From NCBI RefSeq assembly GCF_014236855.1, contig NZ_CP051261.1, forward strand, positions 5,182,418 to 5,246,417: a stretch of 64,000 nucleotides of DNA. The letters run 5' to 3'. Every line of letters starts with the position of its first letter. Position 1 is the stretch's first letter. The notes beneath the pieces are model-generated. The model made no database searches, was not told where the DNA came from, and worked only from the letters and a program-made list of their open reading frames with translations. This DNA comes from Xanthomonas sp. SI (GTDB taxonomy: Bacteria > Pseudomonadota > Gammaproteobacteria > Xanthomonadales > Xanthomonadaceae). Of the stretch, positions 1-64,000 are shown piece by piece. Made by a program: the position numbers and the translations under genes.

Positions 1-125
1 TCGTCGCCGCGGTATTCGAACCAGTCGAATTCGGCAATGTTGGCGGCCTGCCCGCGCTGCGCCGATGCCGTCTGCATCGCCACGACACACAGAAGCGCCA
101 ACACCAGTGCGCGTCCCCAGCGCAT
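1..125 (-). CDS. Secreted protein, N-terminal fragment (possibly GH43-type glycosidase)
   Basis: Only the first 41 codons are inside the window. The ATG at 125-123 opens a hydrophobic signal peptide (MRWGRALVLALLCVVAM..., cleavage probably after TASA), followed by a mature start that includes EFDWFEYRGDD-like sequence. The gene starts 5 bp after the stop of the mannonate dehydratase gene, so it is the last visible member of the same minus-strand xylan operon. In Xanthomonas xylan loci a secreted family 43 arabinofuranosidase/xylosidase often occupies this place, which makes that a reasonable guess, but nothing catalytic can be seen in this fragment. Confidence 0.5.
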   Translation of the reverse strand, partial: MRWGRALVLALLCVVAMQTASAQRGQAANIAEFDWFEYRGD

Positions 126-130
126 GCGCC

Positions 131-1390
131 TCACCAGTCCCACATCGCGCCGTCTTCCAGCCGCGCCACCGGCAACTGCTTGGGCGCGTACGGATAACGT
201 GCAGCCAGGGTTTCGTCGATGTCCACGCCATGCCCGGGCGTCTCGCCGCAATGCAGGCGGCCGGCATGGAAGGTGTAGTCGTGCGGGAACACCGCGTTGG
301 CTTCGTCGGAATGGAACATGTATTCCTGGATGCCGAAGTTCGGTACCCAGGTATCGAAGTGCAGCGCCGCGCCCATGCACACCGGCGAAAGATCCGTGGC
401 GCCATGGAAGCCGGTACGCACCTGGTGCAGCGCGGCGAAGTCGGCCAGGCGGCGCACGTGGGTGATGCCGCCGGCATGCACAATGGTGGTGCGGATGTAG
501 TCGATCAGCTGTTGTTCGATCAGGTGCTTGCAGTCCCAGATCGAATTGAACACCTCGCCCACCGCCAGCGGCGTCACCGAGTGCTGGCGGATGGTCTCGA
601 ACGCGCGCTGGTTTTCCGCGGGCGTGGCGTCTTCCAGCCAGAACAGCCGGTACGGTTCCAGGTCGCGCGCCAGCCGCGCCGCCTCGATCGGGGTCAGGCG
701 GTGATGCGCGTCGTGCAGCAGTTCGATCTCGTCGCCATGGTCGGCGCGCAACTGTTCGAACAACTTCGGCACCACGCTGAGATAGCGCGGCGTGGACCAC
801 ACGGTCTCGGTCGGCAGTTCGCTCTCGGCCGGTTCGTAGGGCTTGCCGCCGCTGGAAATGCCGTAGGTCTTCTTGATCCCGGGCACGCCGCACTGCGCGC
901 GGATGGCGATGAAGCCCAGTTCGCGGAAGCGGGCGACTTCCTCGCTGGTCTCGGCGATGTCGCGGCCGTTGGCGTGGCCGTAGACCAGCGCGCCTTCGCG
1001 CGAGCGCCCACCCAGCAGCTGGTACAGCGGCATGCCGGCCATCTTGCCGAGGATGTCCCACAGCGCCACGTCCACCGCGGCGATCGCGGTCATCGTCACC
1101 GGCCCGCGCCGCCAGTACGCGCCGCGGTAGAAGAACTGCCAGATGTCCTCGATGCGGCCGGCGTCGCGGCCGATCAGGTTCGGCACCACGTGGTCCTGCA
1201 GATAGGACGCCACCGCCAGTTCGCGGCCGTTGAGGGTGGCGTCGCCCAGGCCGTACACGCCGGAACGGGTGACGATCTTGAGGGTGACGAAATTGCGCCC
1301 CGGGCAGGTGACGATGACCCGCGCCTCGACGATCTCGCGATCGCGGGCCGAGCCTTGGGCGGAAGAAGCGCTATCGGAAGTCTGGGTCAT
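131..1390 (-). CDS. manD: D-mannonate dehydratase ManD (enolase superfamily)
   Basis: Predicted to dehydrate D-mannonate to 2-keto-3-deoxygluconate, the step that links glucuronate released from glucuronoxylan to the Entner-Doudoroff route; cytoplasmic and Mg-dependent. The protein is 419 aa. The enolase-superfamily ligands are Asp227, Glu253 (WLED) and Glu279 (VGEVFN). Tyr176 (KKTYG), Arg164, His229 (DAHH) and His329 (GFHG) fall at a constant offset of 17 from the catalytic residues described for characterised ManD proteins, so the active site looks complete. A 17-20 residue polar N-terminal extension explains the offset. It follows the acetylesterase gene by 10 bp and precedes the truncated secreted gene by 5 bp, in one operon. 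RspA-like paralogues with very low activity share this fold, so efficiency cannot be read from sequence; the context favours a real catabolic role. Confidence 0.92.
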
Positions 1391-1400
1391 CGCGGATCGC

Positions 1401-3392
1401 TCACGGGGAAGAAGCCGCAGCCGCACGGGCCACGGACGGGAGGGAAAGTTCGAACGGACCGGCCGGCAGCCTGGCGCGGTCGAACAAGGTGCACACCGGG
1501 CTGTCGGCCCAGCAATAGCGAACGCGGGTAGGCGCGGTGCCGGCGGGAACCGGCAGGCGCACGCTGCGGCCCTGCAGTTCGGCCTGCGCATAGCGGCAGC
1601 TGCCGGATGCCGCGCCGCACAGTTCGAAACCGATCGGTGCATCCGCGCTATAGGTCTGCAATGCGCCATCGACATCGTCGAAATCGACGACCAGCGCTGC
1701 GCCATCGCGGCGCAGCGCATGCGGCACCGGCCCGGACGGCGCCAAGGCCTCGCCGTAGACCACGTGCCGCGCCGCGCGCGCCAGGCGCCGGCCGAGTTCC
1801 TGCTTGTTGGCCGGATGGATGTCGTAGCGGTCGCCGATGTCGATCGCCACCGCCAGGCCGGCGTGCGGATCGGCCGCGACGAAGCGCCGTTGCGCCTCGC
1901 GCAGCTGCGCCCAGCCGCTGTCGCCGGGCTGGGTGGGCGGCGCGCCGTAGTTGGCCAGTTGCACCAGCAGCAGCGGCAATTGCGCGCCGAAGCGCTGCCG
2001 CCAATCGCGCTGCCAGGCGTCGAGCAATGCCGGATAGCCGGCGGCATCGCCGGTATTGGATTCGCCCTGGTACCACAGCACGCCGCGCAGGCCGACCCGG
2101 CCCAGCGGCGCGATCATGCCGTTGTACAGCGTGGTCAGGCCCGCGGCCGAGGACCACGGCGCGCGCGGCGGCGTGCCCAGCTGCGGCGGCACGATGCGGT
2201 ATTGCCACCCGGCCAGCGCCACCCGACTGCCGTCGCCCAGTTGCAGCTGCTGCGCCTGCGCAGCGCCGAGCAGGCCGCCGCGGCGGTAGCTGTTGTACAC
2301 GTTGACCACCACGGTGTTCTTGCCCGCGTGCAACGTACCGCGCGGCAGGCGATAGCTGCGCGGTTGGTCGGCGCCGTAGCTGCTGCCCACCGCCTGGCCG
2401 TTGACCCAGGTCTGGTCGAGTTCGTCCACCGGCCCCAGCGCCAGCGTCGCCTGCTGTTTCGCCTGCTCGGCGCTCAACGTGACCGTGCTGCGGTACCAGA
2501 CCATGCCGTTGAAATTGACCAGCTGCGGCACGCCCCAGTCGTCCCAGGCGCCCAGCGCCGCCGGTGCGGCGCGCCAGTCTTCACTGGCATCGTCCGGCTG
2601 CCAAGGCGCACCAGTGCCGTGCGCGCGCCACCACGTCTCCCACAGCCCGCCCCAGCGCGGCGCCGCCTGCTGCGGATCCTTGGCGTAGCGCGCCAGCACG
2701 TCCAGCGCCGGCGCGTTGCCGTCCACCTTGCGCAGCGCCGCATCGCCGATCCACGCCTGCATCTGCGAACCGCCCCAGGAGGCATTGATCAGCCCCATCG
2801 GCACGTCCACCGTCTTGCGCAGTTCGCGGGCGAAGTAATAGCAGGCCGCGGAGAACGCGCCCACCGTCTCCGGCGTGGTCGGCTGCCAGGCGGCGGCGCC
2901 GCCGAACTGCGCCTGCGGGGTCGGGCTGGACTGCGCCGGCACCTTGAACATGCGGATCGCCGGCTGCTGCGCGTCGGCGATCTCGCTGCGCGTATCCAGC
3001 GTGCGCTGCACCGGCAGCTCCATGTTCGACTGGCCCGAGCACAGCCACACGTCGCCAAGCAGCACGTCGTCGGCGCGCTGCACGCGGCCGTGCGCGGTGC
3101 TGGCCTGCAGGACGTACGGCCCGCCGGCTGGCAACGGCGCCAGCTGCGCCTGCCAGCGGCCCTGGCGGTCGGCGCGCGCCTGCACGCGCTGCTGCGCCAG
3201 CTGCACGGTCACCGTCTCGCCGGCCGCGGCCTGCCCCCAGACGCGGATCGGCGCATCGCGCTGCAGCACCGCGTGGTCCTGGAACAGCGCATTCAACAAC
3301 GGTGCGTCGTCGGCATGCGCGAACGCGGGCACGCACAGCGCCGCCAACAGCAGGCGGCGGGTGATGTGGACAGCGGAACGGTGCGGCGTCAT
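1401..3392 (-). CDS. Sialate/xylan O-acetylesterase, SGNH type, periplasmic
   Basis: A 663-aa secreted esterase of the sialate 9-O-acetylesterase family. In a glucuronoxylan locus it most likely removes acetyl groups from xylan oligosaccharides. The N-terminus is a signal peptide ([16 protein letters not shown], about residues 12-27). The SGNH nucleophile motif is GQSNME with Ser122, the second block is YQGESNTGD, and a late DIHP block carries the likely Asp/His pair. A jelly-roll or sugar-binding-like insertion (DEYD-type [10 protein letters not shown]) lies mid-protein, as in the family. The ATG overlaps the stop of the alpha-glucuronidase gene (ATGA, 3389-3392), indicating translational coupling. 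Xanthomonas xylan loci carry a homologous enzyme known as AxeXA; I infer equivalence from neighbourhood and domain type. Confidence 0.88.
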
Positions 3393-5590
3393 TTCGGATT
3401 TCCCGGTGCGTACGGAAACGACAGCGATTGGTAATACGCCAGCGGATGCGGCGGCGCTACGGTGCCCGGCGGCAGCGCGCGTCCGGACACCTCTTGCCAA
3501 TACGCAATGCTGGCATCGCGCCACCACTGCGCCTCGCGCTGCTGGATCGCCAGGAAGTCGGCGACCTGGCGATAGCGCTGCGCGTCCACGTACGGTGCAA
3601 GCCCGGCCCAGGTCGCTCGCATCCGCGCCACCTCGGCCACGCCGTGGTCGTAGCGGCCGAGCAGCGCATTCCACAGCGGCTGGCCCGAGGCCATGCGATG
3701 GTCCCACGGTACGTGGTGGAACCACAGCAGGTATTCCTCCGGCACCGTGCGCACGTCGCCGAAGCGGCGCGCCAGCGGCGGCGCGTACTGCGCCACCGCG
3801 TTGCTGCCGGTCGCGCTGCGGTCGAAGCCGATGCCGTTGCGGTCGGCGCGGTGGTAGTACACCGGGTCCCAGTCCGGCCGCGCGCTGCCCGCGTCCCACG
3901 GCGCCGGGCCGTAATGGTGGCCGCGGCCCATCAGGTGATGCAGGCCGAGCGGGGTCATGTAATCGACCGCGGCTTCGTGCGAAGCCATCATCATGCCGAC
4001 CACCGGCGCGACCAGCGCCGGATCGTTGCCGAAGGTCATCCGCACCCAATCCTCGGCGATGGCCTGCGCATCGCCCTGCGGATCCCAGGCCAGCCGCCCG
4101 AACGCGTACCAGTTGGCCTGGTCGAAGATCGAGCCGCACCAGTTGCGGTCGGCACCGATGTTGGCGACACCTGCGATGCCGCTGAGCGCATGCCCGTCCA
4201 CCGCGCCCTCCACCACCCGCGCCACCGTCGCGCGCTTGCCGCGCCGCGTGTCCGCTTGCAGGGTTTCCTGGTACAGCGTGCCCAGGTAGACCAGGTGCGT
4301 GGCGAAGCCCAGGTACTCCTTGGTGATCTGGAATTCCAGCATCAGCGGCGTCTTCGGCATCGCTCCGAACAGCGGATGGAACGGCTCGCGCGGCTGGAAG
4401 TCGATGGCGCCGTTCTTGACCTGCACCACCACGTTGTCGCGGAACTTGCCGTCCAGCGGCACGAACTCGCTGTAGGCCTGCTTGGCACGGTCGTCCGGTT
4501 GTTCGTGCGAATAGACGAAGGCCCGCCACATCACCACCCCGCCATGCGGCGCCAGCGCGTCGGCGAGCATGTTGGCGCCGTCGGCGTGGCTGCGCCCGTA
4601 GTCCTGCGGGCCTGGCTGGCCTTCGGAATTGGCCTTGACCAGGAAGCCGCCGAAATCGGGAATGCGCGCGTAGATCTCGTCCGCCTTGTCCTTCCACCAG
4701 CGCCGCACCGCCGGGTCCAGCGGATCGGCGCTGCGCAGTCCGCCGATCTCGATCGGCGCGCTGAAGCGCGCGCTCAGGTACACGCGGATGCCGTATGGCC
4801 GCAGCGCCGCGGCCAGCGCCGCGGTCTTGTCCAGGTAGGCCGCGGTCAGGCTCAGCGCCTTGGCGTTGACGTTGTTCAGCACCGCGCCGTTGATGCCGAT
4901 CGAGGCGTTGGCGCGCGCGTAGTCGGTATAGCGCGGGTCCACGTAGCCGGGCAGTTTCTGCCAGTCCCAGAGCGAGGCGCCGGCGTAGCCGCGTTCGATC
5001 ACGCCGTCCAGGTTGTCCCAGTGATCGAGCACGCGCAGCTTCACCCGCGGCGCATCGCGCAACGCCAGCGGCGCCGGTGCCTGCCCGGTCTGCAGCAGGC
5101 GCAGGAAGCGGAACGCCGCATACAGCGCGCCGCGCTCGCCACCGCCGACGATGGCGGTGAGCGGGCGGCCGTCGACCACCACGCTGCGGATCAGGTAGCC
5201 CTCTTCGCCCAGGCCTCGCATGTCCAGCCGCAGCCGCGCGATCGCCGGCGTGGCCGGGGTGCCGAGCACGATCGCGCCGGCGCGGTCCGCACTTGCCGCC
5301 AGTGGCGGCTCGGCGCCGAGCAGGCCGCCCAGGCCGCGGCGCAGTTCGTCGCGCGCGGCCTGCTGCATCGGCGTGTCGGCGCCGGCCACCAGCTGCGTGG
5401 CGGCCGCGCGCCACGGCGCGGCCTGTGCCTCGGCCAGCGGCTGGTAGCGCAACCATAGATCGTAGCCGTCCTCGGCCTGGGCCACGGCGATCGGCAACAA
5501 AAGCACCAGCCACAGGCAGGCGCTGCGCAGCCATCTGCCGCGCAACGGGCGCCGACGCTGCTGCGCACGCAGCCGCGGGTGGCCGCTCAT
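3389..5590 (-). CDS. agu67A: Alpha-glucuronidase, GH67
   Basis: Cleaves the alpha-1,2-linked (methyl)glucuronic acid side group from the non-reducing end of xylo-oligosaccharides; predicted periplasmic. The 733-aa length is normal for GH67. An N-terminal hydrophobic segment (about residues 21-39, ending AVAQA) is a signal peptide. The conserved GH67 catalytic neighbourhoods are present: KANSEGQPGPQDYGR (acid Glu), VKNGAIDFQPREPF (Asp) and LEFQITKEYLG (Glu). I chose the ATG at 5590 (MSGHPRL); an in-frame ATG 18 bp upstream would only add MPAGAR. It is the first gene of the minus-strand xylan operon and is divergent from the LacI-type regulator, with 182 bp between them. I see no perfect copy of the 14-bp palindrome found upstream of xylA in this gap. 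Confidence 0.95.
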   Translation of the reverse strand: MSGHPRLRAQQRRRPLRGRWLRSACLWLVLLLPIAVAQAEDGYDLWLRYQPLAEAQAAPWRAAATQLVAGADTPMQQAARDELRRGLGGLLGAEPPLAASADRAGAIVLGTPATPAIARLRLDMRGLGEEGYLIRSVVVDGRPLTAIVGGGERGALYAAFRFLRLLQTGQAPAPLALRDAPRVKLRVLDHWDNLDGVIERGYAGASLWDWQKLPGYVDPRYTDYARANASIGINGAVLNNVNAKALSLTAAYLDKTAALAAALRPYGIRVYLSARFSAPIEIGGLRSADPLDPAVRRWWKDKADEIYARIPDFGGFLVKANSEGQPGPQDYGRSHADGANMLADALAPHGGVVMWRAFVYSHEQPDDRAKQAYSEFVPLDGKFRDNVVVQVKNGAIDFQPREPFHPLFGAMPKTPLMLEFQITKEYLGFATHLVYLGTLYQETLQADTRRGKRATVARVVEGAVDGHALSGIAGVANIGADRNWCGSIFDQANWYAFGRLAWDPQGDAQAIAEDWVRMTFGNDPALVAPVVGMMMASHEAAVDYMTPLGLHHLMGRGHHYGPAPWDAGSARPDWDPVYYHRADRNGIGFDRSATGSNAVAQYAPPLARRFGDVRTVPEEYLLWFHHVPWDHRMASGQPLWNALLGRYDHGVAEVARMRATWAGLAPYVDAQRYRQVADFLAIQQREAQWWRDASIAYWQEVSGRALPPGTVAPPHPLAYYQSLSFPYAPGNPK

Positions 5591-5772
5591 GCGCGCCCCC
5601 GCTGGCACGGTGCCGGCGCTCGCCTGCGGTCGCCGCCCACTCGGCTTCCCGGTACCATGCAGCCGTCACTCGTGTCGGGATCCACACCGTGTCGCGGCGC
5701 CGCCGCACACGCGGCTTGCGCAGCACGTCCCCGGTCGCGATCCACGCCCGCAAGCCAACGAAGAGGCGCATC

Positions 5773-6849
5773 TTGGAGAAGGTCAGGAAATCGGTTCGCC
5801 GCAAGAGCCTCGCCGTGACCATCGACGAGGTGGCCGCACTGGCCAAGGTCTCGCCGATGACCGTGTCGCGGGTGATCAACGGCCAGGGCAACGTGCGCGA
5901 CAGCACCCGCGAGCAAGTCATGCGCGCGGTCGACACGCTCGGTTACACGCCGAACCTGGCGGCCAGCGCGCTGGCTGCCGCGCAGAGCACCCGGGTCGCG
6001 CTGATCTACAGCAATCCCAGCGGCGCCTACCTCGGCGAGCTGCTGGTCGGGGTGCTGCGCGCGGCCTCGCGCACCTCGATCCAGGTGGTGATGGACTACT
6101 GGGACGACCTCGGCGCCGAGGCCGAACGCAAGGCCGCGCGCAAGCTGGCCAAGAGCGGCGTGGCCGGGGTGATCCTGCCGCCGCCGCTGTGCGAATCGGA
6201 TGCGGCGATCCGCGAGCTGGTGCGCGCCAAGGTGCCGGTGGTGGCGATCGCCTCCGACCGCTTCAGCGACCAGGTCGCCTGCGTGCGTATCGACGAGTTC
6301 AACGCCAGCAAGGACATCACCGCCTACCTGATCGCGCAGGGCCACACGCGTATCGGCTACATCGCCGGCCGCTCCAATCTGTCGGCCAGCGCGCGCCGCT
6401 TCGAAGGCTTCCAGGCGGCGCTGGCTGAGGCCGGGCTGCGCCTGGACCGGCACCTGCTGCAGCCGGGCGACTACACCTATCGCTCCGGCCTGGACGCCGC
6501 CGAGAAACTGCTGTCGCGCCGCCATCGGCCCAGCGCGATCATCGCCAGCAACGACGACATGGCCGCCGCGGCGATCTCGGTCGCGCATCGGCGCGGCCTG
6601 GACGTGCCGCACGACCTGTCGGTGGTCGGTTTCGACGACACCTCCGCCGCGACCACCGTGTGGCCGGAACTGACCACCATCCGCCAGCCGATCGCAGCCA
6701 TGGCCGATGCGGCGATCGACATCCTGTTGCGCAGCATCCGCAGCAAGGAACGCACGGCTCGGACGAAGATCGATCATGTGCTCGCTCATCAGCTGGTCAA
6801 GCGCGATTCGGTGGCCGCACCGGCCGCCGCGCGCAGCGAACGGCGCTGA
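5773..6849 (+). CDS. xylR: LacI-family regulator of xylan/xylose genes (XylR-like)
   Basis: A 358-aa LacI/GalR repressor. The helix-turn-helix (VTIDEVAALAKVSPMTVSRVING, split here at about residues 15-37) is followed by the hinge YTPNLAASALA and a periplasmic-binding-protein-like effector domain ending in FDDTSAATTVWPELTTIRQP. The start is taken as TTG 5773, which has AGAGG 6-9 bases upstream and gives the MEKVRKSVRRKS N-terminus; a GTG at 5815 would shorten it by 14 residues. The gene is divergent from agu67A and convergent with xylA. The family and location match the Xanthomonas XylR repressor of xylan genes; the likely operator is the palindrome at 8467-8480. The effector, perhaps a xylo-oligosaccharide or glucuronate derivative, is not visible from sequence. 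Confidence 0.9.
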   Translation: MEKVRKSVRRKSLAVTIDEVAALAKVSPMTVSRVINGQGNVRDSTREQVMRAVDTLGYTPNLAASALAAAQSTRVALIYSNPSGAYLGELLVGVLRAASRTSIQVVMDYWDDLGAEAERKAARKLAKSGVAGVILPPPLCESDAAIRELVRAKVPVVAIASDRFSDQVACVRIDEFNASKDITAYLIAQGHTRIGYIAGRSNLSASARRFEGFQAALAEAGLRLDRHLLQPGDYTYRSGLDAAEKLLSRRHRPSAIIASNDDMAAAAISVAHRRGLDVPHDLSVVGFDDTSAATTVWPELTTIRQPIAAMADAAIDILLRSIRSKERTARTKIDHVLAHQLVKRDSVAAPAAARSERR

Positions 6850-6875
6850 CGCGGCGGCGGGCGGCAGGTTCCGCA

Positions 6876-8216
6876 TCAGCGGATCAGGTACTGGTTGATC
6901 AGGTTCTCGTAGGCTTCCTGGCGGCCGCTGACCTGCTTGGGCGCGCCGGCCTTGGCCGCGTGCGCCGCCAGGTCCGCCAGCGTGCTGCTGCCGGCCGCGA
7001 ACGCCGCGCCGGCGCCGCTGTCGAAGCTGCTGTAACGCTCGGCGCGCCATTGCTCCAGCGGCGAGGACGTCAGCAGCGCATGGGCCACTTCCAGCCCGCG
7101 CGCGAACGCGTCCATGCCGCCGATGTGGGCCAGGAACAGATCCTGCGGATCGGACGACTCGCGCCGCACCTTGGCGTCGAAGTTCAAGCCGCCCGGCGCC
7201 AGCCCGCCCTGCCGCAGCACCACCAGCATCGCGCCGACCGTGTCGTACAGGTCGGTCGGGAACTGGTCGGTGTCCCAACCGTTCTGCGGATTGCCGCGGT
7301 TGGCGTCGATGCTGCCGAGCAGCCCGGCATCGCTGGCCACCTGCAGGTCGTGCTCGAAGCTGTGGCCCGACAGCGTGGCGTGGTTGGCCTCGATGTTGAG
7401 CTTGAAGTCCTGGTCCAGGCCGTGCTGGCGCAGGAAGCCGATCACCGTGGCGCTGTCGAAGTCGTACTGGTGCTTCATCGGCTCCATCGGCTTGGGCTCG
7501 ATCAGGAAATTGCCTTTGAAGCCGATGCTGCGGCCGTAGTCGCGAGCGATGGTCAGAAAGCGCGCCATGTTGTCCTGCTCGCGCTTCATCTGCGTGTTGT
7601 GCAGGCTGGCATAGCCTTCGCGGCCGCCCCAGAACACGTAGTTCTCGCCGCCCAGCTCCACCGTGGCGTCGAGCGCAGCCTTGACCTGCACCGCCGCGCG
7701 CGCGACCACGTTGAAGTCCGGGTTGGTCGAGGCGCCGTTCATGTAGCGCGGGTGCGAGAACAGGTTGGCGGTGCCCCACAGCAGCTTGATGCCGGTGTCC
7801 GCTTGGCGCTGCTTGGCGATACCGACCATGTGTGTGAGGTTCTTCTCGTACTGGCCGACGTCGTCGGCGTCCGGCGCCAGGTCGATATCGTGGAAGCAGT
7901 AGTACGGCACGCCGAGCTTGGTGAAGAACTCGAACGCCGCATCGGCCTTGGCCTCGGCGCGGCCCAGCGCGTCGCTGCCGGCGTCCCACGGATAGGCGCG
8001 CGTGCCCGGACCGAACGGATCGGCGCCGTTGCCGCAGAAGCTGTGCCAGTACGCCACCGCGAAGCGCAGGTGCTCGGCCATGGTCTTGTCGCCGATGCGC
8101 TTGTTCGCGTCGTAGACCTTGAAGGCGAGCGGATTGTCCGAGGCCTTGCCTTCGAACGCGATGCGGCCGATGCCCGGGAAGTATTCCTTGGCGCCGATGT
8201 AGACGGAAGTGCTCAT
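6876..8216 (-). CDS. xylA: Xylose isomerase
   Basis: Interconverts D-xylose and D-xylulose in the cytoplasm. The protein is 446 aa, the size of class II (long) xylose isomerases, starting [14 protein letters not shown]. Recognisable motifs are YYCFHDID (catalytic His109/Asp112), WGGREGY, the metal-site IEPKP block ([18 protein letters not shown]), [12 protein letters not shown] and SIDANRGN. It ends 26 bp from the xylR stop on the opposite strand. Upstream there is a leader of about 250 bp leading to a perfect palindrome at 8467-8480, the probable XylR operator. Many xanthomonads carry two xylA copies; the one beside xylR is usually the xylan-induced copy. Confidence 0.97.
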
Positions 8217-8738
8217 GGGAGGTGGAATCCTGTCGAGTGGGAGGAACAAGAAGAGGCGGGTTCGGCCGCGGCGGCGGCGGAAGGCAGCGGGATGGACCCG
8301 GGCACGCATGGATGGAGCAGCGCCGGCACGGATATGCGCGCGGCGCGATCGCCGTGGCTGCCCCGTGCACTGGTCGCGCGGATGCTGCAGGCGCAGTCCC
8401 GGGCGAAGCTCAGGCGCCGCATCCGGTAGCCTGCGCGCGTGGTGGCCCGCGCCATACGCAACGTTATGGTAGCGCTACCAGAAACAGCGCTAAAAAAAGC
8501 TTCACTGCGGAGGGAAGCCGACGGGGCCATCAGATGCGGTTCGCAAGCCGGGGGGACAGGCGGACTTTACCCAGCCCATCGGCGAAACGCTTGCTGCGCT
8601 GCGCCATCCGTATCCGCAGCGTGCGCGCCACCACAGTGCAACACGCCGGCCGCAACGTGCGCCACGTCGCGATCTCGCGCGGGTAACCCATGCGTCCCGC
8701 TCAACGATTGTGCAGCGCGCCGACTACAATGCGCGCCG
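8217..8738. other. 522-bp intergenic region, xylA / ttcA
   Basis: Divergent promoter region between xylA and ttcA. It holds a perfect 14-bp palindrome at 8467-8480 and a second AGCGCT core at 8486-8491. The open frames through it have no ribosome-binding site and encode low-complexity Arg/Ala-rich sequence. No convincing small gene is visible. Confidence 0.6.
8467..8480. promoter_or_regulatory. Probable XylR operator (xyl-box) upstream of xylA
   Basis: TGGTAGCGCTACCA is a perfect 14-bp palindrome. It matches the Xanthomonas xyl-box core as I recall it (TGGTAGCGCTAACA) with the non-symmetric half restored to perfect symmetry. It has the central CG dyad typical of LacI-family operators and lies 250 bp upstream of the xylA ATG, in the same locus as xylR. 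A second, imperfect site with the same AGCGCT core is at 8486-8491, with centres 15 bp apart. Confidence 0.8.
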
Positions 8739-9614
8739 ATGACCTCCGCGCCCCTGCCGCTGCCGCAACGCCTCGCCGATCCCGCCCCGCGCGAGCGGCG
8801 CACGCCGTCGGCGCTGGGCAAGCGCCTGTGCCGGCAGGTCGGCCAGGCGATCGCCGATTTCGGCATGATCGAGGCCGGCGACAAGGTCATGGTCTGCTTG
8901 TCCGGCGGCAAGGACAGCTACACGCTACTGGACATCCTGCTGCAGCTGCAGCGCAAGGCGCCGGTGCCGTTCGAACTGGTGGCGGTGAACCTGGACCAGA
9001 AACAGCCCGGCTTTCCCGCGCAGGTACTGCCCGACTACCTGCGCGCGCTCGGCGTGGCCTGGCACGTGATCGAGCAGGACACCTACTCGGTGGTCAGCCG
9101 CGTGGTGCCCGAAGGCAAGACCATGTGTTCGCTGTGCTCGCGGCTGCGCCGCGGCGCGCTGTACCGCTATGCCGCCGAAAACGGCATCAGCAAGATCGCG
9201 CTGGGCCACCACCGCGACGACCTCGTCGCCACCTTCTTCATGAACCTGTTCTTCCACGCCAGGCTCGCGGCGATGGCGCCGAAGCTGCGCAGCGACGACG
9301 GCCACCACGTGGTGATCCGGCCGCTGGCCTACGTGCGCGAGGCCGACATCGCCGACTACGCGCAGGCGCGCGGCTTCCCGCTGATCCCGTGCACGCTGTG
9401 CGGCAGCCAGGAGAATCTGCAGCGGCGCCAGGTCGGGCTGATGCTGCAGCAGTGGGACCGCGACCATCCCGGTCGCATCGAGCAGATCGCGCGCGCCATG
9501 GGCAACGTGCAGCCGGCGCAGCTGGCCGACCCGGCGCTGTTCGATTTCCGCACGCTCGGCGCTGCCGATACCGCGCCGGCCACGTCCGCCTGGCCGCTCG
9601 ACGACGACACCTGA
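8739..9614 (+). CDS. ttcA: tRNA 2-thiocytidine synthetase TtcA
   Basis: Inserts sulfur at cytidine 32 of certain tRNAs, using ATP and an Fe-S cluster. The 291-aa protein has the PP-loop SGGKDS at residues 55-60, the cluster-binding CSLC at 130-133 and CTLC at 218-221, and GHHRDD at 156-161, as in the family. I chose the ATG at 8739 ([10 protein letters not shown]); the frame is open for 300 bp upstream, but that part is low-complexity and has no Shine-Dalgarno sequence. It is transcribed alone, followed after 132 bp by rdgC. Confidence 0.96.
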
Positions 9615-9746
9615 GGCCGCTGCCGGCGGCGCGCACGCGCCGCTGAACCGCGCGTTGCGGTATCCGGGCGGGAGCGATGCGACAATGCCCGCCGCCCACC
9701 CTGCGCACGGCGCCGGGCCGTTCCGTTTCCTTCTGCTGGATGCTCG

Positions 9747-10655
9747 ATGTTCTTTCGCAACCTGACCCTGTTCCGCTTCCCCACCACCCTCGACTTCTCC
9801 GAGATCGACAAGCTCCTGCCGGAAGTGCAGCTCAAGCCGGTCGGCCCGCTGGAAATGAGCTCGCGCGGCTTCATCTCCCCGTTCGGCCGCGACGAGCGCG
9901 AAGTGCTGTCGCACCGCATCGCCGAGTTCCTGTGGCTGACCGTCGGCGGCGAGGACAAGATCCTGCCCGGCTCGGTGGTCAACGACCTGCTCGAGCGCAA
10001 GGTCGCCGAGATCGAGGAGAAGGAAGGCCGCCGGCCCGGCGGCAAGGCGCGCAAGCGGCTCAAGGACGATCTGATCCACGAATTGCTGCCGCGCGCCTTC
10101 GTCAAGTCCTCGCGCACCGACGCGATGCTCGACCTGCAGCACGGCTACGTCGCGGTGGACACCTCCAGCCGCAAGACCGGCGAGAACGTGATGTCCGAGA
10201 TCCGCGGCGTGCTGGGCAGCTTCCCGGCGCTGCCGCTGAATGCGGAAGTGGCGCCGCGCTCGATCCTGACTGGCTGGATCGCCGGCGAGCCCCTGCCCGA
10301 AGGCCTGAGCCTGGGCGAGGAGTGCGAGATGAAGGATCCGATCGAAGGCGGCGCGGTGGTCAAGTGCCAGCACCAGGAACTGCGCTGCGACGAGATCGAC
10401 AAGCACCTGGAAGCCGGCAAGCAGGTCACCAAGCTGGCGCTGATCCTGGACGACCATGTCTCCTTCGTGCTCGGCGACGACCTGGTGATCCGCAAGCTGA
10501 AGTTCCTCGACGGCGCCCTGGACCAGCTGGAGAACACCGACCAGGACGGCGTGCGCGCCGAACTGGACGCCCGTTTCGCGCTGATGAGCGCCGAAGTGCG
10601 GCGCCTGTTTCTGTTGCTGGAAGAGGCGTTGAAGCTGAGCAAGGCGGAGACCTGA
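9747..10655 (+). CDS. rdgC: Recombination-associated protein RdgC
   Basis: A nucleoid-associated, ring-forming DNA-binding protein that restrains RecA and affects replication fork repair. The 302-aa protein begins MFFRNLTLFRFP and contains the family's typical LPEVQLKPVGPLEMSSRGFISP and GEDKILPGSVVND segments, with the C-terminal LILDDHVSFVLGDDL...LKFLD block. Length and start agree with other proteobacterial RdgC proteins. The stop is followed directly by a REP-containing gap. Confidence 0.96.
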   Translation: MFFRNLTLFRFPTTLDFSEIDKLLPEVQLKPVGPLEMSSRGFISPFGRDEREVLSHRIAEFLWLTVGGEDKILPGSVVNDLLERKVAEIEEKEGRRPGGKARKRLKDDLIHELLPRAFVKSSRTDAMLDLQHGYVAVDTSSRKTGENVMSEIRGVLGSFPALPLNAEVAPRSILTGWIAGEPLPEGLSLGEECEMKDPIEGGAVVKCQHQELRCDEIDKHLEAGKQVTKLALILDDHVSFVLGDDLVIRKLKFLDGALDQLENTDQDGVRAELDARFALMSAEVRRLFLLLEEALKLSKAET

Positions 10656-11013
10656 GGCGAGGCCGGCGACATCTGGGCCGATCGCGCCTCGCGCCATCGG
10701 CCCAGACAGGCACCGAAGCCGGCCCATTTCCGGGCTGCGTTCGTCGCGGCTGAAGCCGCTCCTACACAAGCCGCGCGCCTGCTGGGTCGGGTGCACTGTA
10801 GGAGGGACTTCAGTCCCGACTGCTGCCAAACCGGCCAGCTTCCTCACTTCGTTCGTCGCGGCTGAAGCCGCTCCTACAGAGGCGTTGGCGTGCGCTGTCC
10901 GGATCCGCTGCCGAACGACCCGCAGGCCACTGTGCCGGAACTCAGCTGAAGCATGCAGCGCGATCGGTGCGCGCTGTCACCGTGCGCGTGCGCATGAGCG
11001 GTATGCTGTGCGC
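10656..11013. other. 358-bp intergenic region with REP elements
   Basis: Contains three copies of the dispersed palindromic repeat (10743-10766 reverse, 10797-10820 forward with GGGACTTCAGTCCC core, 10855-10878 reverse). No gene with a credible start is visible before the ATG at 11014. Confidence 0.7.
10743..10878. repeat. REP cluster (3 units)
   Basis: Three 24-bp imperfect palindromes of the GTAGGAG-CGGCTTCAGCCG-CGAC type. Two are in reverse orientation (10743-10766, 10855-10878), both preceded by TTCGTTC/GCGTTC. The middle one (10797-10820) is a variant in which compensatory changes keep the stem paired. Arrangement in opposite orientations is typical of REPIN elements. Confidence 0.85.
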
Positions 11014-11793
11014 ATGCCCGATTTCCTCCGTCGCCTGATCGCGCCGCCCGCCGCGGCCGTCGAACGCGACCTCGTCCGCCTGCGGTTGGACGAGCGCGAG
11101 ATCGAGGTGCTGCGCGTGCGCGACCCGCGCGCGCGGCGGATCAAGCTCAGCGTGGACGAACGCGGCGCGCGGCTGACCCTGCCGCTGCGCGCCAGCCTGG
11201 TGTCCGGCGAGCGCTTCCTGATCGAGCACCGGCACTGGCTCGGCGAGCAGCTGGCGCGTTACCAGGACGAAGACGACGAGCCCGGCCTGCAGCGCGGCGT
11301 GCCCGGCTGGCTGCCGCTGCGCGGCGAACGCCTGCCGCTGCGCTGGAGCGAGGGCCGCTACGCGCGGCTGCAGGTCGATGGCGACGGGGCGGAGCTGCAG
11401 CTGCCGGCGCGCGCCGGCGATGCCGCGATCGCGCGCGCGCTGCGCGAGTTCTACGAAGCGCAGGCGCGCGCCGACGTCGGCCGCTGGCTGCCCAAGTACC
11501 TGCCCTCGCTGCCGCGCGCACCGGCGCGGGTGCGGCTGAAGGTGATGTCCTCGCAATGGGGTTCGCTGGCGCCGGATGGCTCGATGGCGCTGGATCTGGC
11601 GCTGGTGCTGGGCCAGCCCTCGGCGTTCGAGTACGTGCTGGTCCACGAGCTATGCCATCTGCTGCAGGCCAACCACTCGCCGGCGTTCTGGCGCGAGGTG
11701 GAAGCGCGGTTCCCGGCCTGGCGGGCCGAGCGCGACTATTTCCACGCGCACGGTCGGCGCCTGAAGGCGCAACTGCGGCGGCTGTTGAGTTAG
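11014..11793 (+). CDS. YgjP/WSS-type metallopeptidase (M48-like, DUF45)
   Basis: A 259-aa predicted zinc peptidase of the YgjP family. The catalytic motif is HELCH at residues 211-215, followed by QANHSPAFW with His221 as the likely third ligand; the upstream SSQWGSLAPDG block (179-189) is the family signature. The N-terminal half is Arg-rich and has no membrane segment, so it is probably cytoplasmic. The ATG at 11014 is preferred because homologues begin just before the LDEREIEV...DPRARRIKLSV block; the longer open frame upstream runs through the REP cluster. The physiological substrate is unknown in most bacteria. Confidence 0.9.
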   Translation: MPDFLRRLIAPPAAAVERDLVRLRLDEREIEVLRVRDPRARRIKLSVDERGARLTLPLRASLVSGERFLIEHRHWLGEQLARYQDEDDEPGLQRGVPGWLPLRGERLPLRWSEGRYARLQVDGDGAELQLPARAGDAAIARALREFYEAQARADVGRWLPKYLPSLPRAPARVRLKVMSSQWGSLAPDGSMALDLALVLGQPSAFEYVLVHELCHLLQANHSPAFWREVEARFPAWRAERDYFHAHGRRLKAQLRRLLS

Positions 11794-12506
11794 GGCGGCT
11801 CGTGCGCGCCGCTGTTGCGCCCACGAGGCAAGGCACGCAAGAAAGCATGGAGGCTGTTTCAGCCCGGACGATGGCATAGCGCGGGGCGACGGCCTGCCGG
11901 CCGCGGTGGACCGCGAGCCCAACGCCGGCAAGCCGGCCATGCCTGGACCCATGAGAGCGGCCATGCAAGTTGGGCCTGTCAGGCCGGTAGCCAACGTAGT
12001 GCGACACGGCCACAAGACGCGCAGTCGCGGCGCGCCGGGCGAATCCGGCGGCGTCTTCGGGAATGGATCGCGCGCATCGAGGCGCGCAGCGCCGCGGCGA
12101 TGGACAGATCGGAGAAACGGAAGTCGGAGAAAACGGAAGGACGGCGGGTTTCGCCTCAGCGCTGCGGAAGAAGAACTCCATGCGCAGCGCCCGGCAGGCC
12201 CCCTCTCCCCGCCTACCTCACACCTGGCGCGGCCTCCGGCGCCAGCGAACGATACGGTCCGAGCGGCGCTACGCCGGCATGTCAGGACGCCGGGATCGGG
12301 CCACGTACGCAAGACGTATCGCGTCTATGCCTGTTTTGTCGGCAGGCGTGGCGGGAACTTAAGCGAAATTTTTTCTACACACAAGCTTCACAAGCGGTGT
12401 GTAGGCGCCGCATTCAGCCGCCGGCCCAGGTAAGGCCGATCCGCTGGCGCCACGCGAGCGGGAGCGCCCCTGCCACGGCCCCCGCCCATGCGCTATGCCC
12501 ACCCGC
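11794..12506. other. 713-bp region without a convincing gene
   Basis: Several overlapping open frames of 95-230 codons cross this stretch on both strands, but they are Arg-rich, lack Shine-Dalgarno sequences and resemble nothing I recognise. The stretch holds an 8-bp inverted repeat at 12375-12404 beside an A/T run. It may be promoter/terminator space between the metallopeptidase and chemoreceptor genes, or a decayed gene. Confidence 0.5.
12375..12404. repeat. Inverted repeat CTACACAC / GTGTGTAG
   Basis: Two perfect 8-bp arms (12375-12382 and 12397-12404) separated by 14 bp, next to AAATTTTTT at 12367-12374. It lies about 100 bp downstream of the chemoreceptor gene. Reading along the minus strand the stem is followed by A residues, not U residues, so it is not a standard terminator for that gene; an operator or plus-strand element is possible. 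Confidence 0.5.
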
Positions 12507-14687
12507 TTAGCCGCCAACGGCGAGGGCGAGTCCGGCAGGCACTGACGCCGGCGCAGCGGCCACGGGCCGCCGTTCCGGCACCGCCGGCTGCAGCCGGAAC
12601 ACCGCCACCGCCGCGGCCAGCGTGCCGGCCTGCTGTTCCAGCGCATGCGAGGCCGCGGTGGCCTGCTCCACCAGCGCCAGGTTCTGCTGCGTGCTGCGGT
12701 CCATCTGCGCCATCGCCTGGCCGACCTGCTCGATGCCGGCCGACTGCGCCTGCGAGGCCACCGCGATCCCGGCCACGACGTCGTTGACCTCGCGCATCGA
12801 AGCCAGCACCCGGCCCATGGTCTGGCCGGCGCCGTGGACCTGCGCCGAGGCCACCGCGACCTGGGACAGGGAGGCTTCGATCAGCGTCTTGATCTCCTTC
12901 GCCGCCCCGGCCGAGCGCTGCGCCAGCGCGCGCACCTCGCTGGCGACCACGGCGAAGCCGCGCCCCTGCTCGCCGGCACGCGCCGCCTCCACCGCCGCGT
13001 TCAGGGCCAGGATGTTGGTCTGGAACGCGATGCTGTCGATCACCGCGATGATCTCGCCGATCTTGCGCGACGAGCCCTGCACGCCCTGCATCGCCGCCAC
13101 TGCTTCGTCGATCGCCGCGCCGCCCTGGCGCGCGACCGACGCCGCGACGGTCGCCAACTGGTTGGCCTGGTCCGCGTGCGCGGCGTTCTGTTTGACCGTC
13201 TCGGTCAGTTGCGCCGCCGATGCCGCGGTACGCTCCAGCGCACCGGCCTGCTCGGCGCTGCGGCGCGACAGGTCCTGGTGCCCGCCGGCGATGGCGCCGG
13301 CCTCGCTGTCGATCGCCGCCGCCGCCTGCTGGATGCCGGCCACGATCCCCGCCAGCTGGTCGGCGGTGGCGTTGGCGTCGTCGCGCATGCCCGCGAACAC
13401 GCCATGGAATTCGCCATGCATGCGCACGCCCAGGTCGCCGCAGGCGATCGCGCGCAGCAGCGTCGACAGCGCGCCGAGGTTGCCGTCCACGGTCGCCATC
13501 AGCTGGTTCAGGCTTTCCAGCATGGTGCGGAAATCGTGCTGGTGGCGGCCGACGTCGCCGCGCGCGCTGAAATCGCCGGCCGCCGCGGCCGCCGCCAGGT
13601 GCCAGATGTCGCGGTTGAGCGCGCCGAGGTTGGCCTTGATCGCGTCCATGGTGTCGGAGATCGCCGCCTGCTCGCCGGGCAGGCGCGGCATGTCCTCGCT
13701 GAGGTCGCCGATGGCGTAGCGCTGCATCAACGCGACCGTGGACTGCACCGTGCCCACGTGCAGGTCGACCAGCGCATTGGCATCGTGCAGCAGTTGCCCG
13801 TATTCGCCCGGGAACCCTGCCGCGTCGCTGCGGTGCGCGACCGCGCCGGCGGCGTGGCGCTGCGCCATCTGCCGTTGCTCGGCGAGCACCGCGCGCAACT
13901 GCGCCTGCATGGTCTGCATGCTGCGCAGCAGCTCGGCGGCCTCGTCGTTGCCGTGCACCGGCAGCGGTGCGTCGAGCCGGCCGGCGGCGATCGCCGCGGC
14001 GATCCGCGTGCCTTCGCGCAGCGGCCGCACCAGGCTCTGGGTGATGCACCAACCCAGCCAGGTGCTGACCGCCAGCAGCAGGCCGCCGCCGATCAACAGC
14101 ATCCAGCGCGCGCGGTCCATCGTCGTCACCGCATCGGTATACGCCTGGTCGCTGAGCGAGCGCAGGTGCGTGGCATTGCGCTGGATCGCCTGCTGCCAGT
14201 TCGCCAGCAATGGCTGCAGCGTGTACAGATGCAGGGTCTGCGCGTCCAAGTTCTGGTTGTCGGCGGCCAGCGCCAGCACCTGGGTCTGGAACGGCTGCAC
14301 CTGGACATAGGCCTGGTCGATCGCGGCGCGGCGCTGCGCGCCGGTGCGGTCGGCCGGATCCAGGCGCATCGCGAACAGCTTGCGGCGTACCTGCGCGTAG
14401 TCGCGCGCGGCCTGGCCGATCGCGCGCACGATCTCGCGCTTCTCGTCGGGGTTGGTCAGGATCACATCGTTGAGCAGGCCGATTTCCAGCCGCGCCTGGG
14501 CGGTGACCATGGCATCGGACAGGCGGATCTTCTCCATCTTGTCCAGGCTGATGTCGTCGAGCTGGTGACGCGCCATGGCCATCGAGGCCAGGCTGGCGAC
14601 GATCAGCGCGCCGCAGAGCAGCAGCAGGGCCGCGAAGGCGAAGGTCAGTCGGGGACCGACGGGATAACGGCGAAGGAGACGGATCAT
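12507..14687 (-). CDS. Methyl-accepting chemotaxis protein
   Basis: A 726-aa inner-membrane chemoreceptor. TM1 is at about residues 12-36 and TM2 at about 195-216; between them is a periplasmic four-helix-bundle type sensor of about 155 residues. After TM2 come HAMP-like repeats ([41 protein letters not shown] and [13 protein letters not shown]), suggesting a poly-HAMP relay. The signalling hairpin contains the conserved [19 protein letters not shown] and [18 protein letters not shown]. The C-terminus is Ala/Pro-rich and lacks the NWETF-type CheR tether. I chose the ATG 14687 ([11 protein letters not shown]); a TTG 51 bp upstream is also in frame. It stands alone, away from any che cluster in this window. 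The ligand is unknown. Confidence 0.92.
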
Positions 14688-15007
14688 CGGGGCGGGGAAG
14701 GTTCGGGCGCAATTGCCCACGCGTACCCTGGCCAGCAAGCTTTACCGAAACGCGACCGACCTACGACAACATGGCGAACTGTGACGCCGGGTGGATCGCA
14801 ACCGCGGCGTGCCGCGCGTCCCAGGCGTTTATCGGCGGCGATGCCGGGAACTTGAGCAGGCGCTGGCGCCGTTCGTGCACGCGTTGACGTTCGAGGGCGT
14901 GTGCTGGACGTGCGACGGCGTCGGTTCGGGCGAGCGGCGCAGCGTCCCACTGCGGCGGGCGCACGATGCCGCGCTGGCAGGGCGGCGCAACGGCGCCGGC
15001 CGGCGGC
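14688..15007. other. 320-bp intergenic region
   Basis: Lies between the chemoreceptor start and the alpha/beta-hydrolase stop. TAAAGCTT on the minus strand near 14740 resembles a flagellar sigma-28 -35 element, but no matching -10 is present. No gene or RNA is evident. Confidence 0.5.
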
Positions 15008-15856
15008 TCAGAAGAAGTCGTGCAACAGCGCCGCCACCGCGGCCGGCTGCTCCATGTGCAGGTGATGGGTGCCGGGCAGCACGTGCACGCGGCCATGGCG
15101 CAACCGCGCCGCACGTTCGTTGCGCAACGGCTCGGGGAAATACGGCTGCGCCGGGTCGGCGTAGATCACCCGCGCCGGGCAGTCGATGCCGGCCAGCAGC
15201 GCCTGCACCTGCGCCTCGCTCAGCCGCACCGCGGTGGGCAGGGTCAGGCGCCGGTCGCTGCGCCACACGTAGCCGCCCTCCACCGCCTCGACCCCGCGTT
15301 CCACCAGCAGCCGCGCCGCCGGCTCGCTGAGCTGGTTGGCCAGCATCCGCGCGCGCACCGGCGCGGCCAGGTCGGGGAACACGCGCAGCGGCGAGGCGCT
15401 GGCGTTGGCGCGGCGGGTCGCGGCGACGCTGTCGCGCAGGCGTTCCAGCGTACCCTCCACGGTCTCGGCCAGGCCGCCGAGCATTTCGATCGCGACCAGC
15501 TTCTCGATGCGCTGCGGCGCCGCCGCGGCCAGGGTGCTGGCGATCGCCGCGCCCATCGAATGGCCGATCACCGCGAAGCGCTCCCAGCCCAGCGCGTCGG
15601 CCGCGTCCAGCAGCGGATGCAGCGCGCCGGTCAGCAGATAGTCGGCGCCGGCCGGCAACGGTTCGCTGTGGCCGTGGCCGGGCAGGTCCAGCATCACCAG
15701 GTCCAACTGCGGCAGCTGCGCGCTCAGCGGCACGAAGCTGGCGGCGTTGTCCAGCCAGCCATGCACCGCCAGCACCTTGGGCCCATGCGGATCGCCGCTG
15801 CGCAGCCCGGCCAGCGTGCCCACCCGCGAAGGGCAGGCGAAGGTGCGCAGCGTCAT
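15008..15856 (-). CDS. Alpha/beta-fold hydrolase
   Basis: A 282-aa alpha/beta hydrolase, probably a cytoplasmic carboxylester hydrolase. The oxyanion-side motif [10 protein letters not shown] is at about residues 33-42, the nucleophile elbow is GHSMGA (Ser about 99), and a late PGTHHLHME supplies the catalytic His. There is no signal peptide. Its ATG overlaps the hemH stop by 4 bp (ATGA, 15853-15856), so the two genes are translationally coupled. BioH and related acyl-ester hydrolases share the fold, but there are no biotin genes nearby, so I do not assign a substrate. Confidence 0.88.
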
Positions 15857-16812
15857 GCGGCGCGGGCGGCCAGCTGCGCCAGCGCGCGCGCGTGCGCCGG
15901 GGCGTCGTTGAGGCAGGGGATGTAGCGCACCTGCATGCCGCGCGCGGCGCAGGTCTCGACGAAGCCCATCGCCACTTCTTCCAGCGTTTCCAGGCAGTCG
16001 GTGGCGAAGCCCGGGCAGATCACGTCGACCCGCTTGGTGCCCTGCTCGGCCAGCTGCCACAGGCTCGGCTCGGCATACGGCTGCAGCCAACGCTCGGCGC
16101 CGAAGCGCGACTGGTAGCCGAGCTGCCATTCGTCGGCGCTCAGGCCCAGCGCCGCGGCGATCGCCTGCGCGCTGGCCTCGCAGCGTTGCGGATACGGGTC
16201 GCCGTTGTTGGCCACGCGCTGCGGCAGGCCATGGAAGGAGAAGAACAGGGTCTCGCCGCGGCCGTGCTGCGCCCAATGCGCACGCACGCTGTCGGCCACC
16301 GCCTCGACCCAGCCCGGATCGGTCGGATAGTCCTCGATCAGGGTCACCGGCAGCTGCGGATTGCGCGCCTGCCAGGCCTGCACCACGTCCTCGATCGAGG
16401 CGGTGGTGGTGGTCGAATACTGCGGGTACAGCGGCAGCACCACGATCCGGCGCACGCCGCCGTCGCGCAGCGCGTCCAGTGCCGGCGCCAGCGCCGGGGT
16501 GCCGTAGCGCATCGCCCAGGCCACGCGGTGCCCGGGCAGTTCGCGCTGCATGCCCTCGGTCAGGCGCCGGGTGTACACCGCCAGCGGCGAGCCTTCCGGC
16601 AGCCACACCAGCGCGTACTTCTCTGCCGAACGCGGCGAGCGCCGCGGCAGGATCACCCAGTTCAGCAGCGGCCACCAGAACAGCCTGGGGATGGCGACCA
16701 CGCGTTTGTCGCCGAGGAATTCGGCCAGGTAACGGGCGACCGCAGGCGCGGTCGGCGCCTCGGGCGTGCCTAGATTCACCACCAGCACGGCGGTCTCGGG
16801 TGCGTCGCTCAT
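15853..16812 (-). CDS. hemH: Ferrochelatase
   Basis: Inserts Fe(II) into protoporphyrin IX, the last step of haem synthesis. The 319-aa protein begins [17 protein letters not shown] and contains the family blocks [24 protein letters not shown] (catalytic His) and [13 protein letters not shown], with [16 protein letters not shown] near the end. I chose the ATG at 16812, where homologues begin; an in-frame ATG 87 bp upstream has a non-conserved Arg-rich leader. It is co-transcribed with the alpha/beta hydrolase and divergent from the SYLF gene. Confidence 0.97.
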
Positions 16813-16977
16813 CCACGCATTGTGGCAGAGGCGCCCGCCGCGCGCGTCGCGATCGTGTCTATCGCAACGATCGATGCGCCCGCGCAGCGCCGCGCGCACT
16901 CATTGCCGATTCATTGCGCTGTGACTAAGTTCAAGGACTTGCAGTATCTTGCTGCGGACCTATTTCGGAAGCCCGCC

Positions 16978-17892
16978 ATGCCCCGCCTGCCGCGCCTCGC
17001 CCTGTTGTTGAGTACCACGCTGTTCGTCGGCCACGCCGTGGCCGGCCCGGAAGAAGACGAGCGCGCCCGCAACGCGCTGCGCGTGCTGAGCGACATCCAG
17101 GAGATCCCGGAGCAATCCATCCCCGACAAGCTGCTCGACGAGGGCCGCGCGATCGTGGTGATCCCGGACACGCTCAAGGCCGGCCTGGTCATCGGCGGCC
17201 GCCGCGGCCACGGCCTGATGTCGGTCAAGCGTCCCGACGGCACCTGGTCCAACCCGGTATTCGTCAAGCTCACCGGCGGCAGCATCGGCTTCCAGGTCGG
17301 CGTGCAGTCCTCCGACGTGGTGCTGGTGTTCCGCAACGACCGCAGCCTGGACAACATCGTCAACGGCAAGTTCACCCTCGGCGCCGATGCCGGCGTCGCT
17401 GCCGGCCCGGTCGGGCGCAACGCGTCGGCCGCCACCGACGGCCAGCTCAAGGCCGAGATCTGGTCGTGGTCGCGTGCGCGCGGCCTGTTCGCCGGCGTGG
17501 CGCTGGACGGCGCGGCGCTGCAGATCGACGATGCCGCCGACCTCAACGTGTACGGCAGCAACACCACCCCGCGCATGATCTTCGAAGGCCGCACCACCGG
17601 CCTGCCGTCCAACGACGTGGTCGCCTTCCGCGACAAGCTCGAGGAAGCCACCTACGCCGCGCGGCAGAACCGCGGCACCGACAGCGCCGGGCGTTCCGCC
17701 ACGGCGCCGCCGCCGCCGCGGCCGCAATCGTCGGCGCAGGCCGCACCGCCGCCGGTCGCCGAACCCGCTGCCGCCGACGGCGCCAGCACCGCACCGTTGC
17801 AGGCTCCGCCGCAGACGCCGCCGCCACAGGGCGGCTTCCAGCCGGTGTCCGAAGGCGAGATCCGCACCGAATCGCTGGACGGCAACCGCTAG
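16978..17892 (+). CDS. Secreted SYLF-domain (Ysc84-like) protein
   Basis: A 304-aa exported protein. A signal peptide (about residues 1-22, cleavage near GHAVAG) is followed by a SYLF lipid-binding-like domain with the typical IPDKLLDEGRAIVVIPD, GGRRGHGLMSVK, PVFVKLTGGSIGFQVG and FTLGADAGVAAGPVGR segments, ending about residue 225. The C-terminal 75 residues are Pro/Ala/Gln-rich and probably disordered. The start ATG follows CGGAAGCCCGCC. Bacterial SYLF proteins are predicted periplasmic, with function mostly unknown. It is upstream of tatABC, but a hairpin at 17896-17930 separates them. Confidence 0.85.
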   Translation: MPRLPRLALLLSTTLFVGHAVAGPEEDERARNALRVLSDIQEIPEQSIPDKLLDEGRAIVVIPDTLKAGLVIGGRRGHGLMSVKRPDGTWSNPVFVKLTGGSIGFQVGVQSSDVVLVFRNDRSLDNIVNGKFTLGADAGVAAGPVGRNASAATDGQLKAEIWSWSRARGLFAGVALDGAALQIDDAADLNVYGSNTTPRMIFEGRTTGLPSNDVVAFRDKLEEATYAARQNRGTDSAGRSATAPPPPRPQSSAQAAPPPVAEPAAADGASTAPLQAPPQTPPPQGGFQPVSEGEIRTESLDGNR

Positions 17893-17895
17893 AAT

Positions 17896-17930
17896 CCGCG
17901 GTACGGCGTGCAGCACTGAACGTACCGCGG
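17896..17930 (+). terminator. Hairpin between the SYLF gene and tatA
   Basis: Perfect 10-bp arms CCGCGGTACG (17896-17905) and CGTACCGCGG (17921-17930) with a 15-nt loop, starting 4 bp after the SYLF stop codon. The tail CGCGGTGCGTTATCC is not a proper U-tract, so termination efficiency is uncertain. Confidence 0.5.
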
Positions 17931-17979
17931 CGCGGTGCGTTATCCTCTTTATTCCTTACGACTTCTCTGCGAGCGGATC

Positions 17980-18207
17980 ATGGGCGGTTTTAGCATCTGG
18001 CACTGGCTTGTCGTGCTGGTGATCGTGCTGCTGGTGTTCGGCACCAAGCGGCTGACCAGCGGCGCCAAGGATCTGGGCAGTGCGGTCAAGGAATTCAAGA
18101 AAGGCATGCGCGACGAGGACAAACCCGCCGGCCAGCTCGGCGACGAGTCGCGCAGCAGCGAGCAGTCCCGCGAGACCCAGGCCGAGCGCGACCGCGACGC
18201 GCGCTGA
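17980..18207 (+). CDS. tatA: Sec-independent translocase subunit TatA
   Basis: Pore-forming subunit of the twin-arginine translocase in the inner membrane. The 75-aa protein has one N-terminal membrane helix ([16 protein letters not shown]), the FGTKRL hinge, an amphipathic helix and an acidic polar tail. It is the first gene of tatABC, 16 bp before tatB. A likely local substrate is OpgD (RRDFLKNAA signal) encoded at 32673-34277. Confidence 0.96.
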
Positions 18208-18223
18208 ATAGGACGCTGTCGGC

Positions 18224-18775
18224 GTGTTCGATATCGGATTCAGCGAACTGCTGCTGATCGCAGTGGTGGCGCTGGTGGTGCTCGGCCCGGAACGCCTGCC
18301 CAAGGCAGCGCGCTTCGCCGGCCTGTGGGTGCGCCGCGCGCGCGCGCAGTGGGATTCGGTGAAGCAGGAACTGGAGCGCGAACTGGAAGCCGAGGAACTC
18401 AAGCGCAGCCTGCAGGACGTGCAGGCCTCGTTGCGCCAGGCCGAAACGCAGTTGCGCGACAGCGGCCAACAGCTGCAGCGCGAAACCGACGCGCTGCGCC
18501 GCGAGATCGACCCGACCGGACCGGAACCGCTCGCCGAGGCCGCGCCTGCGGGCAGCGAACCGCAGCCGACGGCGCCAGCGCCGGAAGCCTTGCCGCCGTC
18601 GGGCGCTCCCGCCGCTGCCCCCGCGGTGCCGGCTACCGCGCCAGCGGCGCCAGCCGCGCATCCGCATCCGCACGCAGCAAGCGACGCACCGCCGCCCGCC
18701 GCGCACGAGCCGGCCCACACACCGCCGGCGCCTGGCGCCGCACCGCCCAACGGCGATCCTGAGGCGCCGCGATGA
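18224..18775 (+). CDS. tatB: Sec-independent translocase subunit TatB
   Basis: Partner of TatC in twin-arginine signal recognition. The 183-aa protein begins with GTG (MFDIGFSELLLIAVVALVVLGPERLP), the classical TatB N-terminus with the Glu/Leu-Gly-Pro hinge. An amphipathic helix and a charged coiled-coil region follow up to about residue 100. The rest is a long Pro/Ala-rich tail, longer than in E. coli but usual in this family. The gene overlaps tatC by ATGA (18772-18775). Confidence 0.96.
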   Translation: MFDIGFSELLLIAVVALVVLGPERLPKAARFAGLWVRRARAQWDSVKQELERELEAEELKRSLQDVQASLRQAETQLRDSGQQLQRETDALRREIDPTGPEPLAEAAPAGSEPQPTAPAPEALPPSGAPAAAPAVPATAPAAPAAHPHPHAASDAPPPAAHEPAHTPPAPGAAPPNGDPEAPR

Positions 18776-19515
18776 ATCCGGAAGCCGAAAGCAGCCTGAT
18801 CGAGCATCTGGTCGAATTGCGCGCGCGCCTGGTGCGCGCGCTGCTCGGCCTGGGCGTGGTGGTGCTGGCGCTGCTGCCGTTCTCCAAGCCCATCTACACT
18901 TGGCTGGCCGCGCCGATGCTGGCGCAGCTGCCGATCGGGCAGAGCGTGATCGCCACCCACCCGGCCGGCGCGGTGTTCGCGCCGCTCAAGCTGACCTTTT
19001 TCGTGGGCGTGTTCATCGCCGTGCCGTGGCTGCTGTACCAGGCCTGGGCGTTCGTCGCCCCGGGCCTGTACCAGCGCGAGAAGCGCCTGGCGCTGCCGCT
19101 GCTGGCCTCGGCGGTGCTGCTGTTCTACGTGGGCTGCGCCTTCGCCTATTTCCTGGTGCTGCCGGCGGTGTTCCACTTCCTGACCACGTTCAAGCCGGAC
19201 ATCATCCAGCTCACCCCGGACGCCGGCGCCTACCTGGATTTCGTGCTGGCGATCTTCTTCGCCTTCGGCGCCAGCTTCGAGCTGCCGGTGGCGCTGGTGA
19301 TCCTGGCCCTGCTCGGCTGGGTCACCCCGCAGCAACTGCGCGAAGGCCGCGGCTACGCGGTGGTCGGCATCTTCGTGCTGGCCGCGGTGCTGACCCCGCC
19401 GGACGTGGTCTCGCAGCTGATGCTGGCGATCCCGATGTGCCTGCTGTACGAGATCGGCATCATTGCGGCTAGTGCGGTAACCAAGAAGCCGTCTGAAGCC
19501 GAGATTCGGGATTAG
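18772..19515 (+). CDS. tatC: Sec-independent translocase subunit TatC
   Basis: Six-helix inner-membrane receptor for twin-arginine signal peptides. The 247-aa protein shows the N-terminal HLVELRARL block, the conserved FKPDIIQLTPDAGAYLDF loop and FGASFELPV in the fourth membrane region. Its ATG overlaps the tatB stop. The last codons (EIRD-stop) fall inside a dispersed repeat (GATTCGGGATTAGAGATTCG at 19503-19522), so the very C-terminus may have been shaped by that element. Confidence 0.97.
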   Translation: MNPEAESSLIEHLVELRARLVRALLGLGVVVLALLPFSKPIYTWLAAPMLAQLPIGQSVIATHPAGAVFAPLKLTFFVGVFIAVPWLLYQAWAFVAPGLYQREKRLALPLLASAVLLFYVGCAFAYFLVLPAVFHFLTTFKPDIIQLTPDAGAYLDFVLAIFFAFGASFELPVALVILALLGWVTPQQLREGRGYAVVGIFVLAAVLTPPDVVSQLMLAIPMCLLYEIGIIAASAVTKKPSEAEIRD

Positions 19516-19737
19516 AGATTCGCAAAGGCCGGGGCGGCCGCGCCTTCGCCATGTAGCGCGGCTCCAGGAACCTCATGCTTCGTCAATCGCGGCAATCCAC
19601 GAAGCCGAAAGCGTCGGAGCTGAAGCCTCTCCTACAGATGCGACGACCTGGCAAGGCTAGAGCTCTGCAAAAGCGACGACCGGGAAACCGTCAGCTCCCG
19701 CTTTTACGAATCCCCAATCCCGACTCCCAAATCCCGG
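19501..19737. repeat. Repeat-rich segment after tatC: inverted GATTCGGGATT elements and a REP
   Basis: GATTCGGGATTAGAGATTCG (19503-19522) and the oppositely oriented CGAATCCCCAATCCCGACTC (19707-19726) are inverted copies of one dispersed element; another copy is at 28471-28498. Between them is a degenerate REP unit (19613-19636). The segment fills the tatC / membrane-protein convergent gap. Confidence 0.7.
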
Positions 19738-19740
19738 CCC

Positions 19741-20640
19741 TTAAGCCGCAAACACATTGGAAGGCGGCGGCGGCACCGCCGGCGCGGCGTCGCCGCTGTG
19801 CACGAACATCTGCTTCCAGGCCGCGTAGACCGCGCCGGCCAGCGCCGGCATCGCCAGCGCCATCAGCAGCAATTGCGCGACCAGGGCGGCGATGGTCGGC
19901 CCGGCCAGCGCCTGCACCAGCAGGATCACCAGCACCAGGGCGAAATACAGCGCGAACATCGCGATGAAGGCGAGGATGAAGAACACCAGCATCGCCGGCA
20001 GGTTGTGCAGGCAGGCGCGCAGGCTGTTGCGCATCGCCGCCAGGCCGCCGCGACCGTCGAACATCACCTGCGGGGCGAGCACGAACAGGGTCAGCGTCAC
20101 CGCCACGAAGCCGACGAACACCATCAGCAGCCACAGCAGGATGCGCATCGCCGGCAGCGTGGCCACCAGCTGCTCGACCTGCGCCGGATCCGGCTGGGCG
20201 CTGGACTGGCCGAGTTCGTTGAGCTTGTTCATCACCGTGCCCAGCTGCTCCCAGCCGCTCTGGCCGACCACCACCAGGGCCAGCGCGCCCAGCGCCAGGC
20301 CGACCAGCACCTGCGGCAGCAGCGCCACCAGCAGGCGCGGCGCGCGGCCGTCGTGCAACCCCTGCAGCAGGTGCGCCGGCTGCGCGACGCGGCCCAGGTC
20401 CACTTCGCGCACCGCCCACACCAAGCCGCCGAACAGCAGCGGTCCTGCCAAGCCCAGCAGCAATTGCGCCAGCATGCCCAGGGTCGGGTTCAGCGCGCCC
20501 ATCAGCAGCGCCAACAGCGCCGCCAGGCCCCAGATCACGCCCAGCAGGCCCAGCGCCAGCGGCGCCCGGCGCAGCAGCGCAATACCGCTCAACAGCCATT
20601 CCGCGCCGGCCGAGGCCGGCAGCTTGCGAATCTCGATCAT
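19741..20640 (-). CDS. BPSS1780-like multi-pass membrane protein
   Basis: A 299-aa predicted inner-membrane protein that begins MIEIRKLPASAGAEWLLSGIALLRRAP, the N-terminal signature of the BPSS1780 family. About six hydrophobic segments are visible (near residues 28-60, 68-82, 106-126, 165-190, 215-245 and 250-280), with a basic cytosolic loop (REVDLGRVAQPAHLLQG). The tail is Pro-rich. The start is the ATG at 20640; a TTG two codons upstream is less likely. It is convergent with tatC. The function of the family is not established. Confidence 0.8.
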   Translation of the reverse strand: MIEIRKLPASAGAEWLLSGIALLRRAPLALGLLGVIWGLAALLALLMGALNPTLGMLAQLLLGLAGPLLFGGLVWAVREVDLGRVAQPAHLLQGLHDGRAPRLLVALLPQVLVGLALGALALVVVGQSGWEQLGTVMNKLNELGQSSAQPDPAQVEQLVATLPAMRILLWLLMVFVGFVAVTLTLFVLAPQVMFDGRGGLAAMRNSLRACLHNLPAMLVFFILAFIAMFALYFALVLVILLVQALAGPTIAALVAQLLLMALAMPALAGAVYAAWKQMFVHSGDAAPAVPPPPSNVFAA

Positions 20641-20688
20641 TGCCAATCCGAAGTGGGGGAACGCCGTACAGCGCGGCGCCTGTACAGA

Positions 20689-21438
20689 TTATCGCGGTTT
20701 TGCCAGGCCGCCGGCGGTTTGCTGGCCGCGCGCGTGCTGAACGAAGCGCCGCAGCAGCTTGCGCGCCAGCGGCGCGGCGCTGACCTCGCGGGCGATGGTA
20801 CGGGCGCAGCGGCCGGCGCTGCGTAGACACTCGGCGCGGGCGTGCACGTAGCCGCGCATGTGGTGGGTGGCGAATTCCGGGTGGAACTGCACGCCCCAGG
20901 CCGCCTCGCCCCAGCGGAACGCATGGCACTGGTCCTGCGCCGAGCGCGCCAGCACGGTGGCGCCGGCCGGCGCGCGCAGCACCGTCTGCAGGTGCGTGGC
21001 GTGGGCCGGGAAGCGTTCGGGCAGGCCGGCGAACAGCGGATCGTCGAACGCCGGCGGATGCAAGTCGATGTGCACGGTGCCCGATTCGCGCCCGGCCGGG
21101 TTGTAGGCAACCTCCCCGCCCAGCGCATGCGCCAGCAGCTGATGCCCGTAGCAGATGCCCAGCAGCGGCGTGCCGGCGTGGGCGGCCTCGCGCAGCCAGT
21201 CGGCCGAGCGCTCGCTCCAGTCGGCGCGGTCGGTGACGAAGGCGGCCGAGCCGGTGACGATGATCCCGGCAAAGCCCGTGCGCGCGGGCAATGCGGCGCC
21301 GCCGGCGACATTGGCGACCACCGTGTCGCGCTCGGCCAGGCCGGCGGCGACGCGGATCCAGTGCGGGAAGCGCCCATAGCGCCGCATCGTCGCCACCGGC
21401 TCGCCGGTTTCGAGGATCAGGAAGGGCGCAGGCGTCAT
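20689..21438 (-). CDS. Class I glutamine amidotransferase (GMP synthase-like)
   Basis: A 249-aa stand-alone GATase1 domain protein. The nucleophile elbow LLGICYGHQLLAHALGG contains the active-site Cys, and GVQFHPEF supplies the catalytic His. Such proteins resemble the glutaminase half of GuaA and include gamma-glutamyl hydrolases of polyamine or peptide metabolism. The start ATG at 21438 (MTPAPFLILETGEPV) fits the family; the frame extends 54 codons upstream through non-conserved sequence. The acceptor substrate is unknown and no biosynthetic partner is adjacent. Confidence 0.9.
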   Translation of the reverse strand: MTPAPFLILETGEPVATMRRYGRFPHWIRVAAGLAERDTVVANVAGGAALPARTGFAGIIVTGSAAFVTDRADWSERSADWLREAAHAGTPLLGICYGHQLLAHALGGEVAYNPAGRESGTVHIDLHPPAFDDPLFAGLPERFPAHATHLQTVLRAPAGATVLARSAQDQCHAFRWGEAAWGVQFHPEFATHHMRGYVHARAECLRSAGRCARTIAREVSAAPLARKLLRRFVQHARGQQTAGGLAKPR

Positions 21439-21638
21439 CGGCGGGCGGCAACTCGGGTGGGGTCGACCCGATTGTAGACAGACCTTCGCGGCTTTTTCCA
21501 AGCCTGCGCCGCACTGCACGGCTGTCGCGCGTCGCAATTCAGCTGCTCGACAGTCGTTTGCCGTGGCAACGCGTCGGTTTTGACATAAGCGCTGCGCCAC
21601 TCGAGCGGATGGACGCAGCGCTGATGACCGCAGGGGCT

Positions 21639-22484
21639 TTACGCCAGCATCGCCGGATCCACGACCGTGAGCCGCTCGTCGGGATCCAGTTCGAAGATCT
21701 GCCGGTACTGTTCCGGGGTAAGGGCCTTGGCCGCTGCGTCCTGGAATTCCAGGGCGATGCGGTTGATCTCCTCGCCCTCGGCCTGGCTGGTGGCGGCGTC
21801 GGCCCGCAACGTTTCGCGCGCGGCGACTGCCGCGATCCTGGCGAGCGCGGCATCACGGATCTGCAGCACGCCATCGCGCGCATCGGCGGTCAGCGCTTCG
21901 CCCACGGTGGCGTGCACCCGCGCGGTGAAATCGTCCGTGTCCTGCGCGGCGACCAGCGCGGCACCGACCGCACAGGCGTTCTTCTTTTCCTCCCACGCAT
22001 TCGACAGCCAGTTGCGGCCATAGGTGCCGTACAACGCATTGCTGAGCCAGTAGCCACGCGCGATGCGCACCGTCAGCGGCGCGGTGGTGGCGCTGCCGGT
22101 CGCCCACAGCACCTGGTTGGCGAGCTGGTGGCAGACGCCGTTGATGGCGTAGCGGAAGATGGTGCCCTGCGCCGGCGGGTTGTCGCTGGAGGCTTGGTTC
22201 GGCAGGCACAGGCAGCTGGCGTGGCCGAGGTCGGCCTGCGCTTGCCCGGCATAGCCGCCGGGGGATTTCTTGCTCTGCCCGGTCGGATGGAACACGCCCC
22301 AGCAATACCAATACTGCTGCTGATGGGCGAGGACTTCGTCGATCGTGTACGGGTGCTCGCGGTTGTCGTAGCTGGTCACCCAGGTGTGATCGACCAGGGC
22401 GCTGAGCCGGGGCGCCTGCTGGATGAAGCCGGTGTCGCCGGCGCCGACCGGGTTCACCCAGGCATACAGTGTGGTTGTCGTCAT
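21639..22484 (-). CDS. Hypothetical 281-aa protein with Cys-His motif
   Basis: I do not recognise this family with confidence. The start is well supported: ATG 22484 with AAGGAGA 8-13 bases upstream. There is no signal peptide. Visible blocks are VDHTWVTSYDNREHPYT (31-47), CLCLPNQ (91-97), INGVCHQLANQVL (115-127, with Cys118-His119) and ARGYWLSNALYGTYGRNW (142-159), then a helical C-terminal third. The invariant-looking Cys-His, the upstream His33 and aromatic-rich blocks could fit a papain-fold peptidase or transglutaminase-like enzyme, but this is inference only. It is a single gene between the amidotransferase and an orphan GspE ATPase. Confidence 0.75.
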   Translation of the reverse strand: MTTTTLYAWVNPVGAGDTGFIQQAPRLSALVDHTWVTSYDNREHPYTIDEVLAHQQQYWYCWGVFHPTGQSKKSPGGYAGQAQADLGHASCLCLPNQASSDNPPAQGTIFRYAINGVCHQLANQVLWATGSATTAPLTVRIARGYWLSNALYGTYGRNWLSNAWEEKKNACAVGAALVAAQDTDDFTARVHATVGEALTADARDGVLQIRDAALARIAAVAARETLRADAATSQAEGEEINRIALEFQDAAAKALTPEQYRQIFELDPDERLTVVDPAMLA

Positions 22485-22717
22485 TGCGCGATCTCCTTGC
22501 ACTTCCGTTGACGTGCATTACGGGAAGAGCCACGCACAGGCGAAAAGCGGCGCGCTGCCGCACTGGAGTGGGCAACGCAGCGATCGAGGTCTGCAAACGC
22601 GGCCCGCATGCCGTCCCTTGCGTCCCCCGGACGGCCCCACCGTTCTAGCGCAGCTGGCGCCGCCGCGGGTGGACAATTTGCCGGCAATGCAACGCGCCAG
22701 CGCACGCCACGGTGCGC

Positions 22718-24538
22718 TCACTCGCGCGGCGGCAGCACCGACAGCACTTCCTCGATGGTGGTCAGGCCGGCGGCCACCTTTTCCAGGCCGGCGCGGCGCA
22801 GGCTGCGCACGCCCTCGGCCTGCGCGGCGCGGCTGAAGCCGGCCAGGTCCATGTCGGCGCGGATCAGCGTGCGCAGGCGCGGCGTCACCGGCAGCAGTTC
22901 GTACAGGCCGACCCGGCCCAGATAGCCGGTGCGGCGGCATTCCAGGCAGCCGACCGGGGCGTGCACCTGCAGGTCGTCCGGCAGCGCCTCGCCCGGCTCG
23001 CGCAGCGCGTCCCATTCGAGGTCGCTGAGCGTGTGCGGACGCTTGCAGTGGCTGCACAGCGTGCGCACCAGGCGCTGCGCCAGCACGCCGTTGAGGGTGG
23101 AGGCGACCAGGTAGTGCGGCACGCCCAGGTCGAGCAGGCGGGTGATCGCCGAGGGCGCGTCGTTGGTGTGCAGGGTGGACAGCACCAGGTGCCCGGTCAG
23201 CGAGGCCTGCACCGCCATCTGCGCGGTTTCCAGGTCGCGGATCTCGCCGATCATGATGATGTCCGGGTCCTGCCGCAGCAGGGTGCGCACGCCGCTGGCG
23301 AAATCCAGGTCGATGTTGGTCTGCACCTGCATCTGGTTGAACTCCGGCGCGATCATCTCGATCGGGTCCTCAACGCTGCACACGTTCACGTCCGGGGTGG
23401 CCAGGCGCTTGAGCGTGGAATACAGCGTGGTGGTCTTGCCCGAGCCGGTGGGGCCGGTGACCAGCACGATGCCGTGCGGGCGCTCGACCAGCGCCGCCCA
23501 GCCGGCCGCTTCCTGCACGCTGAAACCGAGCTGGTCCACACTCTTGAACGCCGCGTCCGGGTCGAAGATGCGCATCACGCACTTCTCGCCGAACGCGGTG
23601 GGCATGGTCGACAGGCGCATCTCGGTCTCGCGCCCGCCCGGCGAGCGGGTCTTGATGCGCCCGTCCTGCGGGCGCCGGCGCTCGGCCAGGTCCATGCGCC
23701 CGAGCACCTTGATCCTGCTGACGATGGCGGTCATCACCGCCGGCGGCACTTCCAGCACCTTGTGCAGCACGCCGTCGATGCGGAAGCGCATGCGCCCGGC
23801 CTCGCGCCGCGGTTCCAGGTGGATGTCGCTGGCGCGCTGCTCGTAGGCGTACTGCAGCAGCCAGTCGACGATGTGCACGATGTGGTGGTCGTCGGCGTTG
23901 ACGTCGCCGCCGCGGCCCAGTTCCACCAGCTGCTCGAAGCTGGGCAGGCCGCTGCTCTGCTCGTTGCGCCCGTCCTTGGCCCCGCGTACCGAGCGGGTCA
24001 CGCCGAAGAACTCCATCGTGTAGCGATGCAGGTCCAGCGGGTTGACCACCGCGATCTCGATCCGGCGCCGCGCCAGGTGTTGCACGTCGGCCAGCCAGTC
24101 CAGCGCCAGCGGCTCGCTGGTCGCCACCAGCAGGCGTTCGCCGTCCAGCGCCAGCGGCAGGATGCGGTGGCGGCGCGCGTAGGCATGCGAGACCACGGCG
24201 GTGACCGCGGCCACGTCGACCCGGGTCGGATCGATGCGCAGGTAGCGCAGGCCGCAGCGCTGCGCCAGCCATTCGGTCAGCCGTTCCAGGCCCAGTTCGC
24301 TGCCCGGCGGGCGGGTGGCGGCCAGTTTCAGGTTGGACAGCAGCACCAGCGGATGCACGTCGCTGACGGTGCGCGCGGACTGCGCCGAGAACTGCATGCG
24401 GCCGCGCTCGGCCGGCGCGACCAGGCCGTCGGCGAGCAGCGCGGCGACCACGCGCTCGAAATTCAGGCGCCCCGGCGGCAGCGACACGGCGGCGGGTACA
24501 GGCACGGCGGGCGGCTGCGCGGCAGGTCGCGTATCCAT
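22718..24538 (-). CDS. GspE/PilB-type secretion ATPase
   Basis: A 606-aa type II secretion / type IV pilus assembly ATPase. An N-terminal GspE-N domain (about 30-180) precedes the ATPase. Walker A is GPTGSGKTTT (362-371), the Asp box is SVEDPIE (388-394), Walker B is IIMIGEIRD (427-435), and the His box is TLHTNDAPS. The zinc-binding cysteines CSHC (495-498) and CLEC (531-534) are intact, so the enzyme looks functional. It is not flanked by other gsp or pil genes here, and is divergent from glyQ with a 75-bp gap. Which secretion or pilus machine it serves cannot be told from the window. Confidence 0.93.
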   Translation of the reverse strand: MDTRPAAQPPAVPVPAAVSLPPGRLNFERVVAALLADGLVAPAERGRMQFSAQSARTVSDVHPLVLLSNLKLAATRPPGSELGLERLTEWLAQRCGLRYLRIDPTRVDVAAVTAVVSHAYARRHRILPLALDGERLLVATSEPLALDWLADVQHLARRRIEIAVVNPLDLHRYTMEFFGVTRSVRGAKDGRNEQSSGLPSFEQLVELGRGGDVNADDHHIVHIVDWLLQYAYEQRASDIHLEPRREAGRMRFRIDGVLHKVLEVPPAVMTAIVSRIKVLGRMDLAERRRPQDGRIKTRSPGGRETEMRLSTMPTAFGEKCVMRIFDPDAAFKSVDQLGFSVQEAAGWAALVERPHGIVLVTGPTGSGKTTTLYSTLKRLATPDVNVCSVEDPIEMIAPEFNQMQVQTNIDLDFASGVRTLLRQDPDIIMIGEIRDLETAQMAVQASLTGHLVLSTLHTNDAPSAITRLLDLGVPHYLVASTLNGVLAQRLVRTLCSHCKRPHTLSDLEWDALREPGEALPDDLQVHAPVGCLECRRTGYLGRVGLYELLPVTPRLRTLIRADMDLAGFSRAAQAEGVRSLRRAGLEKVAAGLTTIEEVLSVLPPRE

Positions 24539-24613
24539 GGTCAGGTCCGGTGCGCGGAAGTCCCCGCAAGTCGGTCGCTATACTAGCGCACCCCTTTTGC
24601 CGGCCTTTGCTGC

Positions 24614-25522
<909 letters not shown>

Positions 25523-25530
25523 GGCTGTAG

Positions 25531-25663
25531 AGCCCCTCTCCCTCCGGGAGAGGGGTTGGGGTGAGGGTACGCCGGCACGAGAACCTGCCACTCCCAAACT
25601 CCAAAGGCTCCGCCGTACCCTCATCCGCCCCTTCGGGGCACCTTCTCCCGCAGGGAGAAGGGA
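25531..25663. repeat. 133-bp palindromic repeat, copy A (between glyQ and glyS)
   Basis: Starts with a CCCCTCTCCC / GGGAGAGGGG hairpin and GGGTTGGGGTGAGGGT, and ends with ACCCTCATCCGCCCC, TTCGGGG and a CCTTCTCCC / GGGAGAAGG hairpin. The outer GTGAGGGTAC / GTACCCTCA parts are inverted to each other, with a variable core between. Copy B, also 133 bp and in the same orientation, lies after glyS (28275-28407). Confidence 0.85.
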
Positions 25664-25684
25664 ACCGCTAGCAAGGTCTGACAC

Positions 25685-27916
25685 ATGAGCGCACTACATC
25701 CCCTGCTGATCGAACTGGGTACCGAGGAACTGCCGGTCAAGGCGCTGCCGGGTCTGGCGCAGGCCTTGTTCGACGGTGTGATCGCCGGGCTGGAGAAGCG
25801 CGGCATCGCGGTCGAACGCGGCGACGCCAAGCCGCTGTCCACCCCGCGGCGGCTGGCGGTGCTGCTGCCGGGCGTGGCCGCCGAGCAGCCGGAGCAGCGT
25901 TCGGAAGTACTCGGCCCCTACCTCAACATCGCGCTGGACGCCGATGGCCAGCCGACCAAGGCGCTGGCCGGCTTCGCCGCCAAGGCCGGCATCGACTGGA
26001 CCGCGCTGGAGCGCACCAGCGACGCCAAGGGCGAGCGTTTCGTTCACCGCGCGGTGAACGCGGGCGCGCAGACCGCCGCGCTGCTGCCGGAGATCCTGCG
26101 CGAAGCGATCGCGGCGATGCCGATCCCCAAGCCGATGCGCTGGGGCGACCACGACTACGGTTTCGCGCGGCCGGTGCACTGGCTGGTGCTGCTGTTCGGC
26201 AACGACGTGGTGCCGGTGCAGCTGTTCGGCGTGCAGGCCGACCGGGTCAGCCGCGGCCACCGCTTCCTGCACGATGCGCCGGTGGCGCTGGCGCAGCCGG
26301 GCGACTACGTGGCCGCGCTGCAGGCGGCGCAGGTGCTGGTGGATCCGGATGCGCGCCGCGCGCGCATCGTCGCCGAGGTCGAGCAGGCCGCGCGCCAGGC
26401 CGGCGGCAGCGCGCGCATCTCCGACGACAACCTGGAGCAGGTGGTGAACCTGGTCGAATGGCCGTCGGCGGTGCTGTGCCATTTCGAACAGGCGTTCCTG
26501 GCGGTGCCGCAGGAAGCGCTGATCGAGACGATGGAGAGCAACCAGAAATTCTTCCCGGTGCTCGACGACGGCGGCAAGCTGACCGAGCACTTCATCGGCA
26601 TCGCCAACATCGTTTCGCGCGACGTGGCCGAAGTGGCCAAGGGCTACGAGCGGGTGATCCGCCCGCGCTTCGCCGACGCCAAGTTCTTCTTCGACGAGGA
26701 CCTCAAGCAGGGTCTTGAGGCGATGGGCGCGGGCCTGGCCAGCGTGACCTACCAGGCCAAGCTCGGCAGCATCGCCGACAAGGTGCAGCGCGTGGCCGCG
26801 CTGGCCGAGGCGATCGCGCCGCTGGTCGGCGTGGACGCTGTGCAGGCGCGGCGCGCCGCCGAGTTGAGCAAGAACGACCTGCAGTCGCGCATGGTCAACG
26901 AATTCCCCGAACTGCAGGGCATCGCCGGGCGCCACTACGCCAAGGCTGCCGGCGAGCCGGGCGAGATCGCGCTGGCGATCGACGAGGCCTACCAGCCGCG
27001 CTTCGCCGGCGACGACATCGCGCTGTCGCCGCTGGGCAAGGTGCTGGCCATCGCCGAGCGCCTGGACACCCTGGCAGGTGGGTTTGCCGCGGGGCTGAAG
27101 CCGACCGGCAACAAGGACCCGTTCGCGCTGCGACGCAATGCGCTGGGGTTGGCGCGGACGGTGATTGAGAGTGGGTTTGATGTGAGTCTGAAGGTGCTGC
27201 TGACCGATGCAGCAACCCGTGCAATGGAAGCCATTCGCCTAACCGCGGTAATGAAGAAAGTAGAAGCCGCCAACGAAGCAAAGCGGAAAGGAGCGGAAAC
27301 ATCGCCGATGCAGTCTCAGGTGGGCGGGGTATCGTTGGAGCAGGTTGAAGAGGTCTACGACTTCATCCTCGACCGCCTGCGCGGCTACTACGCCGACAAG
27401 GGCGTGCCGGCCACGCATTTCAACGCGGTGGCGGCCTTGTTCTCGGTCGGGGTTGAAGGAAGCGCAGCTTCTGTAGGAGCGGCTTCAGCCGCGACCGCCA
27501 CCCACGGATCGCTCTACGACTTCGACCGCCGCATCGATGCGATCGGCATCTTCGCCACGCTGCCGGAAGCCGAGGCGCTGGCTGCAGCCAACAAGCGCAT
27601 CCGCAACATCCTGCGCAAGGCCGAGGGCGCGATTCCTGGGCAGATCGACTCGACCCTGCTGCGCGAGCCGGCCGAAAGCGCGCTGGCCGAAGCGGTGGAA
27701 GCGGCGATCGTGGAAACCGACGGCGCCCTGCGCCAGCACGATTACGTCACCGTGCTGAACTTCCTGGCGCGGCTGCGGCCGCAGGTGGACGCGTTCTTCG
27801 ACGGGGTGATGGTCAACGTCGAGGACCCGGCGATCCGCGGCAACCGCCTGGCCCTGCTCAAGCGCCTGGGCGATCGCCTCGGTAGCGTCGCCGCGATCGA
27901 GCATCTGTCGTCGTAA
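25685..27916 (+). CDS. glyS: Glycyl-tRNA synthetase beta subunit (with REP-derived insertion)
   Basis: tRNA-binding beta chain of GlyRS. At 743 aa it is roughly 50 residues longer than the usual beta subunit. The bulk is canonical: [18 protein letters not shown] at the start, PKPMRWG, a central HD-type region and a C-terminal anticodon-binding-like domain. The extra length is in two places. Residues about 490-555 (27150-27350) form a helical, Lys/Glu-rich stretch with A/T-richer codons than its surroundings. Residues 596-604 (27472-27495) are an in-frame 24-bp REP element read as SVGAASAAT. No frameshift or stop results. The Shine-Dalgarno sequence is weak (AAGGTCTG). Confidence 0.95.
27472..27495 (+). 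repeat. REP element inside the glyS coding sequence
   Basis: A perfect copy of the dispersed 24-bp palindrome (TGTAGGAGCGGCTTCAGCCG followed by CGAC), identical to intergenic copies at 32484-32507 and 32584-32607. It keeps the reading frame and contributes Val-Gly-Ala-Ala-Ser-Ala-Ala to GlyS at a point where other beta subunits have only a short loop before the DFDRR block. Confidence 0.9.
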
Positions 27917-27940
27917 GCAGGGCTGCGAACTGATGCATGT

Positions 27941-27969
27941 AGGGGCTGCGAAAGCAGCCTCTTCTTTTT
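27941..27969 (+). terminator. Intrinsic terminator of glyS
   Basis: A 9-bp stem with one G-U pair (AGGGGCTGC / GCAGCCTCT), GAAA tetraloop and the tail TCTTTTT, 25 bp downstream of the glyS stop. This is the best classical Rho-independent terminator in the window. Confidence 0.8.
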
Positions 27970-28048
27970 GTGGGGAGCGATTCTGGGTCGCCTTGGGCCA
28001 TCAGTCGCGACAAACGAAGCCAGCACTCCCACAACCAAGTGAAACAGC

Positions 28049-28237
28049 GTCGGGACTGAAGTCCCTCCCGCAGTGCACCCAGCCAGCTACCGGCGAGCGC
28101 CAGCCAAGCAGCTGCACTTGAAAGAGCCGCAGCCTCCGGCGACACCGCTTCTTGTGGGAGCGACTTCAGTCGCGACGCGCGAAGCTGCAATCCCCGTCGT
28201 GCTGAGAAGAAGCGTCGGGCCTGAAGCCCCTCCTACA
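28049..28237. repeat. REP cluster (3 units) downstream of glyS
   Basis: Units at 28049-28072 (reverse, GTCGGGACTGAAGTCCC type), 28153-28176 (forward) and 28214-28237 (reverse). Each reverse copy is followed by GTGCAC-C/T and each forward copy by GCGCGAAG-like sequence, the same boundaries seen in the other clusters. Confidence 0.85.
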
Positions 28238-28274
28238 GTGCACTCGGCCAGCCATGTACAAGCACCTGTTTTTG

Positions 28275-28407
28275 AGCCCCTCTCCCCTCGGGAGAGGGGT
28301 TGGGGTGAGGGTCCGGCGCGAAGCGTCTCGCTGAGTTTGAGTGCACGAGGCTGCGCCCGTACCCTCATCCGCCCCTTCGGGGCACCTTCTCCCGCAGGGA
28401 GAAGGGA
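28275..28407. repeat. 133-bp palindromic repeat, copy B (after glyS)
   Basis: Same length, ends and orientation as copy A at 25531-25663: CCCCTCTCCCC hairpin, GGGTTGGGGTGAGGGT, a different core, then ACCCTCATCCGCCCC, TTCGGGG and the CTTCTCCC/GGGAGAAG hairpin. The two copies flank glyS as direct repeats. Confidence 0.85.
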
Positions 28408-28499
28408 ACTCCAGCATATACCCGCGCTACATCAGAACCCGCCAACCGCGGCACCACGCACAACCGCCTTTACGAATCCCCACTCCCCAATCCCCGCCG

Positions 28500-30476
28500 T
28501 CAATCAAACAACGCCTGGATCGCCGCCAGCCCCGCATTGGCGCGCTCCTTCTTGCGCTCGGCGTCGGCCACCGGATCGGCGCCGTCGCGTTGCATTTCCT
28601 CGGCCGGGATCTCGTCGAAGAAGCGGCTGGGCTTGAGCCGGATGTGCTCGCCGAACTTGCGGGTCAGCTTGCTGTAGCTCATCCACAGCTGTTCCTTGGC
28701 GCGGGTGATGCCCACGTACAGCAGGCGCCGCTCTTCCTGCAGGTTGCCCTCCTCCAGGCTGACCTCGTGCGGCAGCACGCCGTCCTCGCAGCCGACGATG
28801 AACACGTAGCGGAACTCCAGGCCCTTGGACGCGTGCATCGTCATCATTCGCACCTGGTTGCCGCCGTCGTCCTTGTCGTTGCGCGACAGCAGCGCCAGCT
28901 GCGCCGCCAGATCGCCGACGGTGGCGCCACGCGGGCCGCCCTCGAACCACTTGGCCAGTTCTTCCAGGTTGCTGCGGCGGCGCTGGAAGGTGGTTTCGTC
29001 CTTGCACTGGCTGCGCAGTTCGCGGATCAGCCCCGACTGCTCGGCGAGCTGGCGCACCACGTCGGCCGAGGACAGGGTCAGCGAGGCGGTACGCAAGTCA
29101 TGCAGGACGTCGACGAAATCGCTCAGGCCGTTGGCCGCGCGCGGCGGCAGCTGCTGCAGCGCGCCCATCGACTCGGCCGCGCGCGACATCGGTAGATTTT
29201 TCGCCGACGCCAGTTCCGCCAGCTTGGCCAGCGACGTCGCGCCGACCTCGCGCTTGGGCGCCTGCACCGCACGAAGGAACGCGGCATCGTCGTCGGGATT
29301 GACCAGCAGCCGCAGCCACGACAGCACGTCCTTCACTTCCTGCCGTTCCAGGAACGCGGTGCCGCCGGTGATGTGGTACGGCACGCCGGCGATCTGCAAG
29401 GCCTTTTCCAGCGGCCGCGACTGGAAGTTGCCGCGGAAAAGGATGCAGAAATCGCTCCACGGCACCTGCTTGGCGGTGCCCAGGTAGGCGATCTCGGCGG
29501 CGACCTTCTCCGCCTCGTGCTCGCTGTCGCGGCATTCCCACACGCGGATGCGCTCGCCGTCGGCCTGGTCGCTCCACAGGGTCTTCAGGTGCTCGTGCGG
29601 GTTGTGCGCGATCAGCGCATTGGCCGCGCGCAGCACCCGGTTGGAGCAGCGGTAGTTCTGTTCCAGCTTGACGATCTGCAGCGCCGGATAGTCGCGCCCC
29701 ATCTGCATCAGGTTTTCCGGATTGGCGCCGCGCCAGGCGTAGATGCTCTGGTCGTCGTCGCCCACGCAGGTGAAGTTGCCGCGCGGGCCGGCCAGCATCT
29801 TCAGCAGCCGGTACTGCGCGTCGTTGGTGTCCTGGCTCTCGTCCACCAGCAGGTAGCCGATGCGCTCGCGCCAGGCCATGACGATGTCCTCGTTCTCCTC
29901 CAGCACCTGTACCGGCAGGCGGATCAGGTCGTCGAAGTCCACCGCGTTGAACGTGCTCAGCCGCGCCTGGTAACGCTCGTACAGGCTGGCCGCTTCCTGC
30001 TCGCGGTTGCTGCGCGCCGCGGCCATCGCCTGCTCCGGCGACAGCCCGGCGTTCTTGGCGCGCGAGATCAGGTTCTTGGCGTCGTCGATCGCATCGGGCT
30101 TGGCGCCATGCATCAGGTCCTTGATCTGCGCGGCGGCATCGTCGGCGTCGAAGATCGAGAAGCCGCGCTTGAGGCCGACCGCGGCGTGCTCGATCTGCAG
30201 GAATTTCAGTCCCAGCGCGTGGAAGGTGCAGATGGTCAGGCCATCGGCGGCGTCGCCGCGGATGCGCTTGGCCACGCGCTCGCGCATTTCCTTGGCCGAC
30301 TTGTTGGTGAAGGTGATCGCGGCGATGCGCTTGGCCGGGTAGCGGCCGGTGGCGATCAGGTGCGCGATCTTTTCCACGATCACGCGGGTCTTGCCGCTGC
30401 CGGCGCCGGCCAGCACCAGCAACGGGCCTTCGCAATGCAGCACCGCGGCGCGTTGGGGGGGATTGAGACCGTGCAT
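28500..30476 (-). CDS. rep: ATP-dependent DNA helicase Rep
   Basis: A superfamily 1A 3'-5' helicase that assists replication forks. The 658-aa length fits Rep. Motif I is AGAGSGKT (23-30), motif Ia AITFTNKSAKEM, motif II LLVDESQDTN, motif III DDDQSIYAWRGA, motif IV QNYRCS, motif V MTMHASKGLEF and motif VI YVGITRAKE. The ATG at 30476 has CAGGGAAG upstream. It is divergent from tdk with a 135-bp gap. The C-terminus is charged and Ala-rich. Confidence 0.96.
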   Translation of the reverse strand: MHGLNPPQRAAVLHCEGPLLVLAGAGSGKTRVIVEKIAHLIATGRYPAKRIAAITFTNKSAKEMRERVAKRIRGDAADGLTICTFHALGLKFLQIEHAAVGLKRGFSIFDADDAAAQIKDLMHGAKPDAIDDAKNLISRAKNAGLSPEQAMAAARSNREQEAASLYERYQARLSTFNAVDFDDLIRLPVQVLEENEDIVMAWRERIGYLLVDESQDTNDAQYRLLKMLAGPRGNFTCVGDDDQSIYAWRGANPENLMQMGRDYPALQIVKLEQNYRCSNRVLRAANALIAHNPHEHLKTLWSDQADGERIRVWECRDSEHEAEKVAAEIAYLGTAKQVPWSDFCILFRGNFQSRPLEKALQIAGVPYHITGGTAFLERQEVKDVLSWLRLLVNPDDDAAFLRAVQAPKREVGATSLAKLAELASAKNLPMSRAAESMGALQQLPPRAANGLSDFVDVLHDLRTASLTLSSADVVRQLAEQSGLIRELRSQCKDETTFQRRRSNLEELAKWFEGGPRGATVGDLAAQLALLSRNDKDDGGNQVRMMTMHASKGLEFRYVFIVGCEDGVLPHEVSLEEGNLQEERRLLYVGITRAKEQLWMSYSKLTRKFGEHIRLKPSRFFDEIPAEEMQRDGADPVADAERKKERANAGLAAIQALFD

Positions 30477-30611
30477 GAAGACTTCCCTGGGCCGCGCATT
30501 GTAGCGGGCGCCGGCCGGTGGCGAGGACCGCGCCGCCGCGCTGGCGCTGAACGGGTTTTCCCGCGCGCCTCCGGACTGCGACGGGGCCGGCCACCGCGCT
30601 AGAATCGGAGC

Positions 30612-31232
30612 ATGGCGAAACTGTACTTCTACTATTCGGCGATGAACGCCGGCAAGACCACGACGCTGCTGCAGTCGGCGCACAACTATCGCGAGCGCGG
30701 CATGCGCACCGCGATCCTGACCCCGCGCCTGGACCACCGCGACGGCAGCGGCGTGGTCGCCTCGCGCATCGGCCTGCGCGCCGATGGCAACACGTTCGTG
30801 CCCGACACCGACCTGCTTGCGCTGCTGCAGGACGATATCGCCCGCGACGGCGCGCTGCATTGCGTGCTGGTGGACGAGGCGCAGTTCCTCAGCCGCGCGC
30901 AGGTCTGGCAGCTCAGCGAGGTGGTCGACCGGCTGCGCATCCCGGTGCTGTGCTACGGCCTGCGTACCGATTTCCGCGGCGAGCTGTTCGAGGGCAGCCA
31001 GTACCTGCTGGCCTGGGCCGACGAACTGCAGGAGATCAAGACCATCTGCCACACCGGCAGCAAGGCGACGATGACCGTGCGCGTGGACGCCGACGGCCAC
31101 GCCGTGCAGGACGGCCCGCAGGTGGAGATCGGCGGCAACGAGCGCTACGTGTCGGTGAGCCGCGCCGAGTTCAAGAAGATCATGCGCGGCGAGGGCCGCA
31201 TCGACCCGTTGCAGATCGCGTTGCCGCGGTAG
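30612..31232 (+). CDS. tdk: Thymidine kinase (type II)
   Basis: Phosphorylates thymidine in the pyrimidine salvage pathway. The 206-aa protein has the P-loop MNAGKTT at residues 11-17, VDEAQFL (catalytic Glu) and the lasso [12 protein letters not shown]. In E. coli Tdk the structural zinc is held by Cys residues around CYCG and in VSVCRKH. Here the equivalent positions read ICHTGSK and VSVSRAE, so at least two zinc ligands are missing and the lasso is probably zinc-free. The ATG follows CGGAGC. Confidence 0.95.
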
Positions 31233-31527
31233 TCGGCCCGCCGCGCCGGCTGACGGCTGCGGCGGCGGACGAAAGACGGCGTTGGCCGAACGCGACGCCA
31301 CTTTTCGCGGTTCAACCGCATGCGCAGGCGAATGCCGCGCGAGTGCCATGCACTGCCTTGGTGCATCCATCCGCCGATCCGTTTCGGCGGCAGTCGACGC
31401 GACACCGACCATGAACATCGGTTGAAAACGTCGACACCGTCCTCGGCCGCATAGGCCATCAGTCTATGGATCGCGGCCGCGACGCCCATTTAGAATCGTC
31501 GGCGATCGCACTCATGGGAAGAGTTCT

Positions 31528-32283
31528 ATGCATCAGTTCAAGGGATATGCCATCGGCGGCTGCGCCGCGCTGGTCGTTGCGGTTGCGCTGGCGCTGTCCG
31601 GCCCGGCCGCCGCCGCCGACAACGCCCGCACCTTCGACGACATTCCGGCGCAGGTGATGACCGACGGGTTCCTCGAGGCGCACCTGGACCTGTTCTATCG
31701 CCGCGCCGGGATCCGCGCCGACAAGAAGGGCGAGTTCGCCGAGGCCAAGAAGAACTACCAGCTCGCCGCGCGCTACGCCGACAAGCCGTCGCAGGCGCGG
31801 CTGGGCGAGATGTACTGGGAAGGCCAGGGCGGCGCGCAGGATCGCGCGATGGGCTTCCTGTGGATGGCGCTGGCCTCCGAGCGCGGCTACGACGCCTTCA
31901 CCACGCGCAAGATGGAGTACTGGAACCAGCTGACGCCCGAAGAGCGGCAGCGCGCGGTCAAGCAGGACAAGAAAATGCTGGCCACGTATGGCGACCAGGT
32001 GGCCAAGCCGCGCCAGGAAGCGGTACTGCGCCGCGAAGCGTCGCGCAGCACCGGCAGCATGCTCGGCTACTCCGGCGCCTCTGGCCTGCAGATCAACGGT
32101 CCGCGCGGCGGCAGCGTCGATCCGGAAGTGTTCTACGCCAAGGAATTCTGGGAACCGGCGGCGTACTGGAAGCTGCAGGACCGGGTCTGGGACGGCCGCA
32201 CGCCGGGCCGCGTGGATATCGGCGATGTCGAGGACATCACCCAGGAAACCGCGCCGAAGCCGCCGCAACCGGCCAAGCCCTGA
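31528..32283 (+). CDS. Secreted Sel1-like repeat protein
   Basis: A 251-aa exported protein. The signal peptide covers about residues 1-30 (VALALSGPAAAA). One or two Sel1/TPR-like helical repeats are visible around residues 60-105 (KKGEFAEAKKNYQLAARYADKPSQARLGEMYWEGQGG), followed by a charged region and a Pro-rich tail. GGGAAGAG lies 5-12 bases before the ATG. Sel1 repeats mediate protein-protein contacts; the partner is unknown. It stands alone between tdk and a REP array. Confidence 0.82.
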   Translation: MHQFKGYAIGGCAALVVAVALALSGPAAAADNARTFDDIPAQVMTDGFLEAHLDLFYRRAGIRADKKGEFAEAKKNYQLAARYADKPSQARLGEMYWEGQGGAQDRAMGFLWMALASERGYDAFTTRKMEYWNQLTPEERQRAVKQDKKMLATYGDQVAKPRQEAVLRREASRSTGSMLGYSGASGLQINGPRGGSVDPEVFYAKEFWEPAAYWKLQDRVWDGRTPGRVDIGDVEDITQETAPKPPQPAKP

Positions 32284-32318
32284 GGCCGCCGCAACGCGCG
32301 ACGCCGGACACGTCGCGC

Positions 32319-32607
32319 GTCGGGACTGAAGTCCCTCCCACGATGCACCCGGCACCTTGCTGCGAGCCTCTTGTAGGAGCGACTTCCGTCGCGACGCGCG
32401 AAGCCAGCCGATGCGTAGCGTTGCGAAAAGCGTCGGGACTGCAGTCCCTCCCACAGTGCACCCGGCCGGTATCCGCAAGCCACTGTAGGAGCGGCTTCAG
32501 CCGCGACGAGCGAAGCCGGCAATTTCAGGCGTCGGGGTTGAAACCCCTCCTACAGTGCACCCAGCACGGTGGCCGCGAGCTTTTGTAGGAGCGGCTTCAG
32601 CCGCGAC
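32319..32607. repeat. Array of three tandem REPIN-like doublets (6 REP units)
   Basis: Units at 32319-32342 (R), 32372-32395 (F), 32432-32455 (R), 32484-32507 (F), 32531-32554 (R) and 32584-32607 (F). Orientation alternates perfectly. Each R unit is followed by A/GTGCACCC-G/A-G and each F unit by GCGACG/AAGCGAAGC-like sequence, giving three R-F doublets with period about 99-113 bp. Confidence 0.9.
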
Positions 32608-32638
32608 AAACGAAGCCGGGCACTGCACTCAGCGAGGC

Positions 32639-32661
32639 GCTGCCGCGCATGACGCGGCAGC
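32639..32661 (-). terminator. Hairpin downstream of opgD
   Basis: Perfect 9-bp stem GCTGCCGCG / CGCGGCAGC with a 5-nt loop, 11 bp beyond the opgD stop. The minus-strand tail (GCCTCGC) has no U-run, so it may protect the mRNA 3' end or act with Rho. Confidence 0.5.
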
Positions 32662-32672
32662 CCCCGCCACGC

Positions 32673-34277
32673 TCAATACAACTTGCGCTCGGCCGCCGGC
32701 GGCGGCGTCCACTGGTACAGCCAGGTTTCGGTCAGCGGCGTGCCGCCGGCGCGCAGGAACAGGCGGATGTCGATCTGCTGCGTACCGTCGTCCGGCGGCA
32801 CCACGTCGAACATCGCGCGGTAGCCGGAGAGTTCGTGCAGCGGCCGCGCCGAGACGATCTCGGTGCTGCCGCGGCTCAGCTGCAGCACCGCCTCGACCTT
32901 GGCGTCCTTGTCCTTGCCGAGCCTGGCCAGTTCGCCGCCGACGAAGTCCACCGCGAAGCGCCAGGAGAAATGGCTGCGCTTCTGCCCGACCACGCCGCCC
33001 AGGCCGGTGCGCGTGGCCACGCATTGCGCCAGCGGCGAGGACGCTGGCGGCTTCGCGCCCCAGTACAGGCGATAGCCGAACAGCAGTTCCTGCCCAGGCT
33101 GCGGCTTGTCCTGCGGATTCCAGAACGCGACGATGTTGTCGAAGGTCTCGTCGATGGTGGGAATCTCCACCAGCTGCACCGAACCCTTGCCCCAGCCCTG
33201 CTTCGGTTCCACCCACAGGCACGGGCGCTTTTCGTAGTACACGCCGTCGTCGTGGTAGTGGTCGAAGTTGCGGTCGCGCTGCAACAGGCCGAAGCCGCGC
33301 GGGTTCTCGTCCACGAACATGTTGAAGCGCAGCTGCGGCGGGTTGCACAGCGGCCGCCAGATCCATTCGCCGCCGCCGGTCCACATCGCCAGGCCGTCGG
33401 TGTCGTGGATCTCCGGGCGCCAGTCCCAGTCCATGCGGCGGTCGTTCTCGCCGACCTGATACATGCTGGTGCACGGTCCCAGGCCCAGCCGTTCGATGGT
33501 CTTGCGTGGATACAACGCGCTGTCGATGTCCATCAGCAGCACGTCGCCGTTGGTGATCGCGAAGCGGTAGGCGCCGGCCACGCTCGGCGAGTCCAGCAGC
33601 GCGTACACCACCACGGTGTCCGAGCCGGCCTTGGGCTGCTCCAGCCAGTAGGCGATGAAGTCCGGGAATTCCTCCGGGCCGCCGGTGCCGGTATCGATCG
33701 CCAATCCGCGCGCGGACTGGCCGTACTGGCCTTCCTTGCCCACCGCGCGGAAATAGCTGGCGCCGAGGAACGCGGCGAAGTCGCGGTCGGTGTCCTGTTT
33801 GGTGTTGAGGCGGAAGCCGGCGAAGCCCAGCTCCTTGGGCAGGTGCTTGCCCTGCAGGCCGCTCTTGCCGTAATCGAACGCGGCGCCGTCGTAGGCTAGT
33901 TCCTGCGCCTGCCCGTCGACCAGGTCGAACATGTGCACCGGCGACTTGAAGTACAGGCCCAGGTGGAAGAACTTGGCCTGGAACTTCGACTCGTTGTCCA
34001 CCGCCCACAACGCGTGATCCTGGCGGTAGCGGATCGATTGGTACTGGTCCCAGTTCAACGACTCCAGCGGTCCCGGCAGCACCCGCTTGTGGCTCTGGTA
34101 GGGCGCCTGGGCCATGGCCCGGGCATGGCCCTTGAGCCAGGCGTAATCGAAGGGCTGCGGCTTGCCCAGGCGGCGCAGGCCGACCGCGGGCGCGGCCTGG
34201 CCGAGCATCGGCATCGCGGGCAAGCCCATGGCGGCGAAGGCGGCGGCGGCGTTCTTGAGGAAATCGCGTCGTTGCAT
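32673..34277 (-). CDS. opgD: Glucan biosynthesis protein D, Tat-exported
   Basis: Periplasmic protein that shapes osmoregulated periplasmic glucans. The 534-aa protein starts MQRRDFLKNAAAAFAAMGLP, a twin-arginine signal peptide with cleavage near GQA, so export should depend on the TatABC system encoded at 17980-19515. The OpgG/OpgD domain follows: FDYAWLKGHARAMA, IRYRQDHALW, LGLYFKSPVHM, EFPDFIAYWLEQPK and DWDWRPEIHDTDGL. I chose the ATG at 34277 because homologues start at MQRRDF; in-frame ATGs at 34310 and 34307 would place extra residues before the Tat motif. Xanthomonads make a cyclic glucan important for virulence, but OpgD's exact activity here is inferred. Confidence 0.94.
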   Translation of the reverse strand: MQRRDFLKNAAAAFAAMGLPAMPMLGQAAPAVGLRRLGKPQPFDYAWLKGHARAMAQAPYQSHKRVLPGPLESLNWDQYQSIRYRQDHALWAVDNESKFQAKFFHLGLYFKSPVHMFDLVDGQAQELAYDGAAFDYGKSGLQGKHLPKELGFAGFRLNTKQDTDRDFAAFLGASYFRAVGKEGQYGQSARGLAIDTGTGGPEEFPDFIAYWLEQPKAGSDTVVVYALLDSPSVAGAYRFAITNGDVLLMDIDSALYPRKTIERLGLGPCTSMYQVGENDRRMDWDWRPEIHDTDGLAMWTGGGEWIWRPLCNPPQLRFNMFVDENPRGFGLLQRDRNFDHYHDDGVYYEKRPCLWVEPKQGWGKGSVQLVEIPTIDETFDNIVAFWNPQDKPQPGQELLFGYRLYWGAKPPASSPLAQCVATRTGLGGVVGQKRSHFSWRFAVDFVGGELARLGKDKDAKVEAVLQLSRGSTEIVSARPLHELSGYRAMFDVVPPDDGTQQIDIRLFLRAGGTPLTETWLYQWTPPPAAERKLY

Positions 34278-34335
34278 GGGCCGGATCGAAGCGGAAAGGG
34301 CCTCCATCATAGACAAGCGGCGTTAAACGCGAGAG

Positions 34336-35430
34336 CTAGGGCGTGACGCAGGCGCCCGCCAGCGCCAGCGCCGCGGCGTGCCGGCACAGGAAGCTGCGCT
34401 GCTGCGCCGGGTCGTCGCCGCCGGTGTAGTCCAGCAACGTCCACTGCTCCTCGGCGTGCATGGTCTGGCCCGGCGCCAGGGTCCGGTACGGCGCGTGCAC
34501 TTCCATTTCCAGCAGGCCACTGCCCGGATCGGAGGCCGGCGCATCCAGGTAGAACTCGACTTGGCCCTGCTCGGGATGGATGCGCGCAAGCGGCTGGTGC
34601 GCGAAGCGGATCACCCAGGCCTGGCCGCCGGCGAAGGCGGCGATCCAGCCCGCCGACGGCTGCAGCAGCAGCTTGCCGCGCTGTCCGGCGCTGCCCGGCG
34701 GCGCGGCCGCCAGCGCCAGCAGCCCGTCCTGCAACACGTACTGCGGCGGCGCGTAGCCGGCGCCATCGCTGGGCTGCACGCGGATATCGGCGGCGGCCGC
34801 GACCGGCACCAACACCCGCGTGGCCGCGCTGACCCGGGTGTTGAACCACAGGTCCCAGGCCACCGCGGTCTTGCGCACGTTCTGCGCCTGCACCTGCAGC
34901 AGCACGCTGTCGGCGCGCTGCGGCGAGACCGCGAAGGTCTTGCGCAGGCGCACGCCGCTGATCGGGCTGTCCACGCCGCGCAGCTGCAGGCGCCGCGGCG
35001 CGCGCGCGGTGACGGTGGTGGTGGCGAAGCTCAGGTACGGATCCGGCGGCCAGTTGGCATGCGCCGCGCGCCGCGCCGGATTGGCGTCCTGGTGCTGCCA
35101 CCAGGCGTTCTGCGGCCCGACCCAGACGTCGTGGCCGAAATAGGGGATATCGTTCGCCGCCGCGTTGACCGTCGGCAGCGGCTGGCGCTGCACCGCGTCG
35201 CCGACCTTGATCAGGTTCGGCCCGCCGCTGCGCTGGAAGCCCAGCACGCGCCCGCCCAGAGTCGGCGTGACCATAAGCCGGACCACGCCGTTGTCCATGA
35301 CCCACGGCGCAGGCGCGGCGGCGTCAGGCGCGGTTGCCGGGGCCGCGGCGGCGAGCAACGGCCAGGCGCCGAGTAGCGCGAGCAGCGCCGCGCGCGGGCG
35401 CCGTCGTCCATTCTGCGTATCGGTGCGCAT
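34336..35430 (-). CDS. Secreted DUF4380-type protein
   Basis: A 364-aa exported protein. The signal peptide is at about residues 13-31 (LLALLGAWPLLAAAAPA). The rest reads as a galactose-mutarotase/beta-sandwich-like fold of the DUF4380 type: VMDNGVVRLMVTPTLGGRVLGF at the start, DIPYFGHDVWVGPQNAWW, and a late HPEQGQVEFYLD...PYRTLAPGQTMHAEEQWTLL block. Such proteins probably bind or process glycans, but no activity is established and I assign none. The start ATG at 35430 is followed closely by the hydrophobic core. It is transcribed toward opgD, ending 59 bp before the opgD ATG, so both may lie on one transcript. Confidence 0.78.
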   Translation of the reverse strand: MRTDTQNGRRRPRAALLALLGAWPLLAAAAPATAPDAAAPAPWVMDNGVVRLMVTPTLGGRVLGFQRSGGPNLIKVGDAVQRQPLPTVNAAANDIPYFGHDVWVGPQNAWWQHQDANPARRAAHANWPPDPYLSFATTTVTARAPRRLQLRGVDSPISGVRLRKTFAVSPQRADSVLLQVQAQNVRKTAVAWDLWFNTRVSAATRVLVPVAAAADIRVQPSDGAGYAPPQYVLQDGLLALAAAPPGSAGQRGKLLLQPSAGWIAAFAGGQAWVIRFAHQPLARIHPEQGQVEFYLDAPASDPGSGLLEMEVHAPYRTLAPGQTMHAEEQWTLLDYTGGDDPAQQRSFLCRHAAALALAGACVTP

Positions 35431-35835
35431 GGCGAACCTGCGATCGAGGAAGGAAGCCCGATTGTGGCGACTCTGCGGCCGCGGCGACAGTCGGCCGGTT
35501 GCGTATGCGCGCCGCGGCCGTTGCCGCTGGGCGCAAACCGGCGGACGCGGCTGGCGCAGGAGAGCGCGCAGCTTCGGCAGCGGGCTGATCGGACACCTGC
35601 AGCTGTAGCAGCAGCGAAGACGACGGCCGTGGCGAGTTGGGTCGCGGCTGGTGAAGTCCTCGGGCAGACGCCACAGCTCCGCCGCTTCTCGAGACGAGGT
35701 GGCGTAGACACTGCAGGGGTCACTGGCACGGTCGCAGCGAGCGGCGCCGTGCGACCGCGCGGCAAGTGAGGAGCTCGCTGCCGCGCTCGTGGCGTCAGGC
35801 GGCGGTTTGCGCCGCGCGGCCACGCCGCGTGCCGC
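35431..35835. other. 405-bp intergenic region
   Basis: Upstream region of the DUF4380-type gene and downstream of the phosphatase gene. No ORF with a plausible start and no repeat of the families seen elsewhere was found. Confidence 0.5.
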
Positions 35836-36213
35836 TCAGAGCGCCGGATGACGCCGCGGCAGATGCGGCGTCACCGCTTGCTGCAGCCGCCGGACCAACG
35901 CCGGATCCATGAACGCATAGTCGTCGGGAATGTCCAGGCAGACGATGCGCTTGCCGCTCAGGTGCCGCTGGAACGCGGCCGACAGCTTGCTGCGGTGGCG
36001 CCGTTCCATCACGAAGATCAGGTCGGCCCAGGCCAGCAGCTCCGGCGTCACCGCGCTATCGGCATCGGCATTGACTCCCGCCGACGCGGTCTCGATGCCC
36101 GGCCAGTCGGCGAAAAGCTGTTCGGCGGTCGGGCTGCGCAGCCGGTTGCGGGCGCACAGGAACAGGATATGGCGGACGGGCACGGCGCGGCGGATCGAAG
36201 GGCGATGGCCCAT
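35836..36213 (-). CDS. Low-molecular-weight protein tyrosine phosphatase family protein
   Basis: A 125-aa phosphatase-fold protein. The P-loop C(X)5R is CARNRLRSPTAE (Cys20, Arg26), and a late CLDIPDDYAFMDPALVRRL carries Asp-Pro residues that could act as the general acid. The length is shorter than classical LMW-PTPs (about 150 aa) but usual for this compact subfamily. The ATG at 36213 is weakly supported; a GTG at 36183 is the alternative. It lies 107 bp downstream of the Ser/Thr kinase gene on the same strand, which suggests a kinase-phosphatase unit, although the natural substrates are unknown. Confidence 0.8.
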   Translation of the reverse strand: MGHRPSIRRAVPVRHILFLCARNRLRSPTAEQLFADWPGIETASAGVNADADSAVTPELLAWADLIFVMERRHRSKLSAAFQRHLSGKRIVCLDIPDDYAFMDPALVRRLQQAVTPHLPRRHPAL

Positions 36214-36320
36214 GGTAGCGGCGATCGCCGGCGGTTCGGGGCGGCGATGCCAGGCCGCCGTCGGCTGGACCCGCCACTGCGCCGGGAGCGGCCGGCGTCG
36301 CGCCGCCGCCGCAGCAGGAC

Positions 36321-39167
<2,847 letters not shown>

Positions 39168-39185
39168 GCGGTGCTCCGGTCGGTC

Positions 39186-39752
39186 CTAGTGATCCTGCAT
39201 CGCCGCCAGCAGGAAGATGCGCGCCTTCTGCCAGTCGCGGCGGATGCTGCGTTCGGAGCGCTGCATCAGCTCGGCGATCTCCTGTTCGGACAGGCCCGCG
39301 AAATAGCGCAGCTCCACCACCTTGGCCAGGCGTTCGTCGAGCGCCTGCAGCCGGTCCAGCGCCACGTCCAGCGCCAGCAGGTCCTCGTCCAGGCGCACCC
39401 CGCCGCTGTCCTCGGGGATCTCGGCGACGCGCTTGAGATCGCCGCCGCGCTTGCGGGTCAGGCGGTTGCGCGCGTAGTCCACCACCACGCTGCGCATCGC
39501 CGAGGCGGCGTAGGCGAAGAAATGCGCGCGGCCGTCGAAACGGGCCATGCCGTGCGCGCCGAGCAGCTTCAGATAGGACTCGTGGACCAGCGAGGTCGCA
39601 TCCAGTGTCTGCGCCTGCTGCCCGGCCAACTGGCGCCGGGCCATGCTGTGCAGTTCCTGGTAGAGCGTGCTGAGCACGCGATCGAGTGCCTCGCGGTCGC
39701 CGCCGCGCGCGGCATCCAGCCACACGGTGATCTCGGGGGCGGTCTCTACCAC
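39186..39752 (-). CDS. ECF-family sigma factor linked to a Ser/Thr kinase
   Basis: A 188-aa RNA polymerase sigma factor of the TIGR02999/ECF43-like type. Region 2 includes LYQELHSMARRQL and HESYLKLLG...DGRAHFFAYAASAMRSVVVDYAR; region 4 is YFAGLSEQEIAELMQRSERSIRRDWQKARIFL. No anti-sigma factor gene is adjacent; the next gene is the kinase, consistent with regulation by phosphorylation, as shown for Xanthomonas EcfK. It probably reads its own promoter, but I cannot identify one. The ATG has GGAGGAG upstream on the minus strand, which supports the start. Confidence 0.92.
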   Translation of the reverse strand: MVETAPEITVWLDAARGGDREALDRVLSTLYQELHSMARRQLAGQQAQTLDATSLVHESYLKLLGAHGMARFDGRAHFFAYAASAMRSVVVDYARNRLTRKRGGDLKRVAEIPEDSGGVRLDEDLLALDVALDRLQALDERLAKVVELRYFAGLSEQEIAELMQRSERSIRRDWQKARIFLLAAMQDH

Positions 39753-39821
39753 GGCGGTCTCTCCTCCGGCCGGGAGTCGCGCGGACTATAGCGCGCGCCG
39801 GCGGCCAGCGGCTGCCGTCCG

Positions 39822-40634
39822 TCAGCGCTGGCAGCTCCCGCACCAGACGCTGGCGCGCTGGCCGATGCTGGCATGGCGCAGCGGCCGCCCGCAGCGCTTG
39901 CAGGCCTCGCCTTCACGGCCGTAGACCGCCAGCTCCTGCTCGAAGTAGCCGGGCGCCCCGTCCGGGCTGATGAAGTCGCGCAAGGTGGTGCCGCCGCGGG
40001 CGATGGCATAGCCGAGGATCGCCTTGGCCGCCTCGGCCAGGCGCGCATAGCGTGCCCGCGAGACCTCCCCGGCCTCGCGCAGCGGACTGATTCCTGCCTG
40101 GAACAGACTTTCAGCGGCATAGATGTTCCCGACTCCGACCACGACGCGTTGGTCCATCAAGAACGTCTTTACCGGCGCACTCCGGCCACGGCTGCGCCGG
40201 AACAGGTAATCGCCGTCGAATTCGTCCGACAGCGGCTCCGGCCCCAGCTCCTCGAGCAACGGATGCACCTGCCCCGGCGCCTGCCACAGCAGGCAACCGA
40301 AGCGGCGCGGATCGTTGAAGCGCAGCACGCGCCCGTCTTCCAGGCTGATGTCGACGTGATCGTGCGCCCGCGGCGGCGTGTCCCCGGGCAGCACGCGCAG
40401 GCTGCCGGACATGCCCAGGTGCAGCAGCGCGCTGCCGGCGTCGGTGTCCATCAGCAGGTATTTGGCGCGGCGGCGGATGCCGTCGATGCGCTGCCCCGGC
40501 AACTGCTGCGCCACCTCCGGCGGGATCGGCCAGCGCAGATCCGGCCGGCGCAGGATCACGCCGTGGATGCGCCGCCCCAGCAGATGCGGCTCCAGGCCGC
40601 GCCGGGTGGTTTCTACTTCGGGGAGTTCGGGCAT
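39822..40634 (-). CDS. mutM: Formamidopyrimidine-DNA glycosylase
   Basis: Excises 8-oxoguanine and ring-opened purines in base excision repair. The 270-aa protein starts MPELPEVE (the Pro2 nucleophile follows Met removal), contains the RRRAKYLL Lys, the MSGSLRV and NDPRRFG blocks, GVGNIYAAE (helix-two-turn-helix) and a C-terminal zinc finger CKRCG...CGSC. I chose the ATG at 40634 so that Pro-Glu is N-terminal, as the mechanism requires; an in-frame start 30 bp upstream would block this. It borders the low-GC island. Confidence 0.97.
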
Positions 40635-40990
40635 GGGAGAGAGCTGCTGACTTCCGGTTGACAAATTTTCTTGCTAAATGTATCACCGTCCCCAGTGCTA
40701 GGAAGCAGTTACTAAGCGGTCTCGGTTTTGGGTAAGGAGCAACCCCACTCAATTTTTGACACAAAATTTCATGGAACCACAGGCAGCTGCCGGTGTGGGG
40801 CCATCTTGTCTTGCGGGCCACGTTTTAGTCAGCGCGCATCTGCGCTTCTAGTTTTATATTCTTATGGCGAGAGGAAATGGATAACTCGACGAGGAGGTGG
40901 CACGATTTTACGGTGGAAATGCGCCGATACCCGAGAACCTTCGCGCTGCTTTTGCCATATTTTCCACTCCAAAAGACGAGAGGATAATAA
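40635..40990. other. 356-bp start of the low-GC island
   Basis: Noticeably A/T-richer than the rest of the window. It has a good plus-strand promoter at 40658-40686. The open frame at 40728-41012 has no ribosome-binding site and no recognisable sequence; it may be debris of an older insertion. Confidence 0.5.
40658..40686 (+). promoter_or_regulatory. Sigma-70 promoter reading into the island
   Basis: TTGACA (40658-40663), a 17-bp A/T-rich spacer and TATCAC (40681-40686). The -35 is a perfect consensus and the spacing ideal. It lies just upstream of the mutM start on the other strand and reads towards the 98-aa secreted protein gene. Confidence 0.65.
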
Positions 40991-41287
40991 ATGCGTCTCT
41001 TCTGGGTACTGATTATATTAGCGATTCCTAGCATGGCTGTTGCGAGAAACTGCAAGACTACGCTTGGGGTTGATAAGAACCCACCATCTGAAGTCAAGCT
41101 TCAAGTGGAGAAACTCGGATTGAGTAATTTTCAGCTAATCGATCGAACGGCTTGCAAGAAAACGATCCGTTGGTTCGCGATACCTGAAAAATACACAGCC
41201 AACGCTCCGAGACCTCCGGGTTCAGAGCATTGGCTCATACTTGATATAAAAAGCCGAGAAGTTGAATTCATCCCAGCGCCAGGCTGA
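40991..41287 (+). CDS. Small secreted hypothetical protein
   Basis: A 98-aa protein of unknown function. GAGAGGATAATAA precedes the ATG, a good Shine-Dalgarno sequence at the right distance. A signal peptide spans about residues 1-18 (FWVLIILAIPSMAVA). The mature part is about 80 residues, with two Cys (about 21 and 55) that could form a disulfide, and a C-terminal SEHWLILDIKSREVEFIP strand-rich block. Codon use is A/T-rich compared with all neighbours, which points to recent transfer. I recognise no family; a periplasmic immunity or inhibitor protein is one possibility. Confidence 0.7.
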   Translation: MRLFWVLIILAIPSMAVARNCKTTLGVDKNPPSEVKLQVEKLGLSNFQLIDRTACKKTIRWFAIPEKYTANAPRPPGSEHWLILDIKSREVEFIPAPG

Positions 41288-41598
41288 CAACTAGATATGT
41301 AAAAATCAACTAAGTTATTACAGCTAGAGTTGCTTGAAATCACTTCTTACTCTGATCGTAGCGGTGTCGCCCAAAAATGGACCAGAGGGAATATCTTTTT
41401 GAATTAAATATTTTCTTTGGCAACTTTGATCGTCCACACGCCTCCCGATTCTCACCCGACGCCTGCGTCTGCGTGGATCACAGGCGCTGGGCGGAGACAT
41501 GCCAGTACGCGCAAGCGGAGCTTGCCTGCAGAAGCATCGCATTGGAACCTCCCATATCCGTTAAGGAAGCACGCTTTTTTTGAAGGAGAGTTGGAGCA
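41288..41598. other. 311-bp intergenic region in the island
   Basis: A/T-rich at first, becoming GC-richer towards 41500. Short frames (41377-41583 and 41417-41602) have no clear Shine-Dalgarno sequence and no recognisable motifs. GAAGGAGAG at 41582-41590 is the ribosome-binding region of the next gene. Confidence 0.5.
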
Positions 41599-42612
41599 AT
41601 GAGCTGGACAAAGCACCGCGTGTTGTCTGCGTTTCTATTTATCGCCGCGTTGACGCTTTCCACGCTGGCATCGAGCGAAGAGATACAGGAACGCACATCG
41701 ATTCTCGATAGTACGAAGGAGGCACTCAAGAAGGACGACTTCGCAACGCTCGAGCGACAAGCCAAGCAGTTTCGAACGCAGCAGGACCGTACCTCCAGCG
41801 GCGTCTGGAAATTGAGTGTGCTGCATGGCGGCGTCAATCGCTATTTCCTCATAGGTACGTACGACGAGGCCACATGGGCGGAAAAGGAACAGACCGCCAA
41901 ACGCTGGATCGCGGCATATCCGAAGTCTCCGACCGCACGGTTGGCGTACGCGGAGTGGCTGTCCAGACGCGCCTGGAGCCATCGCGGCGGGGGCTATGCG
42001 AATACGGTTCGACCGGAGGACTGGGCACCGTTCAGAGCCGGAATCGAGGCGACGAGACGCTATCTGGAGGACAACAAGAAGATCGCATCGTCGGATCCGG
42101 AGTGGTACGTCAAGATGGAATCCGTCGCCAAGGCGCAGCAGTGGGACGATGCCCGTTTCCAGACCTTGATCGATGAAGCGATGACGCGGTATCCCGAGTA
42201 CTACGAGATATATTTCCACGCGATCGAGTTCTATTCGCCAAAATGGGGAGGCAGTGCGGCCGACATCGAACGGTTCACCAGGATGGCGATGGAGCGCACT
42301 CGTGCGCGGGAAGGGAAAGGGCTGTACGCACGCATCTATTGGTACGCCTCGCAATCGGTCTACGACGAACGACTGTTCAGCGAGTCGCTTGCGCGCTGGT
42401 CGACCATGCGTGCGGGGATCGACGATGTGCTCAAGGTCTATTCGGATGAGTGGAACCTGCAGAATTTTGCCCGCTTCGCCTGCCTCGCTCGCGATCGCGA
42501 AAAGGCCTTCGAACTGATTGGACGCGTGCGGGGCCCGACCTACATCATGGTCTGGAACAACGAAGAAAATTTTCAGCGTTGCAAGAGCTGGGCATTGCAG
42601 AGCGTCATCTAA
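41599..42612 (+). CDS. Secreted DUF4034-like protein
   Basis: A 337-aa exported protein. GGAGAGTTGGAGCA precedes the ATG. The signal peptide covers about residues 1-25 (LSAFLFIAALTLSTLASS). The mature protein is helical, with a DDFATLERQAKQFR start, WIAAYPKSPTARLAYAEWLSRRAW and a central ARIYWYASQSVYD block that resembles DUF4034/TPR-like proteins; the assignment is tentative. Codon use is less GC-biased than the chromosomal backbone, like the preceding 98-aa gene. The two are the only convincing genes of the island and probably arrived together. Confidence 0.75.
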   Translation: MSWTKHRVLSAFLFIAALTLSTLASSEEIQERTSILDSTKEALKKDDFATLERQAKQFRTQQDRTSSGVWKLSVLHGGVNRYFLIGTYDEATWAEKEQTAKRWIAAYPKSPTARLAYAEWLSRRAWSHRGGGYANTVRPEDWAPFRAGIEATRRYLEDNKKIASSDPEWYVKMESVAKAQQWDDARFQTLIDEAMTRYPEYYEIYFHAIEFYSPKWGGSAADIERFTRMAMERTRAREGKGLYARIYWYASQSVYDERLFSESLARWSTMRAGIDDVLKVYSDEWNLQNFARFACLARDREKAFELIGRVRGPTYIMVWNNEENFQRCKSWALQSVI

Positions 42613-42685
42613 GCGTCAGCGGTGGACGGCGGCGTCAGGCAACGGTGAGGAGACACATCGAACTTACCTGCAGAACGAAACGACC

Positions 42686-42811
42686 ATGCGCTCTTCCTCG
42701 CACCGTAAACTGGCCGCGATGTACTGCTTTCTCGCCTTGCCGATGCTCGGTATTCGAAGCGATGCGACCGCCGTCTGTTTCCTTTCGATGGCGCTGCTGC
42801 ACTTTCCTTAG
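42686..42811 (+). CDS. Possible 41-aa small hydrophobic peptide or gene remnant
   Basis: An ATG at 42686 opens 41 codons (MRSSSHRKLAAMYCFLALPM...) with a short hydrophobic core, 73 bp after the DUF4034-like gene. It lacks a good Shine-Dalgarno sequence. It could be a truncated signal peptide left from a deleted neighbour. Low confidence. Confidence 0.25.
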   Translation: MRSSSHRKLAAMYCFLALPMLGIRSDATAVCFLSMALLHFP

Positions 42812-42894
42812 GTGCCAAATCGTCCAGGTGACGGAACCCACGTCTCAAGACCCGCGCAAAGACACGGCATAGACGACACGGGCAGGTCAACCTC

Positions 42895-43293
42895 TCACTG
42901 CGGCGGCGCCGCCAGCTCCCTGGCGCTGAGGTAACCATCGCCATTGCTGTCCTGCTTGCGAAAGCGCGCAGTCAAAGTCGCCTGGTGCTGGGCGCGGCTG
43001 ATCGGCTTGCCGCGGCCGCCGGGGAGTTCCGTGGCGCTGAGCACACCGTCGTGGTCGAGGTCGCGGGCGTCGAAGGCGTAGCTCATCCAGGCCAGGTATT
43101 CGTCCAGGCTGACGCGGCCGTCGCCGTCGCGGTCCATGCGCTGCAGGTAGCTGCCGGTGCTGTCGACGACCTGCGCGCCGGCGGTGGCGATCACAGCGCT
43201 GAGTGCGACAGCCAGCAGCGCGCGCAGCGCCATGAACGACGAACGCCGCACGAGGCGGCGTTCGCGAAGCGGCTGCAGGAGAGGGCGGGTCAT
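42895..43293 (-). CDS. Secreted EF-hand calcium-binding protein
   Basis: A 132-aa protein with three EF-hand loops: DRDGDGRVSLDE (about 54-65), DLDHDGVLSATE (about 78-89) and DSNGDGYLSARE (about 115-126), so calcium binding is likely. The ATG at 43293 overlaps the desaturase stop by 4 bp (ATGA), which supports coupling; a second ATG at 43233 directly precedes a clean signal peptide (MALRALLAVALSAVIATAGA) and might be the real start. Predicted periplasmic. The pairing with a membrane desaturase is unexplained. Confidence 0.85.
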   Translation of the reverse strand: MTRPLLQPLRERRLVRRSSFMALRALLAVALSAVIATAGAQVVDSTGSYLQRMDRDGDGRVSLDEYLAWMSYAFDARDLDHDGVLSATELPGGRGKPISRAQHQATLTARFRKQDSNGDGYLSARELAAPPQ

Positions 43294-44486
43294 GCCAGGG
43301 CGTAGCCCTTCAACCGTGCCGCATAGGCCTGCAGGGCGGCGATGCCGCTGGCCTCGGCGTCGTGGCACCAGGCCTGCAGTTGCTTCAGGCGTTCGCTGGC
43401 GTCGTGGCTGCGCGCTTCCAGCAGGGCCGCCAGGCGCGCGCGGTGTTCGACCAGGGTGCGCATGCGCGGGCGCTGCGCGACCCAGTGCTGCAGCTGTTCG
43501 CGCGCATCGGGCTTGAGCCAGCGGCCGTCGTCGACCAAGCCCTTGCGCAGGCGCCGCGGCAGCAGCTGGCGCAGCTTGGCGCCGGCCTGCGCGGCCTCTT
43601 CCTTCAGCGCCGGGGTGAACACATTGCGCTGGTAGTCGGTCATCGCCTGGAAGCGGTGCGAGAGCAGCGCGCGCAGGGTGTCGGCATCGGGCACGGCGAT
43701 GTTGGGGCGCACGTCCAGGGTCGGCGCCACGCGCAGGATCTTGGCAAGGCGCAGCGCGGCCAGCGCGCGGATCGCGACCCAGCCGATGTCCAGTTCCCAG
43801 CGCCGCATCGAGAAGCGCGCGGAACTCGGGAACGCGTGGTGGTTGTTGTGCAGTTCTTCGCCGCCGATCCACAGCGCCCACGGGGTCAGGTTGGTGGAGG
43901 TGTCGGCCGATTCGAAGTTGCGGTAGCCCCACCAGTGGCCGAGGCCGTTGACCACGCCGGCGGCCCAGAACGGGATCCAGGCCATCTGCAGCGCCCACAG
44001 GGCGATGCCGGGCAGGCCGAACAGCAGGAAGTTGAAGGCGAGCAGGGCGATCGGACCCCAGTTCGCGTGCGCGGTGTACAGGCGGCGCTCGATCCAGTCG
44101 TCCGGGGCGCCCTTGCCGTACTGCTCGATGTCGCCGCGCATGGCGCGCGCTTCGCGGTACAGCTCCACGCCACGCCAGAACACGCGGCCGATGCCCTTGG
44201 TCTGCGGGCTGTGCGGATCCTCGTCGGTCTCGACCTTGGCGTGGTGCTTGCGATGGATCGCCACCCACTCCTTGGTGATCATGGAGGTGGTGAACCAGGT
44301 CCAGAAGCGGAACAAGTGCGACAGCAGCGGATGGAAATCGACGCCGCGATGCGCCTGGCTGCGGTGCAGATACAGGGTCACCGCGAAGATGGTCAGCTGG
44401 GTGAACACCAGCAGTACCGCCAGCATGCCCCACCAGCCGACGTCGAGCAGGCCGGTACTGAGGAAGTCGAGGATCGCGTCGGACAT
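43290..44486 (-). CDS. Membrane fatty acid (acyl-CoA/phospholipid) desaturase
   Basis: A 398-aa di-iron desaturase of the delta-9 type. The three His boxes are HRSQAH (41-46), HRKHHA (78-83) and HNNHH (213-217). Hydrophobic segments flank the first box and occur at about 143-180. The C-terminal 150 residues form a charged helical extension rich in Arg and Leu, as in bacterial DesA-like enzymes. It would introduce double bonds into membrane lipid acyl chains, often in response to cold. The ATG 44486 fits the family start. The downstream EF-hand gene is translationally coupled. Confidence 0.93.
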   Translation of the reverse strand: MSDAILDFLSTGLLDVGWWGMLAVLLVFTQLTIFAVTLYLHRSQAHRGVDFHPLLSHLFRFWTWFTTSMITKEWVAIHRKHHAKVETDEDPHSPQTKGIGRVFWRGVELYREARAMRGDIEQYGKGAPDDWIERRLYTAHANWGPIALLAFNFLLFGLPGIALWALQMAWIPFWAAGVVNGLGHWWGYRNFESADTSTNLTPWALWIGGEELHNNHHAFPSSARFSMRRWELDIGWVAIRALAALRLAKILRVAPTLDVRPNIAVPDADTLRALLSHRFQAMTDYQRNVFTPALKEEAAQAGAKLRQLLPRRLRKGLVDDGRWLKPDAREQLQHWVAQRPRMRTLVEHRARLAALLEARSHDASERLKQLQAWCHDAEASGIAALQAYAARLKGYALA

Positions 44487-44627
44487 TGCCAGAACTCCAG
44501 GCCGGTGAAGGCGTGCGCCAGGTTGGTATAGGAGACATGATGGGGCCAGTGGCGGCAAACTTCACCCATCGCCTGCGTACGGTATTCAGCCGCTGCGCGC
44601 TCTTGATCACAGAACGGTTTCACTTCC

Positions 44628-45470
44628 ATGTCCGTCGCCATCCCCGATGCAACTCCCATGCCGGCCGCCGCGCCGCTGATCGAACTGGACCGCGCCAGCG
44701 TGGTGCGCGGCCAGGTGCGCGTGCTGCACGAGCTAAGCCTGCGCATCGCGCTCGGCCAGCACACCGCGTTGCTCGGCCCGAACGGCTGCGGCAAGTCCTC
44801 GTTCATCAAGCTGATCACGCGTGAGCTGTATCCGCTGGCGCGCGCCGGCGAAGCCGCGCCGGTGCAGGTGCTGGGCCAGAGCCGCTGGCAGGTGGACCGG
44901 CTGCGCAGCCAGTTGGGCATCGTCACCGGCGACCTCAGCGTCAATCTCGCCGACATGCCTGGGCTGGACGTGGAGAGCGCGGTGCTGTCCGGCTTCTTCG
45001 CCAGCTACGTGGTGCCGCCGCATCGCGAGGTGACCCAGGCCATGCGCGACCGCGCACGCGAGGCGCTGCAGCTGGCGCATGCGTTGCCGCTGCTGCAGCG
45101 GCCGTACGCGGAGCTGTCGGCCGGCGAGACCCGGCGCGTACTGATCGCACGGGCATTGGTCAACCGGCCGCAGGCGCTGCTGCTGGACGAACCCAGCACC
45201 GGGCTGGATCTGATCGCGCGCCAGCATTTGCTGGCGACGATGCGCGGCCTCGCCCGCCAGGGCATCACCCTGGTGCTGGTGACCCACCACATCGAGGAGA
45301 TCGTGCCGGAGATCGATCGGGTGATCCTGCTGCGCGGCGGCCACGTGTACGCCGACGGCACACGCGAGGAACTGCTGGCCGATGCGCCGCTATCGGCGGT
45401 GTTCGGCGGCCCGGTGCGGGTGCGCCGCGATGGTGCGACCTATAGCGCTAGCGTGGCCGAGGTGGAATAG
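44628..45470 (+). CDS. ABC transporter ATP-binding protein
   Basis: A 280-aa ABC ATPase. Walker A is GPNGCGKSS (50-58), the signature is LSAGETRR, Walker B is ALLLDEPSTGLD, and the switch is VTHHIEE. There is no membrane or permease gene nearby, so its partner is unknown. The sequence resembles ModF/YlmA-type stand-alone ATPases. The start ATG is at 44628 (MSVAIPDATP); a shorter form is possible at codon 11. It is divergent from the desaturase with a 141-bp gap. Confidence 0.88.
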   Translation: MSVAIPDATPMPAAAPLIELDRASVVRGQVRVLHELSLRIALGQHTALLGPNGCGKSSFIKLITRELYPLARAGEAAPVQVLGQSRWQVDRLRSQLGIVTGDLSVNLADMPGLDVESAVLSGFFASYVVPPHREVTQAMRDRAREALQLAHALPLLQRPYAELSAGETRRVLIARALVNRPQALLLDEPSTGLDLIARQHLLATMRGLARQGITLVLVTHHIEEIVPEIDRVILLRGGHVYADGTREELLADAPLSAVFGGPVRVRRDGATYSASVAEVE

Positions 45471-45843
45471 GCGGGTGCGCGGGCTTGTGGTCTGCGTACT
45501 GCCGTCGACGCTGGTCTTTCATGGCCAGCAGTGTGTGGGCTGGACATGCCGTCGAGACATCGGTGCCGATGCTTCCACTCGACCTGGTGTGCCGATGACT
45601 TCGTTCGTCGCGGCTGAAGCCGCTCCTACAATGGCGTGATGGCGTTGCTGCATCGGCCAACATCCGAGAAGGCTAGATCGGCTAGCCTCTCTCCGCATCC
45701 GGTTGTACCGCGGGCAACACACCTATGGGAGCTACTTCAGTCGCGACGCGCGGTCCCGACACGCCATCGCAACTGAAGTCCTTCCGACACCACCACGTCT
45801 GCTCCCACCGCTCGCCAATCGCAGAAATCTGCTCCGAAACCCG
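45471..45843. other. 373-bp intergenic region with REP elements
   Basis: Contains a REP unit at 45607-45630 (reverse), a variant at 45724-45747 (forward, GGGAGCTACTTCAGTCGC) and a degenerate one near 45768-45791. No gene is seen. Confidence 0.65.
45607..45747. repeat. REP doublet between ABC ATPase and MFS genes
   Basis: An R unit (45607-45630, GTCGCGGCTGAAGCCGCTCC) and an F variant (45724-45747) form one R-F doublet of the same kind as the array at 32319-32607. Confidence 0.8.
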
Positions 45844-47478
45844 CTAGCCGCCACGTCCATCGGCAGCCGGCGGTTGCGCCTGATGCAGGTCCAGCGCCAG
45901 GAAGTGGTGCACCGCCGGCCGCTCCGGGCCGATGTGATAGCGCAGCGCGGCCTCCTGCAGGTCGGCGTCGGCATGCGACACGCGCTGGTGCTGGCGCAGG
46001 TGCTCGGCCCAGGATTCGACCAGGAACCATTCCATCACCCGCTCCGGCTCGTTGCTGTGCTCGGTGATGCCCCAGGCGTAGGCGCCGTCGCGGCGCCGCT
46101 CCTGCGACAGCTCGCGCAAGGCGTGCAGGAACGGCGGCCGGTCGGAAGCGCGCACGCGGTATTCGATCTGCACCATGACCGGGCCGCGGTCGTGCGCCAC
46201 CGGTGCATTGAGCAAAGGTTCGGGCCAGTGGTTGGACGGCTGCAGGTCGGCCTCGCCCTTGGGCAGGCGCAGGCGATGGAACACCAACGCGACCAGCAGC
46301 AGCGCGCCGGCGCCGAGCAGCAGCGTGGCGGCGATGCCGAGCTGCGCGGCGATCAAGCCCCAGGCCAGGCTGCCGCCGGCCATCGCGCCATTGAACACGG
46401 TCAGGTACACCGCCAGGCCGCGGCCGCGCACCCAGTTCGGCAGCACCGCCTGGGCCACGCCGTTGAGCGTGGTCAGCGCCACGATCCAGCCGACGCCGAG
46501 CACCAGCAGCAACAGCACCGCGACCGTCTTTGACGGCGTGGCCGCCAGCGCTGCCATCACCGCCGCGGTCAGCACAGCGGCCAGCAGCACCAGGCCATCG
46601 GCGTCCAGGCGCTTGCGCAACTGCGGCAGCACGATCGCGCCGAGGATCGCGCCGACTCCGACCGCGCCGAGCAGCACGCCGTAGAACCCGGCGCTGCCGC
46701 CGAGCATGCGCCGCGCCACCAGCGGCAGCAGCGCCCACACCGAGCTGGCGAACACGAAGAACACCGCCGCGCGCAGCAGCACCACGTGCAGTTCGCGGCT
46801 GGCGCGGGCGTAGCGCAGGCCGGCACGGAAAGCGCCGAAGAACTGCTCGGACAGGCCGCTGTCGGCGACCTTGGCGCGCGGCCACCACAGCAGCGCGGCC
46901 ACCACGAACACGTAGCTGAGCACGTCGCTGGCGTAGGCGGCGGCCGCGCCCAGGCTGGCCAGCAGCAGGCCGCCGCCGGCCGGGCCCAGCGCGCGGGCGA
47001 TGTTGATGCCCAGCGAGTTCAGCGCCACCGCATTCTTCAGGTCCGCGCGCGGCACCAGTTCCGGCACGATCGCCTGCCAGGTCGGCCCCATCAGCGCGCT
47101 GCCGATGCCGCCGACGAAGGTCAGCGCGACCAGGTACTCGACAGTGAGCGCGCCGGTCCTGGACAGCAGCAGCAGGCTGGCGCTGACGCTGGCCAGCAGC
47201 AGCTGCACGCAGATCAGGAAGCGGCGCCGGTCGAGGATGTCCGACAGCACCCCGGCGGGAATCGCCAGCAGGAACACCGGCAGCGTCGCCGCGGTCTGCA
47301 TCAGCGCCACCGCAGCGGGATTGTCGGACAGGTCGGTGACCAGCCAGGAACTGGCGACGTCGCGCATGAAGCTGCCGACGTTGCCGAGCACGGTGGCCGC
47401 CCACAGCACCGCGAACACGCGATGCCGCAGCGGGGCGAAGCTGCCGGTCGCCGGCGCGGGCGCGGTGGACTCAGCCAT
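45844..47478 (-). CDS. MFS exporter with C-terminal dimeric alpha-beta barrel domain
   Basis: A 544-aa protein. Residues about 15-410 carry about twelve hydrophobic segments of an EntS/DUF894-like major facilitator (start APLRHRVFAVLWAATVLGNVG; GPTWQAIVPELVPR loop). The last 125 residues (from about 415) are soluble and read like an antibiotic-biosynthesis-monooxygenase (ABM) dimeric barrel: VMVQIEYRVRASDRPPFLHAL, YAWGITEHSNEPERVMEWFLVESWAEHLRQHQR. The fusion suggests a transporter that also binds or modifies its substrate. The ATG overlaps the DoxX stop by 8 bp (ATGGCTGA). It is the last gene of the minus-strand cluster. Confidence 0.88.
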   Translation of the reverse strand: MAESTAPAPATGSFAPLRHRVFAVLWAATVLGNVGSFMRDVASSWLVTDLSDNPAAVALMQTAATLPVFLLAIPAGVLSDILDRRRFLICVQLLLASVSASLLLLSRTGALTVEYLVALTFVGGIGSALMGPTWQAIVPELVPRADLKNAVALNSLGINIARALGPAGGGLLLASLGAAAAYASDVLSYVFVVAALLWWPRAKVADSGLSEQFFGAFRAGLRYARASRELHVVLLRAAVFFVFASSVWALLPLVARRMLGGSAGFYGVLLGAVGVGAILGAIVLPQLRKRLDADGLVLLAAVLTAAVMAALAATPSKTVAVLLLLVLGVGWIVALTTLNGVAQAVLPNWVRGRGLAVYLTVFNGAMAGGSLAWGLIAAQLGIAATLLLGAGALLLVALVFHRLRLPKGEADLQPSNHWPEPLLNAPVAHDRGPVMVQIEYRVRASDRPPFLHALRELSQERRRDGAYAWGITEHSNEPERVMEWFLVESWAEHLRQHQRVSHADADLQEAALRYHIGPERPAVHHFLALDLHQAQPPAADGRGG

Positions 47479-47890
47479 GCGCACGCTCGCGCAGGTCGTG
47501 CCAGGCCACCAGCACGAAGCCGCCGACCAGGCCGAGGTGTTCGTAGAACGCGTTCATCGCCGCGAAGCGTTGCATGCCGCTCATCTCCCAATAGCGGTTG
47601 GCCACGCACGCGGCCCCCAGGGTGAAACCGGCCAGGGCCAGTGCGCCCAGCCAACGATACGCGCCGCTGAGAATCAGCAGCGACGCGCCCAGTTCCAGCA
47701 CGATCACCGCCGCCGCCAGCGGCGCGGCCGGCGCCATGCCGAAATGCACCATCTCCGCCACCGCGCCGTCGAAGGCGAAGGCCTTGACCAGCCCGCCCTG
47801 CAGATAGGCCGCGCATAGCCCGAGCAGCGCCAGCCAGCGCAGCCAGGCTGGCGTCAGGCGCGTGCCGATCGAACGGGTCGCCTCATGCAT
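47471..47890 (-). CDS. DoxX-family membrane protein
   Basis: A 139-aa membrane protein with four hydrophobic helices (about 17-34, 48-72, 78-95, 115-130). DoxX-like proteins are linked to oxidative or sulfur-stress functions and often accompany detoxification enzymes; here no activity can be assigned. The start is MHEATRS (ATG 47890); another in-frame ATG does not exist closer to the helices. It overlaps the MFS gene by 8 bp and follows the amidohydrolase after 93 bp. Confidence 0.85.
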   Translation of the reverse strand: MHEATRSIGTRLTPAWLRWLALLGLCAAYLQGGLVKAFAFDGAVAEMVHFGMAPAAPLAAAVIVLELGASLLILSGAYRWLGALALAGFTLGAACVANRYWEMSGMQRFAAMNAFYEHLGLVGGFVLVAWHDLRERAHG

Positions 47891-47983
47891 GGCGCACGCT
47901 CCGCGCGATGCTGGCGGTGAGCGATACGTTCTGCGCACCGATGCCGGCCCGCGTGCCCATCGCGCCCATCGCGCTCCTCCGGC

Positions 47984-49876
47984 TCATACCGCCCAGCACG
48001 CGCAACCCAGCGCGCCCCAAAAGCTCTTCAGGTCGGCGATCGGCAGTTGGCTGCTCCACGCGGTGGCGTGCTGGTGCCCATGGATCGTGCAGTCGTGGGC
48101 GCAGCCGCAGCTGGCCACGGTCTGTTGCGACAGCGCCGCCTTCGGCGCCTCGCCCCAGGCGCCATAGCCGCGGAAGCTGCGCGCCGGCGACCAGTCCGGC
48201 AGCGCCGGCGGCGGCGGCGCTTCGTCGTGTTCGGCGAACGCACCGCTGGCCCACACCACCTTGCCGCCGACCATGGTCAGCAGCGCGGTGGTATCGGCGA
48301 TGTCGCTTTCCGCGCAGCCGAAGAAGTCGCGATCCGGCACCACCAGATCGGCGAACTGGCCGGCCTGGATGCGGCCCTTCTTGCCTTCCTCGTTGCTGAA
48401 CCAGGTGACGTGCTCGGTCCACATCCGCAACGCGGTTTCGCGGTCCACGCAATTGCGCTGCGGATACAGGCGCAGGCCGCCGACGGTGCGCCCGCTGACC
48501 AGCCACGCCAGCGACACCCACGGGTTGTACGAGGCGACGCGGGTGGCGTCGGTGCCGGCCGAGACCTTGACCCCTTTCTCCAGCATGCGCTTGACCGGCG
48601 GCGTGGCCTGCGCCGCGCCGATGCCGTAGCGCTCGACGAAGTATTCGCCCTGGTAGGCCATGCGGTGCTGCACCGCGATGCCGCCGCCGAGCGCGGCGAT
48701 GCGGTCGATGGATTTTTCGGAGATGGTTTCGGCGTGGTCGAAGAACCAGTGCAGCCCCTGCAGCGGAATCTCCCGGTCCACGCGTTCGAACACGTCCAGC
48801 GCGCGGCTGATGGTCTCGTCGTAGGTCGCATGCAGGCGCCACGGCCAGCGGTTCTGCGCCAGGATCCGCACCACGTCCTCCAGCTCGGTCTCCATCTGCG
48901 GCGGCATGTCCGGCCGCGGCTGGCGGAAGTCCTCGAAGTCGGCGGCGGAGAACACCAGCATCTCGCCGGCGCCGTTGTGGCGGAAGTAGTCGTCGCCCTG
49001 CTGGTAACGCGAGCTGGCGGTCCAGTGGAGGAAGTCCTCCTTCTCCTGCTGCGGCTTCTGGGTGAACAGGTTGTAGGCCAGGCGGATGGTCAGCTGGCCG
49101 GCGTCGGCCAGTTCCTGGATCACCTTGTAGTCGTCGGGATAGTTCTGGAAGCCGCCGCCGGCATCGATCGCGCCGGTGACACCGAGCCGGTTCAATTCGC
49201 GCATGAATTGGCGGGTCGAATTGACCTGGTAGGCGTAGGGCAGCTTCGGGCCCTTGGCCAGGGTCGCGTACAAGATCGAGGCGTTCGGCTTGGCCAGCAG
49301 CAACCCGCTCGGGTTACCGTCGGCGTCGCGCACGATCTCCCCGCCCGGCGGCGCCGGCGTGTCCTTGCCGTAGCCCACTGCGCGCAACGCGGCGCCGTTG
49401 AGCAGCGCGCGGTCGTACAGGTGCAGCAGGAACACCGGCGTGTCCGGCGCCACCGCATTGAGTTCGGCGATGGTCGGCAGGCGCTTCTCGGCGAACTGGT
49501 GCTCGCTGAAGCCGCCGACCACGCGCACCCACTGCGGCGCCGGGGTGATCGCCACCTGCCGGCGCAGCATGTCCATCGCGTCGGCGAGGCTGCGCACGCC
49601 GTCCCAGCGCAGTTCCAGGTTGTAGTTGAGGCCGCCGCGGATCAGGTGCAGGTGGTTGTCGATCAGGCCCGGCAGCACGCAGCGGCCATGCAGGTCGATG
49701 CGCCGGGTGCGCGCGCCGGCCAGCGGCAGGATCTCCTCTTCGCTGCCGACCTGCAGGAAGCGGCCGTCCTTGATCGCCACCGCCGTGGCACTGGGACGCG
49801 CGCGGTCCAGCGTGGTGAAGCGGCCGCGGTACAGGATCAGGTCCGGCGCGGCGTCGGTCGCATGCGGCTCAGCCAT
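47984..49876 (-). CDS. YtcJ-like amidohydrolase
   Basis: A 630-aa metal-dependent hydrolase of the amidohydrolase superfamily, type YtcJ/AHS. The first metal motif is GLIDNHLHL (about 69-77), the second block is RLHATYDET with a late WFFDHAE, and KVSAGTDATRVASYNPW carries the catalytic Asp region. There is no signal peptide, so it is cytoplasmic. The C-terminus (about 590-605) is unusual: CGCAHDCTIHGHQHA, three Cys and four His within 15 residues, probably an extra metal site. The ATG overlaps the XapX stop by 8 bp (ATGGCTGA). The substrate is unknown. Confidence 0.88.
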   Translation of the reverse strand: MAEPHATDAAPDLILYRGRFTTLDRARPSATAVAIKDGRFLQVGSEEEILPLAGARTRRIDLHGRCVLPGLIDNHLHLIRGGLNYNLELRWDGVRSLADAMDMLRRQVAITPAPQWVRVVGGFSEHQFAEKRLPTIAELNAVAPDTPVFLLHLYDRALLNGAALRAVGYGKDTPAPPGGEIVRDADGNPSGLLLAKPNASILYATLAKGPKLPYAYQVNSTRQFMRELNRLGVTGAIDAGGGFQNYPDDYKVIQELADAGQLTIRLAYNLFTQKPQQEKEDFLHWTASSRYQQGDDYFRHNGAGEMLVFSAADFEDFRQPRPDMPPQMETELEDVVRILAQNRWPWRLHATYDETISRALDVFERVDREIPLQGLHWFFDHAETISEKSIDRIAALGGGIAVQHRMAYQGEYFVERYGIGAAQATPPVKRMLEKGVKVSAGTDATRVASYNPWVSLAWLVSGRTVGGLRLYPQRNCVDRETALRMWTEHVTWFSNEEGKKGRIQAGQFADLVVPDRDFFGCAESDIADTTALLTMVGGKVVWASGAFAEHDEAPPPPALPDWSPARSFRGYGAWGEAPKAALSQQTVASCGCAHDCTIHGHQHATAWSSQLPIADLKSFWGALGCACWAV

Positions 49877-50150
49877 TGTCGTGCTCTCCCCGTTCCGGTT
49901 GCGCCGGCGCGCGCGTGCGCTGCGGCAGTTCGCCGAACACGTGCGGCTTGACCTGGTGGTGGAACCACGCGGTCGGGTTGGCGTCGCTACGCAGCAGGCG
50001 TTGCACCAGCGGCGGCAACTGCTCGCCGAGCAGGATGCCGAGCAGACCGACCAGCGCGATCACCGGCGGCGCCGGCGAACGCACCTTGAACAGCGCGTAG
50101 ATCACCCCGACCAGCAGGCCCAGGCCCAGCGATACCAGATAGGTCTTCAT
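49869..50150 (-). CDS. XapX domain protein
   Basis: A 93-aa protein starting MKTYLVSLGLGLLVGVIYALFKVRSPAPPVIALVGLLGILLGEQ in two halves: two membrane helices (about 4-20 and 29-43) around the conserved RSPAPP motif, as in the DUF1427/XapX family. The C-terminal half is polar (WFHHQVKPHVFGELPQR). Function unknown; family members sit beside hydrolases as here. It is coupled to the amidohydrolase gene by an 8-bp overlap and follows the isochorismatase-like gene by 13 bp. Confidence 0.88.
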   Translation of the reverse strand: MKTYLVSLGLGLLVGVIYALFKVRSPAPPVIALVGLLGILLGEQLPPLVQRLLRSDANPTAWFHHQVKPHVFGELPQRTRAPAQPERGEHDNG

Positions 50151-50163
50151 CGGCGTGCTCCGC

Positions 50164-50817
50164 TCAGCCTTCGTGGGCGCCGAACATGGTCCGGGCATAG
50201 ACGATGCCCAGGCCGTAGGCGCCGCCGTACTTGCGCGCCACCTCGGTGGTGGTGGCGTAGGTGTCGGTACGCGCCCAGTCGCGCTGCAGTTCCAGCAGGT
50301 ATTGCAGCGCGGTCATCGGCCGGCCGCCGGCCTGCACGATGCGTTCGATGGCGCGGTTGTGCGCCTCGGCCGACACGTCGCCGCAGGCATCGGCGATCAC
50401 GTAGACCTCGAAGCCCTGGTCCAGCGCCGACAGCGCCGGGCCGACGATGCACACGCTGGTCCACAACCCTGCCAGCACGATCCGCGGCTTGCCGATCTCG
50501 TTGACCCGGCGGATCACCGCCGCGTCTTCCCAGGTATTCATCGACGTGCGGTCGAGCAGCGCCTGGCCCGGGAACGGCGCCACCACTTCGTCGAACATCG
50601 GTCCGGAGAAGCTCTTTTCCGCCACCGTGGTCAGGATCGTCGGTACGCCGAAGCTGGCCGCGGCGTTGGCCACCAGCGCCGCGTTGGTGCGCAGCGCGCT
50701 CGCATCGATCGAGTGCGTGGCGAAGGCCATCTGCGACTGGAAGTCGATCATGATCAGGGTGTGGTCGCCCGGGGAAAGCAACGAGGTGCCCGGAACGGGC
50801 AGAGCGGCGAGCGGCAT
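50164..50817 (-). CDS. Isochorismatase-family cysteine hydrolase (YcaC-like)
   Basis: A 217-aa cysteine hydrolase. Visible catalytic candidates are Asp25 (IMIDFQSQ) and Cys123 (GLWTSVCIVGPALSA); the TWEDAA and DACGD segments also match YcaC-type proteins. It may cleave an amide or a vinyl ether; the natural substrate is unknown. The ATG at 50817 follows the porin gene by 116 bp on the same strand. It starts a tight run: hydrolase, XapX, amidohydrolase, DoxX, MFS. Confidence 0.88.
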   Translation of the reverse strand: MPLAALPVPGTSLLSPGDHTLIMIDFQSQMAFATHSIDASALRTNAALVANAAASFGVPTILTTVAEKSFSGPMFDEVVAPFPGQALLDRTSMNTWEDAAVIRRVNEIGKPRIVLAGLWTSVCIVGPALSALDQGFEVYVIADACGDVSAEAHNRAIERIVQAGGRPMTALQYLLELQRDWARTDTYATTTEVARKYGGAYGLGIVYARTMFGAHEG

Positions 50818-50933
50818 GGCGACATCCTGGTGTGCGGGGGAAAGCACGATGCTGGCGCGCGCTGGCGGCCGCGTCTTGGAGATTCGTGTCGCTTTGTGCG
50901 CAAAGCGTACGGCCGCTCCATGCAGCGGCGGCG

Positions 50934-52346
50934 CTACCAGGCCCAGCGCAACTCCACGCCGACATAGTCGCTGTCGCGCGCGCCGGCCTGACGCAGCGCG
51001 CTGCCGACGTCGTAGCGCACCGCTTCCAGCGCCGCGGTGAGCTGCGGCGACAATGGATGTTGCAGCCGCAGCTGCGTGTAGCGGCCGGTCCAGCGCCCGC
51101 CGTGGCCCGCGGTGCCGGCAACCGGCACAGTGGGCTGCAGGTACACCGCATCGGCGCTGCTCTGCCGCCACAGCAGGCCAACGCCCAGGGTCGCGGTCAG
51201 CGCCGGCGCGGCCTGCCACTGCAGCGACGGCTTCACGTGCAGCAGATTGCTGTAGCCGGTGTAGCCGGCGAGCGCGAAGTAGTAGCCGTTCGGGAACAGT
51301 GGATTGAACGTGTCCACGCGGCCGTCGCCGGCATGCGCGTCGCCGGAGGCGGCATCCAGTTGCAGACCCAGGCGTGGCTGCGTGGCGAACCGTTGCAACG
51401 TATACCCGGCACGCGCGCCGACCGCCCAGGCCCGGATCGCCTGCTGGCCGACGCTGCCGCGCTGCGCCATGGTTTCCAGGTCCCAGTCCGCGCCGCTGGC
51501 GGCGCCGGCGAAACGCAGGTCGACCACATGGCGGCGCTCGCGGCCGCTGCCATCCAGGTAGTGCGCCTGGTCGCGCGCGTACAGCGCGTAGTAGGCGGAC
51601 AGTTCGTTGTCGCCGAATACCTTGCGCTCGGCGCGCAGCGTGCCGAAGCGCACGCGGCGGCTGGAACTGTCGTCGAAGGCGCGCGCATCGGCGTACTGCA
51701 CCGGTTGGCTGAGGAAGCCGAGCAGGCGCCAGCGCGCGGTTTCCCAATCGGCCCACACCGCATCGAACGATTGGCGCACGTTGGGACCGTCGCGCGAAGA
51801 CACGAAACGTTGCAGATCGAAAGCGAAGTCCTGCCGCCCCACGCGCGCCTTGAAGGTGCCGGCGGCGAAGGCGTGCTGGTAGGCGAGGAAGGCCAGGCGC
51901 AGGTCGAGCCGGTTCTGGTCCGCGCCGGAATGCATGCGCTTGGCATAGGCGCGTACGTCCTCGAGTTGCGCGAACGCCTGCCAGTCGCTGCCCAGGCGCA
52001 GATCGGCGTGCAGTTGCAGCCGCTGCAGCAGGTAGGCATCGGCCGTGTCGCCGGTGCCCAGGCCGGGCGCATCGTTCGACTCGAAGCGCTCGCGCAGGTT
52101 GGCGCCCAGCGACAGGTAGCGTTGCGGGTCGTCGGCGTCCAACGGCAGGTACTTCAAGCGGTCCAGCGGCATTTGCCGCAGGGCCGGATCGGCCAGCGCC
52201 GACCAGTCTTCCTGCCAGCGGTTGGTGCTCGGCTGCGGCCGTGTCGGCTGCGGCGCCTGTTCCTCGGCGCGCACCGGTGCCGAGAGCGCGACCGTGCAGG
52301 CCAGCGCCAGCAACGCGCCGTGCCGCAGGCGCCCGGCGCCGTGCAT
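50934..52346 (-). CDS. Alginate-export (AlgE-like) family outer-membrane porin
   Basis: A 470-aa outer-membrane beta-barrel. The signal peptide is about residues 8-27 (HGALLALACTVALSAPVRA). The domain begins LKYLPLDADDPQRYLSLGANLRERFESND and alternates strands throughout (FKARVGRQDFAFDLQRFVSSRDGPNVRQSFDAV, KPSLQWQAAPALTATLGVGLLW), and ends in an aromatic (ELRWAW), as outer-membrane proteins do. The start is ATG 52346; a TTG at 52358 would overlap the previous stop by 4 bp. It probably mediates substrate uptake for the downstream hydrolases. Confidence 0.88.
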   Translation of the reverse strand: MHGAGRLRHGALLALACTVALSAPVRAEEQAPQPTRPQPSTNRWQEDWSALADPALRQMPLDRLKYLPLDADDPQRYLSLGANLRERFESNDAPGLGTGDTADAYLLQRLQLHADLRLGSDWQAFAQLEDVRAYAKRMHSGADQNRLDLRLAFLAYQHAFAAGTFKARVGRQDFAFDLQRFVSSRDGPNVRQSFDAVWADWETARWRLLGFLSQPVQYADARAFDDSSSRRVRFGTLRAERKVFGDNELSAYYALYARDQAHYLDGSGRERRHVVDLRFAGAASGADWDLETMAQRGSVGQQAIRAWAVGARAGYTLQRFATQPRLGLQLDAASGDAHAGDGRVDTFNPLFPNGYYFALAGYTGYSNLLHVKPSLQWQAAPALTATLGVGLLWRQSSADAVYLQPTVPVAGTAGHGGRWTGRYTQLRLQHPLSPQLTAALEAVRYDVGSALRQAGARDSDYVGVELRWAW

Positions 52347-52354
52347 GCCCCCGC

Positions 52355-53284
52355 TCAATGCGCCAGCGGGCTATGGATCTCGGCGACGTAGCCGCCCGGG
52401 AATTCCACCACCGCGCTGCGCCGGTCCTGCGCAACGAACGGCGCCACCAGCACCTGCACGCCGGCCGCCTTGGCCTTGTCCAGGGTCTGCTGCAGGTCCT
52501 CGACTTCGTAGCCGGTGGTGTCGCGGCCGTACGGATACGGCAGGTGACCGTCGCTGACCGCCACCGTGGTCTTGCCGAACTCCGAGAGCAGGCGGATGCG
52601 CCGGTAGTGTTCGCCCGGGCGGCCGATCTCCTGCCCCGGCGCCTGCCGCGCATCGTCCACGAGCTTGCCGTGGGAGAAGGCCAGGAAGCTGCGCACGAAG
52701 GCGTCGGCGCGGTCCGGCGACAGATACACGCGGTTCTCCGGCAGTGTGCGGAACGCCGCGTACGACGGTGCGGTGGTATGCCAGTACAGCTGCGTGTTGA
52801 CCCCGCCCGGCCATTGCACCACCGCATCGCGGCCGATCGGATCGGGGAACGGCGCGACCAGCACGTCGGCACCGGCGGCGCGCGCGGCGGCGACGGCCTG
52901 GTCCAGGTCGCGCACCAGCAGGCCGTTGCGCTCGGCGCCGAACGGATGCGGGATTGGCGTGGTGAAGCCGAACAGCGAGACCGTGCCGACCGGGGTCTGC
53001 AGCAATTGCGAGGTGGTGCTGCTCGGCGTCGGCGTCACCGTCGCCACCACCTGGCGCGTGCTGGTGCCGCCGAAGGTGGCCAGGAAACTGGCGACGAAAC
53101 GGTCCACATCGGCCGGCGCGACATAGACGTGGGTGGTGTCGTATTGCGGGCCGACCGCGACCGGCGGTGTGGCGGCGCTACGCGCAGCTGGCGACGTGGC
53201 GGACGCGGCGAACGCACTCGGCGACTGCGCGCCGAGCGACAGCACGCTGAGCGACAGCAGGGCGGCGGCGATTTTCAGGCGCAT
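52355..53284 (-). CDS. Secreted VOC (glyoxalase-like) protein, duplicated domain
   Basis: A 309-aa exported protein. The signal peptide is at about 1-27 (MRLKIAAALLSLSVLSLGAQ). Two vicinal-oxygen-chelate modules follow: YDTTHVYVAPADVDRFVASFLATFGG with GADVLVAPFPDPIGRDAVVQWPGGV, and NRVYLSPDRADAFVRSFLAFSHG with GVQVLVAPFVAQDRRSAVVEFPGGYVAEI. Such proteins bind a metal and act as dioxygenases, glyoxalases or drug-binding proteins. A periplasmic location is uncommon for VOC enzymes. It is the first gene of the cluster that runs to the MFS exporter. Confidence 0.86.
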   Translation of the reverse strand: MRLKIAAALLSLSVLSLGAQSPSAFAASATSPAARSAATPPVAVGPQYDTTHVYVAPADVDRFVASFLATFGGTSTRQVVATVTPTPSSTTSQLLQTPVGTVSLFGFTTPIPHPFGAERNGLLVRDLDQAVAAARAAGADVLVAPFPDPIGRDAVVQWPGGVNTQLYWHTTAPSYAAFRTLPENRVYLSPDRADAFVRSFLAFSHGKLVDDARQAPGQEIGRPGEHYRRIRLLSEFGKTTVAVSDGHLPYPYGRDTTGYEVEDLQQTLDKAKAAGVQVLVAPFVAQDRRSAVVEFPGGYVAEIHSPLAH

Positions 53285-53529
53285 GCGGAAACATCCTCGG
53301 CTTGCAGCGAAGACCTGCGCCGGCAACGGCGCAGGCAACCGGCACCCGATGCGCCGGCCACTGCATGCTGCGCGGCGGCCAAGTGGACGTCTTGGAAATT
53401 CGCGCGGTGTTGCGCTGCCTGTATCGGGATGGCCGGCATTTGCAAGGTGATGCGGCTGGCGGTCGCGTCCCCTCCGAGCGAGGACTCCGGATCTTCTGCG
53501 CCCATCCGCCCCGCCGCGCCGATTCCAAT

Positions 53530-53566
53530 GGCGCGCCGCGGCCGCAATGTGCGGCCGCGGCGCGCC
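53530..53566 (-). terminator. 16-bp perfect hairpin downstream of the DUF4832 gene
   Basis: Arms GGCGCGCCGCGGCCGC (53530-53545) and its exact complement (53551-53566) with a 5-nt loop, 6 bp after the DUF4832 stop. It is the strongest stem in the window; the minus-strand tail ATTGGAATC is not a U-tract. It could block read-through or protect the 3' end of the transcript. Confidence 0.7.
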
Positions 53567-53572
53567 GTCGGA

Positions 53573-55018
53573 TCAGGGCACCTGCACCTGCCCCAGCGGC
53601 AAGCGCCGTTCGCTGTCCTGGCCGTCGTTCTGCGGGGCGACGTGGCGGCGTCCCGGCGCGTCGTCGGCCAGGGCCAGGCGCAGCGCGTAGCTGCCCGACG
53701 GCAGCGCGGCCGGAACGGTGAAGCTGGCGCTGCGGCTGAGGGTGGCGCCGGGCATGATCTCGTTGAGCGCGAAGTCGGCGACGGTAGCGCGTGCGCGCGT
53801 GGTGCCGTCGCTGGCGACCCAGTGCAGTTCCACGTGGTAGCCGTGATAGAGCGGGGCCGAACCGCGGTTGGTCATGTCCAGTTGCAGCGTGGCCTGCTGG
53901 CCGCGGGTCTGCGTGTCGGGCCAGCTCGCCTTGGCGACCGCCAGACGATAGCCCAGGTCGCGTTTGATGTCCTGCAGCTTGCTGGCGCTGCCGCTGGTTT
54001 CGTGCGCGCCGGCCGGGCCGAGGAAGCTGAAGTGGTAGTCGCGCAGCAGCTTGCGGATGTCGGCGGTGCGGTTGATCCAGGTGCTCTTCTGGTTGGCGTT
54101 GGGACTCTCGCCGCTGATCGGGCTCACCATCCAGTTCTGGCGCGCGGCCGGCACTTCGTTGCTCAGGCCGTACTCCAGGTTCCACCATCCGTCGTCGCTG
54201 CAACTGGGCAGCGCTGGACTGAAGGCGCTGCAGCTGGCGGTGAAGGACGGAAAGAAATCCTCGTGGAAGCCGAACATCGCCGATCCCACATCGGACTGGC
54301 GTGCGTAGCGCGTCTGCAGCGGCGTGCGCTGGAACGCGGCGACATAGGCGTCGCGGATCAAGCTCCGGGTCTGCGCGTTCGGCTGCAGGTCTTCGCAGCC
54401 GCTGGTATGCCATTCGCCCCAGAAGCCGAGCAGCCCCACCTGGATGGCGGTGATGCGCGGATCGCCGTCGTAGCGCGCGGCCAACGCCGCCACGAACTGC
54501 TGCATCTGCTGGCGCGCCTTGGCGTTGTTGTAGTCCAGGCTGCGGATCGGCCCGTCGCCGTCGCAGCTGGCGCGGACCGCGAAGGGAATGGACAGCGGTT
54601 GCTGCTCGAGGAACTTGGGGTAGTCGCGCTCGTTCTCGCCACCGGTGTAGTGGGCGTCGATCTGGCTGCCTGCGCTGTCGGGATAGTCGGCGACCGGGCG
54701 CAGCACGAAGGTGGCCAACGGATCGTCGTTGAGGATCGGTTGCAGGTAATGCGTTTCGATCGCCTGCCAGTCGAAGACTTGGTCGGACGTCTCGATCATC
54801 CGCCACGGCAGGTACACGTGATAGATGTGCGCGCCATGGAAGTTGTCCACGCCGCCATCGGCGGCGTAGGAACTGCCCCACAGCATGAACCCGCGATGCG
54901 GGTTGTCGAACTCCTGGGTGGACACCGCCGGACTCAGCGTGCCGGCGTGCGCGCAGGCGGCGCTGAAGATGCAGGCGACTGCGAGGGGCAAGCGTCGGGA
55001 AACGGGACGTGACGACAT
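53573..55018 (-). CDS. Secreted DUF4832 domain protein
   Basis: A 481-aa exported protein. The signal peptide is at about residues 9-25 (LPLAVACIFSAACAHAG). The protein then reads as DUF4874/DUF4832: NPHRGFMLWGSSYA, HIYHVYLPWRMIE, a TIM-barrel-like DYPDSAGSQIDAHY...ITAIQVGLLGFWGEWHTSG block and a C-terminal beta-sandwich. GFWGEWHTSG resembles a glycosidase acid/base region, which suggests a glycan hydrolase, but no activity is proven. GAGG lies 9 bases before the ATG. It has an upstream 9-bp inverted repeat (55251-55284) and a downstream 16-bp hairpin, so it is probably a tightly controlled single-gene unit. Confidence 0.85.
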   Translation of the reverse strand: MSSRPVSRRLPLAVACIFSAACAHAGTLSPAVSTQEFDNPHRGFMLWGSSYAADGGVDNFHGAHIYHVYLPWRMIETSDQVFDWQAIETHYLQPILNDDPLATFVLRPVADYPDSAGSQIDAHYTGGENERDYPKFLEQQPLSIPFAVRASCDGDGPIRSLDYNNAKARQQMQQFVAALAARYDGDPRITAIQVGLLGFWGEWHTSGCEDLQPNAQTRSLIRDAYVAAFQRTPLQTRYARQSDVGSAMFGFHEDFFPSFTASCSAFSPALPSCSDDGWWNLEYGLSNEVPAARQNWMVSPISGESPNANQKSTWINRTADIRKLLRDYHFSFLGPAGAHETSGSASKLQDIKRDLGYRLAVAKASWPDTQTRGQQATLQLDMTNRGSAPLYHGYHVELHWVASDGTTRARATVADFALNEIMPGATLSRSASFTVPAALPSGSYALRLALADDAPGRRHVAPQNDGQDSERRLPLGQVQVP

Positions 55019-55237
55019 GGGGCGACCTCTTCGTTTTATGGAGGGGTGGAGACGTCAGACAACGTGGCGAGCGCTGGGGATTGCGTTTCCGCCGTGCCGA
55101 TGCCGGCGAACGGCCGGCACCATCCGGCACCGTGCGAGTCCTGCGTGCTGGACGGCACTCGTTGCAGCTGGATGCACCGAACGCACCGCGCCGGCAGGCG
55201 TCGTCATGGGCGAAACGGCACCGATGCAACGGAATCG

Positions 55238-55266
55238 AGCCTAGTCCATGTTTCGTTATGCATCAA
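55238..55266 (-). promoter_or_regulatory. Promoter candidate of the DUF4832 gene
   Basis: On the minus strand TTGATG (55266-55261), a 17-bp spacer and TAGGCT (55243-55238). The -35 is 4/6 and the -10 moderate. It overlaps the inverted repeat at 55251-55284 and would give a leader of about 215 nt. Confidence 0.45.
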
Positions 55267-55284
55267 TCTGGAAATATAACGAAA
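55251..55284. promoter_or_regulatory. 9-bp inverted repeat, probable operator
   Basis: TTTCGTTAT (55251-55259) and ATAACGAAA (55276-55284), perfect arms separated by 16 bp in the A/T-rich part of the DUF4832 upstream region, overlapping the promoter candidate. The two arms are 25 bp centre to centre. The binding protein is not identified. Confidence 0.6.
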
Positions 55285-55607
55285 TTATCTTTGTCTACCT
55301 GGATGGACTGGATCCTTGATGCCCACCCCTTTCCATGGCCGGCGCAGCCGCAACGGGTCGATCCGCGTCGCGTGCGCGGCGATCCGGGCAGGCCCTCAAG
55401 GTGCATCGGCGTGTCGTGGGTGATGGGGGGCGTTGTGCGCCATGCGGGACCAACGACATCGGGCGCACTAGCCGGATCGGCGAACCTGCGGCAGGCAGCG
55501 CCACTTCAGGCGCACCACGGCACGCCCGACCTGCCGCATTGCGCGACAGGCCCTGCTTCGATCACGCCGGCCTGTGACACAGGCAGCGCATCGCCATGCG
55601 ACCGCGG

Positions 55608-56072
55608 TCAGGCGCTGCGGCGGGTCTGCACCGAGGTCGCAGCGCCGGGCTGCTCGTGTTGGAATGCCGCGCGCGCCGCACGGACGTCGCCGTGATGGGC
55701 TTCGGCCCAGCGCACCAGTTGCGCGAGCGGTTCGCTCAGCGACTGCCCCAGCGCGGTCAGCCGGTATTCCACGCCAGGCGGCACCAGCGGCAGCACCGCG
55801 CGCGCGACCAGGCCTTCGCGCTGCAGGTCGCGCAGGGTCTGGGTCAGCATGCGCTGGGAAATGTCCGGCACCGCGCGGCGCAATTCGCCGAAGCGGTGCG
55901 GGCGCTCGGCCAGCAGCAGCAGGAACAGCGTGCTCCACTTGTCGCCGATCTGCGCCAGCACGTCGCGCACCGGACAGCGGTCGATAGGCATGCCCTCGCC
56001 GCGGTAGTCGCGCAGCTTCTGGCTCAGCGGCGGCTCGGTGGACACGGCAGCCAATGGCGCAGAGACGGACAT
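55608..56072 (-). CDS. HxlR-family transcriptional regulator
   Basis: A 154-aa winged-helix regulator. [57 protein letters not shown], in two blocks here, is the diagnostic HxlR core (residues about 33-90), with Cys33 as the redox-sensing candidate known from this family. It is divergent from an NmrA-type oxidoreductase, the same arrangement as ytfH-ytfG in E. coli. A 14-bp palindrome (56078-56091) lies 5 bp upstream of the ATG and includes the GAGG ribosome-binding site, which suggests autoregulation. Confidence 0.9.
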
Positions 56073-56077
56073 GGCGG

Positions 56078-56091
56078 TTACCTCGAGGTAA
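56078..56091. promoter_or_regulatory. Perfect palindrome TTACCTCGAGGTAA, probable HxlR operator
   Basis: A 14-bp perfect palindrome in the divergent gap between the HxlR gene and the oxidoreductase gene. Its GAGGT half is also the Shine-Dalgarno sequence of the HxlR gene. The region towards 56120 (GGAAAAAGTGCCGTATTTACAG) is A/T-richer and likely holds the oxidoreductase promoter. Confidence 0.7.
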
Positions 56092-56231
56092 TCAGGGGCG
56101 GAAAAAGTGCCGTATTTACAGCCCTGCGGCGATCTCTACTATGCACCTGGTTCCTTTTTCAGACCACCGCAGTCCGCTGCACGGCCGCGCCGCTTGGCGG
56201 GCGCCGGCAGCGTCCACTCCCAAGGAAACCC

Positions 56232-57140
56232 ATGTCCACTCATCCCGATTCCTTGCTCGTCACCGGCGCCGGCGGCCAGTTCGGCCAGCGCGTGCTGGCC
56301 CATCTGCTGGACACGCTGCAGCTGCCGCCGACGCGCATCGTCGCCCTGACCCGCCGTCCCGAGACCCTGGCCGCCTGGGCGGCGCGCGGCGTCGAAGTGC
56401 GCCACGGCGACTTCGACGCGCCTGCCTCGCTGGATGCCGCGTTCGTCGGCGTGGCGCGCCTGCTGCTGATCAGCACCGACGCGATCGACCGTCCCGGCCA
56501 CCGCCTCGCGCAGCACCAGGCCGCGATCGCCGCGGCCGCACGCGCCGGCGTGCGCCATGTGGTCTACACCTCCTGCCCGGAACCGCAGGATTCGCCGCTG
56601 CTGATCGCGCCCGACCACGCCGGCAGCGAGGACGCGCTGGCCGCCAGCGCCCTGCCCGGCTGGACCGTGCTGCGCAACCACTGGTACTTCGAGAACCTGT
56701 TCATGAGCCTGCCGTCGGTGCTGGCCTCGGGCCACTGGTACAGCGCCGCCGGCGACGGCCGCATCGCGCATATCGCCCGCGACGACCTGGCGCGCGCGGC
56801 CGCGGTGGCGCTGGCCGGCGGCGGCGAGGCCAAGCGCACGCTGACCCTCAGCGGTGCCCGCGCCTACAGCACCGCCGATATCACCGCGTTGGTCGCGCAA
56901 ACGCTCGGCACGCCGATCCAGGTGGTGCCGGTACCGGTCGAAGGCCTGGTTCAGGGCATGGTCGGCGCCGGACTGCCGGAGCCGCTGGCGCGCGTGCTGG
57001 CCTCGTTCGACAGCAACACCGCCGCCGGCCGCGTGGCTACCGTCACCGGCGACTACCAGGCGCTCACCGGCCAGGCACCGCAGCCGTTCGAACAGTGGCT
57101 GCAGGCCAATCGCGCGCAGCTCGCCGCACTGGTGCCGTGA
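56232..57140 (+). CDS. NmrA/QOR2-like NAD(P)H-binding oxidoreductase
   Basis: A 302-aa atypical short-chain dehydrogenase. The nucleotide-binding motif is VTGAGGQFGQRV (residues 10-21), and VYTSCPEPQ and LRNHWYFENLF match the quinone oxidoreductase 2 (YtfG/QorB) type. It would reduce quinones with NADPH, protecting against electrophile stress. AAGGAAACCC precedes the ATG at 56232. It is divergent from the HxlR regulator, which probably represses it via the palindrome at 56078-56091. Confidence 0.9.
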   Translation: MSTHPDSLLVTGAGGQFGQRVLAHLLDTLQLPPTRIVALTRRPETLAAWAARGVEVRHGDFDAPASLDAAFVGVARLLLISTDAIDRPGHRLAQHQAAIAAAARAGVRHVVYTSCPEPQDSPLLIAPDHAGSEDALAASALPGWTVLRNHWYFENLFMSLPSVLASGHWYSAAGDGRIAHIARDDLARAAAVALAGGGEAKRTLTLSGARAYSTADITALVAQTLGTPIQVVPVPVEGLVQGMVGAGLPEPLARVLASFDSNTAAGRVATVTGDYQALTGQAPQPFEQWLQANRAQLAALVP

Positions 57141-57148
57141 GCGCCGCG

Positions 57149-57173
57149 GGCAAGTGGGCGTGCCCTACTTGCC
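57149..57173. terminator. Convergent hairpin between the oxidoreductase gene and mnmE
   Basis: GGCAAGT (57149-57155) pairs with ACTTGCC (57167-57173), extended by GGGC/GCCC. The mnmE stop codon (57165-57167) lies inside the stem. It can serve both convergent transcripts, but no U-tract is present. Confidence 0.45.
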
Positions 57174-58505
57174 GATGCAGAAGCTGGAGAAGATCCGCCC
57201 GAGCAAGTCGTCGGCGCTGAGATGGCCGACGATCTCGCCAAGCGCGGCGTGCGCCAGGCGCAGTTCCTCGGCGGCCAGTTCCAGCCGTTCGTAGCCCAGC
57301 TCGGCCGCCGCGGCGGTGGCGTGTTCTGCGGCGCGCTGCAGCGCCTCCACGTGGCGCGCACGCGCGGAGAATTCGCCGTCGCTGCCGTCGCCGGCGGCAT
57401 GCCCGGCGATCGCGCGCAGTTGCGCGTGCAGCTGTTCGAGACCGCTGCCGGTGCTGGCGGAGACGTAAATGCTGTCTTCCGTCGCTTCCGGCACGGCGTC
57501 GAGCAGATCGCTCTTGTTGTGGATCCACAGCCGCTGCGGCACGTCGGCGATGGCCTCGGCGATGGCGGCGCGGCCGGCGTCGGCAGCGCGCGCGTCGAGC
57601 ACGATCAGCGCCAGGTCAGCGCGCTGCAGCTCCAGCCGCGCGCGGCGCATGCCTTCGCGCTCGATCGCATCGCCGCCGTCGCGCAGGCCGGCGGTGTCCA
57701 CCAGGGTCAGCTCGACGCCGTCCAGGCGCACCGTCTCGCGCAGGGTGTCGCGGGTGGTGCCGGCGATGTCGGTGACGATGGCGCGCTCGCTGCCGGCCAG
57801 CGCGTTGAGCAGCGAACTCTTGCCGGCGTTCGGCGGCCCCACCAGCACCGCGTGCAGGCCGTCGCGCAGGCGCCGGCCGCGTTCGGCGTCCAGCAGCAGT
57901 TGCGCCAGGTCCGCACGCGCCTGTGCCAGACCGGCGCGCACTTGTTCGCCGCCGAGCGTGTCCAGCGATTCGTCGGCGAAATCGATCGCCGCCTCGGTAT
58001 GGATGCGCAGCCGGATCAGGTGTTCGGCCAGGGCCTCGACCCGGCGCGAGAACACGCCGTCCATCGACCTGCGCGCCGCGCGCGCAGCGCGCAGGTCGCC
58101 GGCGGCGATCAGGTCGGCGATCGCCTCGGCCTGGGCCAGGTCCAGCTTGCGGTTGAGGAAGGCGCGCTCGCTGAACTCGCCGGGCCGCGCCGGCCGCGCG
58201 CCGAGTTCGCAGCAGCGCGCCACCAGTTGCCGCAGCAGCACCGGGCTGCCGTGCGCCTGCAATTCCAGCACGTCCTCGCCAGTGAAGCTGCGCGGCGCCG
58301 GAAACCACAGCGCGATGCCGTCGTCGAGCGTCTCTCCCTGCGCATCGCGGAAGCGCGCATAGCGCGCCGTGCGCGGTGGCAGCGCGCCCAGGCCGAGACC
58401 GGCGCCGATCGCCGCGGCCAGGCGCCCGGACACGCGCACCACGCCAACGCCGCCCGCACCCGGGGCGGTGGCGATGGCGGCGATGGTGTCGGCGGCGTGC
58501 GGCAT
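57165..58505 (-). CDS. mnmE: tRNA-modifying GTPase MnmE
   Basis: With MnmG it installs the 5-carboxymethylaminomethyl group on wobble uridines. The 446-aa protein begins [27 protein letters not shown] (in two parts), the folate-binding domain follows, and the G domain has [12 protein letters not shown] (G1), DIAGTTRDT (G2), DTAGLRD (G3) and NKSD (G4). The C-terminus is the invariant FSSFCIGK, with the essential Cys. The ATG at 58505 is the family start. It is separated by 29 bp from the preceding lipoprotein gene, so both may be on one transcript. Confidence 0.97.
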
Positions 58506-58534
58506 GGCGAAGAACGTCCCGGCGGCGCTGCAGG

Positions 58535-61270
58535 CTACAACGTCTGCAGCTGCGCGCGCGCGTAGGCCGCCGAGGCGCCGCCCGGCTGCAGTTCCAGGTA
58601 GGTCTGGAACGCATGCTTGGCCTTGGCCGCATCGCCCATCTGCCGATAGGCGTCGCCGAGATTGATGTAGGCCACCGCGCGCGAGGGATCGATCTTCAGC
58701 GTGTTCTCCAGCCAGCGCGCGGCCTGCGCGTACTTGCCCTGGCGGTAGTAGATGAAGCCGAGATTGTTGGCCGCCAGCGCGAAGTCGGGACGCAGCTTCA
58801 GCGCTTCGGTGAACTGCGCCTCGGCCTCGTCGTAGCGCTTTTCCTTGTACAGCTGCAGGCCACGGTCGTTGGCGCGCTGCGCCTGTTGGCGATCGGACAG
58901 CGGCCCGGCCGCGACCGGCACCGCCAGCGGCCGCTCGCCGCCCTGCAGGTCCTTGACCACGGTCGGCTTGGCCGCAGGCGCCGCGGCCGATGCCGCCGCC
59001 GTGGCGGGCGTGGCCACCGCCGGCACCGCCGCGGCGACCCGATCGTTCATCGCGATCGCCGCCGAGGACAGCTGCTGCGTGTTGGCGGTCAGGAACTCGT
59101 CGCCTTCCGGCACCTGCAGCACGAACTCGCCGCCCTGCGAGCCGGGCAGGCTGCCGAACGCCGGCGTCTGCGGCGAGATGCTCGACACCGCCGGCGCCAC
59201 GTACGCGGCCAGTTCGGTGCCCGTGATCAGGCCGTCGCCATTGAGATCGCCCTTGCCCGACAGCGCCTGCAACAGCACCCAGGTGAACACCGAATGGCCA
59301 TTGGGGCCGCTGTCGGCGACCTGCTGGTCGGCACCGCCGGCGGTGAGCATCTGCCGCGCCACGCGCCGCGCATTCTCGCGCAGGTAGGCACCGGTGCCGC
59401 CGCCGCCGCGGGTCAGGCCCAGGCCGCTGTAGCAGGCGTCCATCACGAACAGCACGTGCTTGGCTTCCAGGCTCTCGGCGATGTCCTGAATCTCGGTCAT
59501 CGGGATCGCATCGGTGGCGAACTGTGTCGGGTCCGAATCGGCCGGCACGATGTAGCCCAGGTCGCGCCCGGAGGCGAGCTTGCGGGTGGCGCCATGCCCG
59601 GCGAAGAACACGAACACGCGGTCGTTCTTGCCCACCCCGCCGTGCGCCAGGCGGTCGTGGAACGCAGCCAGGATGTTGTTGCGCGTGGCTTCCTGGTTCT
59701 TCAGCACGATCACCTGCGACGACGGAAAACCGAAGCTGCCGGTCAGCGTCTGCGCGATCGCCTGCGCGTCGTTGGCCGCGTACTGCAGCTTGGGCCAGTG
59801 CGCGTAGTCGTCGATGCCGATCACGATCGCCCACGACTTGTCGTAGCCGCTGGTCACCGCCGGCGCCGCCGCATTGGCCGCCGCGCGCGCCACGCTGAAA
59901 TCGCGCCCGTTCCAGGCGGCGAACTGGTAGCCGTCGGCGCTGAGCCGGTCCAGGATCTGCGGCAGCGCCTTGACCGTGCGTGCGTGGATGTCGTGGAACA
60001 GCAGGATGCCGCGCTGCTCGCGGCCGACCTGCTCGAGCACGCGCTGCACGATCGATTCGGGCACCGGGTCGGCCCAGTCCAGCGAGTCCACGTTCCACAT
60101 CACCGACTTCAATCCGGCTTCGCCGAGGATCTGCATGCCCTCGGCGTTGCGCGCGCCGTACGGGAAGCGGAACAGCGGCGCGCGCTTGGCATCGACCGCG
60201 CGCAGCATGCGGTCGGTGTCCAGGATCTGGCTGCGCAGCGCGGCGCCGGTTTCCTTGGACAGCTGCGCATGGGTCAGGCTGTGGTTGCCGACCGTGTAGC
60301 CCTGCTCCATCAGCTCGCGGCTGACGCTGGCCAGCGGCGCCAGTTCGACCTTGCCGTCGGCATCGAGCTTGCCCAGGTTGCGGCCGACCTCGAAGAACGT
60401 GGCCGGCACGTCGTAGCGCTTGAGGATGGCGACGATCTCGTCGGTGTACTCGCGGTGCGGGCCGTCGTCGAAGCTCAGCACCACCGTCTTCGGCGGCAGG
60501 TCGCGGCCGAACACTTCGCGGTCGCTGTCCTGCATCGACATCGGATACGGGGTGATCACCCCGTAGTCGCGCAGGATCCGTTCGCGCGTGTACAGCGTGC
60601 CCAGGTGGGCGAGGTAGTCCTCCCACTTCTCGCGCTTCTGCACGATCGCGCGGGTGCGGTCGAAGCGGCTGAAGATCGCGGTGATCTCGCGGTTGTAGGT
60701 GCGCTCGATCTCGTCCAGCGCTTCCAGATCCTCGCCGATGCGCTGGTGCAGCTTGATCGCCGGCAGCGAGGAATCCTTGCCGATGCGCGTCTGCCAGTCG
60801 GCCAGGATCTCGCGGAACGCCAGGCGGTCGGCGTCGTACAGGTCCGGCGCCGATTCGACGTAGTCCAGCAGCGCGCCGACCGCGGCGAAACGCTGCGCGT
60901 CCGGCTGCGCCAGCAACGCATCGAACTGCTTGGCCAACGCGTCGCGCCGCTCCAGGCCTTCATGGAACAACTGCTGGCCCACGCCGCTGGAAGTCTGCCG
61001 CTCGGCCGGCGATTGCTTGGCCTCGTCGGCCAGCAGCACGATGATCTTGCGCTGCGCCGCCAGCTGTTCCTGCAGCTGCGTGCGGATCGCCGCGGCCTGC
61101 GCCTGCAGCGCGGGCGAACCCGGCAACGGCGTGGCGTCGGCGTCCGCCGCGTGCGCGGACGGTGCTGCGCCCGTGGCCGTGGACGACGTACTACGCTGGC
61201 AGCCTGGCAGCGCAAGCACGATCAGGCATAGCGCGGTGAACGGCAGGAAGGCGGAACGGCGGTCGAGCAT
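58535..61270 (-). CDS. Lipoprotein with NodB deacetylase, caspase-like, EF-hand and TPR domains
   Basis: A 911-aa multi-domain protein. The N-terminus is a lipoprotein signal (hydrophobic 8-21, lipobox ALPGC, Cys24 followed by Gln), so it should be membrane-anchored outside the cytoplasm. Residues 55-250 are helical. The NodB polysaccharide-deacetylase domain has SFDDGPH (266-272), His330/His334 (NHSLTH), RFPYGA (368-373) and LLFHD (423-427), all catalytic blocks present. A caspase/metacaspase p20-like domain starts at [11 protein letters not shown] (480-490) and has FFAGHG with His559 and VMDACYSG with Cys613. An EF-hand loop [12 protein letters not shown] is at 675-686, and three TPRs lie after about 790. 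The combination suggests a periplasmic, possibly calcium-dependent protease that also acts on cell-wall glycans. It lies between yidC and mnmE. Confidence 0.88.
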
Positions 61271-61332
61271 GGCCCGGGACTCGCAAGGACGGTGGCAGGA
61301 CAGGCGAGCGCGCAATGCCGCGGCCGCATACG

Positions 61333-61358
61333 CAACGCCCGCCTTGCGGCGGGCGTTG
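61333..61358 (-). terminator. 11-bp hairpin with GCAA loop downstream of yidC
   Basis: On the minus strand CAACGCCCGCC-GCAA-GGCGGGCGTTG, a perfect 11-bp stem with a GNRA tetraloop, 6 bp after the yidC stop and 62 bp before the next gene start. There is no U-tract, so it may be a partial terminator or an mRNA-stabilising element in the yidC-lipoprotein transcript. Confidence 0.65.
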
Positions 61359-61364
61359 TCGAAC

Positions 61365-63107
61365 TTACTTCTTCGCCTTGGCCGGTGGCTTGGCGCCGGC
61401 GCCGGCGGTGGCCGCCTCGCCGTGGCGCTTGGTCATCCACCACTGCTGCAACAGACCCAGCGAACCGTTGGTGACCCAGTACAGCACCAGGCCCGATGGC
61501 ACGAAGGCCATCATCACGCCGAACACCAGCGGCATGAACTGCATCATCCGCGCCTGCATCGGGTCCATGCCCGGCGACGGCGTCAGCTTCTGCGTCAGCC
61601 ACATCACCGCCACGTTGATCACCGGCAGGATGAAGTATGGATCGCGCGCAGTCAGGTCCTGGATCCAGGCGAACCACGGCGCCTGGCGCAGCTCCACCGA
61701 TTCCACCAGCACCCAGTACAGCGCGAAGAAGATCGGCATCTGCACCAGCACCGGCAGGCAGCCGCCCATCGGATTGATCTTCTCCTTCTTGTACAGCTCC
61801 ATCATCGCGGTCTGGAACTTCTGCTTGTCGTCGCCGTAGCGTTCCTTGAGCTGCTGGATGCGCGGCTGGAACTTGCGCATCTTGGCCATGCTCTTGTACT
61901 GCGCGGCCGACAGCGGATACAGCATCAGCTTCAGCAGGATCACCAGGCCGACGATCGACCAGCCCCAGTTGCCGAGCAGGGTGTGCAGGTGGCTGAGCAC
62001 CCAGAACAGGCCCTGGCCCAGGATCGCCATCAGCGAGAACCGGCTGTAGTCGACCACGCGGTCCAGGCCGCGCACGTTTTCCTTGGCGATCTGGTTGACC
62101 AGCTTCGGGCCGACCCACAGCCGCGCCTCGCTGCTGGCGCGCGCGCCGGGGGCCACGGTGAAGCCCGGGCCGCGCGCTTCGATGACATGCCGCGGGCCAT
62201 CGTTGGACAGCACGTACAGCGCGTCCTGGTCGGCCTGCGGGATCCAGCCGGTGAAGAAGTGGTGCTGCAGCAGCGCGATCCAACCGCCCTTGATGGTCTG
62301 GTTGAGCGGACCGTCTTCCAGGAAGTCCTTGAACGCGCGGCGCTGGTAGCCGTCCTGCGCGCTGAACCAGGTGGCGCCGTTGAAGCTGAAGGAATCCGGG
62401 TTGGTCATGCCGCGGCTGACGATGGTCGGCACCCGGCTCAGCTTGCGGAACACGTAGCCCTGCCAGGGCTTGCTGCCCTGGTTGATGATCTCGTCCTTGA
62501 TCTGCACCGCGTAGTGGCCGCGCTGCACGGTGTAGACGCGGCGGATGCTGATGCCGTCCGGGCCATTCCACACGAACGGCACCTGCAGCGCGTCCTGGCC
62601 CTTGGCCAGCACGTAGTCCTTACCCGGCTGCTCGGGGCGGAAGCCGCCCGGACCCGGCGAGGGCGCGTTGTGCTCGCCGACCCAGCCGCTGGTGGCGGTG
62701 TACGGATGCACCGGGTCCTCGGTCAGCAGCGCCACCGGCGGGCTGCCGGGTTGCTTGGTCTGCGGAAACATCAGCAGATCCGCGTCGAACACGCTGCGCC
62801 CGTCCAGGGTCAGGTGCAGCACGTCGGTGGTGATGGTGACCCGCGGCGCGGCGCCGGCGGCGGTCGGGGTGGCGGCCGTTTCGGGCGTCGTGCCCGGCAC
62901 GGTAGCGGCACCGGGCACGGTGGCGCGCGGCACGGCAGGCGTGCCGGCGTTGCCGGCATCGGCGTCCTGCGCGGGCGGCACCGTGGTCGCGGCCGCAATG
63001 GCGGTCGCATCGGCCGCAGGCGCGGCGTGCTCCTTGTTCCACTCCATCCACAACAGGGCCGCGACCATCAGCCAGGCAAAGATCAGGAAAAGGCGGGTCT
63101 GGTTCAT
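61365..63107 (-). CDS. yidC: Membrane protein insertase YidC
   Basis: Inserts and folds inner-membrane proteins, alone or with SecYEG. The 580-aa protein has the proteobacterial form: TM1 at about 5-21 ([15 protein letters not shown]), a long Ala/Pro/Thr-rich linker and a periplasmic beta-super-sandwich (P1 domain, about 80-340), then the five-helix core with [22 protein letters not shown] (in two parts) and [25 protein letters not shown]. The C-terminus is basic. It is directly downstream of rnpA (18 bp), with no yidD between them. Confidence 0.97.
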
Positions 63108-63125
63108 CGGACAGGCAAGCTCGGC

Positions 63126-63563
63126 TCAGCCAGAAACGGGTTCTGACTTGGAAGTGGGGGAAGAAGGAGAGAGGGGCGGCGGCATTGTGCCGTCCGCAGC
63201 CGGGGCCGGCAATGCGCCAGCGCGACGCAGCAGGCGCAGATAGGCCTGACGCAGCTGTTCGCCACTGGCCTGGGCGGCGGCGCTGCGCGCCACCACCACA
63301 TAGTCGCCCGGCGCCAGCCACGGCAGCAGATGCCGCGTGGCGTCGCGCAGGACGCGTTTGATGCGATTGCGGACCACGGCGCGCTTGTCGACCTTGCGCG
63401 ACACGGCAAGGCCGAGCCGCGCAGGGTGATCGGCGCTGCGCCAGTGCAGGCTCATCAGCGGTTCGGAGCAGCGGCGTGCGGCATCGAACACGACGCGGTA
63501 TTCCGCAGACGTGCGAACCCGCGCAGAGCGAGGAAATCGCCTACGCGGGTCGGGATGATTCAC
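63126..63563 (-). CDS. rnpA: Ribonuclease P protein component
   Basis: Protein subunit of RNase P, which matures tRNA 5' ends. The 145-aa protein contains the RNR signature ([20 protein letters not shown]) in its usual place, after RLGLAVSRK. The C-terminal 30 residues are Pro/Ser-rich, a feature common in xanthomonads. The start is a GTG at 63563 ([16 protein letters not shown]); an in-frame TTG at 63605 overlaps the rpmH stop and is an alternative. It lies between rpmH and yidC, the usual origin-proximal order. Confidence 0.93.
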
Positions 63564-63601
63564 GGTCCGGATTGCAGGCGCCGCCTGGGGCGGCGAAGCA
63601 A

Positions 63602-63742
63602 TCAAGCGCTAAGGCGCTTGCGGCCCTTGGCGCGGCGACGGGCCAGGATCTTGCGGCCGTCGGCGGTCGCCATACGGGCACGGAAGCCATGGTCGCGCTT
63701 GCGCTTGAGGTTGCTGGGCTGGAATGTGCGCTTGGTGGCCAT
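63602..63742 (-). CDS. rpmH: 50S ribosomal protein L34
   Basis: A 46-aa ribosomal protein, complete: [20 protein letters not shown] followed by [20 protein letters not shown] and the KRLSA end. The size is right for L34. It is the first gene of the rpmH-rnpA-yidC operon and transcribes away from the origin region to its right. Confidence 0.97.
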
Positions 63743-64000
63743 CGGGGCGCTCTGTCTGAATGAGGCGGAAAGAACCGGAAATTCTATAGAACCAACCGGG
63801 GTGCGGTCAACTGCTCTTTATCCGGCGCCAAGACAGGCGCTGCGCGCGGCCTGTGGATGGATCTGTGCATAGATGCGGGAAAACCATTCCAGACCCTGCG
63901 TGCCGATGGTAGTCTGACTCATCCGCTTTCCTCTTTTCACCGGCCGAGTGCGCCGCGATCGTTCGCGCCTCACGCCTGGTCTCTCAATGAATTACATCTG
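63743..64000. other. Origin-proximal intergenic region (rpmH / towards dnaA)
   Basis: Contains the rpmH promoter, a DnaA-box-like TTATCCGGC (63819-63827) and TGTGGATGG (63852-63860, near-match to the inverse DnaA box TGTGGATAA). In xanthomonads oriC and dnaA lie to this side of rpmH, so this is probably the edge of oriC. The window ends in ATGAATTACATCTG, too short to judge as a gene start. Confidence 0.55.
63781..63810 (-). promoter_or_regulatory. rpmH promoter
   Basis: On the minus strand TTGACC (63810-63805) and, after 18 bp, TAGAAT (63786-63781); the alternative TATAGA has a 16-bp spacer. It lies 39 bp upstream of the rpmH ATG and would drive rpmH-rnpA-yidC. Confidence 0.65.

Follow-up and report, generated by a model that had tools for sequence, protein, structure and literature searches.

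A Xanthomonas deacetylase–caspase–TPR fusion protein with a lipobox is predicted to act in the periplasm and to cleave after Arg or Lys

The 64-kb window analysed here (the whole stretch of DNA under study), which is the terminal stretch of a 5.25-Mb one-contig genome, encodes a protein that, judged from its sequence and a predicted structural model, carries an export signal with a lipobox, a full CE4 deacetylase site, a full caspase dyad, an EF-hand-type loop and TPRs. This anatomy favours, as the most likely reading, a periplasmic envelope protein with two enzymes over a cytoplasmic executioner of cell death. The deacetylase-caspase-TPR architecture itself is already known, having been described in 2012 as the ‘Xanthomonas-type metacaspase’ (PMC3501461, available text). 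To this our analysis adds catalytic sites that are invariant in intact copies, purifying selection, a predicted Arg/Lys specificity, conserved EF ligands, an export or anchor element in all aligned homologues, and a yidC-mnmE site that is confined to Xanthomonadaceae among 41 loci. The first-pass annotation of this DNA had read the protein correctly and carefully, but the architecture had already been published, and its interpretation as a whole is partly supported.

The gene is an uninterrupted reading frame of 911 codons on the minus strand (58535-61270), as had been proposed, and its 911-residue translation has a predicted mass of 98.6 kDa. All the residues that had been singled out (D268/D269, H330, H334, H426-D427, H559, C613 and the EF loop D675-E686) are in place, and a near database relative from ‘Xanthomonas sp. 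GW’ is 98% identical. Upstream lies yidC (61365-63107, minus strand), an open reading frame named from our reading and the locus account in the available text of PMC3501461; downstream lies mnmE, or trmE (57165-58505, minus strand), named as in the same source, whose ATG starts 29 bases past the fusion-gene stop codon. A GC-rich hairpin without a T run sits right behind the yidC stop (61330-61366, minus strand; -26.1 kcal/mol, z -4.65), and may terminate or stabilise the yidC transcript ahead of the fusion gene; a promoter and terminator scan gave no match.

Residues 1-24 (61199-61270, minus strand) form a lipoprotein signal ending in LALPGC, in which Cys24 is predicted to be lipidated. The lipobox claimed in the first-pass annotation holds when judged by eye, with a hydrophobic N-terminus leading to a lipobox Cys. 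Cys24 is present in all 35 sequences of one alignment (the window protein and 34 loci, with L001, the window itself, and L036/L037, a broken copy from genome G477, left out), and in 56 of the 62 rows of a second alignment, A1 (the window protein and 61 sequences chosen from the 240 matches listed), where the other six rows have gaps. The window's own lipobox reads L-P-G-C; its -2 position is occupied by Pro, against Ala in 28 of the 35 sequences. Gln at +2 after Cys24 would presumably direct outer-membrane sorting under the E. coli rule. With start codons picked by script and elements judged by eye, we also read an export or anchor element in 35/35 aligned homologues from the 41 named loci: a lipobox Cys in 15 (Xanthomonadaceae, five Burkholderiales and a Myxococcaceae MAG), an N-terminal hydrophobic anchor in 18 (Oxalobacteraceae, two Comamonadaceae MAGs, a Deltaproteobacteria MAG and two Acidobacteria), and an apparent cleavable signal peptide in two (L079 and L086).

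Behind the signal lies an all-helical domain at about residues 50-245 (60536-61123, minus strand; model helices 53-235), in which no Pfam family scored above its cut-off, residues 1-247 returning one sub-threshold match only. At the opposite end, the predicted TPR domain (residues 792-911; 58538-58897, minus strand) was borne out by Pfam TPR models at about 795-908. A single predicted model (mean pLDDT 73.1, pTM 0.42) holds both the CE4 and the caspase folds by fold comparison.

CE4 enzymes are defined by their catalytic and metal residues Asp, Asp-His-His and His. In the NodB/CE4 domain of the window protein (residues 258-455; 59906-60499, minus strand) this set (D268, D269, H330, H334 and H426) is complete and invariant, in 35/35 sequences and in 62/62 rows of A1; we take these residues, together with R368, D395/D398/W399 and D427, to play the roles that they have in CE4 enzymes. 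In a diverse 36-row set, drawn from the 41 loci L050-L090 after six (L073, L078, L084, L088, L089 and L090) had been dropped as broken, cut at a contig end, in a wrong frame or without caspase, D268/D269 were found in 35 rows, the exception being L076 of X. nasturtii. The domain assignment made at first pass was upheld by Pfam Polysacc_deac_1 (PF01522), which matches residues 257-389 (E 2e-27; 96 bits against a gathering cut-off of 23.1). The specific deacetylase families among the NCBIfam equivalogs stayed below their cut-offs (PgdA at 106.4 of 800 bits, PdaB at 118.8 of 237.4 and NodB at 103.9 of 240), so the glycan substrate is a guess. PgaB-type exopolysaccharide deacetylase models match weakly. 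Peptidoglycan deacetylases are among the close CE4 structures in the fold comparison, and 7bkf, which has been called a CE4 pseudoenzyme, is a fold match too.

The caspase (C14) domain (residues 476-725; 59096-59845, minus strand) was likewise recovered, both by Pfam Peptidase_C14 (PF00656; residues 479-674, E 5.9e-22) and as a caspase fold in the predicted model, which aligns with MALT1 and metacaspase-4 until about residue 720. A caspase-only single-sequence model (pLDDT 42) was discarded as too poor. The dyad H559/C613 is invariant in all three alignments (35/35, 62/62 and 36/36). Three residues, D501, D611 and D648, are the proposed acidic lining of the S1 pocket; each is found in 62/62 rows of A1, and in 36, 36 and 34 rows, respectively, of the diverse set, where the D648 position holds 34 Asp, one Glu and one Asn. 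In sequence alignments to solved metacaspases D501 and D611 align with TbMCA2 Asp95 and Asp211, while D648, matched by loop position, lies in the loop that holds MALT1 Glu500. According to the available text of PMC6426788 and PMC4357240, the pocket for basic substrates includes Asp95 and Asp211 in TbMCA2 and of Asp365, Asp462 and Glu500 in MALT1. Judged by alignment and loop position, the window protein appears to have acidic residues at the MALT1 positions; the basic S1 site of caspase-7 consists of Arg87, Gln184 and Arg233. Because this specificity pocket is acidic, the window protease is predicted to cleave after Arg or Lys, and not after the Asp of DEVD assays; the characterised non-caspase members of C14 all strictly prefer Arg/Lys (PMC5756287, available text). 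Two segments of the model, the loop that follows Cys613 (615-630) and the NodB-caspase linker (462-474), have pLDDT < 50, and R621, R636 and R639 are present in 36/36 rows of the diverse set; a hypothetical cut at 465/466 would give predicted pieces of 49.1 and 47.0 kDa. The EACC1-associated caspase model (NF047832) stayed below its cut-off of 140 bits, at 87.6 for the whole protein and 90.3 for the caspase part alone, and, with regard to a possible defence system, sequence P0001 was matched by the PADLOC ‘caspase’ model at 79.9 bits.

Downstream of the catalytic Cys, residues 675-686 (59213-59248, minus strand) form an EF-hand-type loop of 12 residues, with ligands at positions 1, 3, 5 and 12, which the model places between predicted helices 661-673 and 684-698. 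The ligands D675, N677, D679 and E686 are invariant in 35/35 sequences and in 62/62 rows of A1, and are kept in 36/36 rows of the diverse set, three distant sequences having an N/D swap between the third and fifth loop positions, with His also replacing Gly680 in one of the three. The earlier EF-hand claim therefore stands for the loop, its ligands and the helix-loop-helix arrangement, but not as a profile match, since a Pfam search admitting E values up to 1 gave the window protein no EF-hand model; a relative, P0267, reaches 17.6 of 25.9 bits with EF-hand_5. A family fragment from Xylella fastidiosa (P0306) has Lys at the third EF ligand position and a diverged post-Cys loop. On sequence grounds the loop appears distinct from the four-Asp calcium site in the p20 of TbMCA2 (Asp173/189/190/220): by ungapped count from D611, Asp220 falls on T620, a position that is Thr in 36/36 rows of the diverse set and Thr/Ser in 62/62 rows of A1. 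It may instead be the counterpart of the low-affinity p10 calcium site in the 280-loop that is described in the available text of PMC5756287, where calcium-independent activation of orthocaspases is also described. Because periplasmic calcium may be constantly high, the loop may also be structural.

We rejected, as a strict claim, that this loop is unique to the fusion. It was found in 0/9 order-level relatives matching the caspase region only, and in 0/30 PF00656 loci from the phylum sample (28 assessable; in the other two the script found no His-Cys pair). However, among 14 assessed out of 20 caspase loci taken from Acidobacteria, Myxococcaceae and other carrier genomes, five were fusions, all with the loop; of the nine others, taken irrespective of NodB content, three also have it, equally far from the Cys. 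The loop therefore does not by itself distinguish the fusion, and P0267 combines it with a signal-peptide-like start and a caspase but without PF01522.

The pattern of conservation points to constraint on both putative enzymes. Mean identity in A1 is highest for the caspase (73%), followed by the TPR (67%), NodB (65%) and helical (55%) domains. In five pairs, dN/dS was 0.034-0.094 for the caspase, 0-0.181 for NodB and 0.063-0.138 for the TPR domain, with 0.13-0.36 for the helical domain and 0.14-0.50 for the linker; these values indicate that the NodB and caspase domains are both under purifying selection.

The fusion is carried by 16 of 20 same-genus genomes, the window's own included, and at E <= 1e-100 it has a match in 70 of 395 genomes of the family sample (Xanthomonadaceae), in 8 of 54 genera, most of them nearly full length. 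Further out, matches at E <= 1e-60 were found in 7/398 genomes of the phylum sample, five of them from the window's own family, and in 5/149 of the Acidobacteriota sample, of which three run along the fusion and two (G913 and G940) only to the NodB end. The best 80 of 582 confirmed loci in a named scan came from Pseudoxanthomonas, Massilia, Duganella, Janthinobacterium, Rugamonas, Undibacterium, Rhodoferax, Hylemonella, Variovorax, Rhizobacter, Albitalea, Pelomonas, Rubrivivax and others, and included a Myxococcaceae MAG, Acidobacteria MAGs and a Saccharospirillaceae MAG. Three database relatives labelled Bacillus subtilis, Rhizopus arrhizus and eukaryote (P0072, P0349 and P0327) are probably contaminants. 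A midpoint-rooted tree was built from 42 sequences, with L064 and L076 left out; in it the 13 rows from Xanthomonadaceae group as a single clade (100/100) amid mainly betaproteobacterial rows; Acidobacteria and L086 have long branches, and their placement is unsure. This recurrence of the same single gene across many genomes, with homologues in named records from several families and phyla, excludes a mis-assembly, so that a mis-assembled or chance fusion of two genes, already refuted, retains a practically negligible probability.

Each half is also found on its own, together with an export element: the caspase in P0267, and the helical-NodB part in anchored proteins that end after NodB, namely L088 (Holophagaceae; Pfam was run on this one only), L192 and L193 (Acidobacteriota). 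In one acidobacterial genome (G904; L190 and L194) a full-length fusion match stands beside a caspase-less helical-NodB copy reported with one TAG. A betaproteobacterium MAG locus (L073) was considered as a natural split into NodB and caspase genes, and rejected; its ORFs are consecutive but in different frames, as in a frameshifted or misassembled gene, and the counts do not include it.

A position between yidC and mnmE, whose constancy the first-pass annotation had proposed to survey, proved typical of one family but not of others: within 4 kb on either side, or less where a contig ended, both neighbours were found near the fusion gene in 9/9 Xanthomonadaceae loci and in 0/32 loci elsewhere. 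In two genomes (G783 and G477) yidC adjoins mnmE and the fusion lies on a different contig. For 28 loci outside Xanthomonadaceae, ORFs from crude gene calls were clustered; apart from the fusion gene with its shadow frames, every cluster was limited to four loci or fewer, and the sole four-locus cluster was all Janthinobacterium; at that level of gene calling, the flanking genes offer no functional hint. (The queries for relatives were the window yidC and the window mnmE with one extra codon.)

The four same-genus genomes without the fusion have gaps between the yidC and mnmE matches of about 140-170 bases (G002, G016 and G017) or about 1250 bases (G001). Remnants remain in two of them: in G017, 22 codons of the fusion 3' end persist between yidC and mnmE (L039 1430-1495; 73% identical, E 4e-5), while in G001 an IS4/5-type transposase lies there with fragments of both fusion-gene ends (L038 2246-3730). 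At least two of the absences are therefore secondary losses. No fusion remnant was found between yidC and mnmE in G016, and a genome of another genus (G050) has a weak one (E 0.01). In addition, four of 21 carriers of genus g30 have apparently broken copies, though sequencing errors are possible: X. axonopodis DSM 3585 (G124, L064) has one stop, G266 and G375 match in separate pieces, and X. nasturtii (G295, L076) lacks NodB motif 1 and the greater part of the helical domain. Since the gene is absent from 4/20 same-genus genomes and apparently broken in 4/21 g30 carriers, it is dispensable in nature.

What such a protein might do can be pictured as follows. It would be kept in the periplasm by its lipid anchor and would there, through its metal-dependent NodB domain, strip N-acetyl groups off a glycan of the wall, peptidoglycan being the likeliest. 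Cleavage by the caspase domain would fall after Arg or Lys: first a self-cut, either in the linker (about 462-474) or in the Arg-rich loop behind Cys613 (R621, R636, R639), and then cuts in envelope proteins recruited by the TPRs, with calcium at the EF loop stabilising or gating the protease. The likely role would be envelope maintenance or a stress response, not an intracellular death programme. We give about even chances to this reading of an exported, membrane-tethered envelope protein in which a glycan deacetylase and an Arg/Lys protease both work. A more ambitious version, in which a calcium-gated Arg/Lys protease beside a glycan deacetylase serves at least three phyla as a periplasmic sense-and-cut device coupling proteolysis to wall modification, is a tentative proposal, and the chances are against it.

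Other assignments of the two activities have to be weighed against this one. The deacetylase might act on exopolysaccharide or another surface glycan while the caspase has its own polypeptide as its main target, for release or zymogen activation. The low-pLDDT segments and fully conserved arginines described above would suit self-processing, as would the orthocaspase autoprocessing described in the available text of PMC5756287, and the weak PgaB-type matches would suit such a substrate. On the other hand, peptidoglycan deacetylases are among the near CE4 folds, and in L088, L192 and L193, which are without caspase, NodB is independent of it; we regard this alternative as possible but on balance improbable. 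One of the two domains might also be catalytically silent and merely bind, given that CE4 lipoproteins without deacetylase activity are reported (PMC4505593) and that 7bkf is among the fold matches. This seems unlikely in view of the low dN/dS in both domains and of motifs that are complete across Pseudomonadota, Acidobacteriota and Myxococcota rows of the diverse set.

The remaining alternative, that the protein executes programmed cell death and is the source of the caspase-3-like activity in dying Xanthomonas cells, draws on published observations. The available text of PMC3501461 links the X. campestris pv. glycines homologue (GI 88792532) to programmed cell death and mentions cross-reactivity of its product with antibodies to caspase and PARP, adding that self-cleavage could account for a size difference. 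In addition, PMC4006831 (available text) measured activity on DEVD in X. campestris, with in situ labelling among its methods. However, that activity is on a substrate with Asp at P1, which sits badly with the acidic pocket here, and orthocaspases do not recognise Asp at P1, making such substrates inappropriate (PMC5756287, available text). Moreover, the word ‘metacaspase’ does not occur in the available main text of PMC4006831, the reported enzyme has a mass of 55 kDa (PMC3501461, available text) against 98.6 kDa here, and the window protein has an export signal. We therefore consider an executioner role very doubtful.

Three predictions follow from the sequence: specificity for Arg/Lys and not Asp, a periplasmic and not a cytoplasmic location, and calcium binding at the EF-type loop. 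They are relevant to the case made for apoptosis-like death in bacteria. If the sense-and-cut proposal were true, bacterial caspases would gain an envelope role instead of a cell-death role, and the DEVD activity cited for apoptosis-like death in Xanthomonas would stem from another enzyme. Functional work on the Xanthomonas-type metacaspase was called for in 2012 (PMC3501461, available text), and in the literature covered, which mostly excluded subscription papers, we found no work on mutants of this particular gene or on its enzyme. The predictions could also be examined away from crop pathogens, in carriers such as Janthinobacterium, Variovorax and Stenotrophomonas rhizophila.

Among known systems, the closest is the Xanthomonas-type metacaspase, which the available text of PMC3501461 describes as a 97-100 kDa protein that combines a deacetylase and a caspase with one to three TPR domains, has a conserved His-Cys dyad, and is encoded next to trmE (mnmE) with rnpA and yidC upstream. 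There it is reported from most analysed Xanthomonas (a caspase homologue being present in 8/10 genomes), Xylella, Stenotrophomonas and two Acidobacteria. The window protein belongs to this group by domain order, dyad, mass and trmE/yidC neighbourhood; relative to that text, in which ‘EF-hand’ does not occur, our analysis contributes the lipobox, the EF loop, the S1 residues and the Burkholderiales carriers. With orthocaspases and other prokaryotic C14 proteins such as MaOC1 of Microcystis it shares the caspase fold, the His-Cys dyad and the acidic pocket (PMC5756287 and PMC6426788, available text), but it differs from orthocaspases, which are defined by a missing p10 domain (PMC5756287, available text), in its deacetylase fusion, EF-type loop and export signal. 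Type I and II metacaspases (TbMCA2, Yca1 and AtMCA4) appear to differ in the calcium site, the window protein having Thr620 at the Asp220 position, by ungapped count, and an EF-type loop instead. Finally, compared with the CE4 peptidoglycan and chitin deacetylases (PgdA, PdaA/B/C and Bd3279), it falls under the specific NCBIfam cut-offs and is fused to a protease domain.
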